From Psychrobacter glacincola (lineage in GTDB: Bacteria > Pseudomonadota > Gammaproteobacteria > Pseudomonadales > Moraxellaceae): DNA of 64,000 nt. The stretch is taken from assembly GCA_001411745.2 (NCBI GenBank), contig LIQB01000007.1, forward strand, positions 1 through 64,000. Reading direction: 5' to 3'. Both the position numbers and the translations under genes were made by a program. The notes beneath the pieces are model-generated. The model saw only the letters and a list, made by a program, of their open reading frames with translations. It did no database searches and was not told the origin of the DNA. Numbering within the stretch: the first letter of the stretch is position 1; every line of letters begins with the position of its first letter. Positions 1 through 64,000 of this stretch are shown here, piece by piece.

Positions 1-57
1 ATTCGTGAAGGCGGCCGTACTGTAGGCGCTGGTGTTGTTGCTAACGTATTGAACTAA
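1..57 (+). CDS. tuf: Elongation factor Tu, C-terminal end (partial)
   Basis: The first 18 codons read IREGGRTVGAGVVANVLN and then stop at TAA. This is the very conserved C-terminus of elongation factor Tu, the GTPase that brings aminoacyl-tRNA to the ribosome. The rest of the gene lies to the left of the window. A strong terminator follows about 40 bases after the stop, so the tuf transcript ends here and is separate from rimI. Confidence 0.95.
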   Translation: MREGGRTVGAGVVANVLN

Positions 58-94
58 TCTATCAGTCTCAGCAATGAGCTTGTAAGTTAGTCAT

Positions 95-129
95 AAAAAA
101 GCCATCCTTGTTTAAGGGTGGCTTTTTTT
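95..129 (+). terminator. Rho-independent terminator after tuf
   Basis: A hairpin with arms GCCATCCTT and AAGGGTGGC (one G-T pair) is flanked by A6 on the left and a run of seven T on the right. It sits just downstream of the tuf stop codon. Confidence 0.9.
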
Positions 130-225
130 ATTGAGATTAATAAGTTGATTGAATCATATAAGCTAATAACGCCCTAACATTTGCGATAAGATAAAAGCTA
201 TTGAGTAATAAGGATAAAAGGAAAA

Positions 226-714
226 GTGGTGTTTATTATAGAAAGTATAAACAATCTGCCAATTAACCCATCAAAGCGTGAGCAAGTCCTGCAAGCCGTT
301 GCAAAGATTGAAGATGTTGTCCAGTCAGAAGATGCTTGGCGTTATCAGACAATAATAGAATTACTGGCACAGGATAGTAATGATTTATTGGTCGTTTATG
401 ACAATAATAAAGTCGTTGGCTACTGCCTATATCAAGTGGTTTTTGAGCAAGCTGAAATCCTGCGCATTGGTACGCATCCTGACTATCAGCGTCAAGGTAT
501 CGCGTCGCAAGTTTTTACAAAATTGAATATAGAACTACTGAGTAAACAGGTAGAGAGTTTACTGTTGGAAGTAAGAGCAGATAATGTTGCAGCAATTGCT
601 TTATATGAGCAGCAAGAATTTGCTCTAATTCATAAGCGTAAAGGGTATTACCAAACTCCCCATCAACCAGCTATTGATGCCCTGATTATGCAGCGTCTTT
701 ACGTCCGAAAATAA
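226..714 (+). CDS. rimI: Ribosomal protein S18 alanine N-acetyltransferase (RimI-like GNAT)
   Basis: This is a GNAT-fold acetyltransferase of 162 residues; RimI acetylates the N-terminal alanine of ribosomal protein S18. The acetyl-CoA binding motif A is visible as RIGTHPDYQRQGIAS at about residues 80-95, followed by the usual NVAAIALYEQQEF region and a KGYY segment near the end. Two GTG codons (226 and 229) are possible starts, preceded by AAAAGGAAAA as ribosome binding site. It is slightly longer than the roughly 150 residues usual for RimI because of an N-terminal extension. GNAT substrates are hard to tell by eye, so another N-acetyltransferase function is possible. Confidence 0.78.
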   Translation: MVFIIESINNLPINPSKREQVLQAVAKIEDVVQSEDAWRYQTIIELLAQDSNDLLVVYDNNKVVGYCLYQVVFEQAEILRIGTHPDYQRQGIASQVFTKLNIELLSKQVESLLLEVRADNVAAIALYEQQEFALIHKRKGYYQTPHQPAIDALIMQRLYVRK

Positions 715-777
715 TGAATGGCATCGAATGGAACCAAATAAACCCACAAAATAGTAGATAGGTCGGCATTTTTATCA

Positions 778-1212
778 TTATTGAGTGGGTATTTTCTTTT
801 TACAGATTTCAATATTGAGTTTATAGTCATTATCTACTTTCATACGCTCAAGAACGTCGATGCGTTCGCTTAATAGCTCTACCATGAGGCTGATATTGGC
901 TTGCTGTTTTTGTATTTGCGCCAATTTTTGCTGAGTAAGCATCAGTTGTAAATCAACATCCAATTGACCATCGTAATAATCATTCAAGCTGTCTCTGATT
1001 TCAGTGAGTGTAAAGCCAATCGCTTGCGCACTTTTGATTAGCTCAATACGTTCGATACATTCTGGATGAAACTCGGTATATAAACGCGAGCCTGCCTGAC
1101 GCTTACGAGATTTTAGCAAGCCCAGTTGATCATAATGACGAACGGTGTCTTTGGTTGTTTGAGCTTTTGTTGCCAGTGTTCCAATCAGTAAGAACGATGT
1201 GTCGGGTGCCAT
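778..1212 (-). CDS. MerR-family transcriptional regulator
   Basis: A 144-residue regulator with an N-terminal MerR winged helix-turn-helix (residues 8-77: TKDTVRHYDQLGLL, then SRLYTEF and RIELIKSAQAIGFTLTEI), followed by a coiled-coil dimerisation helix at about 85-125. MerR proteins bind between over-spaced promoter elements and activate on ligand binding. There is no obvious metal-binding cysteine pair; the only C-terminal Cys is near residue 137. The inducer cannot be named. GAGG lies a few bases before the ATG. It stands alone, downstream of aat on the same strand with a 96-base gap. Confidence 0.85.
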   Translation of the reverse strand: MAPDTSFLLIGTLATKAQTTKDTVRHYDQLGLLKSRKRQAGSRLYTEFHPECIERIELIKSAQAIGFTLTEIRDSLNDYYDGQLDVDLQLMLTQQKLAQIQKQQANISLMVELLSERIDVLERMKVDNDYKLNIEICKKKIPTQ

Positions 1213-1308
1213 GATAACCTCGTCGGTAGGTAGCAGTTGATAAGGTACGAGTTAATAAAGTAGCGATGAATAAACAGACATAAGCCATCAATCACTTCGT
1301 CATCGTAT

Positions 1309-2118
1309 TTATTTTAAAATAAGCTGCCAAGGTTCTATGGTATCAAGTAACGATACGGCGAGTGGTTTATGAGAGTTATTTTGCCATTTGACAGTGCTAT
1401 TAGCCGTTAACAGATCCAATTGAGTCAAAAAGTCAGCACGCGGTAGCGTGGTTGCACCCAAGCTCATCAAATGCTCATTTGGTAGCTGACAGTCGATCAG
1501 CGCCACATGGCTTTGTTCACATAAGCGCATTAAACCCCAAAATGCGAACTTTGAGGCGTTAGAGGCGATATGAAACATCGATTCGCCAAAGTAAATGCTA
1601 CCTATTTTTAGACCATAAAGCCCGCCAATGAGTTGCCCTTTATCATTCCAAACTTCAATGCTATGTGCAAATCCTTGTGCATGAAGCTCGGTATAAGCCT
1701 CGATCATTTCATCATGAATCCAAGTATGTTCGCCCTCGGGCTGTTCATTATTGAGGGGATCACTGCGCGGTAAACTACAGGCATCAATAACGTCATCAAA
1801 AGCTTGATTCAGGGTTAATTGCCAACGCTCGCGGATGGCTTGCTTACGCATCGACTTGCTTGGCTTATAATTGGTTGGCACCATCACACAGCGCGGTTCA
1901 GGGCACCACCATGCAATTGGTTCATCTTCATTAAACCAAGGAAACAGACCCTGCGCGTAAGCAGAAATCAATGTTTCGGGTGCCAAATCTCCTCCGACAG
2001 CGACGATGCCAATGCCGTCAGGATCAACCATCAAAGGGTCAGGAAAGTCATAACGCCCAAGACTTTTTAAGGTCTCAGGCGTGATCTGCTCATTGTTATA
2101 TTGAGAGAAATTACCCAT
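1309..2118 (-). CDS. aat: Leucyl/phenylalanyl-tRNA--protein transferase
   Basis: Aat adds Leu or Phe from aminoacyl-tRNA to N-terminal Arg/Lys of proteins, marking them for ClpS/ClpAP in the N-end rule pathway. The 269-residue protein has the family hallmarks: GGDLAPETLISAYAQGLFPW, WWCPEPRC, EVW..GQLIGGLYGL and FGESMFH, and a late LIDCQ..N.HL.SLGA segment. Its ATG directly abuts the trxB stop codon (TAAATG with no gap), so it is translated from the trxB message, probably by translational coupling. Length is near the family norm of about 240 with a short N-terminal extension. Confidence 0.95.
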   Translation of the reverse strand: MGNFSQYNNEQITPETLKSLGRYDFPDPLMVDPDGIGIVAVGGDLAPETLISAYAQGLFPWFNEDEPIAWWCPEPRCVMVPTNYKPSKSMRKQAIRERWQLTLNQAFDDVIDACSLPRSDPLNNEQPEGEHTWIHDEMIEAYTELHAQGFAHSIEVWNDKGQLIGGLYGLKIGSIYFGESMFHIASNASKFAFWGLMRLCEQSHVALIDCQLPNEHLMSLGATTLPRADFLTQLDLLTANSTVKWQNNSHKPLAVSLLDTIEPWQLILK

Positions 2119-3730
<1,612 letters not shown>

Positions 3731-6700
3731 GTGATATCAGCACCGCTTATTGAGTATTTAAAAAAGGGAATATTTACCCTCCTTGGGTTAATACTGGCCG
3801 TTTATCTATTTGTCATTTTGATGACATATACCAGTAACGATCCTAGTTGGTCGCACATCAGTAGCGATATGACCACGATTAATAATGTAGGCGGTGAATC
3901 GGGTGCTTGGTTATCTGACTTGCTTTATAGCTTCTTTGGTTTTGGTGCATGGTGGCTGCTGGCGTTTGTGGTTTATGAGTCTATCCTTATTTGGTGGGAC
4001 AACAAGCCAACGTTTTGGCTGATGCGAGTGGTTGCTTATGTGTTTTTATTATTAAGTGCCAGTGCTTTGTTTGCACAATTGGTGGCGTTAGTACAGCAAT
4101 TGACCAATCCAGGAACGCTAGGGCTGGAAAGCGTGGCTGGTGGCATTATTGGGTTTGAATTACAGGCGCGTTTGGCACAGCTTTTATCGCAGTGGGGGAG
4201 TGTGATTTTCTTGACGGCATTCGTCATTATTACCGCGACCTTTGCCTTTAATATTCATTGGCTAGCGATTTATGAGAAGGTTAAGGCGCTATCGTGGCTT
4301 GGCTCAGGGGTGAAGCGTCAGGGTAGAATGCATGATAGCGTGTCAACCACGCCAGAAAATATCAATGCCAAGCAAAATGATGAAAGTATAGCCAACAGTA
4401 ACGCGAAAAAAGACGCAGCCGATCACGAGCAGTTACCACTTGAGTTGCAAGTTGCTGGCAATGCTCAAGCCGTAGACAACAGTGGTCGGTTCAGCAATGT
4501 GTTGTCAGAGTTCTTGGCAACGTCAGGGTTGGCTGAGAGCGTTAAAGCTTCTGTAGTTGCCGCAACACAAGCGGCGATGCCTAATTCAGCTGCTAAATCT
4601 AGTCGTGAGAATAGTGAGCCTGTCCCTGTCTCAGTAGAGACACCTAGCAGTACTGTTCAAAATCTAGCAACTCATACGAATACATCGACGCCGTTAAGTC
4701 CTGCCATGACTGCTATCCGTAAAGTCGAGCCAAGCTTTGCTTGGAATGACGCCAATACTGTCGATGACTTATTAGCCAGCGAACAAATGGCTTATCACGC
4801 TAATGATATGAACACTTCTGATTCAGCCACTACTACTTCTGTATATGCTGATAGCAATACTGAGTCGTTAGAGACAGCGGTGCTAGACTCTACAGCGATA
4901 TCAGCCGTAGAGATGTCCGAAGCTCAACCAACAGAGAACTTGCCGTCAACAGCTCAGCCATCAATAAATGAGCTAGTATACGGTGAGACGGCTGACAAAA
5001 CGGATAATGAGCTTGAATCGTTTGAGTTAGAGGATAAAGTGGAGGCCGTTGATATACTGGCCGATGCATGGTTGGCAGAGCATGCGGATGTCTTAACATC
5101 TACAGCTATGCAGCCTGTAGAAACAGGGCAACCTACAGGAACAGTGCAAGCAGCCAATATGACTGAGCTGCCCAGACAAGCAGCAGTCACCGCGCCTGCG
5201 ACAGACTCATCTAATAGCGAAATGGACGACTTTACTGATGAATGGTTTGATGAAGAGCCTGAACTGTCAGAGGATTCTGAGCCTTCTTCTGTATCTAATG
5301 AAGCGAGTGTCGCCAAAGCAGTAGACGTGGTTGAACCAGTTGCGTCAGTCGCTGATATGACGCCGACCAATACGCCACCGTCTAATCCTAAACTGCCGCC
5401 TACGGTAGAAACCCGCGTCACAGCATCAGCTATTGAACCAATGGTTGCGCCTAAACCAACGGTAAGTTTTGCGGTACCTGAGGGCGATAGTAGCAATCAT
5501 ATCACTGACATGATGCCAGAGGATGATAGCGCTGAGGATGTGAATGCGCCCGTTATGCCAGATATTAGTGATGATGCCGCCTTCAGTCAAAAATCACGCT
5601 CGATGCAAACGGCTGCCTATCGCAGTAGCCTAACGCCTATTCCAGAGATTTCTATTTTGGATAAGCCAGACCCTGATCGTAAGCCCAGTTATACCGTCGC
5701 CGAGCTTGAGCAATTATCAGAGTTACTAGAGATTAAATTACAAGAATTTAATGTAAAAGCAAATGTGGTCAACGCCATTCCGGGTCCTGTTGTTACCCGC
5801 TTTGAAGTGGAGCTTGCTGCTGGTGTAAAAGCCAGTAAGGTTACCGGTATTTCACGTGATTTGGCGCGCTCGCTATCGATGGCGTCTTTGCGTGTGGTTG
5901 AAGTCATCCCGGGTAAGCCGTATATCGGTATCGAAGTACCGAATAAGCAGCGCGAAATGGTACGTTTGATTGAGCTACTGAATACCGAAAAATTCCAAGA
6001 TCCCAAGGCTCAAATCAGCATGGCGATGGGTAAGGACATCGGTGGTAATGCCATCATTACTGACCTTGCGCGCGCGCCGCATATGTTGGTTGCTGGTACT
6101 ACAGGTTCGGGTAAATCGGTATTGGTCAACTCGATGTTACTATCGATGCTACTCAAATATACGCCAAATGAGCTGCGTCTCATCTTGATTGATCCAAAGC
6201 AGCTCGAGCTTGCCAACTATAATGATATTCCGCATCTGTTAACACCAGTCGTCACCGATATGACTGAAGCGGCCAGTGCTTTGTCATGGTGCGTGGCAGA
6301 GATGGAACGTCGCTATCAACTGATGAGTTTACTCAAAGTGCGTAAGCTTAATGAGTTTAATAAAAAGGTCATTGCTGCTGAAAAATCGGGCAATCCGATG
6401 CTTGATCCTTTGTGGCGACCTAATGACAGCGTGAGTATCAGCCAAGCACCGAAGCTAAAAACTTTGCCGATGATTGTCATTGTCGCGGATGAGTTTGCCG
6501 ATATGATTATGCAGGTTGGTAAACAAGCCGAAGAGCTTATCACCCGCTTGGCACAAAAATCACGCGCAGCAGGGATTCATTTAATGCTTGCTACCCAGCG
6601 TCCGTCGGTCGATGTCATTACTGGTCTGATTAAAGCCAATATTCCCGTGCGGGCGGCACTACGAGTGAACTCAAAAGTAGATTCGCGGACGATTCTGGAC

Positions 6701-7111
6701 AGTGGCGGTGCCGAAGACATGCTGGGTAATGGTGACATGCTATTTTTAGGGCCTGGGCAAATTGAGCCAGACCGTGTGCATGGTGCGTATGTCAGCGATG
6801 AAGAGGTCAACCGTGTTTGTGATGCGTGGCGTGAACGCGGTGCGCCTGACTATATTGATAATATGGCAGGTAACTTTGAACTGTCTAGTCCTAGTGGCGG
6901 TGGTAGTACGGCGAATGCCTCTGGTGAGGATGACGACCTTTATAACGATGCTGTGGCCTTTATTATGGAGACGCGAAAAGTTTCTGCTTCTAGTATCCAG
7001 CGTAAATTTAGTATCGGCTATAACCGTGCCGCACGTATCGTAGATTCTATGGAGGACGCGGGGTTGGTCAGCTCAATGGGCAAAAGCGGTAAGCGTGAGC
7101 TATTAATGTAG
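3731..7111 (+). CDS. ftsK: DNA translocase FtsK
   Basis: A septum-anchored ATPase that pumps chromosomal DNA during division and activates XerCD at dif. The 1126-residue protein has four N-terminal membrane segments (about 15-190), a very long acidic Ser/Thr/Pro-rich linker (about 200-640), then the motor. Walker A GTTGSGKS is near 788 and Walker B VIVADEFAD near 917. The C-terminal gamma winged helix (about 1055-1126: DLYNDAVAFIMETRKVSASSIQRKFSIGYNRAARI) reads KOPS sites. The start is GTG at 3731. It is monocistronic, ending at a strong terminator. Confidence 0.97.
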   Translation: MISAPLIEYLKKGIFTLLGLILAVYLFVILMTYTSNDPSWSHISSDMTTINNVGGESGAWLSDLLYSFFGFGAWWLLAFVVYESILIWWDNKPTFWLMRVVAYVFLLLSASALFAQLVALVQQLTNPGTLGLESVAGGIIGFELQARLAQLLSQWGSVIFLTAFVIITATFAFNIHWLAIYEKVKALSWLGSGVKRQGRMHDSVSTTPENINAKQNDESIANSNAKKDAADHEQLPLELQVAGNAQAVDNSGRFSNVLSEFLATSGLAESVKASVVAATQAAMPNSAAKSSRENSEPVPVSVETPSSTVQNLATHTNTSTPLSPAMTAIRKVEPSFAWNDANTVDDLLASEQMAYHANDMNTSDSATTTSVYADSNTESLETAVLDSTAISAVEMSEAQPTENLPSTAQPSINELVYGETADKTDNELESFELEDKVEAVDILADAWLAEHADVLTSTAMQPVETGQPTGTVQAANMTELPRQAAVTAPATDSSNSEMDDFTDEWFDEEPELSEDSEPSSVSNEASVAKAVDVVEPVASVADMTPTNTPPSNPKLPPTVETRVTASAIEPMVAPKPTVSFAVPEGDSSNHITDMMPEDDSAEDVNAPVMPDISDDAAFSQKSRSMQTAAYRSSLTPIPEISILDKPDPDRKPSYTVAELEQLSELLEIKLQEFNVKANVVNAIPGPVVTRFEVELAAGVKASKVTGISRDLARSLSMASLRVVEVIPGKPYIGIEVPNKQREMVRLIELLNTEKFQDPKAQISMAMGKDIGGNAIITDLARAPHMLVAGTTGSGKSVLVNSMLLSMLLKYTPNELRLILIDPKQLELANYNDIPHLLTPVVTDMTEAASALSWCVAEMERRYQLMSLLKVRKLNEFNKKVIAAEKSGNPMLDPLWRPNDSVSISQAPKLKTLPMIVIVADEFADMIMQVGKQAEELITRLAQKSRAAGIHLMLATQRPSVDVITGLIKANIPVRAALRVNSKVDSRTILDSGGAEDMLGNGDMLFLGPGQIEPDRVHGAYVSDEEVNRVCDAWRERGAPDYIDNMAGNFELSSPSGGGSTANASGEDDDLYNDAVAFIMETRKVSASSIQRKFSIGYNRAARIVDSMEDAGLVSSMGKSGKRELLM

Positions 7112-7133
7112 CGTTTAGATTATATTAGACAAT

Positions 7134-7169
7134 AAAAAAGACGAGTCACGAAAGTGGCTCGTCTTTTTT
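7134..7169 (+). terminator. Rho-independent terminator after ftsK
   Basis: A nearly perfect hairpin with arms GACGAGTCAC and GTGGCTCGTC, a GAAA-type loop, A6 before and T6 after. It lies 22 bases after the ftsK stop and could act on both strands, though no minus-strand gene ends here. Confidence 0.9.
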
Positions 7170-7327
7170 ATTGAAAAAATATGATAACGCTCATGTCTGA
7201 ATGACCAATCAGTTTTTTTATCAATTATCAGCACTCGTTTTTTATACTAAACTGACCTTTGTTGATAGCATCAATATCACTCAATTTTTAGAAGTCTTAG
7301 GTTCATTACTCAGCAAGGAGGCAGGTT

Positions 7328-8821
7328 ATGTTTAAAGAATATACCCAATATGATGCCATAGCATTGGCGGCATTGGTCAATGCAGGTGAAGTCAGCGCTA
7401 AAGAGTTGTTAGATGCTGCCGTCTATCAAGCCAATACACTCAATCCCAAATTAAACGCCATCATCCATCGTTTTGATGACCGTGCTTATCATGCTGCACA
7501 GGCGGGATTACCCTCAGGTATATTTAATGGTGTGCCTTATCTGCTCAAAGATTTGTCATTTGGCTTTGCCGATGAGCCAATCACGATGGGCAGTCGTAGT
7601 GTTAATATCATCTCTGAGAGCGACAGTGAAATCGTCAAGCGGATGAAAGCCACAGGTGTGAATACCTTTGGCAAAACCAATACGCCAGAATTTGGTTTAA
7701 TCATTACCACCGAACCAAAAGCCCATGGTGCGACTCATAACCCTTTCAAAAAAGGTTACAGCTCTGGCGGCTCATCGGGCGGTAGTGCCGCGTCAGTAGC
7801 GAGCGGTATCGTACCGATGGCGGGCGCGGGTGATGGTGGTGGCTCGATACGCTTCCCTGCTGCTTGGTGCGGAGCGTTTGGACTCAAACCCAGCCGTGGT
7901 CGTAACCCGATAGGCCCTAAATTCGGGGAAGGCTGGGAAGGTGCAGTCGCAGATCACGTGATTACCCGCAGCGTACGTGACAGTGCCGCGATGCTCGACG
8001 CTACAAATGGCGCAGAGATTGGTGCGCCTTATGTCATCGCGCCACCTGATGGCACATTTTTGCAAGCAGCGATGCGCGCACCAAGGCAATTAACCATTGC
8101 CTTACATCAACAGCCATTGATTGCCAATACTGTGGTGGATAAAGAAGTGTTAGCCGTATTAGAGCAAACGGCTAAGCAGCTAGAAGCCATGGGTCATCGG
8201 GTCATACCCGCTGAGCCGAATATCAATATCGAGCAGTTTTGGCATGACTTTATGGTGGTGGTCTGCACCCATACCGCTTTTACCATTGATAATATCGAGC
8301 GTGACTTTGGGGCAGAACATATCAAAAACCTAGAGCCGCAAACCTATAATATGGCATTGCTGGGTCGCTCGTTATCAGCCGTTGATTTGGCGCATGCTAA
8401 GCATGGTTGGCATCACAGTCAGTATCAAACTGGTTTGCTACTTGAAACCTATGATATGATTTTATGTCCGACCGTGCCGACACCTGCAGTTAAGCATGGT
8501 GTATTGCCACCAAGTGTTATGGATGAAATGCTCATGCGTAGCGCAGGAGTGCTCAATAAGGGCATCGATATGGGTAAGTATGCCTTTAGCTCAGGTATGA
8601 TCGAAAAGCTTAGTCAGCCTGTGCTGAGCAAAATGGCCTTTACACTACTGGGTAATATCACAGGATTGCCAGCGATGTCATTACCGGTAGGAATGAGTAA
8701 AAAAGGTTTGCCAATTGGGATGCAGCTGATTGGGCGTATGAATGATGAAGCGACATTATTCAGTGTGGCAGGGGAGCTGGAGCGAGCAGGGTTGTTTACC
8801 AAGGCAGCCTTTGAGAAGTAG
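7328..8821 (+). CDS. Amidase-signature family hydrolase
   Basis: A 497-residue amidase-signature enzyme that hydrolyses a C-N amide bond. The Ser-cisSer-Lys triad can be placed: Lys74 in VPYLLKDLS, cis-Ser149 in the [10 protein letters not shown] loop, and nucleophile Ser173 in [15 protein letters not shown]. The spacings (75 and 24) match those of characterised family members. The C-terminal [11 protein letters not shown] is also typical. AAGGAGG precedes the ATG. The substrate cannot be read from sequence. GatA is unlikely because there is no gatB/gatC nearby, and an aliphatic or cyclic amide hydrolase is more plausible. It stands as a single gene. Confidence 0.88.
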
Positions 8822-8958
8822 GTTTGTATTCTATCGATTAAGTAATGATTACTTACGCTATTGCCAACATTTTGAATGGCAAATAAAGCGCGTGCAATGG
8901 TTACTTTAGTAGGTCTCTCATATGTCAATCTACTCAGATTTTTTGAAATCGATATTAC

Positions 8959-9852
8959 TTAATCAAATCGATAAATATCCATGCCCAAGCTATGATGCGC
9001 CATGCTTTGATGGACAACTGAGACACGCTGACCTGTACCTAAGGCAAAAAACAATGGCAACAGATGCTCGTCACTCGGATGAATATCTTTATAGTCAGGA
9101 TATTGCTGCCAATCTAAAGCACTAGGAATGTCTGTTTTGAGCTGTTGTAGCAGCCATTGCTTAAATGCTTTAGCCGTTTGGTCAACACTATCTGCTTGCC
9201 AGCGTAATGCTTGCAGATTATGGGTAATGTTACCTGAACCAATGATCAGTATTTGCTCTTCACGTAGGCGCGCTAGCTGCGCACCCAATTGATAACAGGC
9301 GATACTGTCATAATGCTGCGGTAGAGAAACCTGTACGATAGGTATCTCAGCCTCTGGATATAAGTGCCTGAGCGGTGCCCACACCCCATGATCGCAAGCC
9401 CGCACCGGATTAACACTACAAGTAATACCGCGTGCAGTGAGCTGCTGGGCAAGGGATTCAGCAAGTGCTGGCTGACCAGTTGCAGGGTATTGAAGCTCAT
9501 ATAGCTCAGGTGGAAAACCTGAAAAATCGTGCCAAGTCTTAGGTTGCGGATTACTGCTCATTTCGAGTTTGGCGGATTGCCAATGCGCTGACATAATCAG
9601 GATGGCACGTGGCTTTGGTAAGTTTTGCCCAATACGTGCCAGTGCACTGGTCGTGGCTGATTGCTCAATGGCAAGCGTGGGTGCGCCATGCGAGATAAAC
9701 AATGCTGGTAGCTTAGCTACATTTGACCCTAAAGCAGATACATCTGTCCAAACGCCAGTCGCTGTAATAGGCGTTGGCGAATGAGAGTACGAGTCATCAA
9801 GCTGATGAATTGAATGAGGTGTGTTAGGTGTCGCATGTTTTGGATATTTCAT
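8959..9852 (-). CDS. ygiD: DODA-type extradiol dioxygenase, YgiD-like
   Basis: A cytoplasmic metal-dependent ring-opening dioxygenase related to plant DOPA 4,5-dioxygenase and E. coli YgiD. The 297-residue protein shows LPALFISHGAPTLAIE, the PRAILIMSAHW motif, CDHGVWAPLRHLYP, and the IIGSGNITHNL segment; the His residues of these motifs are the metal ligands in the family. The N-terminal ~48 residues precede the conserved core and are unlike it, so the true start could be further in. The physiological substrate is unknown. Not in an evident operon. Confidence 0.85.
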   Translation of the reverse strand: MKYPKHATPNTPHSIHQLDDSYSHSPTPITATGVWTDVSALGSNVAKLPALFISHGAPTLAIEQSATTSALARIGQNLPKPRAILIMSAHWQSAKLEMSSNPQPKTWHDFSGFPPELYELQYPATGQPALAESLAQQLTARGITCSVNPVRACDHGVWAPLRHLYPEAEIPIVQVSLPQHYDSIACYQLGAQLARLREEQILIIGSGNITHNLQALRWQADSVDQTAKAFKQWLLQQLKTDIPSALDWQQYPDYKDIHPSDEHLLPLFFALGTGQRVSVVHQSMAHHSLGMDIYRFD

Positions 9853-9967
9853 GTAGCGTTTATTAGGGCGCTCAGTGGTTTTTCAATCCTTTTTATCATT
9901 GATGTTGTTGCCCATAAACTATCAGCACAAAATATTAGCACAGAGTACGGCAGTGTTTAATGACTGC

Positions 9968-10456
9968 TTAATTACCACGATGATAAGGATGATTGTTGTT
10001 GATACTCATCGCGCGATACAATTGTTCCATTAGCACAACACGTACCAGCGGATGCGGTAATGTCAGCGCTGATAGTGACAATTTTACATCAGCTTTGGCT
10101 AATACTTCTGGCGATACGCCGTCTGCACCACCGATCACCAGTGCAATATCATCGCCTTGCTGCATGCCATCAGCTAATTTATCAGCCAGCCCTTCTGTGG
10201 AAATCATTTTACCTTTGACATCCAATACCCATAGTTGCTCACGCCCTGAGGCATTATGAGCGGCTAGTATTGACTGTCCTTCTTGCTCACGGTATTGTGC
10301 CAAATTGGCATCAGACGGGTTTTTTGCACGCTTTGCGGCAGCAATTTCCACGATTTCTGTACTGAGCATAGGTTGGATACGCTTAAAATACTCATCGAAC
10401 CCCGTCTGTACCCATTTAGGCATTTTATTACCGACGGTTAAAATCCTTACTTTCAT
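9968..10456 (-). CDS. rlmH: 23S rRNA pseudouridine1915 N3-methyltransferase
   Basis: RlmH is a SPOUT methyltransferase that modifies pseudouridine 1915 in helix 69 of 23S rRNA using S-adenosylmethionine. The conserved features are MKVRILTVGNKMPKWVQTGF, YFKRI, the knot segments LWVLDVKGK and LVIGGADGVSPEV, and the C-terminal LPHPLVRVVLMEQLYRAMSINNNHPYHRG. The start used is the ATG at 10456, because that N-terminus aligns with the E. coli protein. An upstream in-frame ATG at 10483 would add nine residues. About 162 residues, near the usual 155. Confidence 0.95.
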   Translation of the reverse strand: MKVRILTVGNKMPKWVQTGFDEYFKRIQPMLSTEIVEIAAAKRAKNPSDANLAQYREQEGQSILAAHNASGREQLWVLDVKGKMISTEGLADKLADGMQQGDDIALVIGGADGVSPEVLAKADVKLSLSALTLPHPLVRVVLMEQLYRAMSINNNHPYHRGN

Positions 10457-10587
10457 AGCCAGTACCACTTTAATTTTAGTCATTAGTAAAATATAACAAA
10501 AGAATTCTACGCTTAAGTGAATGTAACAAACAACCTTTTTACCCTGTCGTTTTTGATGATTTACTAATCTTGGATAAACAATAGGTC

Positions 10588-11136
10588 TTACATCAAGGGC
10601 TGTATGGTTTGTGAGACAGTATCTTCTGTATTTTGGTCATTATCGCTGGCATCAGTTGAGCTGGGTTTTGGAATGATAGTAATCTTGGCATCAGACTCAA
10701 AAACGATGGCTTCAACATCATCGAAACTATGCACTCCTTCAGAGCGCATCGCACATTCAATCTCTTGACGAGTCAGCCGCTCAGCGCGCATGGCATCTGG
10801 CAAAAACTGCCCTTGATAGAAAACAATACGCGGTTCTGACAAAATAAAACTGCTAAATTGCGGTGAGATAGAAGCGTATTTGGTGACTAAAAACTGCAAT
10901 AGATAAAGTACTAAAATCGATGAAACCCCTTCGACAAAGGGAATGTCTTTGAGCAGAATAGTACTGGCACCAAGTGAACCGATCATCACGGTGACGATCC
11001 AATCAAAATTATTGAGCTGTGAGGTGGAGCGTTTACCTGAGACTTTAGTCACCAGTACGATCAACAAATAAACCATGACAGTCGTCAAAACGATGCGTCC
11101 AAGCTTGTCTATATTGTCAAAAAAAACCATGTCCAT
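10588..11136 (-). CDS. YetF/YcaP-like DUF421 membrane protein
   Basis: A 182-residue inner-membrane protein with three hydrophobic segments (about 14-30, 49-64, 68-86), then a soluble DUF421 domain. The region from SISPQFSSFILSEPRIVFYQGQF through RLTRQEIECAMRSEG and FDDVEAIVFESDAKITIIPK is diagnostic of the YetF family. AGGAG lies about 9 bases before the ATG. The role of the family is poorly known. It appears monocistronic. Confidence 0.85.
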   Translation of the reverse strand: MDMVFFDNIDKLGRIVLTTVMVYLLIVLVTKVSGKRSTSQLNNFDWIVTVMIGSLGASTILLKDIPFVEGVSSILVLYLLQFLVTKYASISPQFSSFILSEPRIVFYQGQFLPDAMRAERLTRQEIECAMRSEGVHSFDDVEAIVFESDAKITIIPKPSSTDASDNDQNTEDTVSQTIQPLM

Positions 11137-11283
11137 GATAAATGCTCCTATTAAAATATAAAACCGTTAATCACCTAAAATCATTCAAAAGGTTACTCAT
11201 TAAAGTTAGCCTAACGGATTTTATGTATTAATAGGGAGAAAAATTTGTAGCACCTTGTAGAGGTTTGGCTGAGACTTCCTCGC

Positions 11284-11799
11284 TCACATAGTTTTGCGTT
11301 TGGGGTCAAGCAGGCGATTGATCGCCCAAAGACTGATGCGAGCACTGACCAGTGTCAGCACCAATATCATCACCAACGATGAGACCAATGGCAGTGGTTG
11401 CTGGACGGCCATCTCCAGTAGAACTTCGCGATTTACCGCATCAAACAACCAAAACCATATGGCTAAGAAGTAAATGACAGTCAGTAGCCAGACCACCGCG
11501 ACGCCGCCAAACATTAAGCGATTGATTTCACCGCTATTCAATGCGCGCTGCTGATGTTTGACAAATTTACGAACCGCGATATAAGCCCCGATAATGATAG
11601 ACAATACCGTTACCAGTTGCGAATTCAACGCAAGCTTGGTTTGAATCATCATAAATATTGCGCTGGCAAGCGTATAGCCTATCGCGAAATATCCTACATA
11701 TTGTGCCAATTTAGGCTGCGCTGACTCATGGTTTTTCGGCAGCGGCTCGCCACCTGAATGAGTCTTGGATTTATTGAGATTGGTTGTCTTGCGTGACAT
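11284..11799 (-). CDS. Hypothetical four-TM membrane protein
   Basis: A 171-residue protein with a basic, hydrophilic N-terminus (SRKTTNLNKSKTHSGG) followed by four predicted membrane segments at about 36-56, 60-75, 92-114 and 131-155. The layout resembles small membrane proteins seen in Acinetobacter and Psychrobacter, such as the ABZJ_00895-type family, but this assignment is uncertain. The ATG at 11799 is chosen because AAAGG lies 8 bases upstream. The longer frame back to 11874 would overlap dacB. It lies 44 bases after dacB on the same strand and is probably co-transcribed. Confidence 0.65.
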   Translation of the reverse strand: MSRKTTNLNKSKTHSGGEPLPKNHESAQPKLAQYVGYFAIGYTLASAIFMMIQTKLALNSQLVTVLSIIIGAYIAVRKFVKHQQRALNSGEINRLMFGGVAVVWLLTVIYFLAIWFWLFDAVNREVLLEMAVQQPLPLVSSLVMILVLTLVSARISLWAINRLLDPKRKTM

Positions 11800-11842
11800 A
11801 AGTGAACCTTTATAAAGGTGGAAAATAGGATGTGAAAAACAC

Positions 11843-13855
11843 TTAATGCTGCGCCGTCCAATCAAGCATCGCATCTAGCACGGGTCTGGCTGTATAAGCG
11901 TTATGTGCTTGCTCACTATTGATGAGTCCAACCACGACATAATCCTGTCCTGACAATCCTTTGACATAGCCTGCCATCGAGGTGACGTTGTTTAAGGTAC
12001 CTGTTTTTATCCACGCACGACCAATGGCTGCTGATTCTGGTAGGCGTTCACCATGAGCGGTAATGGTGCCACTGACGCCAGCGATACCTAACGAGTTGAC
12101 GTAAGCGTTAAAACTTGGATGGCTATAAGCATAAGTTAATAGCTCGCTTAGGTTGGCGGCTGTGATGGTGCAGTCACGGCAGAGTCCTGAACCATTGGTC
12201 AAATGGGGCGGCGGTGTGCTTAGATTGGTTTGCCACCATTGATTAATAGTTTGTAATGCGACAGGATAGCTCGTCGCAGTCGGCTTGCCAAATTGATACA
12301 AGCTATGTGAATTACTAATAGCTTTATCGAGTGTTTTATTATCAACTTTGTCATAAACACCAATCGATAGCGCCACTTGCTCAGTCATCACATTGTTTGA
12401 AAAGTGATTGATATCGTAAATCTGCTGCGTCAAATTCAACGATGGGTAGCTGACAATAGGCAGCGGTGACATAGGAAGTGCTGCCAGACCATGCGTTGAT
12501 TTGGTGCTTTTCGTTGTAATGTAAGGTGCTTCTTGAGTGATGACATTACCATTCAGCGTATTGCCTAGCTCTTGCCATTTTGCGGCAATAACACGTGCTG
12601 CAAAATCTTTGGCATCAGGATAAGCCACATAAAAAGCATGCTCTTGGCAGCTGTTTGGCAAATGAGTATTTAACACCAATTGTTTTGCTTGCCATTCAGG
12701 TGCGAGACTATAACGCGCTTGCCCACAGGCCGCCGAACGCGTATTTATGATGCTGGGCAAAGCATAATTTGCTAATTTTGGTGTATAAGTTAGATTTGCT
12801 TGGTCATCGTTTAACGGATAGCTTTTGATACCGATGGTACTAAAATTTACCAAAAAACCATCGGGACTGGCGTTATAAGGACGCAGTGGCGAGTTGTCAA
12901 AGGCGGCAGGGTCTTTACTAACATTTTTAAAGACGCCGCTGTCAATGATAATATCACCATCGATATGACGGATACCGGACGACTGTACTTTATAAAGGAG
13001 CTGTTTTAAACGCTCGTGGGTCATTTTTGGATCGCCGCTGCCTTGAATAATCAAATCGCCATACAGACGGTCACCGATGACAAGGCCTGTATGATAGACA
13101 CGGGTATGCCAGACAAAATCAGCGCCTAGGATGTCTAAAGCAATAAAGCTGGGAACGAGTTTCATGGTGCTGGCAGGCGTGCGAGCGATATCGGCTTGAT
13201 GGTTCAGCAACGGCGAAAATGAAATTTTTATGGAGGCGTTATCAGTACTGATGTCATCAGTTTTATCGTTATTAGCATTGTTGTTAATGACAGCTGTTTT
13301 TGCCTTGTCACCCAATATCGTTGGGATGCTTTCTAAGCTTTGATAAGTGTAAGGGTCATCGGTGTAAGCATGCAGTTTTTTCTCATGCTTTTCAATGGTA
13401 CGCTGCTCAATAGTAATCAGCGTACTCTGTTGCCGCACATGGTTATTATTGGTTCTGTCATTATTATTTTGCGTGGCTTTTTGAGAGTTACTTTTTATAT
13501 TAGCATTTATATTGGCAGTCGGTTTTGGCTGAAGAGCGGGTTTAGATGAGCGGTGCGTGCTGCTATCAATAACCTGAATGGGAGCGGGCAGGTGACTGGC
13601 ATTTTTATCACCGACTGGTGTGACGATAATACTAATATCAGCTTCTGTTAAATCGGCTCGTGATAATGCTGCTTCGATGGCTTTTGGTAGTGCTGCTTGC
13701 ACATGGATTGGCAATATTGTCGCCGTTGCTAATAACGCCATGATAGGTACGTATTTAGCAGGCGGCTTCGACGGTCGCAGATAACGACAGAAAGGAAATA
13801 ATTTGGCAGTAAAAGCAGAGGAATGACGGAGTTTAGAGGTGGGTCGCATGAGCAT
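11843..13855 (-). CDS. dacB: D-alanyl-D-alanine carboxypeptidase/endopeptidase (PBP4 type)
   Basis: A periplasmic penicillin-binding protein that trims or cleaves peptidoglycan cross-links. The catalytic motifs are STMK at 229-232, SNN in FSNNVMTEQ, and KTGTLNNVTSMAGYV near the C-terminus. The N-terminus carries a signal sequence ending around HVQA. Most family members have the SxxK serine near residue 60. Here it is at 229 because of a ~150-residue Asn/Lys/Thr-rich low-complexity insertion (about 82-210) after the conserved first strand. The start may be ATG 13855 or ATG 13849. A small membrane protein gene follows. Confidence 0.93.
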   Translation of the reverse strand: MLMRPTSKLRHSSAFTAKLFPFCRYLRPSKPPAKYVPIMALLATATILPIHVQAALPKAIEAALSRADLTEADISIIVTPVGDKNASHLPAPIQVIDSSTHRSSKPALQPKPTANINANIKSNSQKATQNNNDRTNNNHVRQQSTLITIEQRTIEKHEKKLHAYTDDPYTYQSLESIPTILGDKAKTAVINNNANNDKTDDISTDNASIKISFSPLLNHQADIARTPASTMKLVPSFIALDILGADFVWHTRVYHTGLVIGDRLYGDLIIQGSGDPKMTHERLKQLLYKVQSSGIRHIDGDIIIDSGVFKNVSKDPAAFDNSPLRPYNASPDGFLVNFSTIGIKSYPLNDDQANLTYTPKLANYALPSIINTRSAACGQARYSLAPEWQAKQLVLNTHLPNSCQEHAFYVAYPDAKDFAARVIAAKWQELGNTLNGNVITQEAPYITTKSTKSTHGLAALPMSPLPIVSYPSLNLTQQIYDINHFSNNVMTEQVALSIGVYDKVDNKTLDKAISNSHSLYQFGKPTATSYPVALQTINQWWQTNLSTPPPHLTNGSGLCRDCTITAANLSELLTYAYSHPSFNAYVNSLGIAGVSGTITAHGERLPESAAIGRAWIKTGTLNNVTSMAGYVKGLSGQDYVVVGLINSEQAHNAYTARPVLDAMLDWTAQH

Positions 13856-13968
13856 CTTTCATCAGGTGGCAAAAACAGCCTATGGTAACATGAGTTGCCG
13901 TTTTCGCGTAGATGGCAGGCGTAGATGAAAACTTGTTTTTATCTGAATTTGCAAAATGCGAACGCACG

Positions 13969-14574
13969 CTAGCGCACATGTAAAAATGCCATGGCGGTCA
14001 TGATGGCATCGTTATAAGCATCGTGAGCACCTAGATCGGGTATATTATAATGCGCTAAAATATTGGTGAGATGCTGCGCTTGGCTAGATAGCCCTTGGGT
14101 TTGACCACTCATGCGTCGACTATATAAATGGCGCAAATCGATGACTTCGTTGGGCAGTGCTGTGCCCATATAGCGTTTGACCAGAGGGTTTAAAAACGCT
14201 GTGTCTAAACTCGTACAAAACCCCACAATTGGGCGATTACCTATAAATGGCAACAACAGCGCTAGCATCTCATCGTAGCTCATACCATGCTCAACGTCGG
14301 CAGTACGTAGACCGTGAATCACAATGGTGTCACGGTCTGGCATCACAGGTGGTCTGCATACGATATGCATACCATTGCCAGTGTCGATTGTATTGTCATT
14401 GATATGAATCGCGGCGACAGACAACAAATGGTGATTTTTTGGATTGAGTCCCGTCATTTCGCAGTCAATCGCTACCCACTGCTTAGCCACAGGTTTGGTG
14501 AACATCGATGCCAATTCTGGGCGCTGTAGCTGCGTTTTTTGCCAAGCGCAGGATAACTGTGTTAGCCAACTCAT
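13969..14574 (-). CDS. DnaQ-like 3'-5' exonuclease
   Basis: A 201-residue DEDDh exonuclease of the DNA polymerase III epsilon superfamily. The catalytic residues are visible: D37 and E39 in AIDCEMTGL, D124 in CTSLDTAFL, and H184 plus D189 in GAHDAYNDA. It lies 35 bases after a CBS/DUF294 nucleotidyltransferase gene on the same strand. This pairing is common in gammaproteobacteria, often near acetate-uptake genes. It is a stand-alone exonuclease rather than DnaQ itself: no clamp-binding motif is evident and the neighbour is not a replication gene. Confidence 0.88.
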   Translation of the reverse strand: MSWLTQLSCAWQKTQLQRPELASMFTKPVAKQWVAIDCEMTGLNPKNHHLLSVAAIHINDNTIDTGNGMHIVCRPPVMPDRDTIVIHGLRTADVEHGMSYDEMLALLLPFIGNRPIVGFCTSLDTAFLNPLVKRYMGTALPNEVIDLRHLYSRRMSGQTQGLSSQAQHLTNILAHYNIPDLGAHDAYNDAIMTAMAFLHVR

Positions 14575-14608
14575 AGTTGTCGCTCATCCATTTATGCGAT
14601 TGTTGTAC

Positions 14609-16549
14609 TTATGCGAGTTCTAATTGATAATGCTGACGTAGCTGATTTTTAAAGCTTTTAACAACGGCCAAACACTCTTTTAATAAGTCGCGCTCAAGCG
14701 CGGTCAAGGTCATTGGGTTGACTTGACGCGCATGTTTATCGTCGGTTGATAGGGCGACTGATAGGCGCTGTGCCATAAAAAATTCCAAGGCTTCTAGTAA
14801 AGTATCTGCGCGCTCTTGGGTCAAGGCGCGCGCTTGTACCAAAGCTTTAAGACGATTTTTACTACTGGGTAGTTCTAGGATATCGTTTTCTAATGCCAAG
14901 GTACGAATGCCATGAACCAGTGGAAAGATACCGGCTTTCTTTAGATCAATGTCTTCTGACCCAGATTTACCACCAAGCAAAGGCACGAACTTTTGCCACC
15001 ACTGATTGACATCACCGAACTGTAGCGCGGCGCGCGCGAACTGGCGTACAAACATAGGGTCTGACTGCCTGTGGGCAACCTTTAAATGTTGACGCACCTG
15101 AGTCAATAATGACTCATCTCCGCAGACATATTCGCCATCGAGTATGGCGGACAAATAAATACCATGCATGGGATCCGTATTTCTAAACCATAAACCAATC
15201 TGGGCATTAAACTGTTTTAGCGGCTGTCGCCACATAGGGTTGGTCATCATGATATTACCATCGCACAGTGGATAACCGAGGTCTGCTAAATGCTGATTAA
15301 AAGTATCCGCAAATTCTGGCAGATCAGGGTGAGTATAGCCGTCACGTAAGATGAGCGCATTGTCTTGGTCAGTACGCATGATTTGCTCACCGCGCCCCTC
15401 GGAGCCCATCACGATCAGGCAGGTATTTGTCATGACCTCATCAGGCACGATAAGTTGCCAAAGCTTGGTAAATACCTGTGCATTCAAGGTCTGTACCATA
15501 CGGCTGATATTACCGATTTTGACACCGTTCTGATGTTGTGCGCGAATGTAACGACCGATAAGCTCGACGGCAGTATCTAAGCTCGATAAGTCTTTTGCTT
15601 GCTCGATTTGGATACTAATGAGCTGTGAATGATGACCAATATGCGCAAGCATATCGCTTTGTCCCAGTATACCGACGACATCCCCATTTTGATCAATCAC
15701 TGGTAGCCGATGGATGCGATAGCGGGTCATGGTCAATAATGCATCGCCAATCTCATCACCGGCTTTGATGATACGCAAGTTGAAATTAGCATAGCGCTGG
15801 CAGGGGGTAGTGGCTGGATCTTGCTGGTCACTCACGGCGCGGCAAATATCGGTATCGGTCAAAATACCCAATAGATGACCAGTACCATATTGCACCTCGC
15901 CCTCGTTTTTTAGGTGGTTTAAGGGTTGCACCAGTACATGTTTTAGCCCCGCTTTCGTCATGATAGACGCGGCTTCGTATAAGCTGTTATTGGCGTTGAC
16001 GATATGGACTGGCAATAGATTGACGTCAATGACGGGCTGCAACATGATTTGCTGCACTTCTTGTTGGTCATTGTAGCTGGTAGAGACTATGGGTTTATTA
16101 TTGCGGCGCTGCTGTAATGCCTTTAGCCTTTCGGGTAATTTGTCTGACAGCATTTGGCGTACTAGATGATTTTGGGCGCTGATTTTATCGACTGCGCTAC
16201 CAGCGACTTGGAGCAGCAAGGTATCCTCAGCGGCTCGAAACTGATAGGTCTGCAGTGCTTCAGTATTAGAGCTATTCTCAGTCAATGATTCAGGTAGACG
16301 ACGGCTGTCGAACCAGTCGTTATTATTGAGATGGTCGGAGTGGTTACTACCCAAGTAAGAGGCGACAAACTCATCATCAAACAATTGCTCAATCTGCCCC
16401 TTAATGACCACATACAGATATTGCAACTCTTCGGCAGTTAGATTCTCATTTTTGGCAAGGTAGCGGATTTGGGTATTTTTTCTGATGCTTTGACGTTCAG
16501 CCAGACTCAATACGTCAAAGGGCGGCTGGGTAAAATCAAGATGGGGCAT
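14609..16549 (-). CDS. CBS-domain/DUF294 putative nucleotidyltransferase
   Basis: A 646-residue cytoplasmic signalling-type protein. The N-terminal ~150 residues resemble a degenerate cyclic-nucleotide-binding domain. A CBS pair follows at about 175-315 (LTDTDICRAV and YRIHRLPVIDQNGDVVGILGQSDM). A DUF294 nucleotidyltransferase core contains GSEGRGEQIMRTDQDNALI near 380-400, with the Gly-Ser and Asp residues expected of GlnD-like transferases. A helical C-terminal DUF294 domain ends the protein. AAGGA lies 8 bases before the ATG. It is the first gene of a pair with the exonuclease. The substrate protein is unknown. Confidence 0.9.
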   Translation of the reverse strand: MPHLDFTQPPFDVLSLAERQSIRKNTQIRYLAKNENLTAEELQYLYVVIKGQIEQLFDDEFVASYLGSNHSDHLNNNDWFDSRRLPESLTENSSNTEALQTYQFRAAEDTLLLQVAGSAVDKISAQNHLVRQMLSDKLPERLKALQQRRNNKPIVSTSYNDQQEVQQIMLQPVIDVNLLPVHIVNANNSLYEAASIMTKAGLKHVLVQPLNHLKNEGEVQYGTGHLLGILTDTDICRAVSDQQDPATTPCQRYANFNLRIIKAGDEIGDALLTMTRYRIHRLPVIDQNGDVVGILGQSDMLAHIGHHSQLISIQIEQAKDLSSLDTAVELIGRYIRAQHQNGVKIGNISRMVQTLNAQVFTKLWQLIVPDEVMTNTCLIVMGSEGRGEQIMRTDQDNALILRDGYTHPDLPEFADTFNQHLADLGYPLCDGNIMMTNPMWRQPLKQFNAQIGLWFRNTDPMHGIYLSAILDGEYVCGDESLLTQVRQHLKVAHRQSDPMFVRQFARAALQFGDVNQWWQKFVPLLGGKSGSEDIDLKKAGIFPLVHGIRTLALENDILELPSSKNRLKALVQARALTQERADTLLEALEFFMAQRLSVALSTDDKHARQVNPMTLTALERDLLKECLAVVKSFKNQLRQHYQLELA

Positions 16550-16624
16550 GGCATCATCCTTGATGGCATATTGAGTAAAAGATAATCGATGATAAAAGAC
16601 ACTTTACTATAGCATTATTAAAGC

Positions 16625-16665
16625 AAAAAACTCTAATAACCACAGTAATATTGTGGCTATTAGAG
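16625..16665 (-). terminator. Rho-independent terminator after dapC
   Basis: Read on the minus strand, arms CTCTAATA.CCACA and TGTGG.TATTAGAG enclose a short loop and are followed by T6. It lies 42 bases after the dapC stop and separates dapC from the CBS/DUF294 gene. A T8 run on the other side could allow termination on the plus strand too. Confidence 0.88.
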
Positions 16666-16706
16666 GTTGCTGTTTTTTTTGAAACTTTTGCGTATAAAGC
16701 GACTGC

Positions 16707-17975
16707 TTATGCGCCTAGTAATTTTCGAATACGGTTTATCGCTTCGCGGCTTTCATCAACACTCGCAACGAGCGCAATGCGCACATAGCCTTGCCCAGGG
16801 TTTTTGCCATCAATATCACGTGACAGATAGCGCCCTGCTAGTGCGTGAATATTGGCCTGTTCGTACAGTGCTTTGACAAACTGCTCATCATCCCCATCGA
16901 ACGGCTCAGGGACCTTTATCCAAAAGTAAAATCCAGCCTCAGGCATTAGTAACTCTAGTAACTCACCAAGCTCAGACATCCACAAGGCAAACTTTTCTTG
17001 ATACAGAGCGCGATTGTGTGCCACATGCTTTTCATCTTGCCATGCAGCGATCGAGGCGAGCTGATGTGGTATCGGCATCGCACAGCCTTGATAAGTACGA
17101 TATTGCAGATAAGCTTGCAAAATATTGGCATCACCTGCCACAAACCCTGAGCGCAAACCAGGCAGATTTGAACGCTTAGATAAAGAGTGAAAAACAATAC
17201 AGTTTTTGAAATCATGACGACCGAGGGCAGCGCAGGCTTGCAATAGTCCAATCGGCGCTGTATCAAAATACAGCTCGCTATAGCACTCGTCACTAGCAAT
17301 AATAAAATCGTACTGATCTGACAGACGAATGAGATACTCCCAATCCTCCATCGTCATGACCGAGCCCGTCGGATTGTTCGGACTACAAACAAACAGCAAC
17401 TGCGTGCGCGCCCAAACGTCTTTTGGTACGGCGCGATAGTTACCTTTAAAGTCATCGTCCAGTGTGCAAGGCACGAAATAAGGCTCAGCTTGCGCCAGTA
17501 TCGCTGCACCCTCATATATTTGGTAAAAAGGGTTGGGCATGACTATTGTAGGAGCAGTCGTAGGAACAGCCATAGGAGAAACGGCAGATAACTGGTCAGA
17601 GACAGACAGTGGACTACTCTCTGTATCGCTTACTTTATGATCCACGACTGCTTGTACCAGACTAAAAATAGCCTCGCGTGTGCCCATTACTGGCAATACT
17701 TGCGTATTGGCATCGACATGGTTCAAAAAGAAGCGTTTTTCTAGCCAATGCGCGATGGTTTGGCGCATCTCAAACATGCCATTAGTCGTTGGATAACGAC
17801 TTATTTTGTCCAAATTTTCACGTAGTACGTCCAGCACGAACGCTGGTGGCTCATGTTTTGGTTCACCAATACCGAGCTTGATTTCACTGTAGTCATGGGC
17901 TGGCACACTGTTAGCAAGCAATGTTGCCATCTTTGCAAAAGGATAAGGATGCAGGTACGTTAAGTTGTGATTCAT
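16707..17975 (-). CDS. dapC: Succinyldiaminopimelate transaminase
   Basis: A PLP-dependent fold-type I aminotransferase in the lysine/meso-diaminopimelate pathway. The N-terminus NLTYLHPYPFAKMATLLA matches DapC, followed by LGIGEPKHEPP, the VCSPNNPTGSVM loop, SDECYSELYFD, and the PLP lysine in HSLSKRSNLPGLRSGF. The start used is ATG 17975; an in-frame TTG at 17999 is less likely. An insertion of about 35 Ser/Pro/Thr-rich residues (near 145-180) interrupts the region before IVMPNPFYQIYEG. With glnD and map nearby it forms the map-glnD-dapC order known from Pseudomonas and relatives, here broken by one small divergent gene. Confidence 0.9.
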   Translation of the reverse strand: MNHNLTYLHPYPFAKMATLLANSVPAHDYSEIKLGIGEPKHEPPAFVLDVLRENLDKISRYPTTNGMFEMRQTIAHWLEKRFFLNHVDANTQVLPVMGTREAIFSLVQAVVDHKVSDTESSPLSVSDQLSAVSPMAVPTTAPTIVMPNPFYQIYEGAAILAQAEPYFVPCTLDDDFKGNYRAVPKDVWARTQLLFVCSPNNPTGSVMTMEDWEYLIRLSDQYDFIIASDECYSELYFDTAPIGLLQACAALGRHDFKNCIVFHSLSKRSNLPGLRSGFVAGDANILQAYLQYRTYQGCAMPIPHQLASIAAWQDEKHVAHNRALYQEKFALWMSELGELLELLMPEAGFYFWIKVPEPFDGDDEQFVKALYEQANIHALAGRYLSRDIDGKNPGQGYVRIALVASVDESREAINRIRKLLGA

Positions 17976-18232
17976 AAGTAGGGTAACTATAATAGACAAT
18001 TAATAATAAAGTTATAAAGAAAAATTACATTTAAGCAGTGTAGCACTTCTCTTATTTTTTGTCTTTTACTTCTCATGCTCAAGCTGCTTAGCTATTTAAC
18101 CATAAATTATAATAACTAATGAAGCCGTCACAGATTTAAAAATCCTAAAAAAAGCTTATCAATTGGTAACTTATAACAATACAAAAAACTGCTGTCAGCC
18201 CTAATGATAGATTATGGTGAGGATAATTTGAT

Positions 18233-18904
18233 ATGCCTAGTATCTCAAAAACTAATGATCTTAACGCGACAGACATTCAAGATGAAAATTTTGATGATGC
18301 GCAACAGCGAGCCAAATTCTACGAGCTATTAAAACAGCGGGAGCAAAGCTGGTGGCAAGCTCGCCAGCAATTAATTAGCCATAAAGAACGAAAAATGTTT
18401 TGGTACGGTGAAAACAGCTTGATGATGTGGTTACTGTGGCAACTGGTCAGTTACGTGATCATTGCGATGGTGCTGATGTTGCTTAGCAATCAGCTCGGTA
18501 TTTTACTGCCCTTATGGCAATATATTGCTTTATTTGTTTTACAGACAGTGATTTTTGTGGCCATGCTCGCGTCCAAAAGTCGAATGGCAGACAGCTTGCA
18601 ACGTAAAATCGATAAAGATGAGTTGATGCGTGAAGAGGCACTGAATGAGATGATTATCTTAGCAGAGGACAGCCTTTATCCCGATGTGCATGCCAAATCG
18701 CCTATTTCTCTAAGACAAATCTATGAGTGTTTTGAGGGGGATTTTCATTTAGCAAGTTTACATTGTTTGCTGCAAAAAGAGGTCAACGCTGGGCGCTTAA
18801 TACTGACGCAAAAACAGATAGAAGCAGAGATTCTGCCACCAGATCTTGCGGATGATGAGCTCAATGAGCACGCTAGCGAAATGATATATAAAAGCACCTT
18901 ATAA
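18233..18904 (+). CDS. Hypothetical membrane protein with two TM segments
   Basis: A 223-residue protein I do not recognise. It has a hydrophilic, Gln/Arg-rich N-terminus (to about 60), two hydrophobic segments at about 65-90 and 95-113, then a cytoplasmic-looking C-terminal domain beginning LQRKIDKDELMREEALNEMI and ending with an acidic tail. A good ribosome binding site (GAGGAT) precedes the ATG. It sits between the divergent dapC and the convergent glnD. Its stop codon lies in the loop of its own terminator hairpin. Confidence 0.7.
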   Translation: MPSISKTNDLNATDIQDENFDDAQQRAKFYELLKQREQSWWQARQQLISHKERKMFWYGENSLMMWLLWQLVSYVIIAMVLMLLSNQLGILLPLWQYIALFVLQTVIFVAMLASKSRMADSLQRKIDKDELMREEALNEMIILAEDSLYPDVHAKSPISLRQIYECFEGDFHLASLHCLLQKEVNAGRLILTQKQIEAEILPPDLADDELNEHASEMIYKSTL

Positions 18905-18915
18905 AAGGTGCTTTT
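18890..18915 (+). terminator. Terminator hairpin containing the stop codon
   Basis: Perfect arms AAAAGCACCTT and AAGGTGCTTTT flank a four-base ATAA loop that contains the stop codon of the upstream gene. The T-run is only four, so it may be weak. It could also serve the convergent glnD transcript. Confidence 0.7.
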
Positions 18916-19010
18916 GATATTAACGGGTTAAAAAATACAAAGCATACCATCAACAAATTGATGATACACGCCGAGTATTTATCTTAGACTTATCTTGTAA
19001 GCCCATTTGT

Positions 19011-21773
19011 TCAATCACATTTACTGTAAGCAACAGGCTGCTCTCTTTGCATACTGAGACTGGCCATCAAAGCGGATCGTAGTGCGTCAAGTCTAGCAGC
19101 AGATAGCGGTTCATCATTTTGATCGCTGATATAAAACATATCTTCTGCACGTTCGCCCAAAGTGGTGATACGCGCAGCATGCACCTCAATTTTCTCCTGC
19201 AAAAACACCTGTCCTACTCTTGCCAATAGTCCCGGCTGATCAAGAGTTTCTAAGCTCATAATATGCTGATCAGAAGCCTCATTAAACTCAAAATTAATCA
19301 CCGTGGTCACTTCAAAATGTCTGAGCTGACGCGGTATGCGCTTATTGGTAAGTTTCAGTAATGTCGGGTCTTTAAAGGCATTGATTAGGCGCTGTTTGAG
19401 CTCTTGTTGACTGTCCTCATCGACCAATAGTGTGCCACTGGGATCGAGCAGTACATAGGAGTCCAAAGCAAAATCGCGGGTAGCAGTAATGATACGGGCG
19501 TCTAAAACATCCAAGTTCATTTGATCAAATACAGCCATAGTGACTGCAAACAGGTTCGTCTGATCTTGGGTATAAACAAAAACCTGTACCGCATCAAGGG
19601 CCAACTCACGATGCTCACGTAGTACTACCAATGGCGGGCTATCCGCATTAGAAGCAAGACCAATCGGCGGATGGTTCAAAATGGCTTCGGTATGCCATAA
19701 GATGTCTTCAGGAATTTCTCTCAAGAAATATTCATCACCCAAATCATCCCATAGCCTCAAGACTTCATCACGATTCATGTGTTGATTGTTGACGCTATCG
19801 AGCATCGCTAAGGCTTGGGTACGTGTGGCACTGATCATATCTTGGCGGTTAGTAGGTGCATCGATATCAGCGCGCAAAATGCGCCGAGTTTGTGAGTATA
19901 ACTGTTTCATTAATGTGGCACGCCAGCTGTTCCACAACTGTGGATTGGTCGCATTCATATCCGCAACAGTGAGCACATATAAATGATTGAGGTGGGTGAC
20001 ATTACCGACTAAATTGGCAAAAATAGTGACCACTTCTGGATCTGAGATGTCTTTTTTCTGAGCAGTCATCGACATCAATAAATGATAGCGAGTGAGCCAA
20101 CCAACCAAGTTGGCATCTGCCAGACTCATACCATGCGCCAAACAAAATTCAGTCGACTCGGTTTGACCAAGCTCACTATGGTTGCCACCGCGACCTTTGG
20201 CAATATCATGAAACATGGCGGCCAGTACCAAGATTTCCTTGCGCTCGATACGTTGAAAGATAGAGCTAACCAGTGGAAAATCTTCATAAAATCGTGGGTC
20301 GGTGAATCGATGCAAAATCCGAATCAAAAATAAGGTATGCGCATCAACCGTATAACGGTGAAATAAATCATATTGCATCAGACCCGTCACTTGGGCGAAC
20401 GCAGGAATGTAGCTGCCTAAGACGCCGTAGCGATTCATGGCACGCAGGCGATGAAACAGATAATTCTGCTCTTTTAAATTGGCTAAAAAGAGCGCTTGGT
20501 GAGCGGGGTTATCACGGTAGACTTGATCGATGCCACGCGCGGCGATTTTTAGCGCACGCAAGGTATGAGTGCGCACGTTTTTGATACCGTACTGACCCAT
20601 CAGTAAAAACATTTCTAAGATAGAGTCAGGATGCTGAGCAAAAACCCGATGATGCGCCATGGCGATTTGGTCACCAACTTGGTTAAAGCGGGCATTGATT
20701 GGCTGCTTTTTTGGACGCTCATCATCAGGTAACTGCGGCTCTATAATCGTCTCGTAGTAGTGATTGGTCAGCATCTCAGACAGCGTCGATATCTGCATGG
20801 CACAGCGATAATAGTCGCGCATAAAACGCTCGACGGCGGCATTTGGTTGATCGTCTGGCTGCGTCTCATAACCCATCAACTGTGCAATCTCACGCTGATA
20901 ATCAAACAGCAGCTTGTTTTCGTTGCGACCAGTCAATACATGCAGATAATGACGTATTTGCCATAAATAACCTTCTGCAAAGTTCAGCTCATCGAACTCT
21001 TTTTCAGTCAAAAAGTTTTGTTGTACTAAGTCATAAAGCTTACCCACTCGAAAATAGCGTTTGGTTACCCAGCCGATGATATGAATGTCGCGTAGACCAC
21101 CAGGGGCGGTCTTTATATTGGGTTCAAGGTTGTACTCGGTGGCATTGTGCTGTAAGTATCGCGCTTTAGCTTCTGCGATTTTTACTTCAAAAAACTCACG
21201 TGGCGACCACTGTTTATTGACAATTTGAACGGGCACATCCTGTAAAGCCTCATTACCAATCAGTAGCCGAGCTTCTAGCTGGGCACTGGCAATGGTGTGA
21301 TCGAGCGACGCCTCTAAAGCGTCATTAACACTACGTACCGAGAGAGCAGGCTCTAATCCTATATCCCACAATAGCGCCACCAACCGATCTATTTTCCCAC
21401 TGGCATCAGCGCCAATCTCATCAGGAGAGAGCAATAAAATGTCGATGTCTGAATAAAGCGACAGCTCGCCGCGACCATAACCGCCTGTGGCAAATAAAGC
21501 CAAATCTGTTTTATCCAGCTCAAACCAGTTGAACAAGGCAATCAGCAATTCGTCGATCGCACCAGAGCGTGCCGCCACCAATTGACGAATATTGACACCG
21601 CGTTCAAGTGCACGGTTAATATCCTGATTAATTTGAGTCAACCAGTGAGGAATACCCAGTAGTGACTTTTCAGTGACAGGGGTGTCCGCTAGCAGTGACG
21701 CGTTTGTCGCTATATCCTTTGATAATAGAGGTAAAGGTGTCAGATCGATAGAAGCGACATCACAAGTAAACAT
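19011..21773 (-). CDS. glnD: Bifunctional [protein-PII] uridylyltransferase/uridylyl-removing enzyme
   Basis: GlnD senses glutamine and adds or removes UMP on PII, controlling glutamine synthetase and nitrogen regulation. The protein shows the nucleotidyltransferase motif GGYGRGELSLYSDIDILLL (about 110-130), a PII-uridylyltransferase helical domain, the HD hydrolase motif LAAMFHDIAKGRGGNHSELG, and two C-terminal ACT domains (DQTNLFAVTMAVFDQMNLDV, then ETLDQPGLLARVGQVF). The start chosen is ATG 21773, giving 920 residues, near the usual ~890. The frame extends to 21935, but that extra part has no conserved sequence. It follows map on the same strand. Confidence 0.95.
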   Translation of the reverse strand: MFTCDVASIDLTPLPLLSKDIATNASLLADTPVTEKSLLGIPHWLTQINQDINRALERGVNIRQLVAARSGAIDELLIALFNWFELDKTDLALFATGGYGRGELSLYSDIDILLLSPDEIGADASGKIDRLVALLWDIGLEPALSVRSVNDALEASLDHTIASAQLEARLLIGNEALQDVPVQIVNKQWSPREFFEVKIAEAKARYLQHNATEYNLEPNIKTAPGGLRDIHIIGWVTKRYFRVGKLYDLVQQNFLTEKEFDELNFAEGYLWQIRHYLHVLTGRNENKLLFDYQREIAQLMGYETQPDDQPNAAVERFMRDYYRCAMQISTLSEMLTNHYYETIIEPQLPDDERPKKQPINARFNQVGDQIAMAHHRVFAQHPDSILEMFLLMGQYGIKNVRTHTLRALKIAARGIDQVYRDNPAHQALFLANLKEQNYLFHRLRAMNRYGVLGSYIPAFAQVTGLMQYDLFHRYTVDAHTLFLIRILHRFTDPRFYEDFPLVSSIFQRIERKEILVLAAMFHDIAKGRGGNHSELGQTESTEFCLAHGMSLADANLVGWLTRYHLLMSMTAQKKDISDPEVVTIFANLVGNVTHLNHLYVLTVADMNATNPQLWNSWRATLMKQLYSQTRRILRADIDAPTNRQDMISATRTQALAMLDSVNNQHMNRDEVLRLWDDLGDEYFLREIPEDILWHTEAILNHPPIGLASNADSPPLVVLREHRELALDAVQVFVYTQDQTNLFAVTMAVFDQMNLDVLDARIITATRDFALDSYVLLDPSGTLLVDEDSQQELKQRLINAFKDPTLLKLTNKRIPRQLRHFEVTTVINFEFNEASDQHIMSLETLDQPGLLARVGQVFLQEKIEVHAARITTLGERAEDMFYISDQNDEPLSAARLDALRSALMASLSMQREQPVAYSKCD

Positions 21774-21954
21774 GAGTGTTATCCCGTTAAGAGTTTTAAA
21801 ATAAAACGTTTCAGCTGAAAAGCGTAGAATCACCAGTGTGCTGGTAGCTGACAAAAGCCACAAGTAGAAGTTACCAATATAAGTTATTAAGTCATCAGAG
21901 TATAAAGATAAAAAGCGGGTGAGCACAATACTCAATATGACCTAATTATTGGCC

Positions 21955-21984
21955 AAAAAAAAGACCGCCTAGGCGATCTTTTTT
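21955..21984 (-). terminator. Rho-independent terminator after map
   Basis: Read on the minus strand, arms AAAAAAGATCGCC and GGCGGTCTTTTTT with a two-base loop, ending in a long T run. It lies just past the map stop and upstream of the glnD start, so glnD probably has its own promoter or depends on read-through. Confidence 0.88.
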
Positions 21985-21988
21985 GATA

Positions 21989-22783
21989 TTACTGGGTCAA
22001 AAAACTCAAATCTTCTTCAGGGCGAGTGGTAAACACCTCACAGCCATTATCGGTCACGACCATCGTATGCTCCCACTGTGCTGACAGCTTACGGTCTTTA
22101 GTAATCGCCGTCCATTCGTCAGGCAAAATCTTGGTTTGCCATGTACCTTGGTTAATCATCGGCTCGATGGTAAAGGTCATGCCTGTTTTTAGCTCAAAGC
22201 CTGTACCTTTTTTGCCATAGTGCATGACTTGTGGCTCATGGTGAAACTCATTGCTAATGCCGTGACCACAGAACTCGCGGACGATACTGAAACGTTCAGG
22301 CTCGACCACTGCTTGGATAGCCGCACCGACATCACCTAGACGCGCACCGTTTTTGACGACACTCATACCAGCATATAGGGCGTCTTGTGCCACTTTGCAG
22401 ATACGCTGTGCCATGATAGAGCCGTTACCAACGATCCACATTTTTGAGGTATCGCCATAGTAGCCATCTTTTATCACGGTCACATCGATATTGATGATAT
22501 CGCCATCTTTGAGTAGCTTGTTTTCGGCTGGAATACCATGACAAACCACATGGTTAATCGAGGTACAAATTGATTTTGGGAAGCCATTATAGTTAAGCGG
22601 TGCAGGAATAGCCTGTTGCACATTAACGATATAGTCATGGGCGATTTGGTTAAGTGCCTCGGTACTGATGCCAACTCGAACGTGCTCATCGAGCATGACA
22701 AGGACATCACTGGCAAGTTTACCGGCCACGCGCATTTTTTCTATGGCTTCTGGGGACTGGATAAGGGATTTTTTAGTCATCAT
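21989..22783 (-). CDS. map: Type I methionine aminopeptidase
   Basis: Removes the initiator methionine from new proteins. The 264-residue protein shows the five metal ligands in their usual order: Asp in INIDVT, Asp in YYGDTSKMW, His in REFCGHGI, Glu in FTIEPM, and Glu in AQWEHTMVV. PLNYNGFPKSICTSINHVVCHGIP is the substrate-pocket region. The start is one of two adjacent ATG codons at 22783/22780. It is divergent from the lipase gene and upstream of glnD. Confidence 0.97.
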   Translation of the reverse strand: MMTKKSLIQSPEAIEKMRVAGKLASDVLVMLDEHVRVGISTEALNQIAHDYIVNVQQAIPAPLNYNGFPKSICTSINHVVCHGIPAENKLLKDGDIINIDVTVIKDGYYGDTSKMWIVGNGSIMAQRICKVAQDALYAGMSVVKNGARLGDVGAAIQAVVEPERFSIVREFCGHGISNEFHHEPQVMHYGKKGTGFELKTGMTFTIEPMINQGTWQTKILPDEWTAITKDRKLSAQWEHTMVVTDNGCEVFTTRPEEDLSFLTQ

Positions 22784-23078
22784 TATATTACTTATAGTTA
22801 TGGAATTAATGGCTTGAATTATAACATAAATGAAGACGCCGCTGTTTTACGTTAAGTGATAGTGAATCTATCATTATTATTGATAATAATTGCTTTACAG
22901 CGAAGTAGGGGCAGTTGTGACCCTCTAGTCACGATAATATATTCATATTTTGACAATTTAGTTGAATGTTACAGAAGATATAAGTAATGTAATTTTGCAT
23001 GCTAAAGGAATTAGCAGCAATCTTTGCCGATATTATGAGGTAAAGATAATCAAAATTAATGATAACAAGGACGTTATT

Positions 23079-24155
23079 ATGACGCTAAAATCTTCTCTAG
23101 CTTCGGTTTTCACGCCCAGCGCATTTCTCCCCTCACTTGGTGTTATCGGTGCCGGTGTACTTTTAATGGCTCTACAAACCACCTCGGCTCAAGCTGCTGG
23201 TCAATACTATAATTGTGCTAATTCAACCGGATGCAAGTTGGTCAGCAACAAATACTGGACGTCAAATCATACTGATACAAAATACCCAATTGTTATGGCA
23301 CATGGTCTTGGCGGCTTCACTAACTTGTTTGGGGTTATCGACTACTTCAATGGCATTCCTCAAGAGTTGATGAAAGGCGGCTCAGAGGTATATACCACCA
23401 AAACGTCAGCCGTCAATAACAGTGAGATTCGCGGAGAGCAGCTGCTACAACAAGTCAAAACCATCACTGCCATTTCAGGTGAGCCTAAAGTCAATTTATT
23501 TGGACACAGTCAAGGCGGTATAGATATCCGCTATGTCGCTGGCGTCGCGCCAAAATATGTCGCATCAGTCACGGCAGTCTCAAGCCCCGAACAAGGGTCA
23601 AAAACGGCAGATTTTGTCAAAAACACCCTTGAGCCAAACAACACCACAGGTAATCCATCCAATGTCACAACACAGCTAGTCTCAGGCGTGTTCAATTTGA
23701 TTGGTGGCTTTACAGACGTTGGTTCAGGTATCAGTTTTAAAGAGATACAAGAGCAAGATGGCTGGCAAGCGCTCGTGGCTTTATCAACTGATGGTGCTGC
23801 TAAGTTCAATGCCAAATTTCCCGCGGCAATGCCAAAAAACTATTGTGGTCAGCCGACCAGTACTGCTGTCAATGGTATCAAATACTATTCGTTCAGCGGG
23901 GTTGGGCAAATAACGAGCGCACTGGATCCTAGTGATTATCTATTGGCAGCAACGGGCGTACCGTTTGCAGGCGAGTCTAATGATGGGTTAGTGTCTGCTT
24001 GCTCAAGTCGTCTTGGTTATGTGATTCGGGATAATTATAGAATGAATCATTTGGATTCAGCCGATCAAGTATTGGGTCTGACGGCATGGGGCGATTCTGA
24101 ACCAAAATCCATCTATCGTACTCAGGTCAATCGTCTTAAAAACGCTAACCTTTAA
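23079..24155 (+). CDS. Secreted triacylglycerol lipase (family I)
   Basis: An extracellular lipase that hydrolyses long-chain triacylglycerols. A signal peptide of about 39 residues ends at SAQA. The oxyanion loop is MAHGLGGFTNLFG, the nucleophile is Ser144 in GHSQGG, the acid is Asp in ESNDGLV, and the His is in MNHLDSADQVLG. A later Cys pair (NYCGQ and SACSS) fits the conserved disulfide. ATG 23079 has AAGGA 8 bases upstream; the open frame extends 39 codons further without a signal-like N-terminus. It is followed by its lipase-specific foldase, as in Pseudomonas and Burkholderia. Confidence 0.95.
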   Translation: MTLKSSLASVFTPSAFLPSLGVIGAGVLLMALQTTSAQAAGQYYNCANSTGCKLVSNKYWTSNHTDTKYPIVMAHGLGGFTNLFGVIDYFNGIPQELMKGGSEVYTTKTSAVNNSEIRGEQLLQQVKTITAISGEPKVNLFGHSQGGIDIRYVAGVAPKYVASVTAVSSPEQGSKTADFVKNTLEPNNTTGNPSNVTTQLVSGVFNLIGGFTDVGSGISFKEIQEQDGWQALVALSTDGAAKFNAKFPAAMPKNYCGQPTSTAVNGIKYYSFSGVGQITSALDPSDYLLAATGVPFAGESNDGLVSACSSRLGYVIRDNYRMNHLDSADQVLGLTAWGDSEPKSIYRTQVNRLKNANL

Positions 24156-24208
24156 TAATGTAAGCTTTTAATAACATACGCTTTTAAAAACATAAGCCTT
24201 TAAGCTGA
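24145..24208. repeat. Degenerate 16-bp tandem repeat, four units
   Basis: Units start at 24145, 24161, 24177 and 24193. The consensus is close to TAAGCTTTTAATAACA. The first unit overlaps the lipase stop codon and the last ends 22 bases before the foldase start, so the array fills the gap between two genes whose products are needed together. Confidence 0.65.
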
Positions 24209-24230
24209 CTTGTAAAAAGAACCCTCATCT

Positions 24231-25346
24231 ATGTCGAATAATCGCCGCCCAGCCTATCTAGCAATAGTTATAATCGCCGTGGTTAGCATAGCCATAACGG
24301 CGGCGGTGATTATGTGGTTCAAACCTGATAATACACGTATGGCTACAGCGCAACCAGTATCCAGTGCTCTCGCTAGTGAGGCTAATGCTACTCTATCAAA
24401 TGCGCTGGATAATGGCCAAGTAGTGCAAACAACTACTGCAAACCAAAACCAGTCTCTATTTGTTACTGGATTGGAGCGTTTACCGCGCTCATTACAAGGC
24501 ACGCAAATTGACGGCGAAATCATCATTGATGAAAATAAGCAGTTGGTCGTCACTGAAGGTCTACGGCGTTTATTCGATTATTTTTTGTCCGCGCTGGGTG
24601 AAGAAGATGAAGCGGTTATTTATGCCCGTGTCGAAAGCTATATTCGTCACCACACGCCAGAGCCAGCCGCTAGTCAAGCGGTCACTATATTTAACCAATA
24701 TATTACCTATCTTAAAGCCATTCCTGAAATAGAACAACGTTACGGTAATCTGCAATTACAAGCGGCAAAAAGCGGTGAGCTGGATCTAAATGTCGTTGCT
24801 CAGCAAAAGCAAGATGTAGCCAAGTTGCGTCAGCAGTATTTTACTAAAGAAACCATTACCGCCTTCTTTGGTGCAGAAGAGGAGTATGATGATTATAGTA
24901 TGGAGGTGGTCAGAATTAATCAAAACCAGCAGTTAACGGATGTGCAAAAAGAGGCAGCGCGGCAGAACTACATTAGCCGTATGCCAGATAATGCGCTCAA
25001 AGCCGGTATCACCCAGCAAGCCAATCTGAACGAGCTGATGAATCGCACAAAACAGATGCAAGCAAAAGGGGCAACGGCTCAGGAATTGTATAACATGCGT
25101 CGTGATCTGGTAGGTGCTCCAGCCGCCGCACGCCTCGCGCAAGTTGATGCAGAAGATGCTAACTTTGCTCAACGTTTCGACCAATATCAAGCCCAAAAAC
25201 AGCGCTTATTAAGTCAAAGTGCAGATAAAACGCAAGCACAAACCCAAATCAATCAAATCGAACAGCAGCTATTTAGTGAGGCTGAACGCAAACGTTTGGT
25301 AGGCTATGCTGCTTTGCAACAACAGAACCTCGCCAATCTAGAGTAA
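24231..25346 (+). CDS. lifO: Lipase-specific foldase (lipase chaperone)
   Basis: A membrane-anchored periplasmic steric chaperone that folds the neighbouring lipase before type II secretion. The 371-residue protein has one N-terminal membrane segment (about 9-30), then an Ala/Thr-rich variable linker. The conserved motif region is SLQGTQIDGEIIIDENKQLVV followed by RRLFDYFLSALGEE near 115-130, which contains the RxxFDYFLSAxGE signature. A long helical, Gln-rich remainder wraps the lipase in characterised complexes. It lies 75 bases after the lipase, almost certainly in one operon. Confidence 0.95.
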   Translation: MSNNRRPAYLAIVIIAVVSIAITAAVIMWFKPDNTRMATAQPVSSALASEANATLSNALDNGQVVQTTTANQNQSLFVTGLERLPRSLQGTQIDGEIIIDENKQLVVTEGLRRLFDYFLSALGEEDEAVIYARVESYIRHHTPEPAASQAVTIFNQYITYLKAIPEIEQRYGNLQLQAAKSGELDLNVVAQQKQDVAKLRQQYFTKETITAFFGAEEEYDDYSMEVVRINQNQQLTDVQKEAARQNYISRMPDNALKAGITQQANLNELMNRTKQMQAKGATAQELYNMRRDLVGAPAAARLAQVDAEDANFAQRFDQYQAQKQRLLSQSADKTQAQTQINQIEQQLFSEAERKRLVGYAALQQQNLANLE

Positions 25347-25658
25347 TGCCTAGCATAAATGAGTAAAACGGTAATTTTAACGAGAAACTGTCGGTTTTCA
25401 GAGTATATTCGAGAAGTTATAAAAAAAGTGTTAGCAGTTAATGTACCGTCTAACAATAGAGGTTAGCAAAAAGACTATAGAGCGCAACAAATAACAGGGT
25501 AATCATACACTCAATCTATAATGACAGTTAAGCTCCAGTTGTGCATAATGACCGCATTGTTGAGAGTAATGAATAAAACAGTAAATTAATCATAATAAAA
25601 ACGAATGTTTAGGATAAGAGCTATTTCTTATTCTAAAAAAACTAATAGAGGAGTTTAT
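25347..25658. other. Intergenic region before META lipoprotein
   Basis: About 310 AT-rich bases between lifO and the META-domain gene. No reading frame, strong hairpin or repeat was seen. It presumably holds the promoter of the downstream gene. Confidence 0.6.
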
Positions 25659-26147
25659 ATGAAAAACATGACTAAAATGATGATGGCAGCGACACTTGCG
25701 GTAGGTACGTTGGCTGCTGGTTGCCAAACCACTCCTAGCGTAACAGCGCCAGTGACTCAACCAATTACTTCTAATACGCTACAAGCATATGATTGGCAGC
25801 TGGTTGACGCAAAACGCAGCAATGGTGATAAGGTTAGCCAATTGTTCTTTGATCCAGCGAAGCCATTGACGCTAAAGTTCTTTAAAGATAGCGGTAGTGA
25901 CCGTGTGACCTTTATGAACACCTGTAATAATATGGGCGCTGACTACAAGGTTGTGAATGGTAATGTCGTATTAGGCAACGTTTTATCTACTATGATGGCA
26001 TGCCCTGAGCCACAAGCAAGTTTTGATACTGCGACTTTAGCGACCGTACAAGGTAAATATAGCATCAGTAAAAATGCCAATAACACGCCTATCTTGACCA
26101 TTACCAATAGCAATCAAGTTGCCCATTTCAAAGCTGTTTCTAAATAA
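25659..26147 (+). CDS. META-domain (HslJ-like) lipoprotein
   Basis: A 162-residue lipoprotein: the signal peptide ends in the lipobox LAAGC (Cys22), so the mature protein is lipid-anchored facing the periplasm. The body matches the META/HslJ domain: YDWQLVDA..., FMNTCNNMGADYKV and LSTMMACPEP with the conserved Cys residues. E. coli HslJ is linked to novobiocin tolerance and heat shock; the biochemical role is not known. ATG 25659 is preceded by AGAGGAG. The frame opens 18 codons earlier but lacks a start signal there. Confidence 0.85.
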   Translation: MKNMTKMMMAATLAVGTLAAGCQTTPSVTAPVTQPITSNTLQAYDWQLVDAKRSNGDKVSQLFFDPAKPLTLKFFKDSGSDRVTFMNTCNNMGADYKVVNGNVVLGNVLSTMMACPEPQASFDTATLATVQGKYSISKNANNTPILTITNSNQVAHFKAVSK

Positions 26148-26234
26148 TTCAATCATTACAAATGGTTTTTGAATAGTATTTGCGAAAAGCAATGTTGAAT
26201 AAAAGCAATGTTCTATAAAAGTCAGATGTAGTTT

Positions 26235-26269
26235 TAAAAATGCCTCACTATCTAGTGGGGTATTTTTTT
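26235..26269 (+). terminator. Rho-independent terminator after META gene
   Basis: Arms AAAAATGCCTCACTA and TAGTGGGGTATTTTT pair with minor mismatches, followed by T7, about 90 bases after the stop codon. Confidence 0.8.
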
Positions 26270-26417
26270 GTCCAAAATTTGGCATGGTTTACGCTACACT
26301 GTCATTTGCTGTTAAGTAAAGTATGTAGGCTAGGATGCTTTAATGCGCTCAATCTTTTAGCCTTAATTGTCAAGATTCTCAGTACGCAATAATCAACACT
26401 TTATTGGACGTTATTTT

Positions 26418-27422
26418 ATGTCAAAAATGCTTGTATCAAAATCATCCGTCAATATACGAACGATAAGTAATATCACCGCACTAACGACTTTTATTCTGTT
26501 GACGGGGTGTCAGACCTTGCCTAGTACGATGTCTAAAACGATGCAAGCACCTGCTAATAATATGAGTGCGAGCAATCCACTAACGGCGCGAATGTCAGCG
26601 ATAGATCGGCAAGGGCGCATTGCGTATGTCGAGGAGCAAGGAATCGGAGCTGCAAAGATGTCGACGCTTTATAGCATTCGTCCTGATGGTAGTGATCGTC
26701 AGTTAATCGATCAGCTTAATGGTTATATTTATGCGCCAGCCTGGTCAGCTGATGGGCAACTGCTGGCATATAGTAAACAAGCGCCGCGCCAGCATCCTAA
26801 GATTTATATCTATGATCGCAAAAGCAACATCCGCAACCTTGCGGTAAATGCTGAAGGCAGCAATATGTCAGCGTCGTTCTCACCTGATGGGCAAAAACTC
26901 CTCTATAGCTCAACGGTCGGCGGCAATGCTGATATCTATGAGATGCGTCTGAGCGACGGTAATACCAAACAGTTGACTACATTATCAAGCACGGAAGTGC
27001 AGCCAAGCTATGCCAGTGATGGGCAAAGCTTTGTCTATACCAGTGATAAAGTCCGCGCTGGACGTCCACGTATCTATCGCTATAACTTCGAGACTGCTAG
27101 TGCCACGCCTGTACCAACAAGTGGCTATGTCGCCAGTCCGCAACTGAGCTTGGACGGTCAGCGTATGGCCTATCTCAATGGTCGAAAGGCCGCCGTTATG
27201 ACCCTGAGTACTGGGCAAATCACCAATCTAGCAGAGACTGGACTTGATGAACCAGCACGTCTTTCACCATCTGCACAGTATGCTGTCTATCCGACAAAGC
27301 TTTCACAAGTGGGCGGTCAAAATGGCGGCAGCTTGGTCATTCACTCATTATCTGGTAATACAAGTTATGCGATTGGCAGTAAGGTGGGCGGAGTTGTGCG
27401 CTCGCCGATATGGGGGCGTTAA
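26418..27422 (+). CDS. TolB-like beta-propeller lipoprotein
   Basis: A 334-residue periplasmic lipoprotein with lipobox LLTGC after a 33-residue signal sequence. The rest consists of PD40/WD40-like propeller blades: YAPAWSADGQLLAYS, SASFSPDGQKLLYSS, QPSYASDGQSFVYTS, SPQLSLDGQRMAYLN and ARLSPSAQYAVYP, spaced about 40 residues apart. This resembles the C-terminal domain of TolB but lacks its N-terminal domain, so it is not TolB itself. ATG 26418 is preferred to the upstream TTG at 26367. No Tol-Pal genes are near. Confidence 0.82.
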   Translation: MSKMLVSKSSVNIRTISNITALTTFILLTGCQTLPSTMSKTMQAPANNMSASNPLTARMSAIDRQGRIAYVEEQGIGAAKMSTLYSIRPDGSDRQLIDQLNGYIYAPAWSADGQLLAYSKQAPRQHPKIYIYDRKSNIRNLAVNAEGSNMSASFSPDGQKLLYSSTVGGNADIYEMRLSDGNTKQLTTLSSTEVQPSYASDGQSFVYTSDKVRAGRPRIYRYNFETASATPVPTSGYVASPQLSLDGQRMAYLNGRKAAVMTLSTGQITNLAETGLDEPARLSPSAQYAVYPTKLSQVGGQNGGSLVIHSLSGNTSYAIGSKVGGVVRSPIWGR

Positions 27423-27604
27423 AGGCAAAACCTATGTATTATGTAATAGAATGTATATATAATCCTTGATAAAGCAACATAAGTTGATTTTAAAAATGTA
27501 AACTTGGCAGCATTAATCCGAGTGAGCATCATCCACATAATACCAATTTGTATAACCAAGTCATTGAGCTAATAGATTGGCTGAGCAAAAGGAGAACACG
27601 CGCA

Positions 27605-28270
27605 ATGCAGGAAGCTTTTTTAGTCTTTATCACTAAAATCAGTTTATATCCCACGATTATTTTTACGGGGCTTGTGATGTTCGTCACCTTATATTGGATA
27701 GTATCTCTACTCGGTATGGCAGATATGGATAGCGTAGACCTTGGTGAGTCAGGCGGTGATGCTGATGTCTCTACCTTATCATCGACTGGTTTTTTCACCG
27801 GTCTCATGCTCAAATTTGGTCTTTACGGTGTTCCTTTAATCATCATACTAAGCTTAATTAGCTTGATCGGTTGGTTGCTCAGCTATTTATATACCAGCTT
27901 TTTACACCAATATTTTGATTCTGGCGTTCTGTATTATTTATTCGGTACAGGGGCACTCATTTTCGTATTGGTAGTTTCCATGTGGTTGACCGGTATTATT
28001 ATTTCGCCGATTCGCAAAAATATCGCCAAAATTCCCAAACGTAATTCGTCTAATAATGTGGGTAAAGTCGCTGTTGTGCGTACGCTTAGTGTCACAGATA
28101 AACATGGCGAAGCAGAGCTAAATGATGGCGGTGCAGGATTGATATTAAAGATTCGTTCAGACAGCAATGATGGCTTGCTGAAACAAGGTGATAGAGTGAT
28201 GTTGATAGAGTATTTAGACGAAGCCAATACCTATCGAGTTGCTGTCGTCGAAGATAAAAAAATATTGTAA
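27605..28270 (+). CDS. yqiJ: YqiJ-like inner-membrane OB-fold protein
   Basis: A 221-residue membrane protein with three or four membrane segments (about 8-32, 64-90, 105-130) and a C-terminal OB-fold (about 150-220: VGKVAVVRTLSVTDKHGEAEL..., LIEYLDEANTYRVAVVED), as in E. coli YqiJ and NfeD-type proteins. It precedes a flotillin gene, the standard partnership in which the NfeD/YqiJ protein works with a membrane-microdomain scaffold. ATG 27605 follows AAAAGGAGA. A TTG at 27548 would add 19 residues and is unlikely. Confidence 0.85.
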   Translation: MQEAFLVFITKISLYPTIIFTGLVMFVTLYWIVSLLGMADMDSVDLGESGGDADVSTLSSTGFFTGLMLKFGLYGVPLIIILSLISLIGWLLSYLYTSFLHQYFDSGVLYYLFGTGALIFVLVVSMWLTGIIISPIRKNIAKIPKRNSSNNVGKVAVVRTLSVTDKHGEAELNDGGAGLILKIRSDSNDGLLKQGDRVMLIEYLDEANTYRVAVVEDKKIL

Positions 28271-28521
28271 AAGTATGAATAAAGCTAATTATTTTTAGAA
28301 ATAATTGATTGTTAGAAATAGCGAGTTTTTAGAAATAGCACGAATCGTTTTAAATTTGGTTATAGTCGGTTCAATGTAGTTCAGATATAAGAATGGTGCG
28401 TGACAGGGCTATAAAGCGCACATGCTGTAAACAGTGCTATGAATAGTAGAGTTAGCAGGCTTGATAGCGTATCTGATTTATATTGAATGGATTATGGAAT
28501 GTTTTAATTAAAGGAATGGAT

Positions 28522-30534
28522 ATGGACACACTCATTATCGTCGGCGTGGTTGTAGTGCTGGCGTTTGTTTTTATGATGGTCGCACTATTGATGCTCAAAG
28601 CCTTTTACTTTAAGGTCGAGCAGGGCAAAGCACTCATTATCAACGGTGTGAGTAAAATTGCCGTACGTTTTGATGGTGGTTTTGTTTGGCCAGTCATCAA
28701 CAAAAAAGAATTGATGCGCATATCGCTCATCACCTTAGAAGTGGACAGACGCGGTAAAGAAGGTTTGATTTGCGCAGACAACATGCGTGCTGATATCACC
28801 GTGGCATTTTATTTACGCGTCAATGAAACCGAAGAGGACGTGCTAAAAGTTGCCAAATCGGTTGGGGTTGAGCGCGCGTCAGATAAAGTCGCTGTCAACG
28901 AGCTGTTTAATGCTAAGTTCTCTGAAGCCTTAAAAACAGTCGGTAAGCAGATTGATTTCGTCAAACTGTTTGAAAACCGCAGCGAGTTTCGTGACAGCAT
29001 CGTTCAAGAAATTGGTAACGATCTGAATGGCTATGTCTTAGAAGATGTGGCGATTGATTATTTAGAGCAAACGCCAAAAGTATCATTGGATTCAAGCAAT
29101 ATCTTAGATGCTGAAGGTATCAAAAAGATTACGCAATTAACGGCCTTTCAGAACGTTATTACCAACGAGCTTGAACGTGATGAAGAACTGGCTGTTAAGA
29201 AAAAGAATGTCGAAACCAGAGAGGCGATGCTAGAGCTAGAGCGTCAGCAAGCCGATGCCGAAGCCAAACAGCAACGTGAAATCTCGTCAGTGATTGCACG
29301 CGAAACGGCTGAAACCCGCAAAATTGAAGAAGAAGAGCGTAAAAAGTCTGAAACGGCTGTTATCTCTGTTGAGCAGGATTTGGCCATTCAGCGTGAAAAT
29401 CAGCAACGTGAAATCGAAGTAGCAGGTCAAAATCGTCTGCGTGCGGTCGTCATCGAAGAAGAAAAAGTCACACGTGCTCGTGATTTAGAAATCGTCTCTC
29501 GTGAGCGTGAAGTTGATCTGCAACGCATCGAAGCCGAACGTGCGATTGAGCTTGAGAAAAAAGAAATCGCTAACGTCATTCGTGAACGTATCGCAGTGGA
29601 CAAAACCGTTGCGCAAGAAGAAGAGCGTATCAAAGAAGTTCGCGAAATTAGCGAGGCTGAGCGTTCTAAGCAGACACGTGTGCTAGCAGCAGAAGCCGAT
29701 GCGGAAGAAATCAAAGTACGTCAGGTGAAAAAAGCCGAAGCAGAAGAGCTGTCTGCCAAGCATAAAGCCGTCGAAATCACCACGCTTGCCGCTGCGAATC
29801 TTGAAGCATCCGCCAAAGATTCAGAAGCCAAAATTAAAATGGCCGAAGGTATCAAGGCAGAAGAGTCAGCACATGGCTTCGCTGAAGCGGCTATCCAAGA
29901 AGTCAAAGCGGCTTCTTTGGAAAAAGAAGGCATTGCGAAAGCCAATGTTATCAAAGCAACTGGACAAGCTGAAGCGCAATCAGATCGTGAAAAAGGCATG
30001 GCAGACGCTGAGGTTATCGCGGCTCGCGGTGAGTCTACCGCCAGAGCTGAGCGTGAAAAAGGCATGGCAGATGCTCAAGTCATCGCGGCTCGCGGTGAGT
30101 CAAATGCTAAAGCAGAACGTGAAGTTGGATTGGCAAAAGCCGAAGTTACTCGTGCACATTTCCAAGCCGAAGCAGATGGTCTGGTCGAGAAATTCAATGC
30201 CATGGGTAGCATGAGCAAAGAGGCACGTGAGCACGAAGAGTTCCGCATGAGCCTTGAAACAGCATTGCAAGAAGCGCTTGCTTCGATTGACGCTGGTAAA
30301 GAGATTGCGAAAGAAAATGCTGAAGTATTGGCTGTGGCGTTACAGAAAGCCAAAATTGATATTGTTGGCGGCGAAGCACATTTCTTTGATAACTTTGCCA
30401 AATCATTGTCTATCGGTAAAGCCATTGATGGCCTAGCCGGTAAGTCAGACACCTTGAGCGGTATCATCAATGGTGTGATGGCCAGTCAAGCCATGAGATC
30501 AAACCAAAAAAATGATGATAAAACGACTTATTAA
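28522..30534 (+). CDS. yqiK: Flotillin-like protein YqiK
   Basis: A 670-residue membrane-anchored scaffold protein. An N-terminal membrane segment (about 3-28) is followed by an SPFH/band-7 domain (about 30-200, including LITLEVDRRGKEGLICADN). A very long Glu/Ala/Arg-rich coiled coil follows (about 210-560) with repeated AEREKGMADAEVIAARGES-like units, and then the flotillin C-terminal region. ATG 28522 has AAAGGA 6 bases upstream; earlier in-frame TTG (28483) and ATG (28516) are possible. It follows yqiJ and precedes a giant AAA+ gene. The three likely act together in membrane stress or organisation. Confidence 0.9.
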   Translation: MDTLIIVGVVVVLAFVFMMVALLMLKAFYFKVEQGKALIINGVSKIAVRFDGGFVWPVINKKELMRISLITLEVDRRGKEGLICADNMRADITVAFYLRVNETEEDVLKVAKSVGVERASDKVAVNELFNAKFSEALKTVGKQIDFVKLFENRSEFRDSIVQEIGNDLNGYVLEDVAIDYLEQTPKVSLDSSNILDAEGIKKITQLTAFQNVITNELERDEELAVKKKNVETREAMLELERQQADAEAKQQREISSVIARETAETRKIEEEERKKSETAVISVEQDLAIQRENQQREIEVAGQNRLRAVVIEEEKVTRARDLEIVSREREVDLQRIEAERAIELEKKEIANVIRERIAVDKTVAQEEERIKEVREISEAERSKQTRVLAAEADAEEIKVRQVKKAEAEELSAKHKAVEITTLAAANLEASAKDSEAKIKMAEGIKAEESAHGFAEAAIQEVKAASLEKEGIAKANVIKATGQAEAQSDREKGMADAEVIAARGESTARAEREKGMADAQVIAARGESNAKAEREVGLAKAEVTRAHFQAEADGLVEKFNAMGSMSKEAREHEEFRMSLETALQEALASIDAGKEIAKENAEVLAVALQKAKIDIVGGEAHFFDNFAKSLSIGKAIDGLAGKSDTLSGIINGVMASQAMRSNQKNDDKTTY

Positions 30535-30925
30535 TAGGGTCTAAATCTCTAGTGTTATTGGGCAAGTATTAGTGGACAAGTTTTTGTCTAACAGTATGAA
30601 TGAGTAATATTTTCTAAAGTAAAAAATCTGTCGTGTAGGCGGCAGATTTTTTTGCTAACTCAGGGTGATTTAGAACGACGAATCATGATGAGTTGGTTAA
30701 TCTAAAAAAATAGCAGTGACGACTCGTTTTTTTAGATTAGCCAAGTGCTTCTTTACTTTCAATGATTCTTTATTGCCCAAAATTCTCTTATAGTGGATTC
30801 AGTTTAAAAGAGATACAAGGCAACCGAGTGCAGATGTATATGTGATACTTCAAGCGAGGTTAATGCTGTAGCTCTTTTATAAAGGATTGACTATATTATG
30901 TAAAAACAAAAACGGACGAGCAACG
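30535..30925. other. Intergenic region with terminator and possible leader
   Basis: Between yqiK and the giant AAA+ gene. It holds the yqiK terminator (30621-30653). It also holds AAAGGA at 30881 followed by ATG at 30898 directly abutting TAA, a minimal start-stop pair just upstream of the ATPase start. No other gene was seen. Confidence 0.55.
30621..30653 (+). terminator. Rho-independent terminator after yqiK
   Basis: Arms AAAAAATCTGTCG and CGGCAGATTTTTTT enclose a short loop and end in T7. It lies ~90 bases past the yqiK stop and suggests the downstream ATPase gene has its own promoter. Confidence 0.85.
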
Positions 30926-33900
30926 ATGGCGGACACGCAAACTTCAAAGAACTCAGATAGCAACGATAATAATAGCGCTAATCAAGCAAACCAAACCGAT
31001 CAAGCAGTTGCTTCAGGCAATGCTTATGAGCTCATCAAAAAACGTCTGACAGAACAAGGCGGCCGTTTAGAGCAGCAGACACAGACGCTAAATAATGCGC
31101 GTCTCGAAGAGTTCGGCAGCACCCAAATGCAAGTCATCGCCCGTACTCGTATTCGTACCGAGTACAACTGTGTGGCACAAGACATGGTGCAAGTCGGTGA
31201 TTATCTGCTGTTTGGCTATAACGTTTTTATGGGGCTCAAACGTGCGAGCAATATTAAGGATGTACTGTCGTTATATCGTCTGAACGAGCCAGTTGGTAAT
31301 GAAGAAGAGTATCAGCTTGAAGAGGTTGACTTAAAAGGGACTTTTTTGGCTCAAGATGCCTTTGTCCAAGACTTCAATGAGCTGTATCGATACTACAAGC
31401 AAACGCGCCTGATCCAAATAACAGTTAAAGACAGCAAATTACTGTTGGCGTTTCAGATTGGCGAGCGTATCACCGATATTCGAGTGTTCCGTTTTGCGCT
31501 AGATTTTAGCCAAGGTACGCCAGAGTCGGCGCAAGTCGCTTATGTGGACAATCGAGGCGAGCGTGACATTGAACTGCCGCCTGCTTATGATTTCGACTGG
31601 ATTGAGACCACACGCGATCAAATGGTGAATGGTAAATATCCGCATATGAATATCTTAGACACGATATTTGTGGAAACGGTCGGTGGCGATTTGACCATCA
31701 AGATTGAGGACAATACGCAGTCAGGGCAAGGTATTTATAGTGAACCGGTCAATGACCGTACCCAGTCGCTGACCGATGCTGAGATTGCTTATGCCAAAGT
31801 GGGCAGTTTAATACTGCTCAAAATATTGCCTTATCGTGAAGAGGACTACCGTTATTTTGTTTATAACACCTTGACCGAAGCGGTACTGCGATTGGATGCG
31901 ATTGGACAGTCATGTGTTCAGCTACCAGAAGACCACGGCATCATGTTTCCGGGTGGTTATTATCTACAGACGGGCGAGTATAAGCTGTTCGAGGCCAATA
32001 ACGTTGGCGCTACTGACTTACGGTTTAAGCGTAAAATTGTGTCGCCAAATGGGGAAGATGTTCTGTTCTTATTTTACGATAGAGACTTGGGCGTCACGGG
32101 GTTGTTCCCTTATAACTTGATTAAAAAGCAATTGGCAAACCCTATCTATTGCAACGGTATGGCTTTGGCTGAGAATGGTCGCTTGGTGCTGTTTAGTGAC
32201 CAAAGCGAGCCGTCTCGTATTCACCCGATGCAGATATGGCACACGCCTTATGCCTCACACGAGTATGTGAGTGAGCTGCCAGAGAGCACGAGTTTTTATG
32301 GCAAAATCGGTAATAAAGAGCTAGTGCGTGGTATTTCAGACCTATATAGCATTACTCGCCTGATTGATAATCAAAGCGTCTCTCAAAAGCTCTATGAAGA
32401 GCTTACCAATAATACTAGCCGACTTTTTGACAGCTATTATTGGTTGTCTGAGCCTGAGCTGAGCGAAGTCGCCAGTAGTATTAAAGAGGTGACGGCGACA
32501 GCAGAGCTGGTCATTGATGAGTTCGCCAAAGTACAAAGTATCCAGAAGCAAACCCAAACCGCGCTAGCCGATGCCGATACGCAGCAAAGTGAGATTTTGC
32601 GGCAGATACGGGTCACTAGTTTTGAGTCTGCCAGTGATTATGTCGATCAGTTGTCAGCGTTAAGACGCCAAAAAGGTCGCTTAGTCAGCTTGGAAGATTT
32701 GCGTTATCTAGATGCTGACAAGCTACAAGCATTGCAGACGCAGTTAGAAGAAGCAGAAAGCGAGCTGGCTGAAAAGACCGTGCTATTTTTAAGCGGTGAA
32801 GAGGCGCTCTCAAGTTACGAAGGTATATTGGTTGATGTCAGTGAGCGTTTGAACACCGCTGAAACCAATGCTGAATTAAAACCTGTATTAGATAAAATTG
32901 ATGAGACGGCGCAAGGGTTAGATCTGCTAACGGAGCTACTAGGTACGTTAGATGTGGCTGATGCCACCGTACGCACACAAATTATCGATGACATATCGAC
33001 CATTTATGCGAGCCTAAACCAGAGCAAAGCCAAGCTTAATCATAAACGCAAAAATCTAGGCTCAGCAGAGGCCGTGGCGCAATTTGGCGCGCAATTTAAG
33101 CTATTTGGTCAATCGATTGCCAACGCCTTATCCATTGCTAACACCCCTGAGAAATCAGATGAGCAAATGGCAAAATTGCTAGTACAGTTGGAAGAGTTGG
33201 AGAGTCAATTCGCGGATCCAGAGACTAATAGTGGCGATCAGTTTTTAGCAGACATTATCAGTAAGCGTGAAGAGATTTACGAGACTTTTGAAAATCATAA
33301 GCAGCAATTACTCGATGCCCGCAACCGCAAAGCGCAAAACTTAGGTGATGGCGCGCTACGAATGCTTGAGAGTATTAAAAAACGCACGCAAAGCACTGGT
33401 GTCACAGGCTTTACAGAGGAAGAGGCGCTAAATACGTATTTTGCGGCTGATGGTCTGGTGCAAAAAGTCCGCAACATCGCAAAAGAGTTGCAAGCGATGG
33501 GCTTTAGCGTAAAAGCCGATGACATCGATGCCCGTCTAAAAGCCATCCAAATCGAGAGCTATAAGAGTCTAAAAGATAAGTCAGATTTATTTGAAGATGG
33601 TGGTCAGATTATTAAACTGGGCAAGCACCGTTTTTCGGTCAATACTCAGCCATTAGATTTGACCTTATTGAGCCGTCAGCAGTCAGATGGCAAGCGTGTT
33701 TTAAATCTACATTTAACAGGTACAGACTATTATGAAGTGCTCAATAATATTGAGCTGAACGCCCTGCGTCCGTATTGGGACATGAATATCGCCTCTGAGT
33801 CCGATGCTGTTTACCGTGCCGAGTATTTGGCCTATAGCATTATCGAGAGTGCTAAGAACAGCCAAGAGGGTTTGACTGAAACGCGTCTATATCAAGCATA

Positions 33901-36900
33901 CGATGCGACGGTCATTACCCTTGATGTGAATGGCGATATTGATAATGACAGCCCATTGTCCAAACTGGTCAAAGCTTACGCCACCCCTCGCTATCAGCTC
34001 GGCTATGACAAAGGTATTCATGACCATGATGCCACGCTATTATTGATGCAAATACTGCCGACGCTGCGCGAAGCTGGCTTGCTGATTTATACCCCGCAAG
34101 TACGTGCCTTGGCGCAATTATTCTATTGGCAGCTGAATATCGTACAAGCGCTGGGCTTAGACAGCTTGTGCCAATTTGGCTATGACGCTTGGTTAAATGA
34201 ATCCGTGCTGACGCGCGCGAGCAACTGGACGGACAGAGCCGCGACCGCCGAGCAACTGCACCGTGCATTGGGCAGTGATACGGCTAAGTCTCTATTGGTC
34301 GAAGATATGAGCCAAGTGATGCGTCATTTTGTTATGGCTCATAATGATGACAGTCTTAGCGCTGATAACGGTTCTAGCATTGATAAAGAGGGTAGCGTTG
34401 ATAACGGTGCTAATATCTTCAAACCAAGCTATGTCCAGCTTGCTTGCGAATATTTGGTTAGCGTGATGGGGCAGTCGGTTGAAACCAGTGCAGGCGCAAA
34501 CAGCACAGTAAACTGGCAAACCAGCCAACAAGCACAGCAGTTATGCGAGCAGCTAAGCCAAACGCTAAATAGTGCCTCAGGTAGCATGCAAGCGACGGCC
34601 AGTTTTGACCAACTACAGTCTTCAATTGGCAAGCTTGGATTCCAACCAAAATCAGCCTATGAGCTATTGGCAACATGGTTCTATGCATTACTTGAGAAAA
34701 CTTATGGTGGGAACGAATCGGCTAATGTAGCAACTGATGGTACCAATGAAACAGGCGAAGCACTCAGCGAAGCGCAGCTTGCCGAGATTGAAGAGCAAAA
34801 TGCTCTACGCAAGCAGCAGTTAGAAAGTGGCCGTCATTATGTGCCGGAGGCGATTGCCGTTTTACTCACTCAATTGAACGATGCCCAACGTGAAGCTTTG
34901 GTGCAACGATTGATTGATTCAGGCGCGAGCTTTGATAAAGGATTGGGTAGTAAAAAAATAGATAATCAAGGCGCAAGTGGAACACCATCAGCTTTGTCAT
35001 TTTCCTCAATCACCTCATCGACTGTGTCATCGATCACGTCATTGACCAGTATTAATAATCCGCTCAATCAAGTGCAAAGCTTTGAGCGTAGCACGGGTAA
35101 AGTATCGCTTGAAATACAAGTGAATCATCTACTAGGTGAGCATCCGCGTATTCATCAGCAGACCTTAACCTTTGCCGTTGATGACTTCTTAAATCGTCTG
35201 CACCATCATGATACCCAAGTCATCCCTGCCTATAGACGTTATCTGGCCATGCGCTCAGAGATTTTGCATGACTCAAAAGAGACGTTGCGACTGGACGAGT
35301 TTATGCCGCGTCCACTATCCTCATTTGTGCGTAACCGTCTGATTAATGAGAGCTATCTGCCACTCATCGGTGACAACCTCGCCAAACAGATGGGTACGGT
35401 CGGTGAAGATAAGCGTACTGATTTGATGGGTATTCTCATGATGATATCGCCACCAGGGTATGGTAAAACTACCTTGATGGAGTACGTGGCAAATCGTCTA
35501 GGCCTTATCTTTATGAAGATTAATTGTCCGTCACTCGGTCATGATGTGACGTCTTTAGATCCAGAAAAAGCGCCCAATGCCACCGCACGAGAAGAGCTGA
35601 ATAAAATCAACTTAGCTTTTGAGATGGGCAATAATGTCATGCTTTATCTCGATGATATTCAGCATACGCATGCGGAATTTTTACAGAAATTTATCTCACT
35701 CGGTGATGGTACGCGCCGTATCGATGGCGTCTGGCAAGGTAAAACGAAAACTTATGATATGCGTGGCAAAAAGTTCTGCGTGGTCATGGCAGGTAACCCG
35801 TACACCGAGAGCGGCGAAGCCTTTAAAGTGCCAGACATGCTCGCCAACCGTGCCGATATCTACAACCTAGGCGATATCATGAGCGGCATGGAAGAAGTGT
35901 TTGCGCTCAGTTATATCGAAAACTCGCTGACCTCTAATACCGTCCTCGCGCCACTGGCCAACCGCGACCTAGCGGATGTTCATCGTCTTATTAAAATGGC
36001 GAAAGCGGATAATGCAAACCTTGCCCAAGCGCAAAGCAGCGAGCTGACCTATCCGTATAGCACCTCAGAGATTAATGAAATTGTCGCGATCTTGCGTCAT
36101 ATGTTTAGGGTGCAAGAGGTAATTCTAGACGTTAACCAAGCGTATATTGCTTCTGCCTCGCAAGATGACAAGTACCGCGTTGAGCCGATATTTAAGCTGC
36201 AAGGCAGTTATCGTAATATGAACAAGATGACCGAAAAGCTGTCGGCGGTCATGAATAAGAGCGAGCTGAACCAGCTGATAGATGATCACTATCTGGGTGA
36301 GTCACAGCTATTGACTCAAGGCGCAGAGAGCAACTTGCTCAAGCTTGGCGAGATGCGCGGTGTCTTGACCGAAGCAGAAATGCAGCGTTGGGCACAAATC
36401 AAAGCTGATTTTTTACGTAATAAAGCCATGGGCGGTGAGGATGGTGATACGGGCGCGCGTATCGTTGCTCAGTTGGTTGATTTGGCCAGTGGCTTCAATG
36501 CCATCAGTAGCCAGTTTGAGACATACTTAACGAAAAATGATCCAGAGCAAATCGCTCGATTACGAGAAGCAGGACAACAAGCGCAACTCGATGCCCAGCT
36601 AAACGCTCAATTAGAAGCACAGAAAATCCTTGCTGATAGCGTGCTCAACAATGCCAAAGCCGTCAGCGATAGTATCGATAATGGCTTTGAGAAAAGTCTG
36701 AATCAGCTGATGCAAATATATAAGCATGATCACAATACTGAGAAGGCAGAAGGTGAGTATCACAAGCAAAACCAAGAGGTGCAAAAAGCACTGATGGTGC
36801 AGCTGGTCAATGCCGTTGAAGAGCTGGCACAGAAAATGGCGAATAGCTTGTCTAATAGTTTAACTGAGACTCTAGCTAAGAATGGAGAGAATCAAACTGC

Positions 36901-37087
36901 AGATAGCGATGCGACTGACATCACTCAGCAGACCGCACTTATGGCAACTGCCCTCAAGCAAGCATTAGAGCCATTGACGATGCGGATGGATGAGAAATTA
37001 CTCATCGATAGCAGTACCGATCAATCAGGCAAGTTAATCGTCAATAGTCTCAACAGACTAAATAAAATCTTTGATGACTATGACTAA
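30926..37087 (+). CDS. Giant AAA+ ATPase with DUF3686-like N-terminal region
   Basis: A 2053-residue cytoplasmic protein of the kind often annotated as DNA repair ATPase and found beside YqiJ/YqiK-type genes. The N-terminal ~450 residues (TRIRTEYNCVAQDMVQVGDY, then blade-like segments) fit the DUF3686 region. Long coiled coils follow at about 525-900. A helical middle leads to one AAA+ module at about 1490-1700 with Walker A SPPGYGKTT near 1510 and Walker B VMLYLDDIQH near 1575, plus VVMAGNPYTESGEAF. The tail is Gln/Ala-rich coiled coil. ATG 30926 is preferred to TTG 30887. The repair label is not supported by sequence alone. Confidence 0.82.
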   Translation: MADTQTSKNSDSNDNNSANQANQTDQAVASGNAYELIKKRLTEQGGRLEQQTQTLNNARLEEFGSTQMQVIARTRIRTEYNCVAQDMVQVGDYLLFGYNVFMGLKRASNIKDVLSLYRLNEPVGNEEEYQLEEVDLKGTFLAQDAFVQDFNELYRYYKQTRLIQITVKDSKLLLAFQIGERITDIRVFRFALDFSQGTPESAQVAYVDNRGERDIELPPAYDFDWIETTRDQMVNGKYPHMNILDTIFVETVGGDLTIKIEDNTQSGQGIYSEPVNDRTQSLTDAEIAYAKVGSLILLKILPYREEDYRYFVYNTLTEAVLRLDAIGQSCVQLPEDHGIMFPGGYYLQTGEYKLFEANNVGATDLRFKRKIVSPNGEDVLFLFYDRDLGVTGLFPYNLIKKQLANPIYCNGMALAENGRLVLFSDQSEPSRIHPMQIWHTPYASHEYVSELPESTSFYGKIGNKELVRGISDLYSITRLIDNQSVSQKLYEELTNNTSRLFDSYYWLSEPELSEVASSIKEVTATAELVIDEFAKVQSIQKQTQTALADADTQQSEILRQIRVTSFESASDYVDQLSALRRQKGRLVSLEDLRYLDADKLQALQTQLEEAESELAEKTVLFLSGEEALSSYEGILVDVSERLNTAETNAELKPVLDKIDETAQGLDLLTELLGTLDVADATVRTQIIDDISTIYASLNQSKAKLNHKRKNLGSAEAVAQFGAQFKLFGQSIANALSIANTPEKSDEQMAKLLVQLEELESQFADPETNSGDQFLADIISKREEIYETFENHKQQLLDARNRKAQNLGDGALRMLESIKKRTQSTGVTGFTEEEALNTYFAADGLVQKVRNIAKELQAMGFSVKADDIDARLKAIQIESYKSLKDKSDLFEDGGQIIKLGKHRFSVNTQPLDLTLLSRQQSDGKRVLNLHLTGTDYYEVLNNIELNALRPYWDMNIASESDAVYRAEYLAYSIIESAKNSQEGLTETRLYQAYDATVITLDVNGDIDNDSPLSKLVKAYATPRYQLGYDKGIHDHDATLLLMQILPTLREAGLLIYTPQVRALAQLFYWQLNIVQALGLDSLCQFGYDAWLNESVLTRASNWTDRAATAEQLHRALGSDTAKSLLVEDMSQVMRHFVMAHNDDSLSADNGSSIDKEGSVDNGANIFKPSYVQLACEYLVSVMGQSVETSAGANSTVNWQTSQQAQQLCEQLSQTLNSASGSMQATASFDQLQSSIGKLGFQPKSAYELLATWFYALLEKTYGGNESANVATDGTNETGEALSEAQLAEIEEQNALRKQQLESGRHYVPEAIAVLLTQLNDAQREALVQRLIDSGASFDKGLGSKKIDNQGASGTPSALSFSSITSSTVSSITSLTSINNPLNQVQSFERSTGKVSLEIQVNHLLGEHPRIHQQTLTFAVDDFLNRLHHHDTQVIPAYRRYLAMRSEILHDSKETLRLDEFMPRPLSSFVRNRLINESYLPLIGDNLAKQMGTVGEDKRTDLMGILMMISPPGYGKTTLMEYVANRLGLIFMKINCPSLGHDVTSLDPEKAPNATAREELNKINLAFEMGNNVMLYLDDIQHTHAEFLQKFISLGDGTRRIDGVWQGKTKTYDMRGKKFCVVMAGNPYTESGEAFKVPDMLANRADIYNLGDIMSGMEEVFALSYIENSLTSNTVLAPLANRDLADVHRLIKMAKADNANLAQAQSSELTYPYSTSEINEIVAILRHMFRVQEVILDVNQAYIASASQDDKYRVEPIFKLQGSYRNMNKMTEKLSAVMNKSELNQLIDDHYLGESQLLTQGAESNLLKLGEMRGVLTEAEMQRWAQIKADFLRNKAMGGEDGDTGARIVAQLVDLASGFNAISSQFETYLTKNDPEQIARLREAGQQAQLDAQLNAQLEAQKILADSVLNNAKAVSDSIDNGFEKSLNQLMQIYKHDHNTEKAEGEYHKQNQEVQKALMVQLVNAVEELAQKMANSLSNSLTETLAKNGENQTADSDATDITQQTALMATALKQALEPLTMRMDEKLLIDSSTDQSGKLIVNSLNRLNKIFDDYD

Positions 37088-37371
37088 TAGCTATGATTAA
37101 TCACTACTGATTAATAGCTGACGATTAACAACTAATGATTAATTATTAACGCTTATGAGCAATGCTGATGACTTGCACTTATGAACATCACTTATGAATA
37201 GCACTATAAATAGGGCTTATGATTAAGAGACAGTGGTAATATAGTCGGCAACAGCTACTTTGGATACGATGACGGCGAGTGAAATCACTATAAGCAGTAG
37301 ATCAAGCAAGCCTGACACCGTATCTGATGATAGTGAATCGACTATAGATTAAACAAACCAATGAGAAAATT

Positions 37372-37542
37372 ATGGCGCACAAAAAGAAAAACGTCCGCAA
37401 AAAACTCTGCCCTGTCTGCGAGCGCGAATTTAGTTGGACTAAAAAGTTGGATAAAAACTGGGATAGCATGGTCTATTGCTCCGACCAATGCCGCCGTGTG
37501 AAAAAGTATGAAGGGCTGGATCATCAAAAAGAAGATAAATAG
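37372..37542 (+). CDS. DUF2256 zinc-ribbon protein (copy 1)
   Basis: A 56-residue basic protein beginning MAHKKKNVRKKLCPVC. Two cysteine pairs, CPVC and the later CSDQC, with the pattern CxxC-x19-C-x3-C, and aromatic residues FSW and W30, are typical of DUF2256. The family is often found beside cryptochrome/photolyase-like genes, which are absent here. The function is unknown; a nucleic-acid binding zinc ribbon is likely. A near-copy follows 51 bases later. Confidence 0.85.
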   Translation: MAHKKKNVRKKLCPVCEREFSWTKKLDKNWDSMVYCSDQCRRVKKYEGLDHQKEDK

Positions 37543-37593
37543 GCAGTAAACATTAACCATAGATGTTAGATATACGGCAGAAGGGAGCAGACG

Positions 37594-37737
37594 ATGGCAC
37601 ATAAAAAGGTAAACCTACCGCAAAAAACCTGCCCCGTCTGCCAGCGCCCATTTACGTGGCGTAAAAAGTGGGAGAAGGATTGGGAGCAGGTGATTTATTG
37701 TTCTGAGAAGTGTCGGCGGAGTAAAGTGAAAATCTAG
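37594..37737 (+). CDS. DUF2256 zinc-ribbon protein (copy 2)
   Basis: A 47-residue protein beginning [16 protein letters not shown], with the same CxxC and CSEKC arrangement and FTW/W30 positions as copy 1. About half of the residues are identical, so the pair arose by tandem duplication followed by divergence. AAGGGAG lies about 6 bases upstream. The shorter C-terminal tail is the main difference. Confidence 0.85.
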
Positions 37738-37766
37738 CAAATTAAATTAAATTTTTAGATAATAAT

Positions 37767-38285
37767 TTATTTCCCCTTAAAAGTACTGAAACTAATGTCA
37801 GATTTTCGTAGAGTTGATAGCTTCCTTTCGTTTTTAGAATGAAGTAAACATTGCTTTACTCCAAGATTAGCTAAGATTTTGGTAACAATACTATAATCTC
37901 TACTATCTTTTGGAAAGCCTAACCTCAAATAAGCTTCATCTTGAGTAGCACCATCTTCTTTAAGTTTTTGTGAAGATATATGAGCAACGTTACCGTTAGC
38001 CCTACCTTCTTGATTCAATAGAATAAGTAAACCATTTCCATTGACTGAGATGTAATTTTGGAAGCTATCGGAATCTTCTTTGCAACTACATTCTGTGCTA
38101 TTAAAGTAATGACCAGTTATACAAGTAGATTGAATCCTAAGATGTACAGGTCGAGTGTTATTCAGTTCCAAAGTTTGTAGAACAGTGGCTTCCACCTGTC
38201 CATCATTGTATATGGTCACCTTAAATTTACCGAATTCAGTCTGTAGGTTTCCCTCTGCCATTTGAAATACTAGCGGTGATGTCAT
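37767..38285 (-). CDS. RibA-like GTP cyclohydrolase II homolog, divergent
   Basis: A 172-residue protein aligning along the RibA fold, which opens the GTP imidazole ring in riboflavin synthesis. The zinc cysteines are kept (C55, C66, C68 in STCITG and TECSC), as are NQEGR, Asp127 and Arg129 in LGFPKDSRDY. By eye alignment, the catalytic Tyr105 of E. coli RibA is Gln106, the HSE before the first Cys is QST, and CDCG is CSCK. It is also about 25 residues shorter. A housekeeping role is therefore unlikely. It overlaps the preceding gene by 50 bases unless it starts at Met9 (38261). It is the last gene of a three-gene cassette. Confidence 0.8.
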   Translation of the reverse strand: MTSPLVFQMAEGNLQTEFGKFKVTIYNDGQVEATVLQTLELNNTRPVHLRIQSTCITGHYFNSTECSCKEDSDSFQNYISVNGNGLLILLNQEGRANGNVAHISSQKLKEDGATQDEAYLRLGFPKDSRDYSIVTKILANLGVKQCLLHSKNERKLSTLRKSDISFSTFKGK

Positions 38286-38985
38286 CTGATCTATCCCAAT
38301 GATTTAAGAATTCGTCTCTGCAAAAATTATACCATTCAGTGCTAGGTTCGTAGAAAAACTTCGGTTTACTATTTGAAGCCTTTGTACCGAAATTATAACG
38401 ACTATCAATAGCTAGGTTATTTAGTATAATTAGTTCATGTTCGAATAAATAGTCATGCTGTTTTACTATTATTTGCTCTGGATAATCTTTCATTAATTTA
38501 CTTAATATATCGTGTGTTTCTTTAAGACGCTGATCTTCTTTTGCTATTTTAGTTTCTTCTTCAGTATGTATGTATCGTCGTGCTGTCATCGTCATAGCAC
38601 TAGAACCTATCGGAGCTATAATTATTCTTATTTTAGTGCCTTTATCAAGTGCCTTTTTAAAATATTCACGATAATTGTTAAACAACGAATTTAGATGAAG
38701 ACCTAAGAGGTCTATATCTCTAGAATTTTCTATCAGTTTAGTAAAGCTCTTGGGATACTCATTATTGATAGTTTTCAGATAATAGGTTTCCTCAAAATGT
38801 TGGTCAATCATCTCAATAAGTCTGTATATAATCACAATAAGTAGAACATAAAAACTTCCAAAAACTGTTTTAAAGAAAAACTCATCAGTGATTATAATAT
38901 TGAAGAAAATGATAACTAAACTAGACCAAAAAGCTAATAAAAAAGCTTTATCTTTTTTTAAAATCTTTACCCATTTTTCAGTCAT
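38236..38985 (-). CDS. Two-TM protein with degenerate PLD-like domain
   Basis: About 249 residues from ATG 38985. Two hydrophobic segments lie at about 13-33 and 42-56. A soluble domain follows, beginning with SRDIDLLGLHLNSL and KALDKGTKIRIIIAPIGSS, which is the typical first part of PLD-like domains. The later FEHELIILNN segment sits where an HxKxxxxD motif would be, but it lacks the Lys and Asp, so phosphodiesterase activity is not expected. The ending EWYNFCRDEFLNHWDRS also fits this sensor-type family. It starts 2 bases after the Dcd-like gene and overlaps the RibA-like gene, so all three are one operon. Confidence 0.7.
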   Translation of the reverse strand: MTEKWVKILKKDKAFLLAFWSSLVIIFFNIIITDEFFFKTVFGSFYVLLIVIIYRLIEMIDQHFEETYYLKTINNEYPKSFTKLIENSRDIDLLGLHLNSLFNNYREYFKKALDKGTKIRIIIAPIGSSAMTMTARRYIHTEEETKIAKEDQRLKETHDILSKLMKDYPEQIIVKQHDYLFEHELIILNNLAIDSRYNFGTKASNSKPKFFYEPSTEWYNFCRDEFLNHWDRSDDITASISNGRGKPTD

Positions 38986-38987
38986 TT

Positions 38988-39533
38988 CTAAATTTGTCTC
39001 TCGAGTAATGGTGCACTTATTCTTCCGTTCTGCCATTGTCCACGGTAAGGGTTAGTAGTACCGTATACTTCACTAAATAAAATATGGGCTATTCTAGCAC
39101 CTAACTCGAACTCGAATTCAAAATTAGAGGCATTATACATACCGAATGTTAACTCACCCGAATAGGCTGGATTAACTTGACCAGTCGAAAGTATTATTCC
39201 AGAGCGGAAAAGAGTACCTCTAGGTCTAATTATTCCTACTAAATCATTAGTCATATTCAATGATTCAATGGTCGTAACTAGAATGTATTCCTGAGGCTTT
39301 AAGACGTAAGAAGAAGTTTCTATATCACTAAATTCTGCTACTTTTTTTGAGTCTAATGTTGACCTTTTATCAACTCCCAAGAATGACTTAGATTCTACAA
39401 ACTCCGAGACAATACCAACTCTTAAATCAATGCCTGCGCCTTCAGGATTCATTAACTCACGTTCTGAAATGTTTTCGATTAGGGCTGGATCATTATCGTT
39501 AATCAATCCAAGTATTTTATCTATTCCAATCAT
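38988..39533 (-). CDS. Dcd/dUTPase-fold protein, catalytic residues altered
   Basis: A 181-residue protein matching the dCTP deaminase/dUTPase trimer fold: GAGIDLRVG at 33-41, LKPQEYILVTTIESLNM, RPRGTLFRSGI at 103-113, and NPAYSGELTFGMYN at 121-134. By eye, the Glu that is the general base in E. coli Dcd (VLEFYN) is Gly131 here, and the Asp of dUTPases falls at Asn121. Nucleotide binding without turnover is therefore likely. AAAGG precedes the ATG. It is first in an operon with the PLD-like and RibA-like genes, and AT-rich compared with its surroundings. A true deaminase cannot be excluded without a structure-based alignment. Confidence 0.8.
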   Translation of the reverse strand: MIGIDKILGLINDNDPALIENISERELMNPEGAGIDLRVGIVSEFVESKSFLGVDKRSTLDSKKVAEFSDIETSSYVLKPQEYILVTTIESLNMTNDLVGIIRPRGTLFRSGIILSTGQVNPAYSGELTFGMYNASNFEFEFELGARIAHILFSEVYGTTNPYRGQWQNGRISAPLLERQI

Positions 39534-39655
39534 TGAGGTACAACCTTTAGAAGTATTAGTATTTCAAATGAAATTTATTATATTTTATCATGTAAAAAAA
39601 TATACAGCACGTTCTATGAACGATCTATAATAATATATTCAAATTTAATCGTTTT

Positions 39656-39747
39656 CCAGCCTTTACACTCAGCATAGCTCTCTAACTGGTTACGGCTGAT
39701 TTTACTGACGTTAAAGTGCCCACCGTCAGGATGAGAGCAATAAAATC
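39656..39747 (-). pseudogene. Displaced fragment of metH 3' end
   Basis: This 92-base stretch aligns without gaps to 40933-41024 inside metH, with about 75 of 92 identical bases and almost all differences transitions. Translated, it reads FYCSHPDGGHFNVSKISRNQLESYA against [25 protein letters not shown] in MetH. It has no start and continues into unrelated codons. It lies directly after the symporter stop codon, so symporter and cassette sit next to a second, diverged metH end. Confidence 0.88.
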
Positions 39748-39752
39748 TTTGA

Positions 39753-40682
39753 TTACCTAGCATCTCTCTTAGCAAAAATATTCGCAACCAACGCACCACT
39801 AAAGTTATGCCACACACTGAATATTGCACTAGGTAAGGCTGCGACAGGATTAAAATAAGTCGCCGCAAGGGCAGCGCCCAGACCAGAGTTTTGCATGCCC
39901 ACTTCTATCATGATCGCGCGGCGTTGTTTCTCCGTAAATCCAGACAAGCGAGCGATTACATATCCCAAGGTATAACCCGTCATATTATGTAAGGCAACCA
40001 CGATAAACACGATAGCACCGCTATCTAGAATAGTGGCTTTAGACACTGCCACCACCGCCGCTATAATGATGGAAATACCCAATACCGACACCATTGGTAA
40101 TACCTCGGTGACGAACTCGATTTTTTTACCCAAAAACTTATGAAAGATAATACCTAGTAATATGGGCAAGATGACGATTTTTGTGATGGTTATCATCATA
40201 CTGGCCAAATCGATATCAATCAGCTGACCTGCGAATACGCTGAGCAGAATAGGGGTCAAAAAGGGCGCAAGTAGGGTAGAGATAGAGGTAATTGCCACAC
40301 TTAATGCCACATCACCTTTGGCTAAGAACGTAATCACATTACTAGAGGTACCGCCAGGGCAACAGCCAACCAAGATAACACCGACCGCTATTAAAGGATC
40401 AAGGTTGAAAATTACTGTCAATAAGTAAGCAATGAAAGGCATTAGCGTGAACTGCGCTAACAGACCTACCAGTACAGGTTTAGGACGTTTGACAATTTCT
40501 AGGAAATCTTCTGTTTTGAGCGTCATGCCCATGCCAAACATAATGATGCCAAGTATGGGAACGATCAAAAAAGCCAACGAGGCAAAGAATTCAGGAAAAA
40601 TAAATCCCAAAACAGCACTAACCAGTGCCCAGATTGCAAAGGTTTTGCCAATCCAACTAGAGAGTAATGCAATCTGATTCAT
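39753..40682 (-). CDS. Bile acid:sodium symporter (BASS) family transporter
   Basis: A 309-residue integral membrane protein with about nine to ten membrane segments. The family signatures are FGMGMTLKTEDF near 50, GVILVGCCPGGTSSNVITFLAKGDVALSVAIT in the first discontinuous-helix region, and EVGMQNSGLGAALA in the second. These form the Na+ and substrate sites in BASS structures. Bacterial members carry organic anions such as pantoate or bile acids; the substrate here is not known. ATG 40682 is preferred to GTG 40694. It follows metH and its terminator on the same strand. Confidence 0.9.
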   Translation of the reverse strand: MNQIALLSSWIGKTFAIWALVSAVLGFIFPEFFASLAFLIVPILGIIMFGMGMTLKTEDFLEIVKRPKPVLVGLLAQFTLMPFIAYLLTVIFNLDPLIAVGVILVGCCPGGTSSNVITFLAKGDVALSVAITSISTLLAPFLTPILLSVFAGQLIDIDLASMMITITKIVILPILLGIIFHKFLGKKIEFVTEVLPMVSVLGISIIIAAVVAVSKATILDSGAIVFIVVALHNMTGYTLGYVIARLSGFTEKQRRAIMIEVGMQNSGLGAALAATYFNPVAALPSAIFSVWHNFSGALVANIFAKRDAR

Positions 40683-40813
40683 AGCCTGTCTCACAATAAT
40701 AAGAGTAATAGAATGTCTAGTAATTTAGCATGGTTATTATTAGTAAATGATAAAAGTATTTTGTTGTTAAGCGAGGAATAAGTTTGCTTATTTAACGCAA
40801 ATCACTACCCCAT

Positions 40814-40854
40814 AAAAAATGGCTTACCCATATCAAATGAGTAAGCCAAAAAAT
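40814..40854 (-). terminator. Rho-independent terminator after metH
   Basis: Read on the minus strand, arms GGCTTAC and GTAAGCC enclose a 14-base loop and are followed by ATTTTTT. It ends about 40 bases past the metH stop and isolates metH from the symporter gene. Confidence 0.8.
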
Positions 40855-40890
40855 AACTATCAGGTTTCTATAACTTGATTAGTCAATCGA

Positions 40891-43800
40891 CTACAAATTC
40901 GGATTTAACCATTTCTCAGCCGTTTTCATATCCCAACCTTTACGTTCAGCATAACTCTCTAACTGGTCACGACTGATTTTACCGACATTGAAATACTCAC
41001 TGTCGGGATGTGAGTAATAGAATCCGCTGACTGATGACGCAGGCCACATCGCATAGCTTTCGGTTAGCGTTGTACCGATAGCATCTACCGTACCGAGCCA
41101 ATCAAACAGTTTGCCTTTTTCGGTATGCTCAGGACAAGCAGGGTAGCCAGGCGCAGGGCGGATGCCGACGTATTTTTCTTTAATCATCTCATCATTGGTG
41201 AGTGACTCAGTCGGCTGATAACCCCAATACTCTTTACGGATTAGCTCATGCAGATGCTCGGCAAAGGCTTCTGCCAAACGGTCAGACAATGCCTGTACCA
41301 TAATCGCATTATAGTCATCGCCTGCTGCTTTATACTTTTCAGCCAGTGCTTCTGTACCCACGATAGAAACGGTAAAGCCGCCCAAGTAATCGGTATGCGT
41401 CTCTGATGGCGAGATGAAGTCTGCCAAGCTAAAGTTCGGCTTACCACTGGCCTTGTCGCTTTGCTGACGTAAGTGCTCGAATTGATATTCTGCTGCACCA
41501 CCTTTAGTAGCATGGTCATAGACAGTAACGGTATCGGCACCAGTACGGCGAGCAGGCATGAGTTTAAACACGCCTTTAGCGACGATTAATTTTTCATCAA
41601 TCATCTTTTGCATCAGCTCATTGGCATTATCGAACAAATCGCGTGCCGCTTCGCCCACCACATCATCTTGTAATATTTTCGGATACTTACCGACAAGTCC
41701 CCAAGAGATAAAGAATGGTGTCCAGTCGATATAAGGCAGTAGGTTAGCGATTGGATAGTCGTCAAATATCACTTGCCCCAGCTTATTGGGGACTGGTGGC
41801 ACATAGTTTTTCCAATCATACTGAAAACCAATCTTGACCGATTCGGCATACGTGACCTTCGCCGCTTTTGGTTGACGCTTGGCAAGGCGTTCACGTACTT
41901 TGACATACTCTTCGCGGGTTTCATCGATAAGCGCTTGACGGTGTTCTTTGGAGAGCAGTTTGGTGACTACACCGACTGAGCGTGAGGCATCTGATACATA
42001 GATGACGGCATCATTTTGGTATTGTGGCTCGACTTTGACCGCGGTATGCGCTTTGGATGTCGTTGCACCGCCAATCATCAAGGGTAGCGTCATGCCGCGC
42101 TCTTGCATTTGTTTGGCGACATAGACCATCTCATCGAGACTTGGGGTAATCAGACCTGATAAGCCAATGATATCGACCTCTTCTGCGATAGCGGTATCGA
42201 GGATTTTTTCACACGGCACCATGACACCCAGATCAACGATATCATAGCCATTACAGCCCAGCACCACGCCGACGATGTTTTTGCCGATATCATGGACGTC
42301 ACCTTTGACCGTTGCCATGAGGATTTTGCCTTTCTTTTCACCCTCGACTTTTTCCGCTTCGATATATGGATTTAGCCACGCAACGGATTGTTTCATCACG
42401 CGAGCTGATTTGACCACTTGCGGTAAGAACATTTTACCGGCACCAAATAAGTCACCGACGATATTCATCCCGTCCATCAATGGCCCTTCGATGACTTCTA
42501 GCGGCTTGGGGTATTTCTCCCATGCTTCTTTGGTATCGGCTTCGATAAAGGTGGTGATGCCTTTGACCAGTGCATGGGCGATGCGTTCTTCTACCGTGCC
42601 TTCGCGCCAGCTCATATCAACGGTGCTGTCTTTTTTCTTACCACCGTTTTGGTAGTTCTCAGCCACAGTCATCAGACGTTCGGTGGCGTCTTGACCGCTC
42701 TCACCTTGGTTGCGGTTGAGCATCACATCTTCGATGGCGTCACGAGCTTCCTTTGGAATATCATCATACAGCTCAAGCATGGCAGGATTGACGATACCCA
42801 TCGTCAGACCGTTTTGAATCGCATGATAGAGGAATACGGAGTTGATGGCTTCACGGATAGGGTTACCACGGAAACTAAACGACACGTTAGAGACACCACC
42901 CGATACCATCGCATTGGGCAAGTTATCGGTAATCCATTTGGTGGCGTTGATAAAGTCCGCACCATAATTATTGTGCTCAGTGATACCAGTGGCAACGGCA
43001 AAAATGTTCGGGTCAAAAATAATGTCTTCTGATGGGAAACCAACTTCGTTGACCAACACATCATAGCTGCGTTGACAAATCTGGATCTTACGCTCGTAAG
43101 TATCGGCTTGACCGTCTTCATCAAATGCCATGACAATAACAGCGGCACCGTAGCGCATACAAAGCTTGGCACGCTCAACGAACTCAGCATGACCTTCTTT
43201 TAATGAGATAGAGTTGACAACGGATTTGCCTTGGATACGCTTAAGGCCTTCTTCGATGATGTCCCATTTAGACGAGTCAATCATCAGCGGTACGCGGCTG
43301 ATATCAGGTTCACCAGACACCAAGTTGACGAAATGAATCATCGCTTGCTTGGAGTCGAGCATGCCTTCGTCCATATTGATATCGACGATTTGCGCGCCGC
43401 CTTCGACCTGATCTCGCGCCACATCGAGTGCTTCGGTGTAGGCTTCGGTTTTAATCAAGCGTAAAAACTTTTTAGAGCCAGTAACGTTGGTACGTTCACC
43501 CACGTTGACGAACAGGCTTTCAGGTGTAATCGTAAATGGCTCAAGACCTGACAAACGGCAGGCAGGAGCGATTTCAGGAATCACGCGCGGTGGATAGTTT
43601 GCCACCATTTTAGCGATTTGGCGGATATGCTCAGGCGTCGTACCACAACAGCCACCAACGATGTTTAAGATGCCTGCTTTGGCAAAGCCTTCGAGTAGGG
43701 CAGCGGTTTGTTCGGCTGTTTCATCATATTCACCAAACTCGTTGGGCAGACCTGCGTTCGGATGCGCTGACACATAGGTATTAGCAATGTTCGACAGCGT

Positions 43801-44679
43801 TTGGATATGCGGACGCAGTGCATCAGCGCCTAATGCGCAGTTAAAGCCAACCGATAATGGCTTGGCATGGCGAATTGAGTTATAAAAGGCTTCAGCGGTT
43901 TGACCTGATAGCGTTCGACCTGAGGCATCGGTAATGGTGCCCGAAATCATAATCGGTAATTCAAAACCAATGTCATCAAACACGCCCGTAATGGCAAAGA
44001 TTGCTGCTTTAGCATTGAGCGTATCAAAAATCGTCTCAATCAATATCAGGTCGACACCGCCTTCTATCAGGCATAAGGTCGCTTCACGGTAATTTAGTAC
44101 CAATTCGTCAAAGGTAATGTTACGAAAAGCTGGGTCGTTGACGTCCGGTGATAGCGAGCACGTGCGTGAAGTTGGCCCCACAACACCAGCGACAAAACGC
44201 GGTTTCTTAGGCGTTTTTGCCGTAAATTCATCCGCCGCTTCACGGGCAATCTTGGCTGCTGTCTTATTCAACTCAGGCACTAGATACTGCATATCGTAGT
44301 CAGCCATCGATAGACGCGTACCGTTAAAGGTATTGGTCTCGATAATATCGGCACCAGCTAGCAGATGATCGTGATGAATGTCTTTAATCATGTGCGGCTG
44401 TGTCAGTACCAATAAATCATTGTTACCGCGTACGTCTTGATTGATATCGGCAAAACGCTCACCACGATAATCTGCTTCTTCTAATTTATAGGTCTGAATC
44501 TGTGTACCCATCGCCCCATCTAACATCAAGATGCGTGATGCCATTTGCTCGGTGATACGTGCACGTGCCGTCAGTTGCTGCTCTTTATAAGGAAACACAG
44601 CAGGTGGCGTTAAAATAAAGTCATCAGCGGATGATGGACTAGAAGTAGGAGCAGATTGAGAAGTCATCGTTTGAGTCAT
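40891..44679 (-). CDS. metH: Cobalamin-dependent methionine synthase
   Basis: Transfers the methyl group of 5-methyltetrahydrofolate to homocysteine through cobalamin. The domains are in the standard order: homocysteine domain with the zinc Cys in GFNCALG and GGCCGTTP, pterin-binding domain ([13 protein letters not shown]...MIDSSKWD), cobalamin domain with [12 protein letters not shown] (His below the cobalt), and the AdoMet reactivation domain ending in [15 protein letters not shown]. The open frame reaches 44754; ATG 44679 is used because the first 25 residues are unlike the family, but neither start has a clear ribosome binding site. No cobalamin riboswitch was recognised upstream. Confidence 0.95.
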
Positions 44680-44754
44680 AGGAGCGCTGCTTATATCGTC
44701 AATGTTATAAAAGGGGAAGTAATAAGAATAAGAATAATAAATAGCGTGCAACAT

Positions 44755-45245
44755 TCATAAAAGGCGTGGGCAAATCCGCATTATTCTAGCATGAAAATTA
44801 TACCTCACGTGGGACAGTACTTATTCCTCTTTGGCAATATACTAGACAAAAAATCTGCCTACTGATTGAGTGAGCATGATGTTCAAAGTTTATGGCATTA
44901 AGCGATTAGGAACAAATGAATATCATTTCGCTTAAAGATTACATAAAGCTTTGTTTCTATAAATGAAAGCACAACGATTGTGCTTAAAAGTCAGACAGAG
45001 TTTACACCTGTACTACAAAAAGTTGCGTAAAGAGGAATTGATAAAGCTTGGTTATATGTTAATTTAATTTCAGAAGGATTGATGTTTCATAAGCAATACT
45101 TACTAGTAAATGTTAATAGTTGTATTAGTGACATCTAACGTTTATCACTATTATTAGCGCTAGTATTTGCTATAAGGGAAGACGATCTAATCTGCAAGAC
45201 AGTTATAGAACAGTCAATAAATACTCAATCATTAAGGATAATGTT
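44755..45245. other. Divergent metH-fasciclin intergenic region
   Basis: About 490 AT-rich bases between divergent genes. No reading frame of note and no recognisable riboswitch or strong hairpin. It must contain both promoters. Confidence 0.55.
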
Positions 45246-45800
45246 ATGAAGCTTACTAAAATTGCTACCATCGGTACATTAGCACTCTCAATCGCTGGTT
45301 TAAGTGCTTGTAATAATATGATGCCAAGCAAAAGCGCAGCCATGAAAGCGCCTATGCACAGTCAATCTATGGCAAAAATGAATGTGGTACAAGTTGCCCA
45401 AAGTAATCCTGACTTCTCGCTACTGGTCGAAGCCGTCGTAGCGGCAGATTTGGCGGGTGCTTTGTCTAACCCGAATGCAAACTATACAATATTTGCGCCG
45501 ACCAATGCCGCATTTGTACAAGTCCTGCAAGAAACAGGCATGAGCAAAGCACAACTATTTGCCAACAAGCCACTATTGACTAAGATTTTAGGCTATCACG
45601 TGATTAACGGTGCTGCGCCAGTATATGCGAAAGACGTTAAACCGGGCAATATTACTATGTTCAGTAAAGATACTCTGATGGTCACCAATCAGGGCAAATT
45701 GATGGATGAAAATGGTCGTACTACCAATATTATAAAAACCGATATTGCTGCTAATAACGGCGTAGTACATGTTATCGATAGAGTGTTACTGCCCAAATAA
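45246..45800 (+). CDS. Fasciclin-domain lipoprotein (one domain)
   Basis: A 184-residue lipoprotein with lipobox LSAC (Cys22), hence lipid-anchored outside the inner membrane. One fasciclin (FAS1) domain covers about 45-184: VAQSNPDFSLLVEAVVAADL, YTIFAPTNAAFVQVL, LTKILGYHVINGA, and the closing NIIKTDIAANNGVVHVIDRVLLPK. FAS1 domains mediate adhesion or polymer contact. AAGGA precedes the ATG. It is the first of three tandem fasciclin lipoprotein genes, each with its own leader region. Confidence 0.9.
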   Translation: MKLTKIATIGTLALSIAGLSACNNMMPSKSAAMKAPMHSQSMAKMNVVQVAQSNPDFSLLVEAVVAADLAGALSNPNANYTIFAPTNAAFVQVLQETGMSKAQLFANKPLLTKILGYHVINGAAPVYAKDVKPGNITMFSKDTLMVTNQGKLMDENGRTTNIIKTDIAANNGVVHVIDRVLLPK

Positions 45801-46142
45801 GATTAACTTCAAAATTTCAGTTAAAGAATTATATCCCTATTACTTTGTATGATGCAGTTGGTACGAGTACCAGCTACCGTCTTTGATGACATGATTGTTA
45901 AATACACGCTATTTTGATTGCTAACGGTTTTAGATGAAGCTTCTTTAGATGAAATTGCTGGCATTTAGAATATTTGAGATATTTTTTAAGCGTGTCATCA
46001 TTATTGTTTAACACTACGACAATAAACGACAGTCATCTTTGTTTCTTGTTGAAAGCTTTGATCATTTAACAATTTAAATCATTCGACGGATGCTACTGAC
46101 AAAGTAGATGGTTCCTCTGAACTCATACATAAGGATATACTC
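45801..46142. other. Leader region of the two-domain fasciclin gene
   Basis: About 340 bases without a gene. A direct repeat TTTAGATGAA near 45930 and 45945 is the only structure noticed. Confidence 0.5.
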
Positions 46143-47093
46143 ATGCTAAAAAGAACCCTATTATCTCTGGCGCTTGCCATGACCGTTTTGCCGCTAGCCG
46201 CTTGTAATGACGACGACAATGATTTTTCAGCTGTTGTAGAAGCGCCAACACAAAATATTGCAGAAATTGCTGCTGAAAATAAAGATTTAACCATTCTTAA
46301 CGCTGCGTTAAAGGCATCTGGACTTGATAAAGTTTTGATGTCATCAGAGGACGAATTTACTGTATTTGCACCTACTGATGCTGCATTTTCTGAATTATTG
46401 GAAGAGCTTGATGTGACGTCAGAAGAGTTATTGGCTGACAAAGAGCTATTAACCATGGTCTTAACTTATCATGTTATTCCCAATATGACAGTCAAAGCTG
46501 CTGACATTCCTTATGGCGACAGTATCGAAACAGTCAATGGTCAAGCGTTCTCTATTAGTGATGCCAATATCATTATGGATGCAAGTGGGGATACCTCTAA
46601 AATTATTAAAACAGATGTACTGGCCACTAATGGCGTCATTCACCTCATTGACGACGTACTGTTACCTACTGACAAGTCTATAGTCGATCTAGCCGTTGCC
46701 ACAGAGGATCTCAGTATCCTCAAAGAAGCAGTGGTAGCAGCAGGATTGGCTGATTCCCTGGCTGATGAAGATGCTGACCTTACCGTCTTTGCACCAAACA
46801 ATGCCGCTTTTGCTAAATTATTAGCTGAACTTGATATAAGTAAAGAACAGTTATTACAAGATAAGCCGTTGTTGACGAAAGTGCTCACCTATCATGTGAT
46901 TGAAGACGACCGCGTCTTTGCCTCTGAAATTATGGCAGGCAGTCAAGAGATGCTCGAAGGCAGCAGCATCACATTTGACGCTAAAAAACAAATTACCGAC
47001 GAGAGAAATCGTACCTCTAATATTGTGACCGCGAATATACAAGCGAACAATGGAGTTGTACACGTGATCGATACAGTGTTGCTACCTAAGTAA
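46143..47093 (+). CDS. Fasciclin-domain lipoprotein (two domains)
   Basis: A 316-residue lipoprotein with lipobox PLAAC (Cys21) and an acidic stretch after it. Two FAS1 domains follow each other at about 38-178 and 180-316. Both carry FTVFAPTDAAF/LTVFAPNNAAF, L.KVLTYHVI and the closing VLATNGVIHLIDDVLLP / IQANNGVVHVIDTVLLPK. It arose by internal duplication of a single-domain ancestor like its neighbours. AAGGATA lies 7 bases before the ATG. Confidence 0.9.
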   Translation: MLKRTLLSLALAMTVLPLAACNDDDNDFSAVVEAPTQNIAEIAAENKDLTILNAALKASGLDKVLMSSEDEFTVFAPTDAAFSELLEELDVTSEELLADKELLTMVLTYHVIPNMTVKAADIPYGDSIETVNGQAFSISDANIIMDASGDTSKIIKTDVLATNGVIHLIDDVLLPTDKSIVDLAVATEDLSILKEAVVAAGLADSLADEDADLTVFAPNNAAFAKLLAELDISKEQLLQDKPLLTKVLTYHVIEDDRVFASEIMAGSQEMLEGSSITFDAKKQITDERNRTSNIVTANIQANNGVVHVIDTVLLPK

Positions 47094-47276
47094 GCATTAA
47101 TCCAAAATTAATCAGTTAAAATTATAGTTATTGGTATAGCAGAGGCGACATTATTACTATTGTTTAGTTGCTATCATTTGCAACAGATAAGTGGTTCGCT
47201 GTTATATACATTAACTGGGTTAAGTTATTTATCAAACAAGTCACTTAACAGACCATCCCTTTATAAGGAAATACTT

Positions 47277-47882
47277 ATGTTGAAGAAAAACTTACTTTCT
47301 ATTGCTGTCGTTACAGCTGCCATGTCATTAGCCGCTTGTAATGATAAAGAAGCAGCTACTGATCCTGTTGAGCCTGAAGTGACTACTGAAGAAGTGGTTG
47401 TAGAGCCTGTTGCCGAAGTTGAGCCAATGACTGAAGCCGATCCAATGGCCGATACTGCTGCGACGCAAAGCATTGCTGAAATAGCAGCTGGCAACGAAAA
47501 TCTAACGATTCTAACGGCTGCATTACAAGCTGCTGGTTTAGATACAATGATGATGGATGCTGGGACTTATACGGTATTTGCACCAACTGATGATGCATTT
47601 GCTCCTGTGTTAGAGAAGCTAGGCGTTACTAAAGAAGAGCTATTAGCCGATACAGATCTACTGAAAAAAGTACTTCCGTATCACGTAGTACCTATGGTCG
47701 TTATGGCAGCTGACATTCCTTATGGTACTGATGTTGCTACTGTAAATGGTGCTACTATCAATATTAGTGATGCTAATGTCATCACTGATGCGACTGGTAA
47801 TACGGCTAATATTACTGGTACAGATATCATGGCAACGAACGGTGTGGTTCACACTATCGATGCAGTATTGATGCCTGAGTAA
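47277..47882 (+). CDS. Fasciclin-domain lipoprotein (one domain, acidic linker)
   Basis: A 201-residue lipoprotein with lipobox SLAAC (Cys21). An acidic Glu/Val/Pro/Thr-rich linker (about 24-58) presumably holds the domain away from the membrane. One FAS1 domain ends the protein (about 60-201: SIAEIAAGNENLTILTAAL, YTVFAPTDDAFAPVLEKL, GTDIMATNGVVHTIDAVLMPE). ATG 47277 with AAGGAA upstream is preferred to the longer frame from 47160. It is third and last in the tandem set and is followed by a terminator. Confidence 0.9.
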   Translation: MLKKNLLSIAVVTAAMSLAACNDKEAATDPVEPEVTTEEVVVEPVAEVEPMTEADPMADTAATQSIAEIAAGNENLTILTAALQAAGLDTMMMDAGTYTVFAPTDDAFAPVLEKLGVTKEELLADTDLLKKVLPYHVVPMVVMAADIPYGTDVATVNGATINISDANVITDATGNTANITGTDIMATNGVVHTIDAVLMPE

Positions 47883-47941
47883 GTTGTTTCTATAGTCTCT
47901 TTATTTATGATTAATTAATTATTTAAATAATGACGTCAAAG

Positions 47942-47969
47942 AAGCCTAGCTATTGAGCTGGGCTTTTTT
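47942..47969 (+). terminator. Terminator after the fasciclin cluster
   Basis: Arms AAGCCTAGCT and AGCTGGGCTT with a four-base loop, then T6. Confidence 0.85.
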
Positions 47970-48155
47970 GCGTTTGGGGGATACCTAATGTTTACCATAG
48001 CATTGATATAAGTCAGTCGCATGAAAACGGTTCAATGTAGTGGAGAGTAAGATAAATGAGCCTCTCATTGGTTCACACTAATGCAAGTTTAAAGAGTAAT
48101 GATGACTTATGTAAGATATCTATTGAAGGCTTATGAATGCAAAGGTTTGAAACAG

Positions 48156-48185
48156 AAAAGCCCGAAACGACTGTTTCGGGCTTTT
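48156..48185 (-). terminator. Terminator after the AGCS symporter
   Basis: Perfect arms AAAAGCCCGAAAC and GTTTCGGGCTTTT with a four-base loop, located about 55 bases past the symporter stop on the minus strand. Likely bidirectional. Confidence 0.88.
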
Positions 48186-48241
48186 GCTTTGGAAGTTTGA
48201 ATAACAATTATGTTAAAGAATAATAGCTACGTTATAGAATA

Positions 48242-49789
48242 TTACTTATGCTCTTTGCGTAGTGGATCCGCTGCCATTCTTTGTTGCTCTTTTAGATGAC
48301 GCTCTTCCCAATAAGGGGCGTTTTTGATGCCGAATTTTGCAGGATCAAAACTGTAGCGCTCAACACCTGCTTTACGCTGTGCTTCATAGTCTTTCAGCAT
48401 GGTAAGTGTTGGACGAGCCACAATGAAGATGACCAAAATACCAACGATGTTCAACCAAGCCATAAGCCCAACACCAATATCACCAATAGCCCAAATGTAG
48501 CCAGCTGAGTTTAGGCCGCCGTAAGCAACCATCACCATGATTAAGATTTTGACTAAGAATAGACCAGTCTTGTTGGCACTGCGACCGACAAAGCGAGTTA
48601 GATAAGCAACGTTCACTTCAGCGATGTAGTAGTAAGCCAAGATAGTGGTAAAGGCAAAGAAGAAGACAGCAATAGCGATAAAGGTGTTACCAAAACCACC
48701 ATAAACAGATTCCATCGCCATTTGCGTGAATGCAGGGGCGTTGATTTCAGTAGTAGCAGCGACGTTCTGTACGATGAATTGACCGTCTGGTAATGTTCCT
48801 TGAATGTTGTAAGTACCCATGGTTAGGATCATGAAGGCAGTAGCAGAACATACTAATAGGGTATCGACATATACTGAGAATGCCTGAACCAAACCCTGCT
48901 GTGATGGATGCTCAACTTCAGCAGCAGCAGCAGCATGAGGACCTGTACCTTGACCTGCTTCATTTGAGTAAATACCACGTTTTACACCCCAACCAATCGC
49001 TGCACCAAAACCTGCTTGAGCAGTAAAGGCATCGCTAACGATTAGACCGAATACTTGTGGAATCATATCAAAGTTAGTAAACATGATGATCAGTGCAAGG
49101 ACGATATAGCCCAATGCCATAAAAGGAACGGCATACTCGGTAAACGTTGCGATACGCTTGATACCACCAAAAATGATAATACCTAATACCACAAGGATAA
49201 TGGCTAAGGCTACTAGACGCATTGAGCCAACTTCTAAGGCGCCAATGCTCATAACAGACCCTTCGCCCATTACCTGTGCGAAAGCATTGATAACGCCGTT
49301 TGCCTGTACACCTGGTAAAAATATACCACAAGCGAGGATAGATGAGATTGCAAAGAGGATGCCATACCATTTTTGGCCAAGTGCGCGCTCAAAATAGTAA
49401 GCTGGGCCACCGCGATATTCGCCAGTGATGACGTCTTTTTCTTTATAAATCTGTGCGAGCGTAGACTCAACATAAGCAGTAGATGCGCCTAAGAAGGCCA
49501 CGACCCACATCCAAAATACGGCACCTGGGCCACCGAAACCGATAGCCGCAGCTACCCCAGCGATGTTACCCATACCCACGCGTCCTGCGAGTGATACGGC
49601 AAGTGCCTGAAATGATGAAATACCTTGATCACTAGATTTACCAGTAAAGAGTAATTTGATCATTTCACCGAACAGACGCACTTGTACGAAGCGCGTCATA
49701 ATGGAATAAAATAGGCCCGCGCCCAAGCACAGATAGATCAGTGCGGGGCTCCAGATAATTCCGTTTACTAAGTTAACTAAACCTTCCAT
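48242..49789 (-). CDS. Alanine/glycine:cation symporter (AGCS) family
   Basis: A 515-residue inner-membrane Na+-coupled amino-acid transporter with about ten membrane segments. The signatures are FQALAVSLAGRVGMGNIAGVAAAIGFGGPGAVFWMWV at about 60-96, YRGGPAYYFERALG, and AAIGWGVKRGIYSNEAGQGTGPHAAAAAEV near 270-300. It is probably an alanine or glycine carrier. Its leader contains an inverted repeat at 49842-49875. A glycine riboswitch was looked for and not seen. It ends at a strong terminator. Confidence 0.94.
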   Translation of the reverse strand: MEGLVNLVNGIIWSPALIYLCLGAGLFYSIMTRFVQVRLFGEMIKLLFTGKSSDQGISSFQALAVSLAGRVGMGNIAGVAAAIGFGGPGAVFWMWVVAFLGASTAYVESTLAQIYKEKDVITGEYRGGPAYYFERALGQKWYGILFAISSILACGIFLPGVQANGVINAFAQVMGEGSVMSIGALEVGSMRLVALAIILVVLGIIIFGGIKRIATFTEYAVPFMALGYIVLALIIMFTNFDMIPQVFGLIVSDAFTAQAGFGAAIGWGVKRGIYSNEAGQGTGPHAAAAAEVEHPSQQGLVQAFSVYVDTLLVCSATAFMILTMGTYNIQGTLPDGQFIVQNVAATTEINAPAFTQMAMESVYGGFGNTFIAIAVFFFAFTTILAYYYIAEVNVAYLTRFVGRSANKTGLFLVKILIMVMVAYGGLNSAGYIWAIGDIGVGLMAWLNIVGILVIFIVARPTLTMLKDYEAQRKAGVERYSFDPAKFGIKNAPYWEERHLKEQQRMAADPLRKEHK

Positions 49790-50980
49790 ATGTATATTCC
49801 TAGTACTGTCTCAAAGTGGCTCTGTATGCTAGGAGTAAGCTAACTGGTTAACTTACTTATTTAAGTTAAGCAGTTAAATTATCTACATTGACTCATGTAT
49901 ATCCGTTAAGTCTCATACGCGCTTAGCCACTAAGAATGGACTGTAGTTGTCTGTCGTTATCCGCTTGGTTTATCAGTAATATTGACAGTTTGCTTAAGCT
50001 TATTACCGACGATATGCGTATCAGCATAGTTGCAAGGCGTAAGCTGTCTCAATTACTGCGACATTTATCTTATCACTTAATATCTGAGATGAATGTTCAG
50101 TAGACCGGTGGATAAAACAGGCGGTTATAATATTAAATACTTATCATGCCGATAGCATTCAACTTTTTGTGAGCGGTATCGATTGACTACAGGGTCAGTG
50201 TGGCTGATTGAAACGATTAAGCGAATCTCTAATAATTGAGTAATATTTTACATAGAAATCAACAACTCGCTAATACTAATCAAGCCATAAGTCCACTACC
50301 AAATGTATTCAAACCGTACGGCTACGTAACTGCAATTTGCCATATTTTTGTCGTAATTACTAGAATTTTCTTTGTACAGAAGCATATATATTCATATTGA
50401 GTCAGGAAGATATGACTACAAATAACGATAAAATATCGTATGTTTTAACCGTCGTTAGATATCGAAACAATAGATAAAGCCACATCGACTACAGAAAAAC
50501 AGAGCGATCATTAATCGCTTATCTGTCACTTCTCTATACTGGACAAGCTATGCACTAAAGATAATGCCAGTGGTTCGATGGTATTTGTGAGGTAGATGTT
50601 ATCAATGATAGGTAATAAAAACGAGCAATAGTCATGGGATAGCAGTGTGGTTTTGCGGTTGTGTTTTGGTAACGGCTAATTGTAAAAATACTGAGATAGC
50701 GCCATCATTGTGTAAGATATCTTATCCTATAGTTTCGTTTCGTTGATAAGACGAGATCATAGGGCGGCATACGATTGCTATCGTACTCATTAACTGCTTT
50801 TTTTATGTTTAGTGTGGCTTTAATATAAGTGATGTGCCTTTATTATAAAAAATATACGGCTTCAATATAAATAGACATACATTTGCATGACCTCATGTAT
50901 CAGCTTCAAAATACAAGCTTTAAAAAATTATTAAAAAAGTGTTACTGGCTATTTATTATTTACCATTATTAGGAGAAACA
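49790..50980. other. 1.2-kb divergent intergenic region
   Basis: Almost 1200 AT-rich bases between the divergent AGCS and LemA genes. No supported reading frame was found on either strand. An inverted repeat lies close to the symporter start. A weaker stem-loop near 50510 (GCGATCATTAATCGC) was noted. The length is unusual for this genome and could hide an sRNA. Confidence 0.5.
49842..49875. repeat. Inverted repeat in the AGCS leader
   Basis: AACTG plus TTAACTTA pairs with TAAGTTAA plus CAGTT around a short loop, with one bulged G on each side. It lies about 53 bases before the symporter ATG on the minus strand, where it could be a leader stem-loop or an operator. Confidence 0.55.
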
Positions 50981-51616
50981 ATGATGACGCGTCAATCAAT
51001 TGTAAAACCCATATTGCTGGCAGCCGTGTTAGCGACGTCTACCGTTGGTCTAAGCGGTTGTGGCTACAACAACCTGCAAGCTCAAGATGAGCAAGTTACC
51101 GCGTCGTGGTCAGAAGTGGTGAACCAATATCAACGCCGCGCTGATTTGGTGCCAAACTTAGTCAAAGTCGTGCAGCAGTATGCTGAGCAAGAACAAGAAG
51201 TGTTTACTCAAGTAGCTGAGGCACGCTCTCGTGCTGGTAGCATTACGGTGACGCCAGAAGTACTGAATGATCCAGAAGCGATGGAGCGTTATGCAGCGGC
51301 ACAGGAACAGATGACAGGTGCACTATCACGTTTGATGGCTGTCTCTGAACGTTATCCTGAGTTAAAGTCAGATGCTTTGTTCCAAGACTTACAAGCCCAG
51401 CTCGAAGGCACTGAAAACCGTATTGCCGTCGCTCGTAACCGTTATATTCAAGAAGTGCAAAGCTATAATACGACGGTGCGCCAGTTCCCAACCAACATTA
51501 CAGCAAAAGTATTTGGTATGAATGCCAAGCCAAACTTTAGCGTGGCGAATGAAGACGCTATTTCAACCGCACCAAGTGTTGACTTCGGTGATGATAAGTC
51601 AGCGACAGCTGAGTAG
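50981..51616 (+). CDS. lemA: LemA family lipoprotein
   Basis: A 211-residue LemA protein: lipobox LSGCGYNN (Cys near 27), then a helical bundle with the family pattern WSEVVNQYQRRADLVPNLVKVVQQYAEQEQEVFTQV and AQEQMTGALSRLMAVSERYPELKSD. The start is ATG 50981 or 50984 after AGGAGAAAC; the frame from GTG 50939 has no signal. The biochemical role is unknown. LemA genes are very often followed by TPM-domain genes, as here. A hairpin after the gene (51639-51668) may reduce transcription of the next gene. Confidence 0.92.
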   Translation: MMTRQSIVKPILLAAVLATSTVGLSGCGYNNLQAQDEQVTASWSEVVNQYQRRADLVPNLVKVVQQYAEQEQEVFTQVAEARSRAGSITVTPEVLNDPEAMERYAAAQEQMTGALSRLMAVSERYPELKSDALFQDLQAQLEGTENRIAVARNRYIQEVQSYNTTVRQFPTNITAKVFGMNAKPNFSVANEDAISTAPSVDFGDDKSATAE

Positions 51617-51638
51617 TGGTGATTGAGTAGAGACAAAA

Positions 51639-51668
51639 ACAGAGCGGGATTTGCCGCTCTGTTTGTTT
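51639..51668 (+). terminator. Possible attenuating terminator after lemA
   Basis: Arms AACAGAGCGG and CCGCTCTGTT with a short loop. The T run is interrupted by G (TTTGTTT), so termination may be partial. Confidence 0.6.
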
Positions 51669-51877
51669 ACATTTTTATCGTTTAGCTTAGTTAGCCACTA
51701 GTTTGCTTAGCCACATTTTTAAAGGTATTGATGGATATGAATGCCTATTAAATGAATATCAAATCCAAAAAGTACGATTAGTTATGTCAAATTTGGTTTT
51801 TTTGCTATGCTAATTTTTGTGAATGGTCTCACGTAGATTCACTCAGTACAGATGTCACTTGAGGTGGTATAGATTAG

Positions 51878-53041
51878 ATGAACAATTCAAAAGCAATCCT
51901 ATCAGTATTACTATTCACACTCAGCATCAGTAGTGCGTCTGTGTTGTATGCTGCGCCTAATGAAGCCATTGATAGTACCTCAGACATGCAAAGTCGTAGT
52001 GTTGAGGATTTGGTAGCGATTGCCAAAGCGGGCGAGTCTAATGAAGCGATCAATGACGCTGTATTGGGTAACGAAGCCATTAATGATGCCATTTTAGGTA
52101 ATGAGGCGATCAACCCTAATGTGGCTAATAATGATGCCACAGCTGGGTCAACAGCCGAAAACCCTTCTCCTATACAGTCAAATGCACCCAGTGTCGATGC
52201 CGATAAGCTCATATTAAATAATCCTGTCGTTGATCAGGCCAATATCCTAAATCCGCAAGAAAAACAGCGTCTAGAGGCGCAGCTTAGAAATATTTATCAG
52301 CAAGGTCTTGCGCAAGCAGCGGTGGTTATCGTTCCTACGACCAATGGTGTTCCTATCTTTGACTATGCTCTACAAGTAGCTGAGAAGTGGCAGCTGGGCA
52401 ATAAAGACATCGATGATGGCTTACTCATGGTAGTCGCCGTCAATGACCGTGATATGTACATTTTGACGGGTTACGGACTAGAGGGTGTTTTACCAGATGC
52501 TGCCGTCAATCGTATTATTCGTGAAGATATCACGCCGTTATTTAAGCAAAATAACTATGGCGCTGGGGTAATAGCTGGCGTTGACGCGCTCAAAACGCGG
52601 CTGACTGCTGATCCTGAGGTATTGGCTCGTGCCGATGCGCAAGCAGCCGAGCGTAGTGCACAACAAGGTTCAGACGAGCTACCATCGCCCATATTTTTAT
52701 TCATTATGGCAATGATATTTGGAAGCTTTATTACCAGTATTTTTGGTCGTGTATTTGGTTCTATTATTACTGCTGGTGGGTTTTTTGCGGGATCGTTAGC
52801 CTTAGGCGGTGGTTTTTTTATGACCGTTATTATGGCTATATTCTTATGGCTATTTTTGATTTCACGAGGTGGCGGTGGTGGTGGTAAAGGTGGATCTGGC
52901 GGCGGTCGTAGAGGCGGCGGTATGATATTCCTACCTGGTATGGGCGGTGGCGGCGGCTCTGGAGGTGGTGGTTTCGGCGGCGGCGGCTTCGGTGGTGGCG
53001 GCGGTGGTTTTGGCGGCGGCGGTGCTGGTGGCTCGTGGTAG
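51878..53041 (+). CDS. TPM-domain (YgcG-like) membrane protein
   Basis: A 387-residue protein with a signal sequence (about 1-25). A short three-fold repeat of NEAINDAVLG type lies near 62-88. A TPM domain follows at about 113-250 (VVDQANILNPQEKQRLEAQLRN, WQLGNKDIDDGLLMVVAVNDRDMYILTGYGLEGVLPDA). Membrane segments lie at about 268-330, and the C-terminal tail is extremely Gly-rich, ending GGAGGSW. That tail is usual for this family. GAGGTGG precedes the ATG. It pairs with lemA upstream and a second TPM gene downstream. Confidence 0.9.
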   Translation: MNNSKAILSVLLFTLSISSASVLYAAPNEAIDSTSDMQSRSVEDLVAIAKAGESNEAINDAVLGNEAINDAILGNEAINPNVANNDATAGSTAENPSPIQSNAPSVDADKLILNNPVVDQANILNPQEKQRLEAQLRNIYQQGLAQAAVVIVPTTNGVPIFDYALQVAEKWQLGNKDIDDGLLMVVAVNDRDMYILTGYGLEGVLPDAAVNRIIREDITPLFKQNNYGAGVIAGVDALKTRLTADPEVLARADAQAAERSAQQGSDELPSPIFLFIMAMIFGSFITSIFGRVFGSIITAGGFFAGSLALGGGFFMTVIMAIFLWLFLISRGGGGGGKGGSGGGRRGGGMIFLPGMGGGGGSGGGGFGGGGFGGGGGGFGGGGAGGSW

Positions 53042-53104
53042 ATGCTTAAGTAAGAACGGATACTAAACGACCGTCAGCAATGACGTATTTGAGGAAATAG
53101 TAAA

Positions 53105-53629
53105 ATGTCAGAAAACAACGCGTCAAATCCCAGTTTTGCCCGCTGGTGGCGTCAAGTCTTATTTATTCCTATATTGCATAGTAAATGGTTAACAGCAGCA
53201 GCCAAAGCACGTTTGACAGACGAGGTGACCCGTGCAGAGCGAGGGCATCGGGGTGAGGTGTTTTTGATTGTAGAAAACCATCTGCCGATTCAAGACGCCT
53301 ATTATATTGGCTGTCGCGAACGTGCGATTGAGCTGTTTAGTGAGTATCGAGTTTGGGATACTGAAGAGAATACAGGCGTCTTGGTGTATGTCAATATTTG
53401 CGAGCATCAGTTAGAGATCGTAGCTGATCGTGGTATCAGTGCTCATGTCAGCCCCACCGTTTGGCGGGCGATGTGTGACAAGGCTGTGTCAGGTATTGCC
53501 AATCAAAAAACCGAAGAAAGCCTGGCTGAATTGTTAGATGAAGTTGGGCAAGTGCTGCGTCAGTATTATCATTTGGAGCAGGATCCAGCGGGTAACGAGT
53601 TGTCTGATACTGTGGTGTTTCTGAAGTAA
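53105..53629 (+). CDS. TPM-domain protein, soluble
   Basis: A 174-residue TPM-family protein without signal peptide or membrane segments. Key stretches are RLTDEVTRAERGHRGEVFLIVENHLP, AIELFSEYRVWDTEENTGVLVYVNICEHQLEIVADRGISAHV and LLDEVGQVLRQYYHLE. It is the third member of the lemA-TPM-TPM set, 63 bases after the previous gene with GAGGAAAT before its ATG. The three are commonly kept together across proteobacteria, which implies a shared but undefined envelope task. Confidence 0.88.
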   Translation: MSENNASNPSFARWWRQVLFIPILHSKWLTAAAKARLTDEVTRAERGHRGEVFLIVENHLPIQDAYYIGCRERAIELFSEYRVWDTEENTGVLVYVNICEHQLEIVADRGISAHVSPTVWRAMCDKAVSGIANQKTEESLAELLDEVGQVLRQYYHLEQDPAGNELSDTVVFLK

Positions 53630-53840
53630 CGTAGATGAGGGAATCTGATGGCTTGTTATTTTGCTAGCATCGTGTTCTTTTATAGGGTTTAGGCATCAAT
53701 TACAATATAATAGCGCCTCTAGAAATCGAGGGTGACTGATATATTGCTCAAGCGTCTATACAGGCTTTGCATTTATAAAGGCGCTTCTCAAAAGCACTTA
53801 TCAAAAGTACTCTACTACAAAAAGCCGTCACTGGAATCCT

Positions 53841-54839
53841 ATGATTGATTTAATAAAGAAATTACCAAAAGCTGAGTTGCATTTACATATTGAAGGCTCA
53901 CTAGAACCTGAGCTGATGTTTAGATTGGCCAAAAAGAACCAGATAGAGATTCCCTATAAAAACATAGAAGATGTGCGCAACGCCTACAACTTCACCAACT
54001 TGCAAACCTTCTTAGATATCTACTATGCAGGCGCAAATGTCCTGATCACTAAAGACGATTTTTATGATTTAACGTGGGAATATATACTTAAGTGTGTTGA
54101 AGATAATGTCATTCACACAGAGATATTTTTTGACCCGCAGACGCATACTGACCGAGGCATACCTTTTGAAGTGGTGATAACAGGCATCAAAGAAGCGCTT
54201 GCAGATGCCAAAGAAAAATATGGTATCACCTCTTGTATTATCATGTGTTTCCTAAGGCATTTATCACAAGAAGAAGCGTTTGAGACCTTAGAGCAAGCAC
54301 TGGTATTCAAAGATGACATCATCGGTGTCGGTCTTGATTCGTCAGAGCTGGGCAATCCACCATCGAAATTCAAAGATGTCTTCAAAAAAGCTAAAGAAGC
54401 AGGTTTTAAGCTGGTCGCCCATGCTGGTGAAGAAGCAGATTTTTCGTACATTTACGAAGCGCTGGACTTATTAAATATCAATAGAATCGATCATGGTGTG
54501 CAATCGATAACAAGCCCAGAGTTGATGCAAAGACTTAAAGACGAGCAAATGCCGCTGACCGTTTGCCCGAACTCAAATATTGAGCTGAAAGTCTTTGATC
54601 ATTACAAAGAACACAATATCAAAGAGCTATTAGATTATGGTCTAAATATCACCATAAACTCAGACGACCCAGCCTATTTCAAAGGTTATATGAATCAGAA
54701 CTTTATAAATATATGCGAAAATTTACCGCTAACAGAAGATGATGTTGTTACTTTGGTAAAGAACTCCTTTAATGCCTCATTTATTAGTGATGAATTAAAA
54801 GCAGCATATTTGGCGAAAGTTGATCTGGCACTAAAGTAA
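53841..54839 (+). CDS. Adenosine/adenine deaminase family, adenine type likely
   Basis: A 332-residue metal-dependent TIM-barrel deaminase. The zinc ligands and catalytic residues are seen as LHLHIEGS (H14, H16), the HAGEE motif with catalytic Glu, RIDHGVQ, and INSDDPAY. The segments FFDPQTHTDRGIPFEVV and GLDSSELGNPPSKF are, as I recall them, typical of the subgroup that deaminates adenine rather than adenosine, so adenine-to-hypoxanthine salvage is the best guess. It is monocistronic, followed by a terminator. Confidence 0.85.
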   Translation: MIDLIKKLPKAELHLHIEGSLEPELMFRLAKKNQIEIPYKNIEDVRNAYNFTNLQTFLDIYYAGANVLITKDDFYDLTWEYILKCVEDNVIHTEIFFDPQTHTDRGIPFEVVITGIKEALADAKEKYGITSCIIMCFLRHLSQEEAFETLEQALVFKDDIIGVGLDSSELGNPPSKFKDVFKKAKEAGFKLVAHAGEEADFSYIYEALDLLNINRIDHGVQSITSPELMQRLKDEQMPLTVCPNSNIELKVFDHYKEHNIKELLDYGLNITINSDDPAYFKGYMNQNFINICENLPLTEDDVVTLVKNSFNASFISDELKAAYLAKVDLALK

Positions 54840-54867
54840 ATCAACTATGATTAGATTTTAGTACCCG

Positions 54868-54910
54868 AGGCTTAACGGTTGATATCAATCGTTAAGCCTT
54901 TTCTTTTTTA
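54868..54910 (+). terminator. Terminator after the deaminase gene
   Basis: Arms AGGCTTAACG.TTGAT and ATCAATCGTTAAGCCT with a tight loop, followed by TTTCTTTTTT. Possibly also used by the convergent sirtuin gene. Confidence 0.85.
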
Positions 54911-54923
54911 CACGGTATGCTTT

Positions 54924-54968
54924 TTAGGTTCAAGCGACTTAGGTGCAAGTAACTTAGGTTCAGGCGAC
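54924..54968. repeat. 15-bp tandem repeat, three units
   Basis: Three adjacent 15-base units (starting 54924, 54939, 54954) follow TTAGGTTCAAGCGAC with one to three changes each. The last base belongs to the stop codon of the sirtuin gene, so the array lies directly behind that gene. Confidence 0.75.
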
Positions 54969-55768
54969 TAGAGCGCAGTGATTTTCTGGATTAATAACGG
55001 CATAATCACACCAGCTTTTTCTGCTAAGGTGATATCCACAATAGTATTCGGCGTTGGATTGGGATTTATCTCAATAATTTTGGCACCATTTTGCTTCGCT
55101 AACTGTGCGAGTCCAGCGGCAGGATAGACGAGACTGGAGGTGCCAATACTGATAAATACCTCGCAGTTCGCCGCCGCATCTTCTGCCGTTTGCCATGCTT
55201 GTACTGGTAATGCTTCGCCAAACCAAACGATATCTGGTCTGATATAGCCATCGCAATGGCGACAGGTCATCAGTGTGTCATCAAAATTGATTGTATCCTC
55301 GCTATGATACGAACCCCTTGATTGACCTTGGCAGGCTGTCTCGCATTGACTACAGCGGTTATGCCACAGATTGCCATGCAAATGAATTACCGTACTGCCA
55401 GCTTGCTCATGTAAATCATCAACATTTTGAGTGATAAGCGTTAATGATTGATTAGACGACTGAGTATGGTATTGCCACTGCGCTAAGGCAACATGTGCAG
55501 GGTTCGGTTTTTTATCTGCGACCAATTGCCTGCGCCATTGATACCATGACCACACCAGCTTTGGATCACGAGTGAAAGCCTCAGGTGTCGCCAAGTCTTC
55601 CACACCATAGTTTTCCCACAAGCCTGTTTGCTTATCTCGGAAAGTTGGAATGCCACTTTCGGCTGAAATCCCTGCACCCGTTAAGATGCAAATATGCTGT
55701 TTGGATGTCAATAATTTAGCAGCAAGTTCTACTTCTGCTATTAACGCTGGTGATAATTCTGCTAACAT
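54968..55768 (-). CDS. cobB: NAD-dependent protein deacylase (sirtuin)
   Basis: A 266-residue SIR2-family enzyme that removes acyl groups from lysines using NAD+. Motifs in order: ILTGAGISAESGIPTFRD (NAD site), QNVDDLHEQAG, catalytic His in LHGNLW, two zinc CxxC pairs (CSQC and CRHC), RPDIVWFGEALP, and INPNPTPN. The Ala and Tyr/Arg positions that distinguish desuccinylases were not assigned with confidence. It is divergent from the next small membrane protein gene. Confidence 0.93.
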   Translation of the reverse strand: MLAELSPALIAEVELAAKLLTSKQHICILTGAGISAESGIPTFRDKQTGLWENYGVEDLATPEAFTRDPKLVWSWYQWRRQLVADKKPNPAHVALAQWQYHTQSSNQSLTLITQNVDDLHEQAGSTVIHLHGNLWHNRCSQCETACQGQSRGSYHSEDTINFDDTLMTCRHCDGYIRPDIVWFGEALPVQAWQTAEDAAANCEVFISIGTSSLVYPAAGLAQLAKQNGAKIIEINPNPTPNTIVDITLAEKAGVIMPLLIQKITAL

Positions 55769-55803
55769 GAGCCAACCCTTGCTAATAATGGATATCTCTT
55801 CTA

Positions 55804-56172
55804 ATGATAGATGGAATTTGGTGGCTTGTCATATTGTTTGCCGTTATTGCCGCTTTATGGTTGTTGGCAAAGTCACGAGGCGTAAAAGTGGGTGAGACAA
55901 TTCATAATAAATCGTCTAAAAGCGTGAAAAAACCTATTAATGACGACCTGCAAAAAACATCCGTACTGATCAAACAGTATTTTCCTGATTATCGAGTCAC
56001 ACGCAAGACCAATCATTTGTTGCTCAGTAAACAAGATAAAAAAATTGCAATGATTACGATGGATAAGAAAATTGCTTCAGGTCAGCGCCTGTTAGGTAAC
56101 GTACCCGTGATTAATTATCATCGTGTGCCTAACCGTGCCCAGCTAGCAGCTAATTTGCAGCAAGCAGAATAG
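55804..56172 (+). CDS. Hypothetical membrane-anchored protein
   Basis: A 122-residue protein with one N-terminal membrane segment (about 5-22, WWLVILFAVIAALWLLA), a Lys/Ser-rich linker, then a small soluble domain (about 50-115) with IKQYFPDYRVTRKTNHLLLSK and KIAMITMDKKIASGQRLLGNVPVINYHRVP. I do not recognise the domain. It starts 35 bases from the divergent cobB start. It is the last gene before the island-like region to the right. Confidence 0.65.
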   Translation: MIDGIWWLVILFAVIAALWLLAKSRGVKVGETIHNKSSKSVKKPINDDLQKTSVLIKQYFPDYRVTRKTNHLLLSKQDKKIAMITMDKKIASGQRLLGNVPVINYHRVPNRAQLAANLQQAE

Positions 56173-56846
56173 GCGAGTGTTATAAGCAAAATGCCTATCA
56201 TATAAGAAAACTGTCTATCAATAGACGAGCACGCACGGCGAAATCCGCAAATATTTTGAGCACGGAGTTGATAGATATTCAAGATTTAGTGTAATGCTAA
56301 GGAAGGATGACACAAATATTGTAGATACAATGATTGGTGCGCTCGGCGGGAGTCAATCATATCGTCGTAAACCTTGTCATATAGGGTATGTGGTTTTTCG
56401 ATAAATAGTTTTAACAACAAATTTAACAACATCTGACTACTGCTATTTCTATTTGAGTAAATACATCTATAAACAAGCAAAAAGCACGGCGTTTTTAACC
56501 GTTGGGCTTTCTTTTATTCACACCTAATCTCGGTAGGAGTAAATCCTAAATGGATTTTAACAGGTATTCAAGTGAAATAATCTTATGTGGTTACCCTCCA
56601 TCATGATGATGAACGTATGAGATTGGAAGGTGGACATAACTTCAATTAGGCTAGTCATTCGAAAAATTTAAGTTTTTGCTGGCGAGAAACGTATCTTGAT
56701 TAAACTTTGAATTTAGTGGGGTTCTTCGTCATACGCTTATCTAGCGTTCTCTGGTATGCACAAAAACTTTAAATATTAATTCTAAACAGTTGCCGAAAAG
56801 TTACCAATCGTTTACAGTTGGGTAAATATTACCCTGGTGATTGGTC
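56173..56846. other. Intergenic region at the left edge of the island
   Basis: About 670 bases without a supported gene. It contains the inverted repeat GTCTATCAATAGAC (56213-56226), a possible terminator hairpin at 56480-56510, AAATCC/GGATTT arms at 56541-56557, CATCATGATGATGAACG near 56600, and GCTGGCGAG at 56678. The last two resemble parts of the repeats at 60.7-62.9 kb, so this may be a decayed member of the same family. Confidence 0.45.
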
Positions 56847-57686
56847 GTGAGAAACTTAGTGATTATTGGTTTGGTCTTAGCTCTTGCTGGGTGTGGTGGT
56901 TACGATGATGTTGACGCCATGAGAGACGCTACTATGGGCTCTACTGGCGTCGTCGGTGGCAACAGTGGTAATACAACGAAATGCTATGAACCTAATGTGC
57001 TGAATGCCACTGGGACACGTGTTATCGATGGTGATACGGTGGAGATTACTCAAGCATCAGGACAAAGCGAGCGTGTGCGCTTACTAGGCATTGATGCACC
57101 AGAATCGGCACAAGAGTATGGAACAGAGAGTACTACAGCCTTATCGCAGTGTGTAAGCAATGCAATCGTTACTATCGAGTGGACTGAAAAGGATAGATAC
57201 GATCGTCTGCTTGGTAAGGTTATTGCCAATAACGTTGACTGCAACTTGAACCAATTGCAAAAGGGTGCTGCTTGGCATTACAAGGAATATCAGAGTAGTC
57301 AGACACCTTACGATCGCATTGAGTATGCCAACGCTGAAATTGTAGCGCGATTAAACGGCAGGGGCTTGTGGGCAAATCGATATCCTATAAAACCATCCGA
57401 TTATCGAAGTGGCAAAAATAGCTCTGACCTGAATTTCAATAATGATCGTTTGCCATCAAAGGGTGCTAGCAAATGCTATAGCAAACCTAGTGCGGGTGCT
57501 TCCGGTGGCTCTGACACTATTATTCCATTGCCACCTACTGGTGCTATATGCAGTAACCTCATTAAGAAAACCTGTAGTCAGATAACAACATGCGTAGAAG
57601 CACAGCAGCAACTTGCCTGCGGTAATACGCAGATTGATGGTGACAAGGATGGAGTACCATGCGAATCAATTTGCCCAGGTGGTTAA
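56847..57686 (+). CDS. Staphylococcal-nuclease-like lipoprotein with Excalibur domain
   Basis: About 279 residues. The lipobox LALAGC comes after a short signal, so it is a lipid-anchored nuclease facing the periplasm or outside. The SNase (thermonuclease) domain covers about 50-190: TRVIDGDTVEI, RVRLLGIDAPES, EKDRYDRLLGKV with the catalytic Arg and Asp positions, LQKGAAW and GRGLWA. A Cys-rich C-terminal Excalibur domain ends in DGDKDGVPCE, a calcium-binding type motif. GTG 56847 is preferred to TTG 56841. It overlaps the next gene by 28 bases. Confidence 0.9.
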   Translation: MRNLVIIGLVLALAGCGGYDDVDAMRDATMGSTGVVGGNSGNTTKCYEPNVLNATGTRVIDGDTVEITQASGQSERVRLLGIDAPESAQEYGTESTTALSQCVSNAIVTIEWTEKDRYDRLLGKVIANNVDCNLNQLQKGAAWHYKEYQSSQTPYDRIEYANAEIVARLNGRGLWANRYPIKPSDYRSGKNSSDLNFNNDRLPSKGASKCYSKPSAGASGGSDTIIPLPPTGAICSNLIKKTCSQITTCVEAQQQLACGNTQIDGDKDGVPCESICPGG

Positions 57687-58060
57687 TTAGCATAGCTATC
57701 TTATGGTTAGCAGCGTGCACTTCTATCCAAGACGAAAGAGATAAGTTTGTTTCTGGCTATGTTATGGTGCATGAAATGTTCTGGTTTGCTGATCATGATA
57801 GACCTTACCCATTTACGACATCAGGTGAAATATCCTGTGTCTATTACCCTGATTTTGGAGTTGAGGTGTACTTTGAACCTGCAGGCTACAGTAAAGACTC
57901 ATCTATCGGTACGCCGCTTAATAAGGCTGCTGCAGAGTCTCTAAAGCAAGCAGGTCTGACGCCAAACGTACCGTATAGCATTAAGAAAGGTGCTGACTTG
58001 AGTGAGGCTAGAGAGGTTGGGTTGAAAGCGTGTCGTGAGGAGATGCACAGAGATACTTAG
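57659..58060 (+). CDS. Hypothetical lipoprotein
   Basis: A 133-residue protein with signal and lipobox WLAAC (Cys20). The mature part has two conserved-looking Cys residues (ISCVYYPDFGVEVYF and LKACREEM) but no domain I recognise. It overlaps the 3' end of the nuclease gene by 28 bases in another frame, so the two are probably translationally coupled and work in the same compartment. Confidence 0.7.
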   Translation: MRINLPRWLISIAILWLAACTSIQDERDKFVSGYVMVHEMFWFADHDRPYPFTTSGEISCVYYPDFGVEVYFEPAGYSKDSSIGTPLNKAAAESLKQAGLTPNVPYSIKKGADLSEAREVGLKACREEMHRDT

Positions 58061-58148
58061 CGTCTTAGCTAAGTCATTGTTGTTTAAAGTTTTTACGGTT
58101 TAATTTCACTAAATATTATATAATAATACAACTTATTGGAAGGTGCTT

Positions 58149-59051
58149 GTGAGCGAGTATGAAATGCCAAAAACTAATTTTACAGTCAAGTATGATGGCG
58201 ATGCTTTAGCAAATCACGAAATGGATGTTGCTATACTTGCTCCTGCCTTAATGGGTATGCAAAAAGTATTAGATGCCTTGGTAACAGAGAGTACCGAAGG
58301 TGAATATAGAGCTTCATTAAAAATTAAAGGCAATGCAAAAGCAGGATCGATTGAAATTGAACTTGTTACCCAAGCTATCTCAAACATGAAGTTGCTGAAG
58401 GACATTATTGTAGACGTTTTTTCATACAGAGATGTGGTAGCGCTTGCAACTATTACAACTCTTCTAGTCCCACTTCTGGCTCTTATTAAAAAATTTGGTA
58501 GAAGAAAGCCTACTAAAGTAGAAGATATGGGAGACGGAAATGTTAAGATTTATTTTGACAGTGATATTACTATAGTGAATAACCATGTTTACCATGTCTA
58601 TAATAACTTTGAGGTAAGAGAAGCTGCATACAAAGCTGTTAAACCATTAGAACAAGAAGGTATTGATAGTTTTGTAATTTACGAAAAATCCAAGAAACTA
58701 GTCGAGGTTAATAAAGAGGATGTCAGTAGGTTTGTTCCTCCAAGCGTTGCCGATAGAATGCTTGTGAGTGAAGAGATTACCTTCCTACAGATTGTCACGA
58801 TCAAATTTAATATGAATAATAAATGGCAGTTCACACAGGGCGATTCAGTGATTAATGCTAATATTATAGATGATGATTTTATTGCAAAAGTACGAAATGG
58901 CGTCCCTTTTCAGGATGGGGATATTCTAAAGGTTAAGTTGCAAAAAGAACAATATCAAGAAAAAGGAAAACTAAAAACAAACTATAAAATTCTTGAAGTG
59001 CTAGATCATCAAAAAGCAGCACAACAGCAGCCTTTTGACTTTGATAGCTAA
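58149..59051 (+). CDS. Unrecognised 300-residue accessory protein
   Basis: I do not recognise this family. From GTG 58149 (GGAAGG 5 bases upstream; GTG 58143 and ATG 58164 are alternatives) it gives about 300 residues. Residues 1-90 form an alpha/beta domain (FTVKYDGDALANHEMDVAILAPALMGMQKVLDAL). One strongly hydrophobic segment lies at about 98-116 (VVALATITTLLVPLLALI), followed by a basic patch KKFGRRK. A beta-rich C-terminal half ends with DILKVKLQKEQYQEKGKLKTNYKILEV. It is AT-rich, ends at its own terminator, and lies in the island beside a toxin-antitoxin pair. Confidence 0.7.
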   Translation: MSEYEMPKTNFTVKYDGDALANHEMDVAILAPALMGMQKVLDALVTESTEGEYRASLKIKGNAKAGSIEIELVTQAISNMKLLKDIIVDVFSYRDVVALATITTLLVPLLALIKKFGRRKPTKVEDMGDGNVKIYFDSDITIVNNHVYHVYNNFEVREAAYKAVKPLEQEGIDSFVIYEKSKKLVEVNKEDVSRFVPPSVADRMLVSEEITFLQIVTIKFNMNNKWQFTQGDSVINANIIDDDFIAKVRNGVPFQDGDILKVKLQKEQYQEKGKLKTNYKILEVLDHQKAAQQQPFDFDS

Positions 59052-59071
59052 ATCCCTATCTTACAGCTCAT

Positions 59072-59096
59072 AACCCACCTCACGGTGGGTTTTTTA
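59072..59096 (+). terminator. Terminator after the 300-residue protein gene
   Basis: Arms AACCCACC and GGTGGGTT with a four-base loop, then a T run. Confidence 0.88.
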
Positions 59097-59154
59097 TTTC
59101 CTTCTATTTGCATGCTTTTTACACAAATTAATACAGATAGGCAGCTTGACATAT

Positions 59155-59206
59155 ATCATAGTTCTATGATTTTAGAGTAAATTTACAATGAAACATTCTT
59201 AGAATG
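59155..59206. promoter_or_regulatory. Two palindromes in the Panacea operon promoter
   Basis: ATCATAG-TT-CTATGAT (59155-59170) and CATTCT-T-AGAATG (59194-59206) lie just before a TATAAT at 59208-59213, about 45 bases ahead of the antitoxin ATG. Their position at the likely -10 region suggests operators for autoregulation. The -35 element is unclear. Confidence 0.55.
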
Positions 59207-59256
59207 ATATAATAGTTTAAATAGATCAGGTTCTGTCAAGAAAAAAGGAGAGCAAT

Positions 59257-59805
59257 ATGACATCCGCATTAGATATTGCACAATACTTTATTAACCATTC
59301 TTATGGTGGGCAGCTTGATGACGTTACTAATCTTAAGCTACAAAAATTACTTTATTATGCACAAGGATATAACCTAGCATTGTATGGTGAACCACTATTC
59401 AATGAAGATATTATGAATTGGGATCACGGTACTGTTGTGCCCTGCATATATCATGAATTTAAACGTTTTGGAAACCAAATCATACAACCAACTCCTAATT
59501 TCGATATGGAAAAGTTCTCACAACAAATTAAGAGTGTTCTAGAGTTCGTATGCCGCGACTATGCTAAATATTCTGGCTGGAAATTGCGAGAAATGACACA
59601 TAATGAAAGTCCATGGAAAAATACACAGCGAGACGAAGTGATTACGAAAGATAGTATTGAAACGTTCTTTACTACTAAATTAAATGGTGAGAAATTTAAT
59701 TTTGATTTAGACTGTATGGAACAGATGTTAGACACTGAGTTTGTTGAAATGCCAAATAACATTACAACCTTAGCACAATTTGATAAGTGGTTAGCAGAGG
59801 GTTAA
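59257..59805 (+). CDS. Panacea-domain (DUF4065, SocA-like) antitoxin
   Basis: A 182-residue protein with a Panacea domain, an antitoxin domain known to pair with many unrelated toxins. Hallmarks: ALDIAQYFINHSYGG, DDVTNLKLQKLLYYAQGYNLALYGEPLFNEDIMNWDHGTVVPCIYHEFKRFG (about 20-75), and the later TLAQFDKWL. An extra ~80-residue helical part between 90 and 170 may be toxin-specific. AAGGAGAG precedes the ATG. The toxin gene starts 3 bases after its stop. Confidence 0.88.
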   Translation: MTSALDIAQYFINHSYGGQLDDVTNLKLQKLLYYAQGYNLALYGEPLFNEDIMNWDHGTVVPCIYHEFKRFGNQIIQPTPNFDMEKFSQQIKSVLEFVCRDYAKYSGWKLREMTHNESPWKNTQRDEVITKDSIETFFTTKLNGEKFNFDLDCMEQMLDTEFVEMPNNITTLAQFDKWLAEG

Positions 59806-59808
59806 TAA

Positions 59809-60186
59809 GTGAAGGTGACGTTTGGTAGAAAGATCAAGAGCCATATGCTCAAATATTCTGAGCAAGATAGACAAAAAATACTAAACTTTGCTATTCATGT
59901 ACAAGAACATGGTCTTGAAATATTGCCAGGAAAGAATAAGCGTTCTGATGGGTTTTCTAATGACGATCCTCTCTTTTCTAGTAAGATGGCACTGGTAAAA
60001 AAGTATAACCTTTGGCACTATCATATAGGCATACCTTCTTATACAAACTCTTTCTACGGTGATTATAAAACCTCAGAATATATACTGCACTATATTAGAG
60101 GCGAGGATTACATTGAAATTGTTGATTTGGGTAGACATCCACCATTTAGTTTGCCTTCACATGACTGCTTAGAAGAACCGCCATAA
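59809..60186 (+). CDS. Putative toxin of the Panacea pair (RelE/ParE-like)
   Basis: A 125-residue protein with a GTG start, 3 bases after the antitoxin. The N-terminal helices (KIKSHMLKYSEQDRQKILNFAIHVQEHG) are followed by strands VKKYNLWHYHIGIPSY and SEYILHYIRGEDYIEIVDLGRHPPF, an order that resembles RelE/ParE/HigB-type toxins. This is inferred from layout, not from a confirmed match. Its stop codon lies inside its terminator hairpin. Confidence 0.7.
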   Translation: MKVTFGRKIKSHMLKYSEQDRQKILNFAIHVQEHGLEILPGKNKRSDGFSNDDPLFSSKMALVKKYNLWHYHIGIPSYTNSFYGDYKTSEYILHYIRGEDYIEIVDLGRHPPFSLPSHDCLEEPP

Positions 60187-60199
60187 CTGGCGGTTTTTT
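60177..60199 (+). terminator. Terminator overlapping the toxin stop codon
   Basis: Arms ACCGCC and GGCGGT enclose ATAACT, which contains the TAA stop, followed by T6. Confidence 0.82.
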
Positions 60200-60222
60200 A
60201 TTGCCTATCAATCAACCAAAGC

Positions 60223-60399
60223 CTAACCAGTACAGACTTTCTTAGACTGACTGATCTTGCCATTCTTACAAACAAACTTACCATCTTTGCAATGCGATAC
60301 ACCGCCCATACTTTTAGAACACGGATAGTTCTGAGCATTCGCCTGAATTACTGGCGACATCATAAACATAGAAATAAGAAGTGCTGACCACATTTTCAT
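60223..60399 (-). CDS. Small secreted Cys-containing protein (58 aa)
   Basis: A 58-residue protein starting MKMWSALLISMFMMSPVIQA, a clear signal peptide, followed by a mature peptide of about 36 residues with four cysteines: YPCSKSMGGVSHCKDGKFVCKNGKISQSKKVC. The pattern YPC-S-K-GGVSHC..KFVC-NG-IS-SKK-C recalls small hypothetical proteins of Acinetobacter and its phages. No function is known to me. Convergent with the toxin gene; GGTAG lies before the ATG as a weak ribosome binding site. It is too short for a 60-residue cutoff. Confidence 0.78.
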   Translation of the reverse strand: MKMWSALLISMFMMSPVIQANAQNYPCSKSMGGVSHCKDGKFVCKNGKISQSKKVCTG

Positions 60400-60705
60400 A
60401 GGCTGCTACCTTAATAATCGAATAAAGGAAACTCGACCATAGCACTGCAAATCACCTCTATCAACAATAATTTAACTTATGTTTAGTCGGTTCTTCTGTT
60501 CTAACTAATTTGCTGGCAAGAATACCGCTCGACATGATGTCGAACCCTACTATCCAAAATTGGACAGTGCTATCAACTCGCCAGCACTGCTCAATTTTGA
60601 GCACACCCTATCAGCTCCCAACATCCTCAATCTGAAGAAGTGTAAAATCATTCACACTTATGGTGAATGCTATCGATTAGCAATCCCTGCCCAACTTTGG
60701 ACAGG

Positions 60706-60734
60706 GGTCTCCTTAATTTGAGGAGACCTTTTTT
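60706..60734 (+). terminator. Terminator-like hairpin in the repeat region, copy 1
   Basis: Arms GGTCTCCT and AGGAGACC with an AT loop, then T6. The same 23 bases recur at 62500-62522 without the T run, and a decayed version is at 61367-61388. Each follows directly on a CAAnnTTG-type palindrome through the bases CAGGGG. Confidence 0.7.
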
Positions 60735-60910
60735 ATGACCAATCGATAATGCAATGTTGACCGTTCATCATCATCATCATGAACGTTATAAAATAGATAC
60801 TCACGAATAACAGCGGTCGTTAGTGTGCTGGCAAGTATAGATAATGAGTGGTTGGCTGCCGCTTTAGGTATTCACTGTTGGGTTGTAAAATCGATAAGAC
60901 GTGCCTTCTG
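60729..60910. repeat. Long degenerate direct repeat R1, copy 1
   Basis: Matches 62818-62997 over about 180 bases with small gaps. Shared blocks are CCAATCGATA, CGTTCATCATCATnATGAACG, TATAAAATA, CGTTAGTGTG(C/T)TGGCAAG, TAATGAGTG, TTTAGGTATTCA, GGGTTGTAAA and CGTGC(C/T)TTCTG. Confidence 0.8.
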
Positions 60911-61282
60911 ACTTAATGGCGATGCATCTTCAGGATTTTAAATCTAAGCAAAATTGACAGCCCAACTTTGGGCAATGGCAATAACCCATCGTAATTATCC
61001 AACCCCCAGTGGGGAATAGACTTAATCAAGATGTGAGCAAATCTGCACACATCTATTTACCTATGCGTCACGCTACCCCCATTGGAAGAAACGTCTTCTG
61101 AATCATAACTGTTCTAAGTAACTGATTCTTCCTAACTTCCGCCATTGACGGGAGTTTGATTACAACCGCCAGTGACGGTTAGAGCGACTCATTCAGAACT
61201 TCAAATTCTGGATTGTTAAGGGTATGCTGATTTTTAGCACACCCTGTAGTCCCCAGTCCCCAATGCTGATTGGACCTATTCA

Positions 61283-61390
61283 TTTGATATTTAAAATGCG
61301 GAATAGAACGCTGGCAAGTTGATATTGGATAAGAGGCTTTTACTTGCCATGCTCAAAAGTGAGCAGGGGTCTCTTCGATTTTAGAGATTT
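61283..61390. repeat. Degenerate direct repeat R2, copy 1
   Basis: Aligns with 62402-62523: ATTTnAAATGCGnAAT, GCTGGCAnGT, a Cys/Thr-free AT stretch, then a palindrome, CAGGGGTCTC and a second hairpin. The end of a further copy is at 60685-60728. Confidence 0.7.
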
Positions 61391-61636
61391 ATAAGTCATT
61401 GATTCCATTGCTAACGCAAAATTGCATTGGCTATGCAAGGTTATGTTTGAATAAACGCATTCTGTTCTAATATGTCAACAAAACCTTCCAACTCTTTGGA
61501 TTAGCTATCAGTATAAGACCTCCTCAAAACTTAGGAAGGCATCATCTGCAGCTATGATAGATAACCCACGTTAGGGTTAATACAAAAGCCTTCATTGGTT
61601 TAGTGGCTGTGGAGATTTGAGCCATTGGCGTTAATT

Positions 61637-61712
61637 CAGCGATACAGCGGGCTGTAGTCGCTATAGGTATTCGTACCTAGTCCGTAAACCCCGTAGTCCG
61701 TGCCTTCTTGGG
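61637..61712. repeat. Partial R1 copy with a UUCG-type hairpin
   Basis: Contains hairpin AGCGA.ACAG/CTGT..TCGCT (61637-61662) and TAGGTA-TTCG-TACCTA (61664-61679), whose TTCG loop would be a very stable tetraloop in RNA. It is followed by GTAAACCCCGTAGTCCGTGCCTTCT in part identical to the R1 tail at 62970-62994. Confidence 0.75.
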
Positions 61713-61754
61713 AGTACTATTTTTCAGCACACACTTATATCTTAACTTCCACCA

Positions 61755-61955
61755 ATGACGGAAGTTAAGTTAAATCAAGCACTTAGACCAAATAGCAAAA
61801 CCATGGTCTACGTTTTCTCAGGTGAGCAGGGTAAACGAGACAGCTTTGTTGTCGTTGCTCAGTTGTCACCAGAATTTACAGGCGCGTTGGTTGATCGCTG
61901 GCAGGAGCTAGAACAGCAAGTATCGGCCAGTAGTCCGGTCACGCCAGCGAAGTAA
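61755..61955 (+). pseudogene. Phage Rha/antirepressor-like remnant
   Basis: A 66-codon frame whose stretch SFVVVAQLSPEFTGALVDRWQELEQQ resembles the N-terminal domain end of phage Rha/antirepressor proteins (a ...DRWQELE motif). The rest of such a protein is missing, and no ribosome binding site precedes the ATG, which lies in the loop of the 61741-61769 hairpin. Most likely a fragment; a short functional protein is possible. Confidence 0.5.
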
Positions 61956-62096
61956 TTTACGTTTTCCATATCAATGACTTGGTATTAGATTTTCAATCTG
62001 AGGCTTACTCAATGATTAAAGCTTAAGGACGTCCCCAAAGTTGGGGACATCTATTCATTTATGATGGTACGTTTTAGCTATTGGTATAAATAGTAA

Positions 62097-62303
62097 TCAT
62101 CGCTTTGGCAACTTGTATTCTATTTCTGGATTCGCATCAATGCCGATAATAGTATCGATTTTAACCCTCAGCCACTTATTTGGTTTGCCTGGTAAGTCTG
62201 GTTCCGGAAGGAAGCCAGATTCGCGTTTACGATATATGGTCATATCAGACTTCCATCCAAACATTTCTTTTATATCTGCCGTCGTGTAGTAAATGCTTGT
62301 CAT
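62097..62303 (-). CDS. AlpA-like small HTH regulator
   Basis: A 68-residue protein with a MerR/excisionase-type helix-turn-helix: YYTTADIKEMFGWKSDMTIYRKRESGFLPEPDLPGKPNKWL. This layout is seen in AlpA-type regulators and excisionases carried by prophages, satellites and integrative elements. AGGAG lies 8 bases before the ATG. It stands alone in the hairpin-rich region, between palindromes at 62031 and 62483, and may bind them; this is a guess. Confidence 0.75.
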   Translation of the reverse strand: MTSIYYTTADIKEMFGWKSDMTIYRKRESGFLPEPDLPGKPNKWLRVKIDTIIGIDANPEIEYKLPKR

Positions 62304-62401
62304 AAAAACAACTCCTATATCACCTTAACTACAATCTATTGTTGATCACGTACATTTAATATATGGATGACTGGTACTAATTGAGGGTATCAGAATCTTG
62401 G

Positions 62402-62523
62402 TGGTATTTGAAATGCGAAATTGGGTGCTGGCAGGTCAACATTAAATAGAAAGCTCTGTAAGTTTTTGACTTCAATAGGCATGCCCAAAGTTGGGCAGGG
62501 GTCTCCTTAATTTGAGGAGACCT
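62402..62523. repeat. Degenerate direct repeat R2, copy 2
   Basis: Homologous to 61283-61390. It ends with palindrome GCCCAAAGTTGGGC, CAGGGG and the GGTCTCC/GGAGACC hairpin, whose 23 bases are identical to those at 60706-60728. Confidence 0.75.
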
Positions 62524-62817
62524 AGCATCCAAGTTAGTAAAAAAAGTCTCAGGCTTAAGCATATCTATTAAGAGCTATTAGACCCAATAAGGAATCCCCA
62601 AACTTGGGGAATGGTAAATTTCGCCAAGCCATGGCGATAATCAATGTGTTTGCAGGATTGAGAAAACCTTATCAATATTCACTGTATCGATGAAATCGCT
62701 TACTATAGGCGCAAGATGGGTAATCCAAATTTGGATTATTAGCAATATCAGCCACTTAGAAATAAATCGTGTATAAATGCACACTATTGGGTGTCCTCAA
62801 TTTTGAGGATATCTTCT

Positions 62818-62997
62818 TTTTACGGCCAATCGATAGTGCAGTGCTAAGCGTTCATCATCATGATGAACGCTATAAAATACACAGTCACAAATCACAGCGA
62901 TCGTTAGTGTGTTGGCAAGCATAGGTAATGAGTGATTAAGTTGTCTCTTTAGGTATTCAACTCAGGGTTGTAAACCCCGTAGTCCGTGCTTTCTGGT
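62818..62997. repeat. Long degenerate direct repeat R1, copy 2
   Basis: Second copy of 60729-60910. Here the internal inverted repeat is perfect (11-bp arms AGCGTTCATCA at 62847), and the tail reads GGGTTGTAAACCCCGTAGTCCG. Confidence 0.8.
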
Positions 62998-63285
62998 GCA
63001 ATACTTATCACTAGCCATGAAGGCGAGCCTCTCAAACTAAAACAGTTAAAACGTCGCTTAGCTTTGTAGTGGTTTCGTCCACACAGGCGATAAGGTAAGT
63101 AATACAGTTTTGTATAATGCGTAATAGTAAGCACCGATCAATAGTGAGAAAATAGGTAAATCATTTTTGAATTATCATTAGTATCAGGCGCTTAGAAGTT
63201 AGGGTGTACCAAATGGTACGCCCAAGTGCTGTTTATAATAATATTAGATAAATTGATTTTGAGGAGTGTAAAGCTTTTAACGCTT

Positions 63286-63319
63286 CTAATAGGGTGTTAA
63301 CTTCTTTACACCCTATTAG
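63286..63319. repeat. Hairpin with 12-bp perfect stem
   Basis: CTAATAGGGTGT pairs with ACACCCTATTAG around a ten-base loop. Outer bases GCTT/AGAAG can extend it imperfectly. No T run follows, so it is not a standard terminator. Confidence 0.8.
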
Positions 63320-63513
63320 GCTTAGAAGTGAGTCTATCTATTTAATATTATTTGAGTCTGTGGCATATATTTGTGGAATGTTGATACCCGATACTCTTAT
63401 GATAGAAGTTTCAAGTTTAGTTATTATCCACAATTGAAGTATGTTTGTTCGCGTTATTAGAGCGAGATAAAACAGATATAAGCAAAGATAGTTAATCATT
63501 AACAAGGAGAGCG

Positions 63514-63792
63514 ATGATGGCTAAGAAGCTATGGAAGAACGTCACTGCAGACGAAAAAATGAAGATGAAGCAGTTTGTTATTAACAACCCACCGGACACG
63601 CCATTGACGCCTGAGTATGCTGCGAGCTACTTAGGTGTGTCAACAGCCACCCTGCAAAGTATGCGATGCCAAGACACCAATGGCATACGTTTCTTTAAGC
63701 CTAGCCATAGATGTATTGTTTACTATAAAAGTGATTTAGACGAATATCTAACAAGCCGGCCAGCATATCGTTGCACTTCGGAATATAAATAG
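63514..63792 (+). CDS. Small HTH DNA-binding protein
   Basis: A 92-residue protein with a helix-turn-helix of the excisionase/HTH_17 type at about 30-85: LTPEYAASYLGVSTATLQSMRCQDTNGIRFFKPSHRCIVYYKSDLDEYLTSR. This arrangement, a helix-turn-helix followed by a short beta wing and a closing helix, is usual for recombination directionality factors or regulators of mobile elements. AAGGAGAG lies just before the ATG pair. It is followed after 113 bases by another small HTH-like gene. Confidence 0.75.
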   Translation: MMAKKLWKNVTADEKMKMKQFVINNPPDTPLTPEYAASYLGVSTATLQSMRCQDTNGIRFFKPSHRCIVYYKSDLDEYLTSRPAYRCTSEYK

Positions 63793-63905
63793 CCATCTGT
63801 TAGTAAATAATCGTTGGCTGGCAAGCAAGCTTAGTGGTGCAATCCAACCATCAGTATTATTTGATTAGGCAAGGATGATTATCTCTATATTAATGAGAGG
63901 AAGAA

Positions 63906-64000
63906 ATGATTAAGTGGTTAAACTTAAGAGAAGTGACGGCCGAATGTGGCTTTAAAGACACACGCACATTTAAAGCTCATTATATGAATAAGTACCCACC
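63906..64000 (+). CDS. HTH-like protein, cut by the window edge
   Basis: From ATG 63906 (AGAGGAAGAA upstream) the first 31 residues read MIKWLNLREVTAECGFKD and onward to the window end. The start resembles an HTH region like that of the preceding gene. The rest is outside the window, so the function cannot be judged. Confidence 0.6.
   Translation, partial: MIKWLNLREVTAECGFKDTRTFKAHYMNKYP

Follow-up and report, generated by a model that had tools for sequence, protein, structure and literature searches.

A palindrome-rich prophage tract of Psychrobacter glacincola as a candidate array of phage antirepressor operators

The Roi regulator of phage HK022 reportedly binds a site within its own gene, and an IHF site lies near this type of intragenic operator. 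Stoperators and other multi-operator sets, such as those of mycobacteriophage L5 and the c1 operators of P1, have a single consensus, which is that of the repressor encoded by the same phage. The prophage tract described here resembles these sets in that many operator-like sites occur in one phage genome, but it comprises several palindrome families with different arms, and no single consensus is shared across its sites. HK022 roi, too, carries a palindrome in its wing codons (CTGCATTGCAG; P = 0.063 in a synonymous-codon test); however, that system consists of one site in one gene, whereas the tract appears to combine many specificities in noncoding DNA, and five of the six carriers of such arrays lack an ANT gene. 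CRISPR arrays are likewise variable, with conserved flanks and elements matching other phages, but are built from constant repeats and spacers; in the tract, no direct repeats with a fixed sequence and spacing were found, as originally predicted, and the elements resemble operators rather than spacers. Similar to the large phage RNAs of the GOLLD/ROOL type, the tract is a long, structured, noncoding prophage stretch, but it produced no match to the 4227 Rfam families at the gathering score, its two strands fold similarly, and its elements recur in coding DNA. No description of such palindrome arrays was found in the portions of the literature that were searched.

The analyzed window, 64,000 nucleotides of P. 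glacincola DNA (contig LIQB01000007.1), covers the left part of a 29.3-kb Psychrobacter prophage bounded by 20-bp direct repeats, the right copy of which, adjoined by a phage-type integrase, begins at position 85653 of the same contig, past the window end. The palindromes occupy a tract (60530-63319) that lacks ORFs of at least 80 aa, consistent with its initial description as gene-poor. The features are as follows (strand given where assigned).

56332..56351, left end repeat of the prophage, GATTGGTGCGCTCGGCGGGA
58143..59051, + strand, neighbor gene for a PDC-S42 candidate defense protein (match E 2e-70)
59257..60186, + strand, two neighbor genes, SocA/Panacea antitoxin-like (59257-59805) followed by a 125-aa ORF
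60529..60543, palindrome just upstream of the conserved block, TCGACATGATGTCGA, F4-like (xCATnATGx') by eye
60551..60670, + strand, conserved 120-nt block of four palindromes (TCCAAAATTGGA, TGCTCAATTTTGAGCA, decayed CCTCAATCTGAAG and TTCACACTTATGGTGAA) and shared linkers (model R1, E 7.7e-24)
60685..60729, CCCTGCCCAACTTTGGACAGGGG then GGTCTCCTTAATTTGAGGAGACC; 60688-60729 is repeated at 62482-62523 (93% identical)
60960..60973, GCCCAACTTTGGGC, CAAnnTTG family
61132..61161, AACTTCCGCCATTGACGGGAGTT; counterpart in Roi-type gene L160 (E 0.007)
61350..61370, TGCTCAAAAGTGAGCAGGGGT; weak counterpart in pRha gene L136 (E 0.36)
61666..61706, - strand, GGTATTCGTACCTAGTCCGTAAACCCCGTAGTCCGTGCCTT; counterpart in ANT gene L405 of genome G023, codon ~54 (E 1e-12, 28 nt exact)
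61744..61955, + strand, remnant (~0.2 kb) of a Roi/Phage_pRha antirepressor gene (E 5e-66 to L150)
62031..62048, GTCCCCAAAGTTGGGGAC; TCCCCAAAGTTGGGGA has an exact match at codon 46 of pRha gene L389 (E 0.096)
62121..62306, - strand, excisionase-like 62-aa ORF with relatives within the G088 and G070 tracts
62482..62523, TGCCCAAAGTTGGGCA and GGGGTCTCCTTAATTTGAGGAGACC; counterpart in L136 (E 0.025)
62595..62610, TCCCCAAACTTGGGGA, from the palindrome scan
62721..62738, TAATCCAAATTTGGATTA, from the palindrome scan
62794..62809, TCCTCAATTTTGAGGA, from the palindrome scan
62847..62871, AGCGTTCATCATCATGATGAACGCT, F4 family
62970..62989, - strand, GTAAACCCCGTAGTCCGTGC, second L405-type site (E 5e-4)
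63200..63223, TAGGGTGTACCAAATGGTACGCCC; counterpart in AntA gene L404 of genome G011, codon ~53 (E 1e-4)
63286..63319, CTAATAGGGTGTTAACTTCTTTACACCCTATTAG; counterpart in AntA gene L121, codon ~53 (E 0.025)

The gene remnant starts at its own palindrome, AACTTCCACCAATGACGGAAGTT, and continues for ~185 nt; it is broken, lacking a start codon and with one in-frame stop reported, and intact relatives exist. The 62-aa ORF itself has no Pfam match, and one of its relatives (L013) matches excisionase PHROGs. Among the neighboring genes, the SocA/Panacea antitoxin-like gene (PF13274, E 3e-22) has no PADLOC match, and the 125-aa ORF, which has no Pfam match, might by its position be the toxin partner. 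Defense models were well matched by 5 of the 10 cargo proteins tried that adjoin arrays other than those of G070 and G088 (PDC-S42, IetA, IetS, RmrA, and MTase_II); two G085 neighbors and one L114 gene likewise had no PADLOC match, and one L046 gene matched weakly. Four arrays have adjoining defense-type genes. By reading, the conserved block sits at the cargo end of the tract, in a single orientation toward the cargo, in all six genomes that carry it.

The excess of palindromes is far beyond chance, in agreement with the original prediction. CAAnnTTG occurs 12 times in the tract, compared with a mean of 1.19 and a maximum of 5 in 500 dinucleotide shuffles; eight copies have at least two further complementary outer pairs (shuffle mean 0.08, maximum 2), and on a ninth, at 60689-60703, the outer arms are imperfect. 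The outer arms listed in the original prediction are present, the first reading TC before CAA. In the remainder of the window upstream (1-60529), only 2 of the 26 copies have such outer arms. Irrespective of the core, the tract contains 15 palindromes with arms of at least 6 nt (4.3 ± 2.0 in shuffles, maximum 10), 7 with arms of at least 7 (1.1, maximum 5), and 3 with arms of at least 8 (0.3, maximum 3); 20 control chunks of 2840 nt from window positions 1-56000 contained 1 to 8 of the first class (mean 4.2). The original prediction dealt mainly with one family, that of CAAnnTTG; the tract also contains further families with different cores and arms, as well as the gene remnant.

The same palindromes are found within phage antirepressor-type genes (Roi/Phage_pRha, AntA, and Rha), mostly around codons 40-60, in the DNA-binding domain. 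In 62 of 70 Roi-type genes, the synonymous-codon test indicated that the palindrome is kept beyond codon constraint (not significant in the other 8). Among 24 Psychrobacter ANT genes chosen by their C-terminal Pfam domain, 11 were significant and 13 were not, compared with 0 of 23 and 1 of 23 in control windows; in a "Rha" set that was chosen by palindrome and includes unrelated genes, 25 of 30 were significant. Across the 70 genes, the arms covary: positions -4/+4 are complementary in 56 (shuffled, 18.7), with four pair types, and -11/+11 in 66 (shuffled, 25.1); six arm pairs exceeded all 2000 shuffles, which ignore relatedness, and -7/+7 is unpaired (31 of 70; shuffled, 33.4). The palindrome and the wing codons vary together across genes. 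The wing assignment is based on secondary structure only because the AlphaFold model of the N-terminal domain is poor (pLDDT ~50), and no relevant entry was found among the solved structures searched.

Tract sites match these genes at a narrow position. When 12-mers from six tracts, with the window remnant masked, were compared with Roi-type genes (83 unique, of which 78 contained the anchor motif and were scanned), matches covered 224 of 1170 positions in the bin from +30 to +34 codons past the motif (191 per 1000), compared with 33 per 1000 at +25 to +29, 63 at +35 to +39, 6-9 at +40 to +49, and 0-3.4 in other bins; 66 genes have a word in common with the tracts at +20 to +45. This confinement to one codon range of antirepressor coding sequences was not visible when the original prediction was made. 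Similarly, when 138 antirepressor/Rha genes were compared with the six tracts by blastn-short, 61 distinct places were obtained, 53 of them at codons 36-66 (summed shuffle means, 0.46); after removal of 32 genes that had been selected by F4/F5 palindromes and include some unrelated ones, 51 of 55 places remained in this range (0.40). The longest exact matches at the palindrome span 28 nt (L405), 25 nt (L136), 24 nt (roi of Psymv2), and 22 nt (L404 and L135). Most of the matches listed are 15-32 nt, comprising the palindrome and a short flank rather than long gene pieces; longer antirepressor gene fragments are found at 61744-61955 of the window and in the G070 tract. The window array is of the weaker kind, with 8 matching places in 2.6 kb, many at E 0.02-0.4; G051 has 2.

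The families differ in where they occur. The CAAnnTTG family is present in pRha genes of the GLxKVGEGYYTH type. F4 proper lies within two AntA-like genes (L360 and L365), where it encodes GFVIMTNG; these are 2 of the 27 viral places with the F4 pattern, 19 others being intergenic and 6 in other ORFs. F5 was found in at least 121 places in at least 120 stretches; among the matches listed, 37 are intergenic and, by reading, ~25 fall between codons 47 and 85 of Rha-type ORFs, with other matches in unrelated genes that likewise encode AFEMR. F2 (TGCTATTTTTTAGCA) occurs in 9 places in 8 of the 105 genus genomes, 4 of them within tracts; the other 5 all lie outside antirepressor genes (one within a doubtful ORF of 75 aa), and no exact counterpart was found in antirepressors of the genus. 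Outside the remnant, none of the 12-mers of L406 recurs in the six tracts and L392 has no more than a 13-mer in common with them, so that this family was matched by resemblance. A scan of the genome collection for the long Rha palindrome identified 9 stretches, including, by reading, two within rha-type ORFs (L409 and L413) and one opposite such an ORF (L411), an intergenic one (L412), and the G067 tract (L414).

The conserved block is strongly matched in 6 of the 105 genus genomes, namely, that of the window, G051, G067, G070, G085, and G088. Because model R1 was built from the other five sequences, only the G067 match (E 1.9e-9) is independent. At E ≤ 1, the model matched 20 of the 105 genomes, the 6 strongly and another 14 with E values between 0.003 and 0.99, of which the best match, in G009, was a palindrome within a roi gene; among 348 family genomes, the 11 matches at E ≤ 0.05 are the same six and five weak ones from another genus (E 7e-4 to 0.046). 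Strong tract relatives are also present in viral contigs, and arrays of the same families are present in two GC-rich contigs (L262 and L321, both selected by an F5 match). No full-length relative of the whole window tract was found. Compared with named phages and plasmids, the window tract was matched within the Roi remnant in all the matches listed (20 of 59 and 20 of 82 records), and the G067, L262, and L321 tracts had no match. A 17-base pattern with two mismatches matched all 105 genomes and was hence uninformative. Another pattern search yielded three matches in unrelated contigs, none within an array. A further one yielded five: the arrays L114 and L115, a Roi-like ORF (L116), an unrelated ORF (L117), and the roi gene of Psymv2, which was the key lead. 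An ANT gene is absent from 83 of the 105 genus genomes, so its absence from five of the six array carriers is unremarkable; nevertheless, because there is no such gene in these five, their tract sites have no resident ANT antirepressor to serve.

The original prediction also held that the arms change in a compensating manner. This was borne out in four homologous tracts (G067, G085, L114, and L115; not the whole window tract), whose overall identity, counting the linkers, is 70-89%. Of 1141 stem cells, 79 have changes on either side of the stem yet pair, with ~10 expected under independence; the check for arms drifting without pairing did not refute compensation. In both genes and tracts, two-fold symmetry is maintained by paired changes. 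Such changes had been read as pointing to RNA or single-strand origin DNA, a view that the mismatches do not support: G-T is not preferred over A-C (48 vs. 57 in the four tracts; in another set, 16 vs. 34 in genes and 5 vs. 4 in tracts). The lack of a G-U preference favors duplex DNA over RNA, and paired change is not specific to RNA because a dimeric protein also needs two-fold symmetry. Of the three options offered, hairpins recognized by a protein came nearest.

Judged by sequence, the array sites very probably are the palindromes of antirepressor genes. Regulators of the Roi/Phage_pRha, AntA, and Rha types mostly carry a palindrome within their own gene, and, by analogy with HK022 Roi, this palindrome would be the duplex-DNA site of the regulator's own dimeric N-terminal DNA-binding domain. 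The prophage tract has very probably gathered many such sites, of many specificities. It is noncoding apart from the remnant and so is not itself an intragenic operator in wing-coding DNA; its gene counterparts do lie in such DNA, and the tract may work like an intragenic operator without being one. That the tract is a polyvalent operator array trapping or sensing the regulators of competing phages seems to us evenly balanced, and for a role in conflict between phages, taken separately, we would put the chances slightly lower. In its favor are also the dissimilar arrays of near-identical phages, the defense-type genes adjoining arrays, and the location of the conserved block on the cargo side; against it are the lack of a promoter excess in the tract (5 vs. 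9.3 expected), the weakness of the window array, and the antirepressor genes in which no significant palindrome was found. In the trap version, the array would soak up a rival's antirepressor and thereby protect prophage repression, but sites within one array are, by eye, mostly unlike each other, a poor design for a titrating sponge; in the sensor version, a rival's regulator would switch the neighboring cargo genes through the array. More tentatively, the variable arrays of temperate phages could be a DNA-encoded, protein-read memory of competing phages, made up of the recognition sites of rivals' antirepressor/Rha regulators, gained by capture of intragenic operators from rivals' genes and serving to trap or sense those regulators; under the matching rule, the palindrome that a regulator recognizes would be inscribed by it in its DNA-binding wing codons.

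Alternatively, a recombination-prone prophage end might collect decaying pieces of antirepressor genes with no present function, the palindromes persisting because quasi-palindromes would self-repair by template switching. A remnant that starts at its palindrome and the longer G070 fragments are what such a process would leave, and count against an operator array; furthermore, near-identical phages differ in array contents: the flanks of L292 and L374 show 99.6% identity over 2412 nt and 98.4% over 1818 nt, but in between the two align over just 74 nt (86%) and 189 nt (70%). We nevertheless consider this origin rather unlikely, given the shortness of most matches listed, the preservation of linkers along with the paired double changes in the four tracts, and the same-family arrays in the F5-selected GC-rich contigs. 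Array elements could also be gene-conversion donors that swap antirepressor wing codons and operator in one step, as suggested by the joint variation of the two and by an ORF in L196 that consists of four palindrome-bearing wing modules and runs into the beginning of the roi gene; with mostly short matching flanks in the tracts and no ANT gene to convert in five of six Psychrobacter carriers, this appears improbable.

Transcription of the tract into a long, structured RNA, or into an antisense sponge pairing with antirepressor mRNAs through self-complementary hairpins, would fit the single orientation of the conserved block and the low local folding energy (span 50, 60471-63340, z = -8.2 on the + strand and -8.0 on the - strand; G067, -15.6/-13.7; G085, -11.7/-8.2; G070, -6.6/-5.7; G088, -3.5/-2.8; G051, -1.8/-2.2), and antisense control of ant genes is used by phages (P22 sar and P1 c4). 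The similar stability of both strands, the mismatch pattern, and the Rfam result make it very unlikely. Least credible of all is a terminator cluster insulating the prophage cargo from late transcription: the tract contains 5 terminator-like sites (2.1 ± 1.3 expected), but two of these overlap, most of the palindromes lack a T-run, as anticipated by the original prediction, with 15 having arms of at least 6 nt, and the matches are confined to one codon range of regulator genes.

The operator-array interpretation connects a hitherto unexplained noncoding stretch of prophage DNA with a large family of regulators found in phages. A reading rule is also suggested: the operator of an antirepressor gene is to be sought in its wing codons, so that specificity could be tested for many pRha, AntA, and Rha proteins at the same time. 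Should the array trap or sense the regulators of rivals, it would represent an unrecognized layer of phage-phage conflict beside the known defense genes.

The palindromes originally noted in the gene-poor tract at 60530-63319 are real and exceed chance. CAAnnTTG with at least two extra complementary outer pairs occurs eight times, whereas 500 shuffles average 0.08 and never exceed 2, and palindromes with arms of at least 6 number 15 versus 4.3 ± 2.0 (maximum, 10) in shuffled sequence. An ORF scan recovered no ORF of at least 80 aa at 60.5-63.3 kb. By reading, the palindromes belong to the families CAAnnTTG, CCnCAA(A/T)TGnGG (longer form, AACTTCC..GGAAGTT), CTATTTTTTAG, TCATnATGA, ATTTCAAAT, GTACC..GGTAC, and GGGTGT..ACACCC. 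To our knowledge, multi-operator phages carry one consensus for one repressor, whereas the tracts described here combine several palindrome families.

The window covers the beginning of a 187-kb contig and contains neither tRNA genes nor Rfam matches. Copies of a 20-bp direct repeat at 56332 and 85653 enclose 29.3 kb, delineating a prophage that contains the tract, with an integrase adjoining the right repeat copy and genes for a terminase small subunit and a DnaC-like protein between the repeats. The tract is flanked by the following genes:

Left of the tract: SNase-like gene, cargo
58143-60186, left of the tract: PDC-S42 candidate defence gene and SocA/Panacea antitoxin-like gene with a possible partner gene, cargo
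Right of the tract: HTH_17 gene

A short excisionase-like ORF (62121-62306) has counterparts inside the tracts of genomes G088 and G070 (three genomes in all), and a KilA-N-like regulator (L049:3622-4167) is encoded in the array-carrying prophage of G088. A TPR-like gene adjacent to the tract is preceded by short tandem repeats of the agctatcaca type at loci L005 (near 1760-1860) and L050 (15996-16316).

A DNA search detected parts of the tract in further genomes from the genus. A covariance model representing a 120-nt block strongly matched 6 of 105 genus genomes (the window genome, G051, G067, G070, G085, and G088), with 14 more weak matches (E ≤ 1); it was built from five of these six, G067 (E 1.9e-9) being outside the building set, and no equally strong match beyond the six was found among 348 family genomes. 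In all six, by reading, the block is the cargo-side end of the tract, and in G067 and G085 the tracts, of ~0.9 kb, occupy the same place, 3' of the same phage gene. Local folding z scores on the two strands (40 shuffles each) were -8.2/-8.0 for the window, -15.6/-13.7 for G067, -11.7/-8.2 for G085, and -6.6/-5.7 for G070; the signal is weak in G088 (-3.5/-2.8) and G051 (-1.8/-2.2).

The homologous tracts of G067, G085, and viral contigs L114 and L115 (70-89% identical) were compared at stems with arms of at least 6, each pair of tracts being counted in both directions. With 122 gapped cells set aside, 901 of 1141 ungapped stem cells were unchanged, 143 had a one-sided change, 79 had changed on both sides and remained paired, and 18 had changed on both sides and were unpaired. 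The 79 paired double changes, against ~10 expected under independent arms, bear out the compensated change of arms. One-sided changes comprised 48 G-T, 57 A-C, and 38 others, a spectrum that gives no hint of RNA wobble; this and the lack of Rfam matches in the window speak against the structured RNA that had been suggested. The symmetry of the palindromes is thus kept in a duplex-compatible fashion.

The tract palindromes are those found inside antirepressor genes. The roi gene of Psymv2 contains a match to a 19-base palindrome pattern, and in a shared-word scan many antirepressor genes contained tract palindromes at a single position, about 130-165 nt into the gene. When the six tracts were compared with Roi-type genes retrieved by protein similarity or, for a few, via DNA hits (83 unique, 78 with an anchor motif), the 12-mer match rate at codons +30 to +34 after the motif was 191.5 per 1000; it was 33 and 63 in the two adjacent bins, 6-9 in the two that follow, and 0-3.4 everywhere else. 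A blastn-short search against 138 genes placed most matches at codons 36-66, also after removal of the 32 genes that had been chosen for their palindrome (shuffle average, 0.00-0.17 per tract).

Places matched by blastn-short, with those at codons 36-66 in parentheses
Tract: 138 genes; without 32 palindrome-picked genes
Window: 10 (9); 8 (8)
G067: 13 (12); 16 (15)
G085: 12 (10); 10 (9)
G070: 17 (14); 14 (12)
G088: 7 (7); 5 (5)
G051: 2 (1); 2 (2)

The longest exact matches at the palindrome are 28 nt (ANT gene of G023, L405), 25 nt (G004 gene, L136), 24 nt (Psymv2 roi), and 22 nt (AntA gene of G011, L404, and L135); the window's own sites match genes more weakly, several at E 0.02-0.4. At the palindrome position, the ANT gene of G067 itself has no 12-mer in common with any of the tracts.

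Within the genes, the palindrome is kept at the DNA level. Of 70 Roi-type genes, 62 had a palindrome exceeding synonymous-codon shuffles at p < 0.05, 44 of them at p < 0.01 (13 of the 83 unique genes, lacking the anchor, were left out); for the HK022 palindrome CTGCATTGCAG, p = 0.063. Among 24 Psychrobacter genes selected for a C-terminal ANT domain, 11 passed, versus 0 of 23 and 1 of 23 in two control windows. With a fixed centre, six pairs (-2, -4, -8, -9, -10, and -11) lay above all 2000 shuffles and -7/+7 showed no pairing; mismatches were G-T in 16, A-C in 34, and other in 50 cases. In a low-confidence structural model, the palindrome codons map to the wing's first strand, lying behind the recognition helix.

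CAAnnTTG sites are in Phage_pRha genes coding GLxKVGEGYYTH (L385, L389, L396, and L403), CCnCAA sites in Roi-type genes coding QPQIED, QLPPMTEV, or QPPMGDG, and GGGTGT and GTACC sites in AntA genes (L386, L402, and L404); for the CTAAAAAATAG kind, the genes yielded only look-alikes, in L392 and L406. By reading, about 25 of the 121 listed ATTTSAAAT matches fall in Rha-type ORFs that code FGxxAFEMR, and 2 of 27 TCATnATGA places are in AntA-like genes. The long Rha palindrome GGGTCGCATTTSAAATGCGACCC, again by reading, lies within rha-type ORFs in two genomes, one from Magnetococcales and one from Desulfobulbus; in Aromatoleum it is opposite such an ORF. In L256 (3720-3835 and 4141-4662), a rha gene whose own wing codons hold a different perfect palindrome is preceded, at a distance of ~0.3 kb, by two or three Rha-type palindromes; similar matches occur in L267, L316, L326, and L333.

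The IMG/VR contigs L114, L115, L292, L373, L374, and L381 carry arrays of the tract kind, and the GC-rich contigs L262 (1050-2150) and L321 (3450-4560), whose hosts are probably different, have dense arrays with their own mix of the families; all of these viral contigs had been selected because they matched one tract palindrome. Array content differs between near-identical phages: the flanks of the L292:9089-10816 and L374:2413-4470 arrays are 99.6% and 98.4% identical, and only 74 and 189 nt of the arrays (1.7 and 2.1 kb) align. In viral contig L196, picked by protein similarity, a 142-aa ORF (576-1004) strings together four wing modules, each containing a palindrome, and overlaps the start of the roi gene. 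Five of 10 cargo proteins tried had a good defence-model match (PDC-S42, window; IetA and IetS, G051; RmrA, L114; MTase_II, G067), one a weak match, and four none. The ANT gene is absent from five of the six carriers; it is also absent from 83 of 105 genomes, and its absence from carriers is therefore no evidence of exclusion.

The main rival explanation is that the array is a graveyard of gene pieces, which the broken Roi/Phage_pRha gene at 61744-61955 fits, but the paired double changes and the mostly short flanks of the matches speak against it. Searches of an open-access literature collection that omits most subscription papers yielded no account of arrays like these. HK022 Roi reportedly binds a site in its own gene, in work attributed to Clerget and Boccard (1996). 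We infer that the antirepressor proteins bind the palindromes; a step further, the array may act in phage-phage conflict, as a trap or a sensor.
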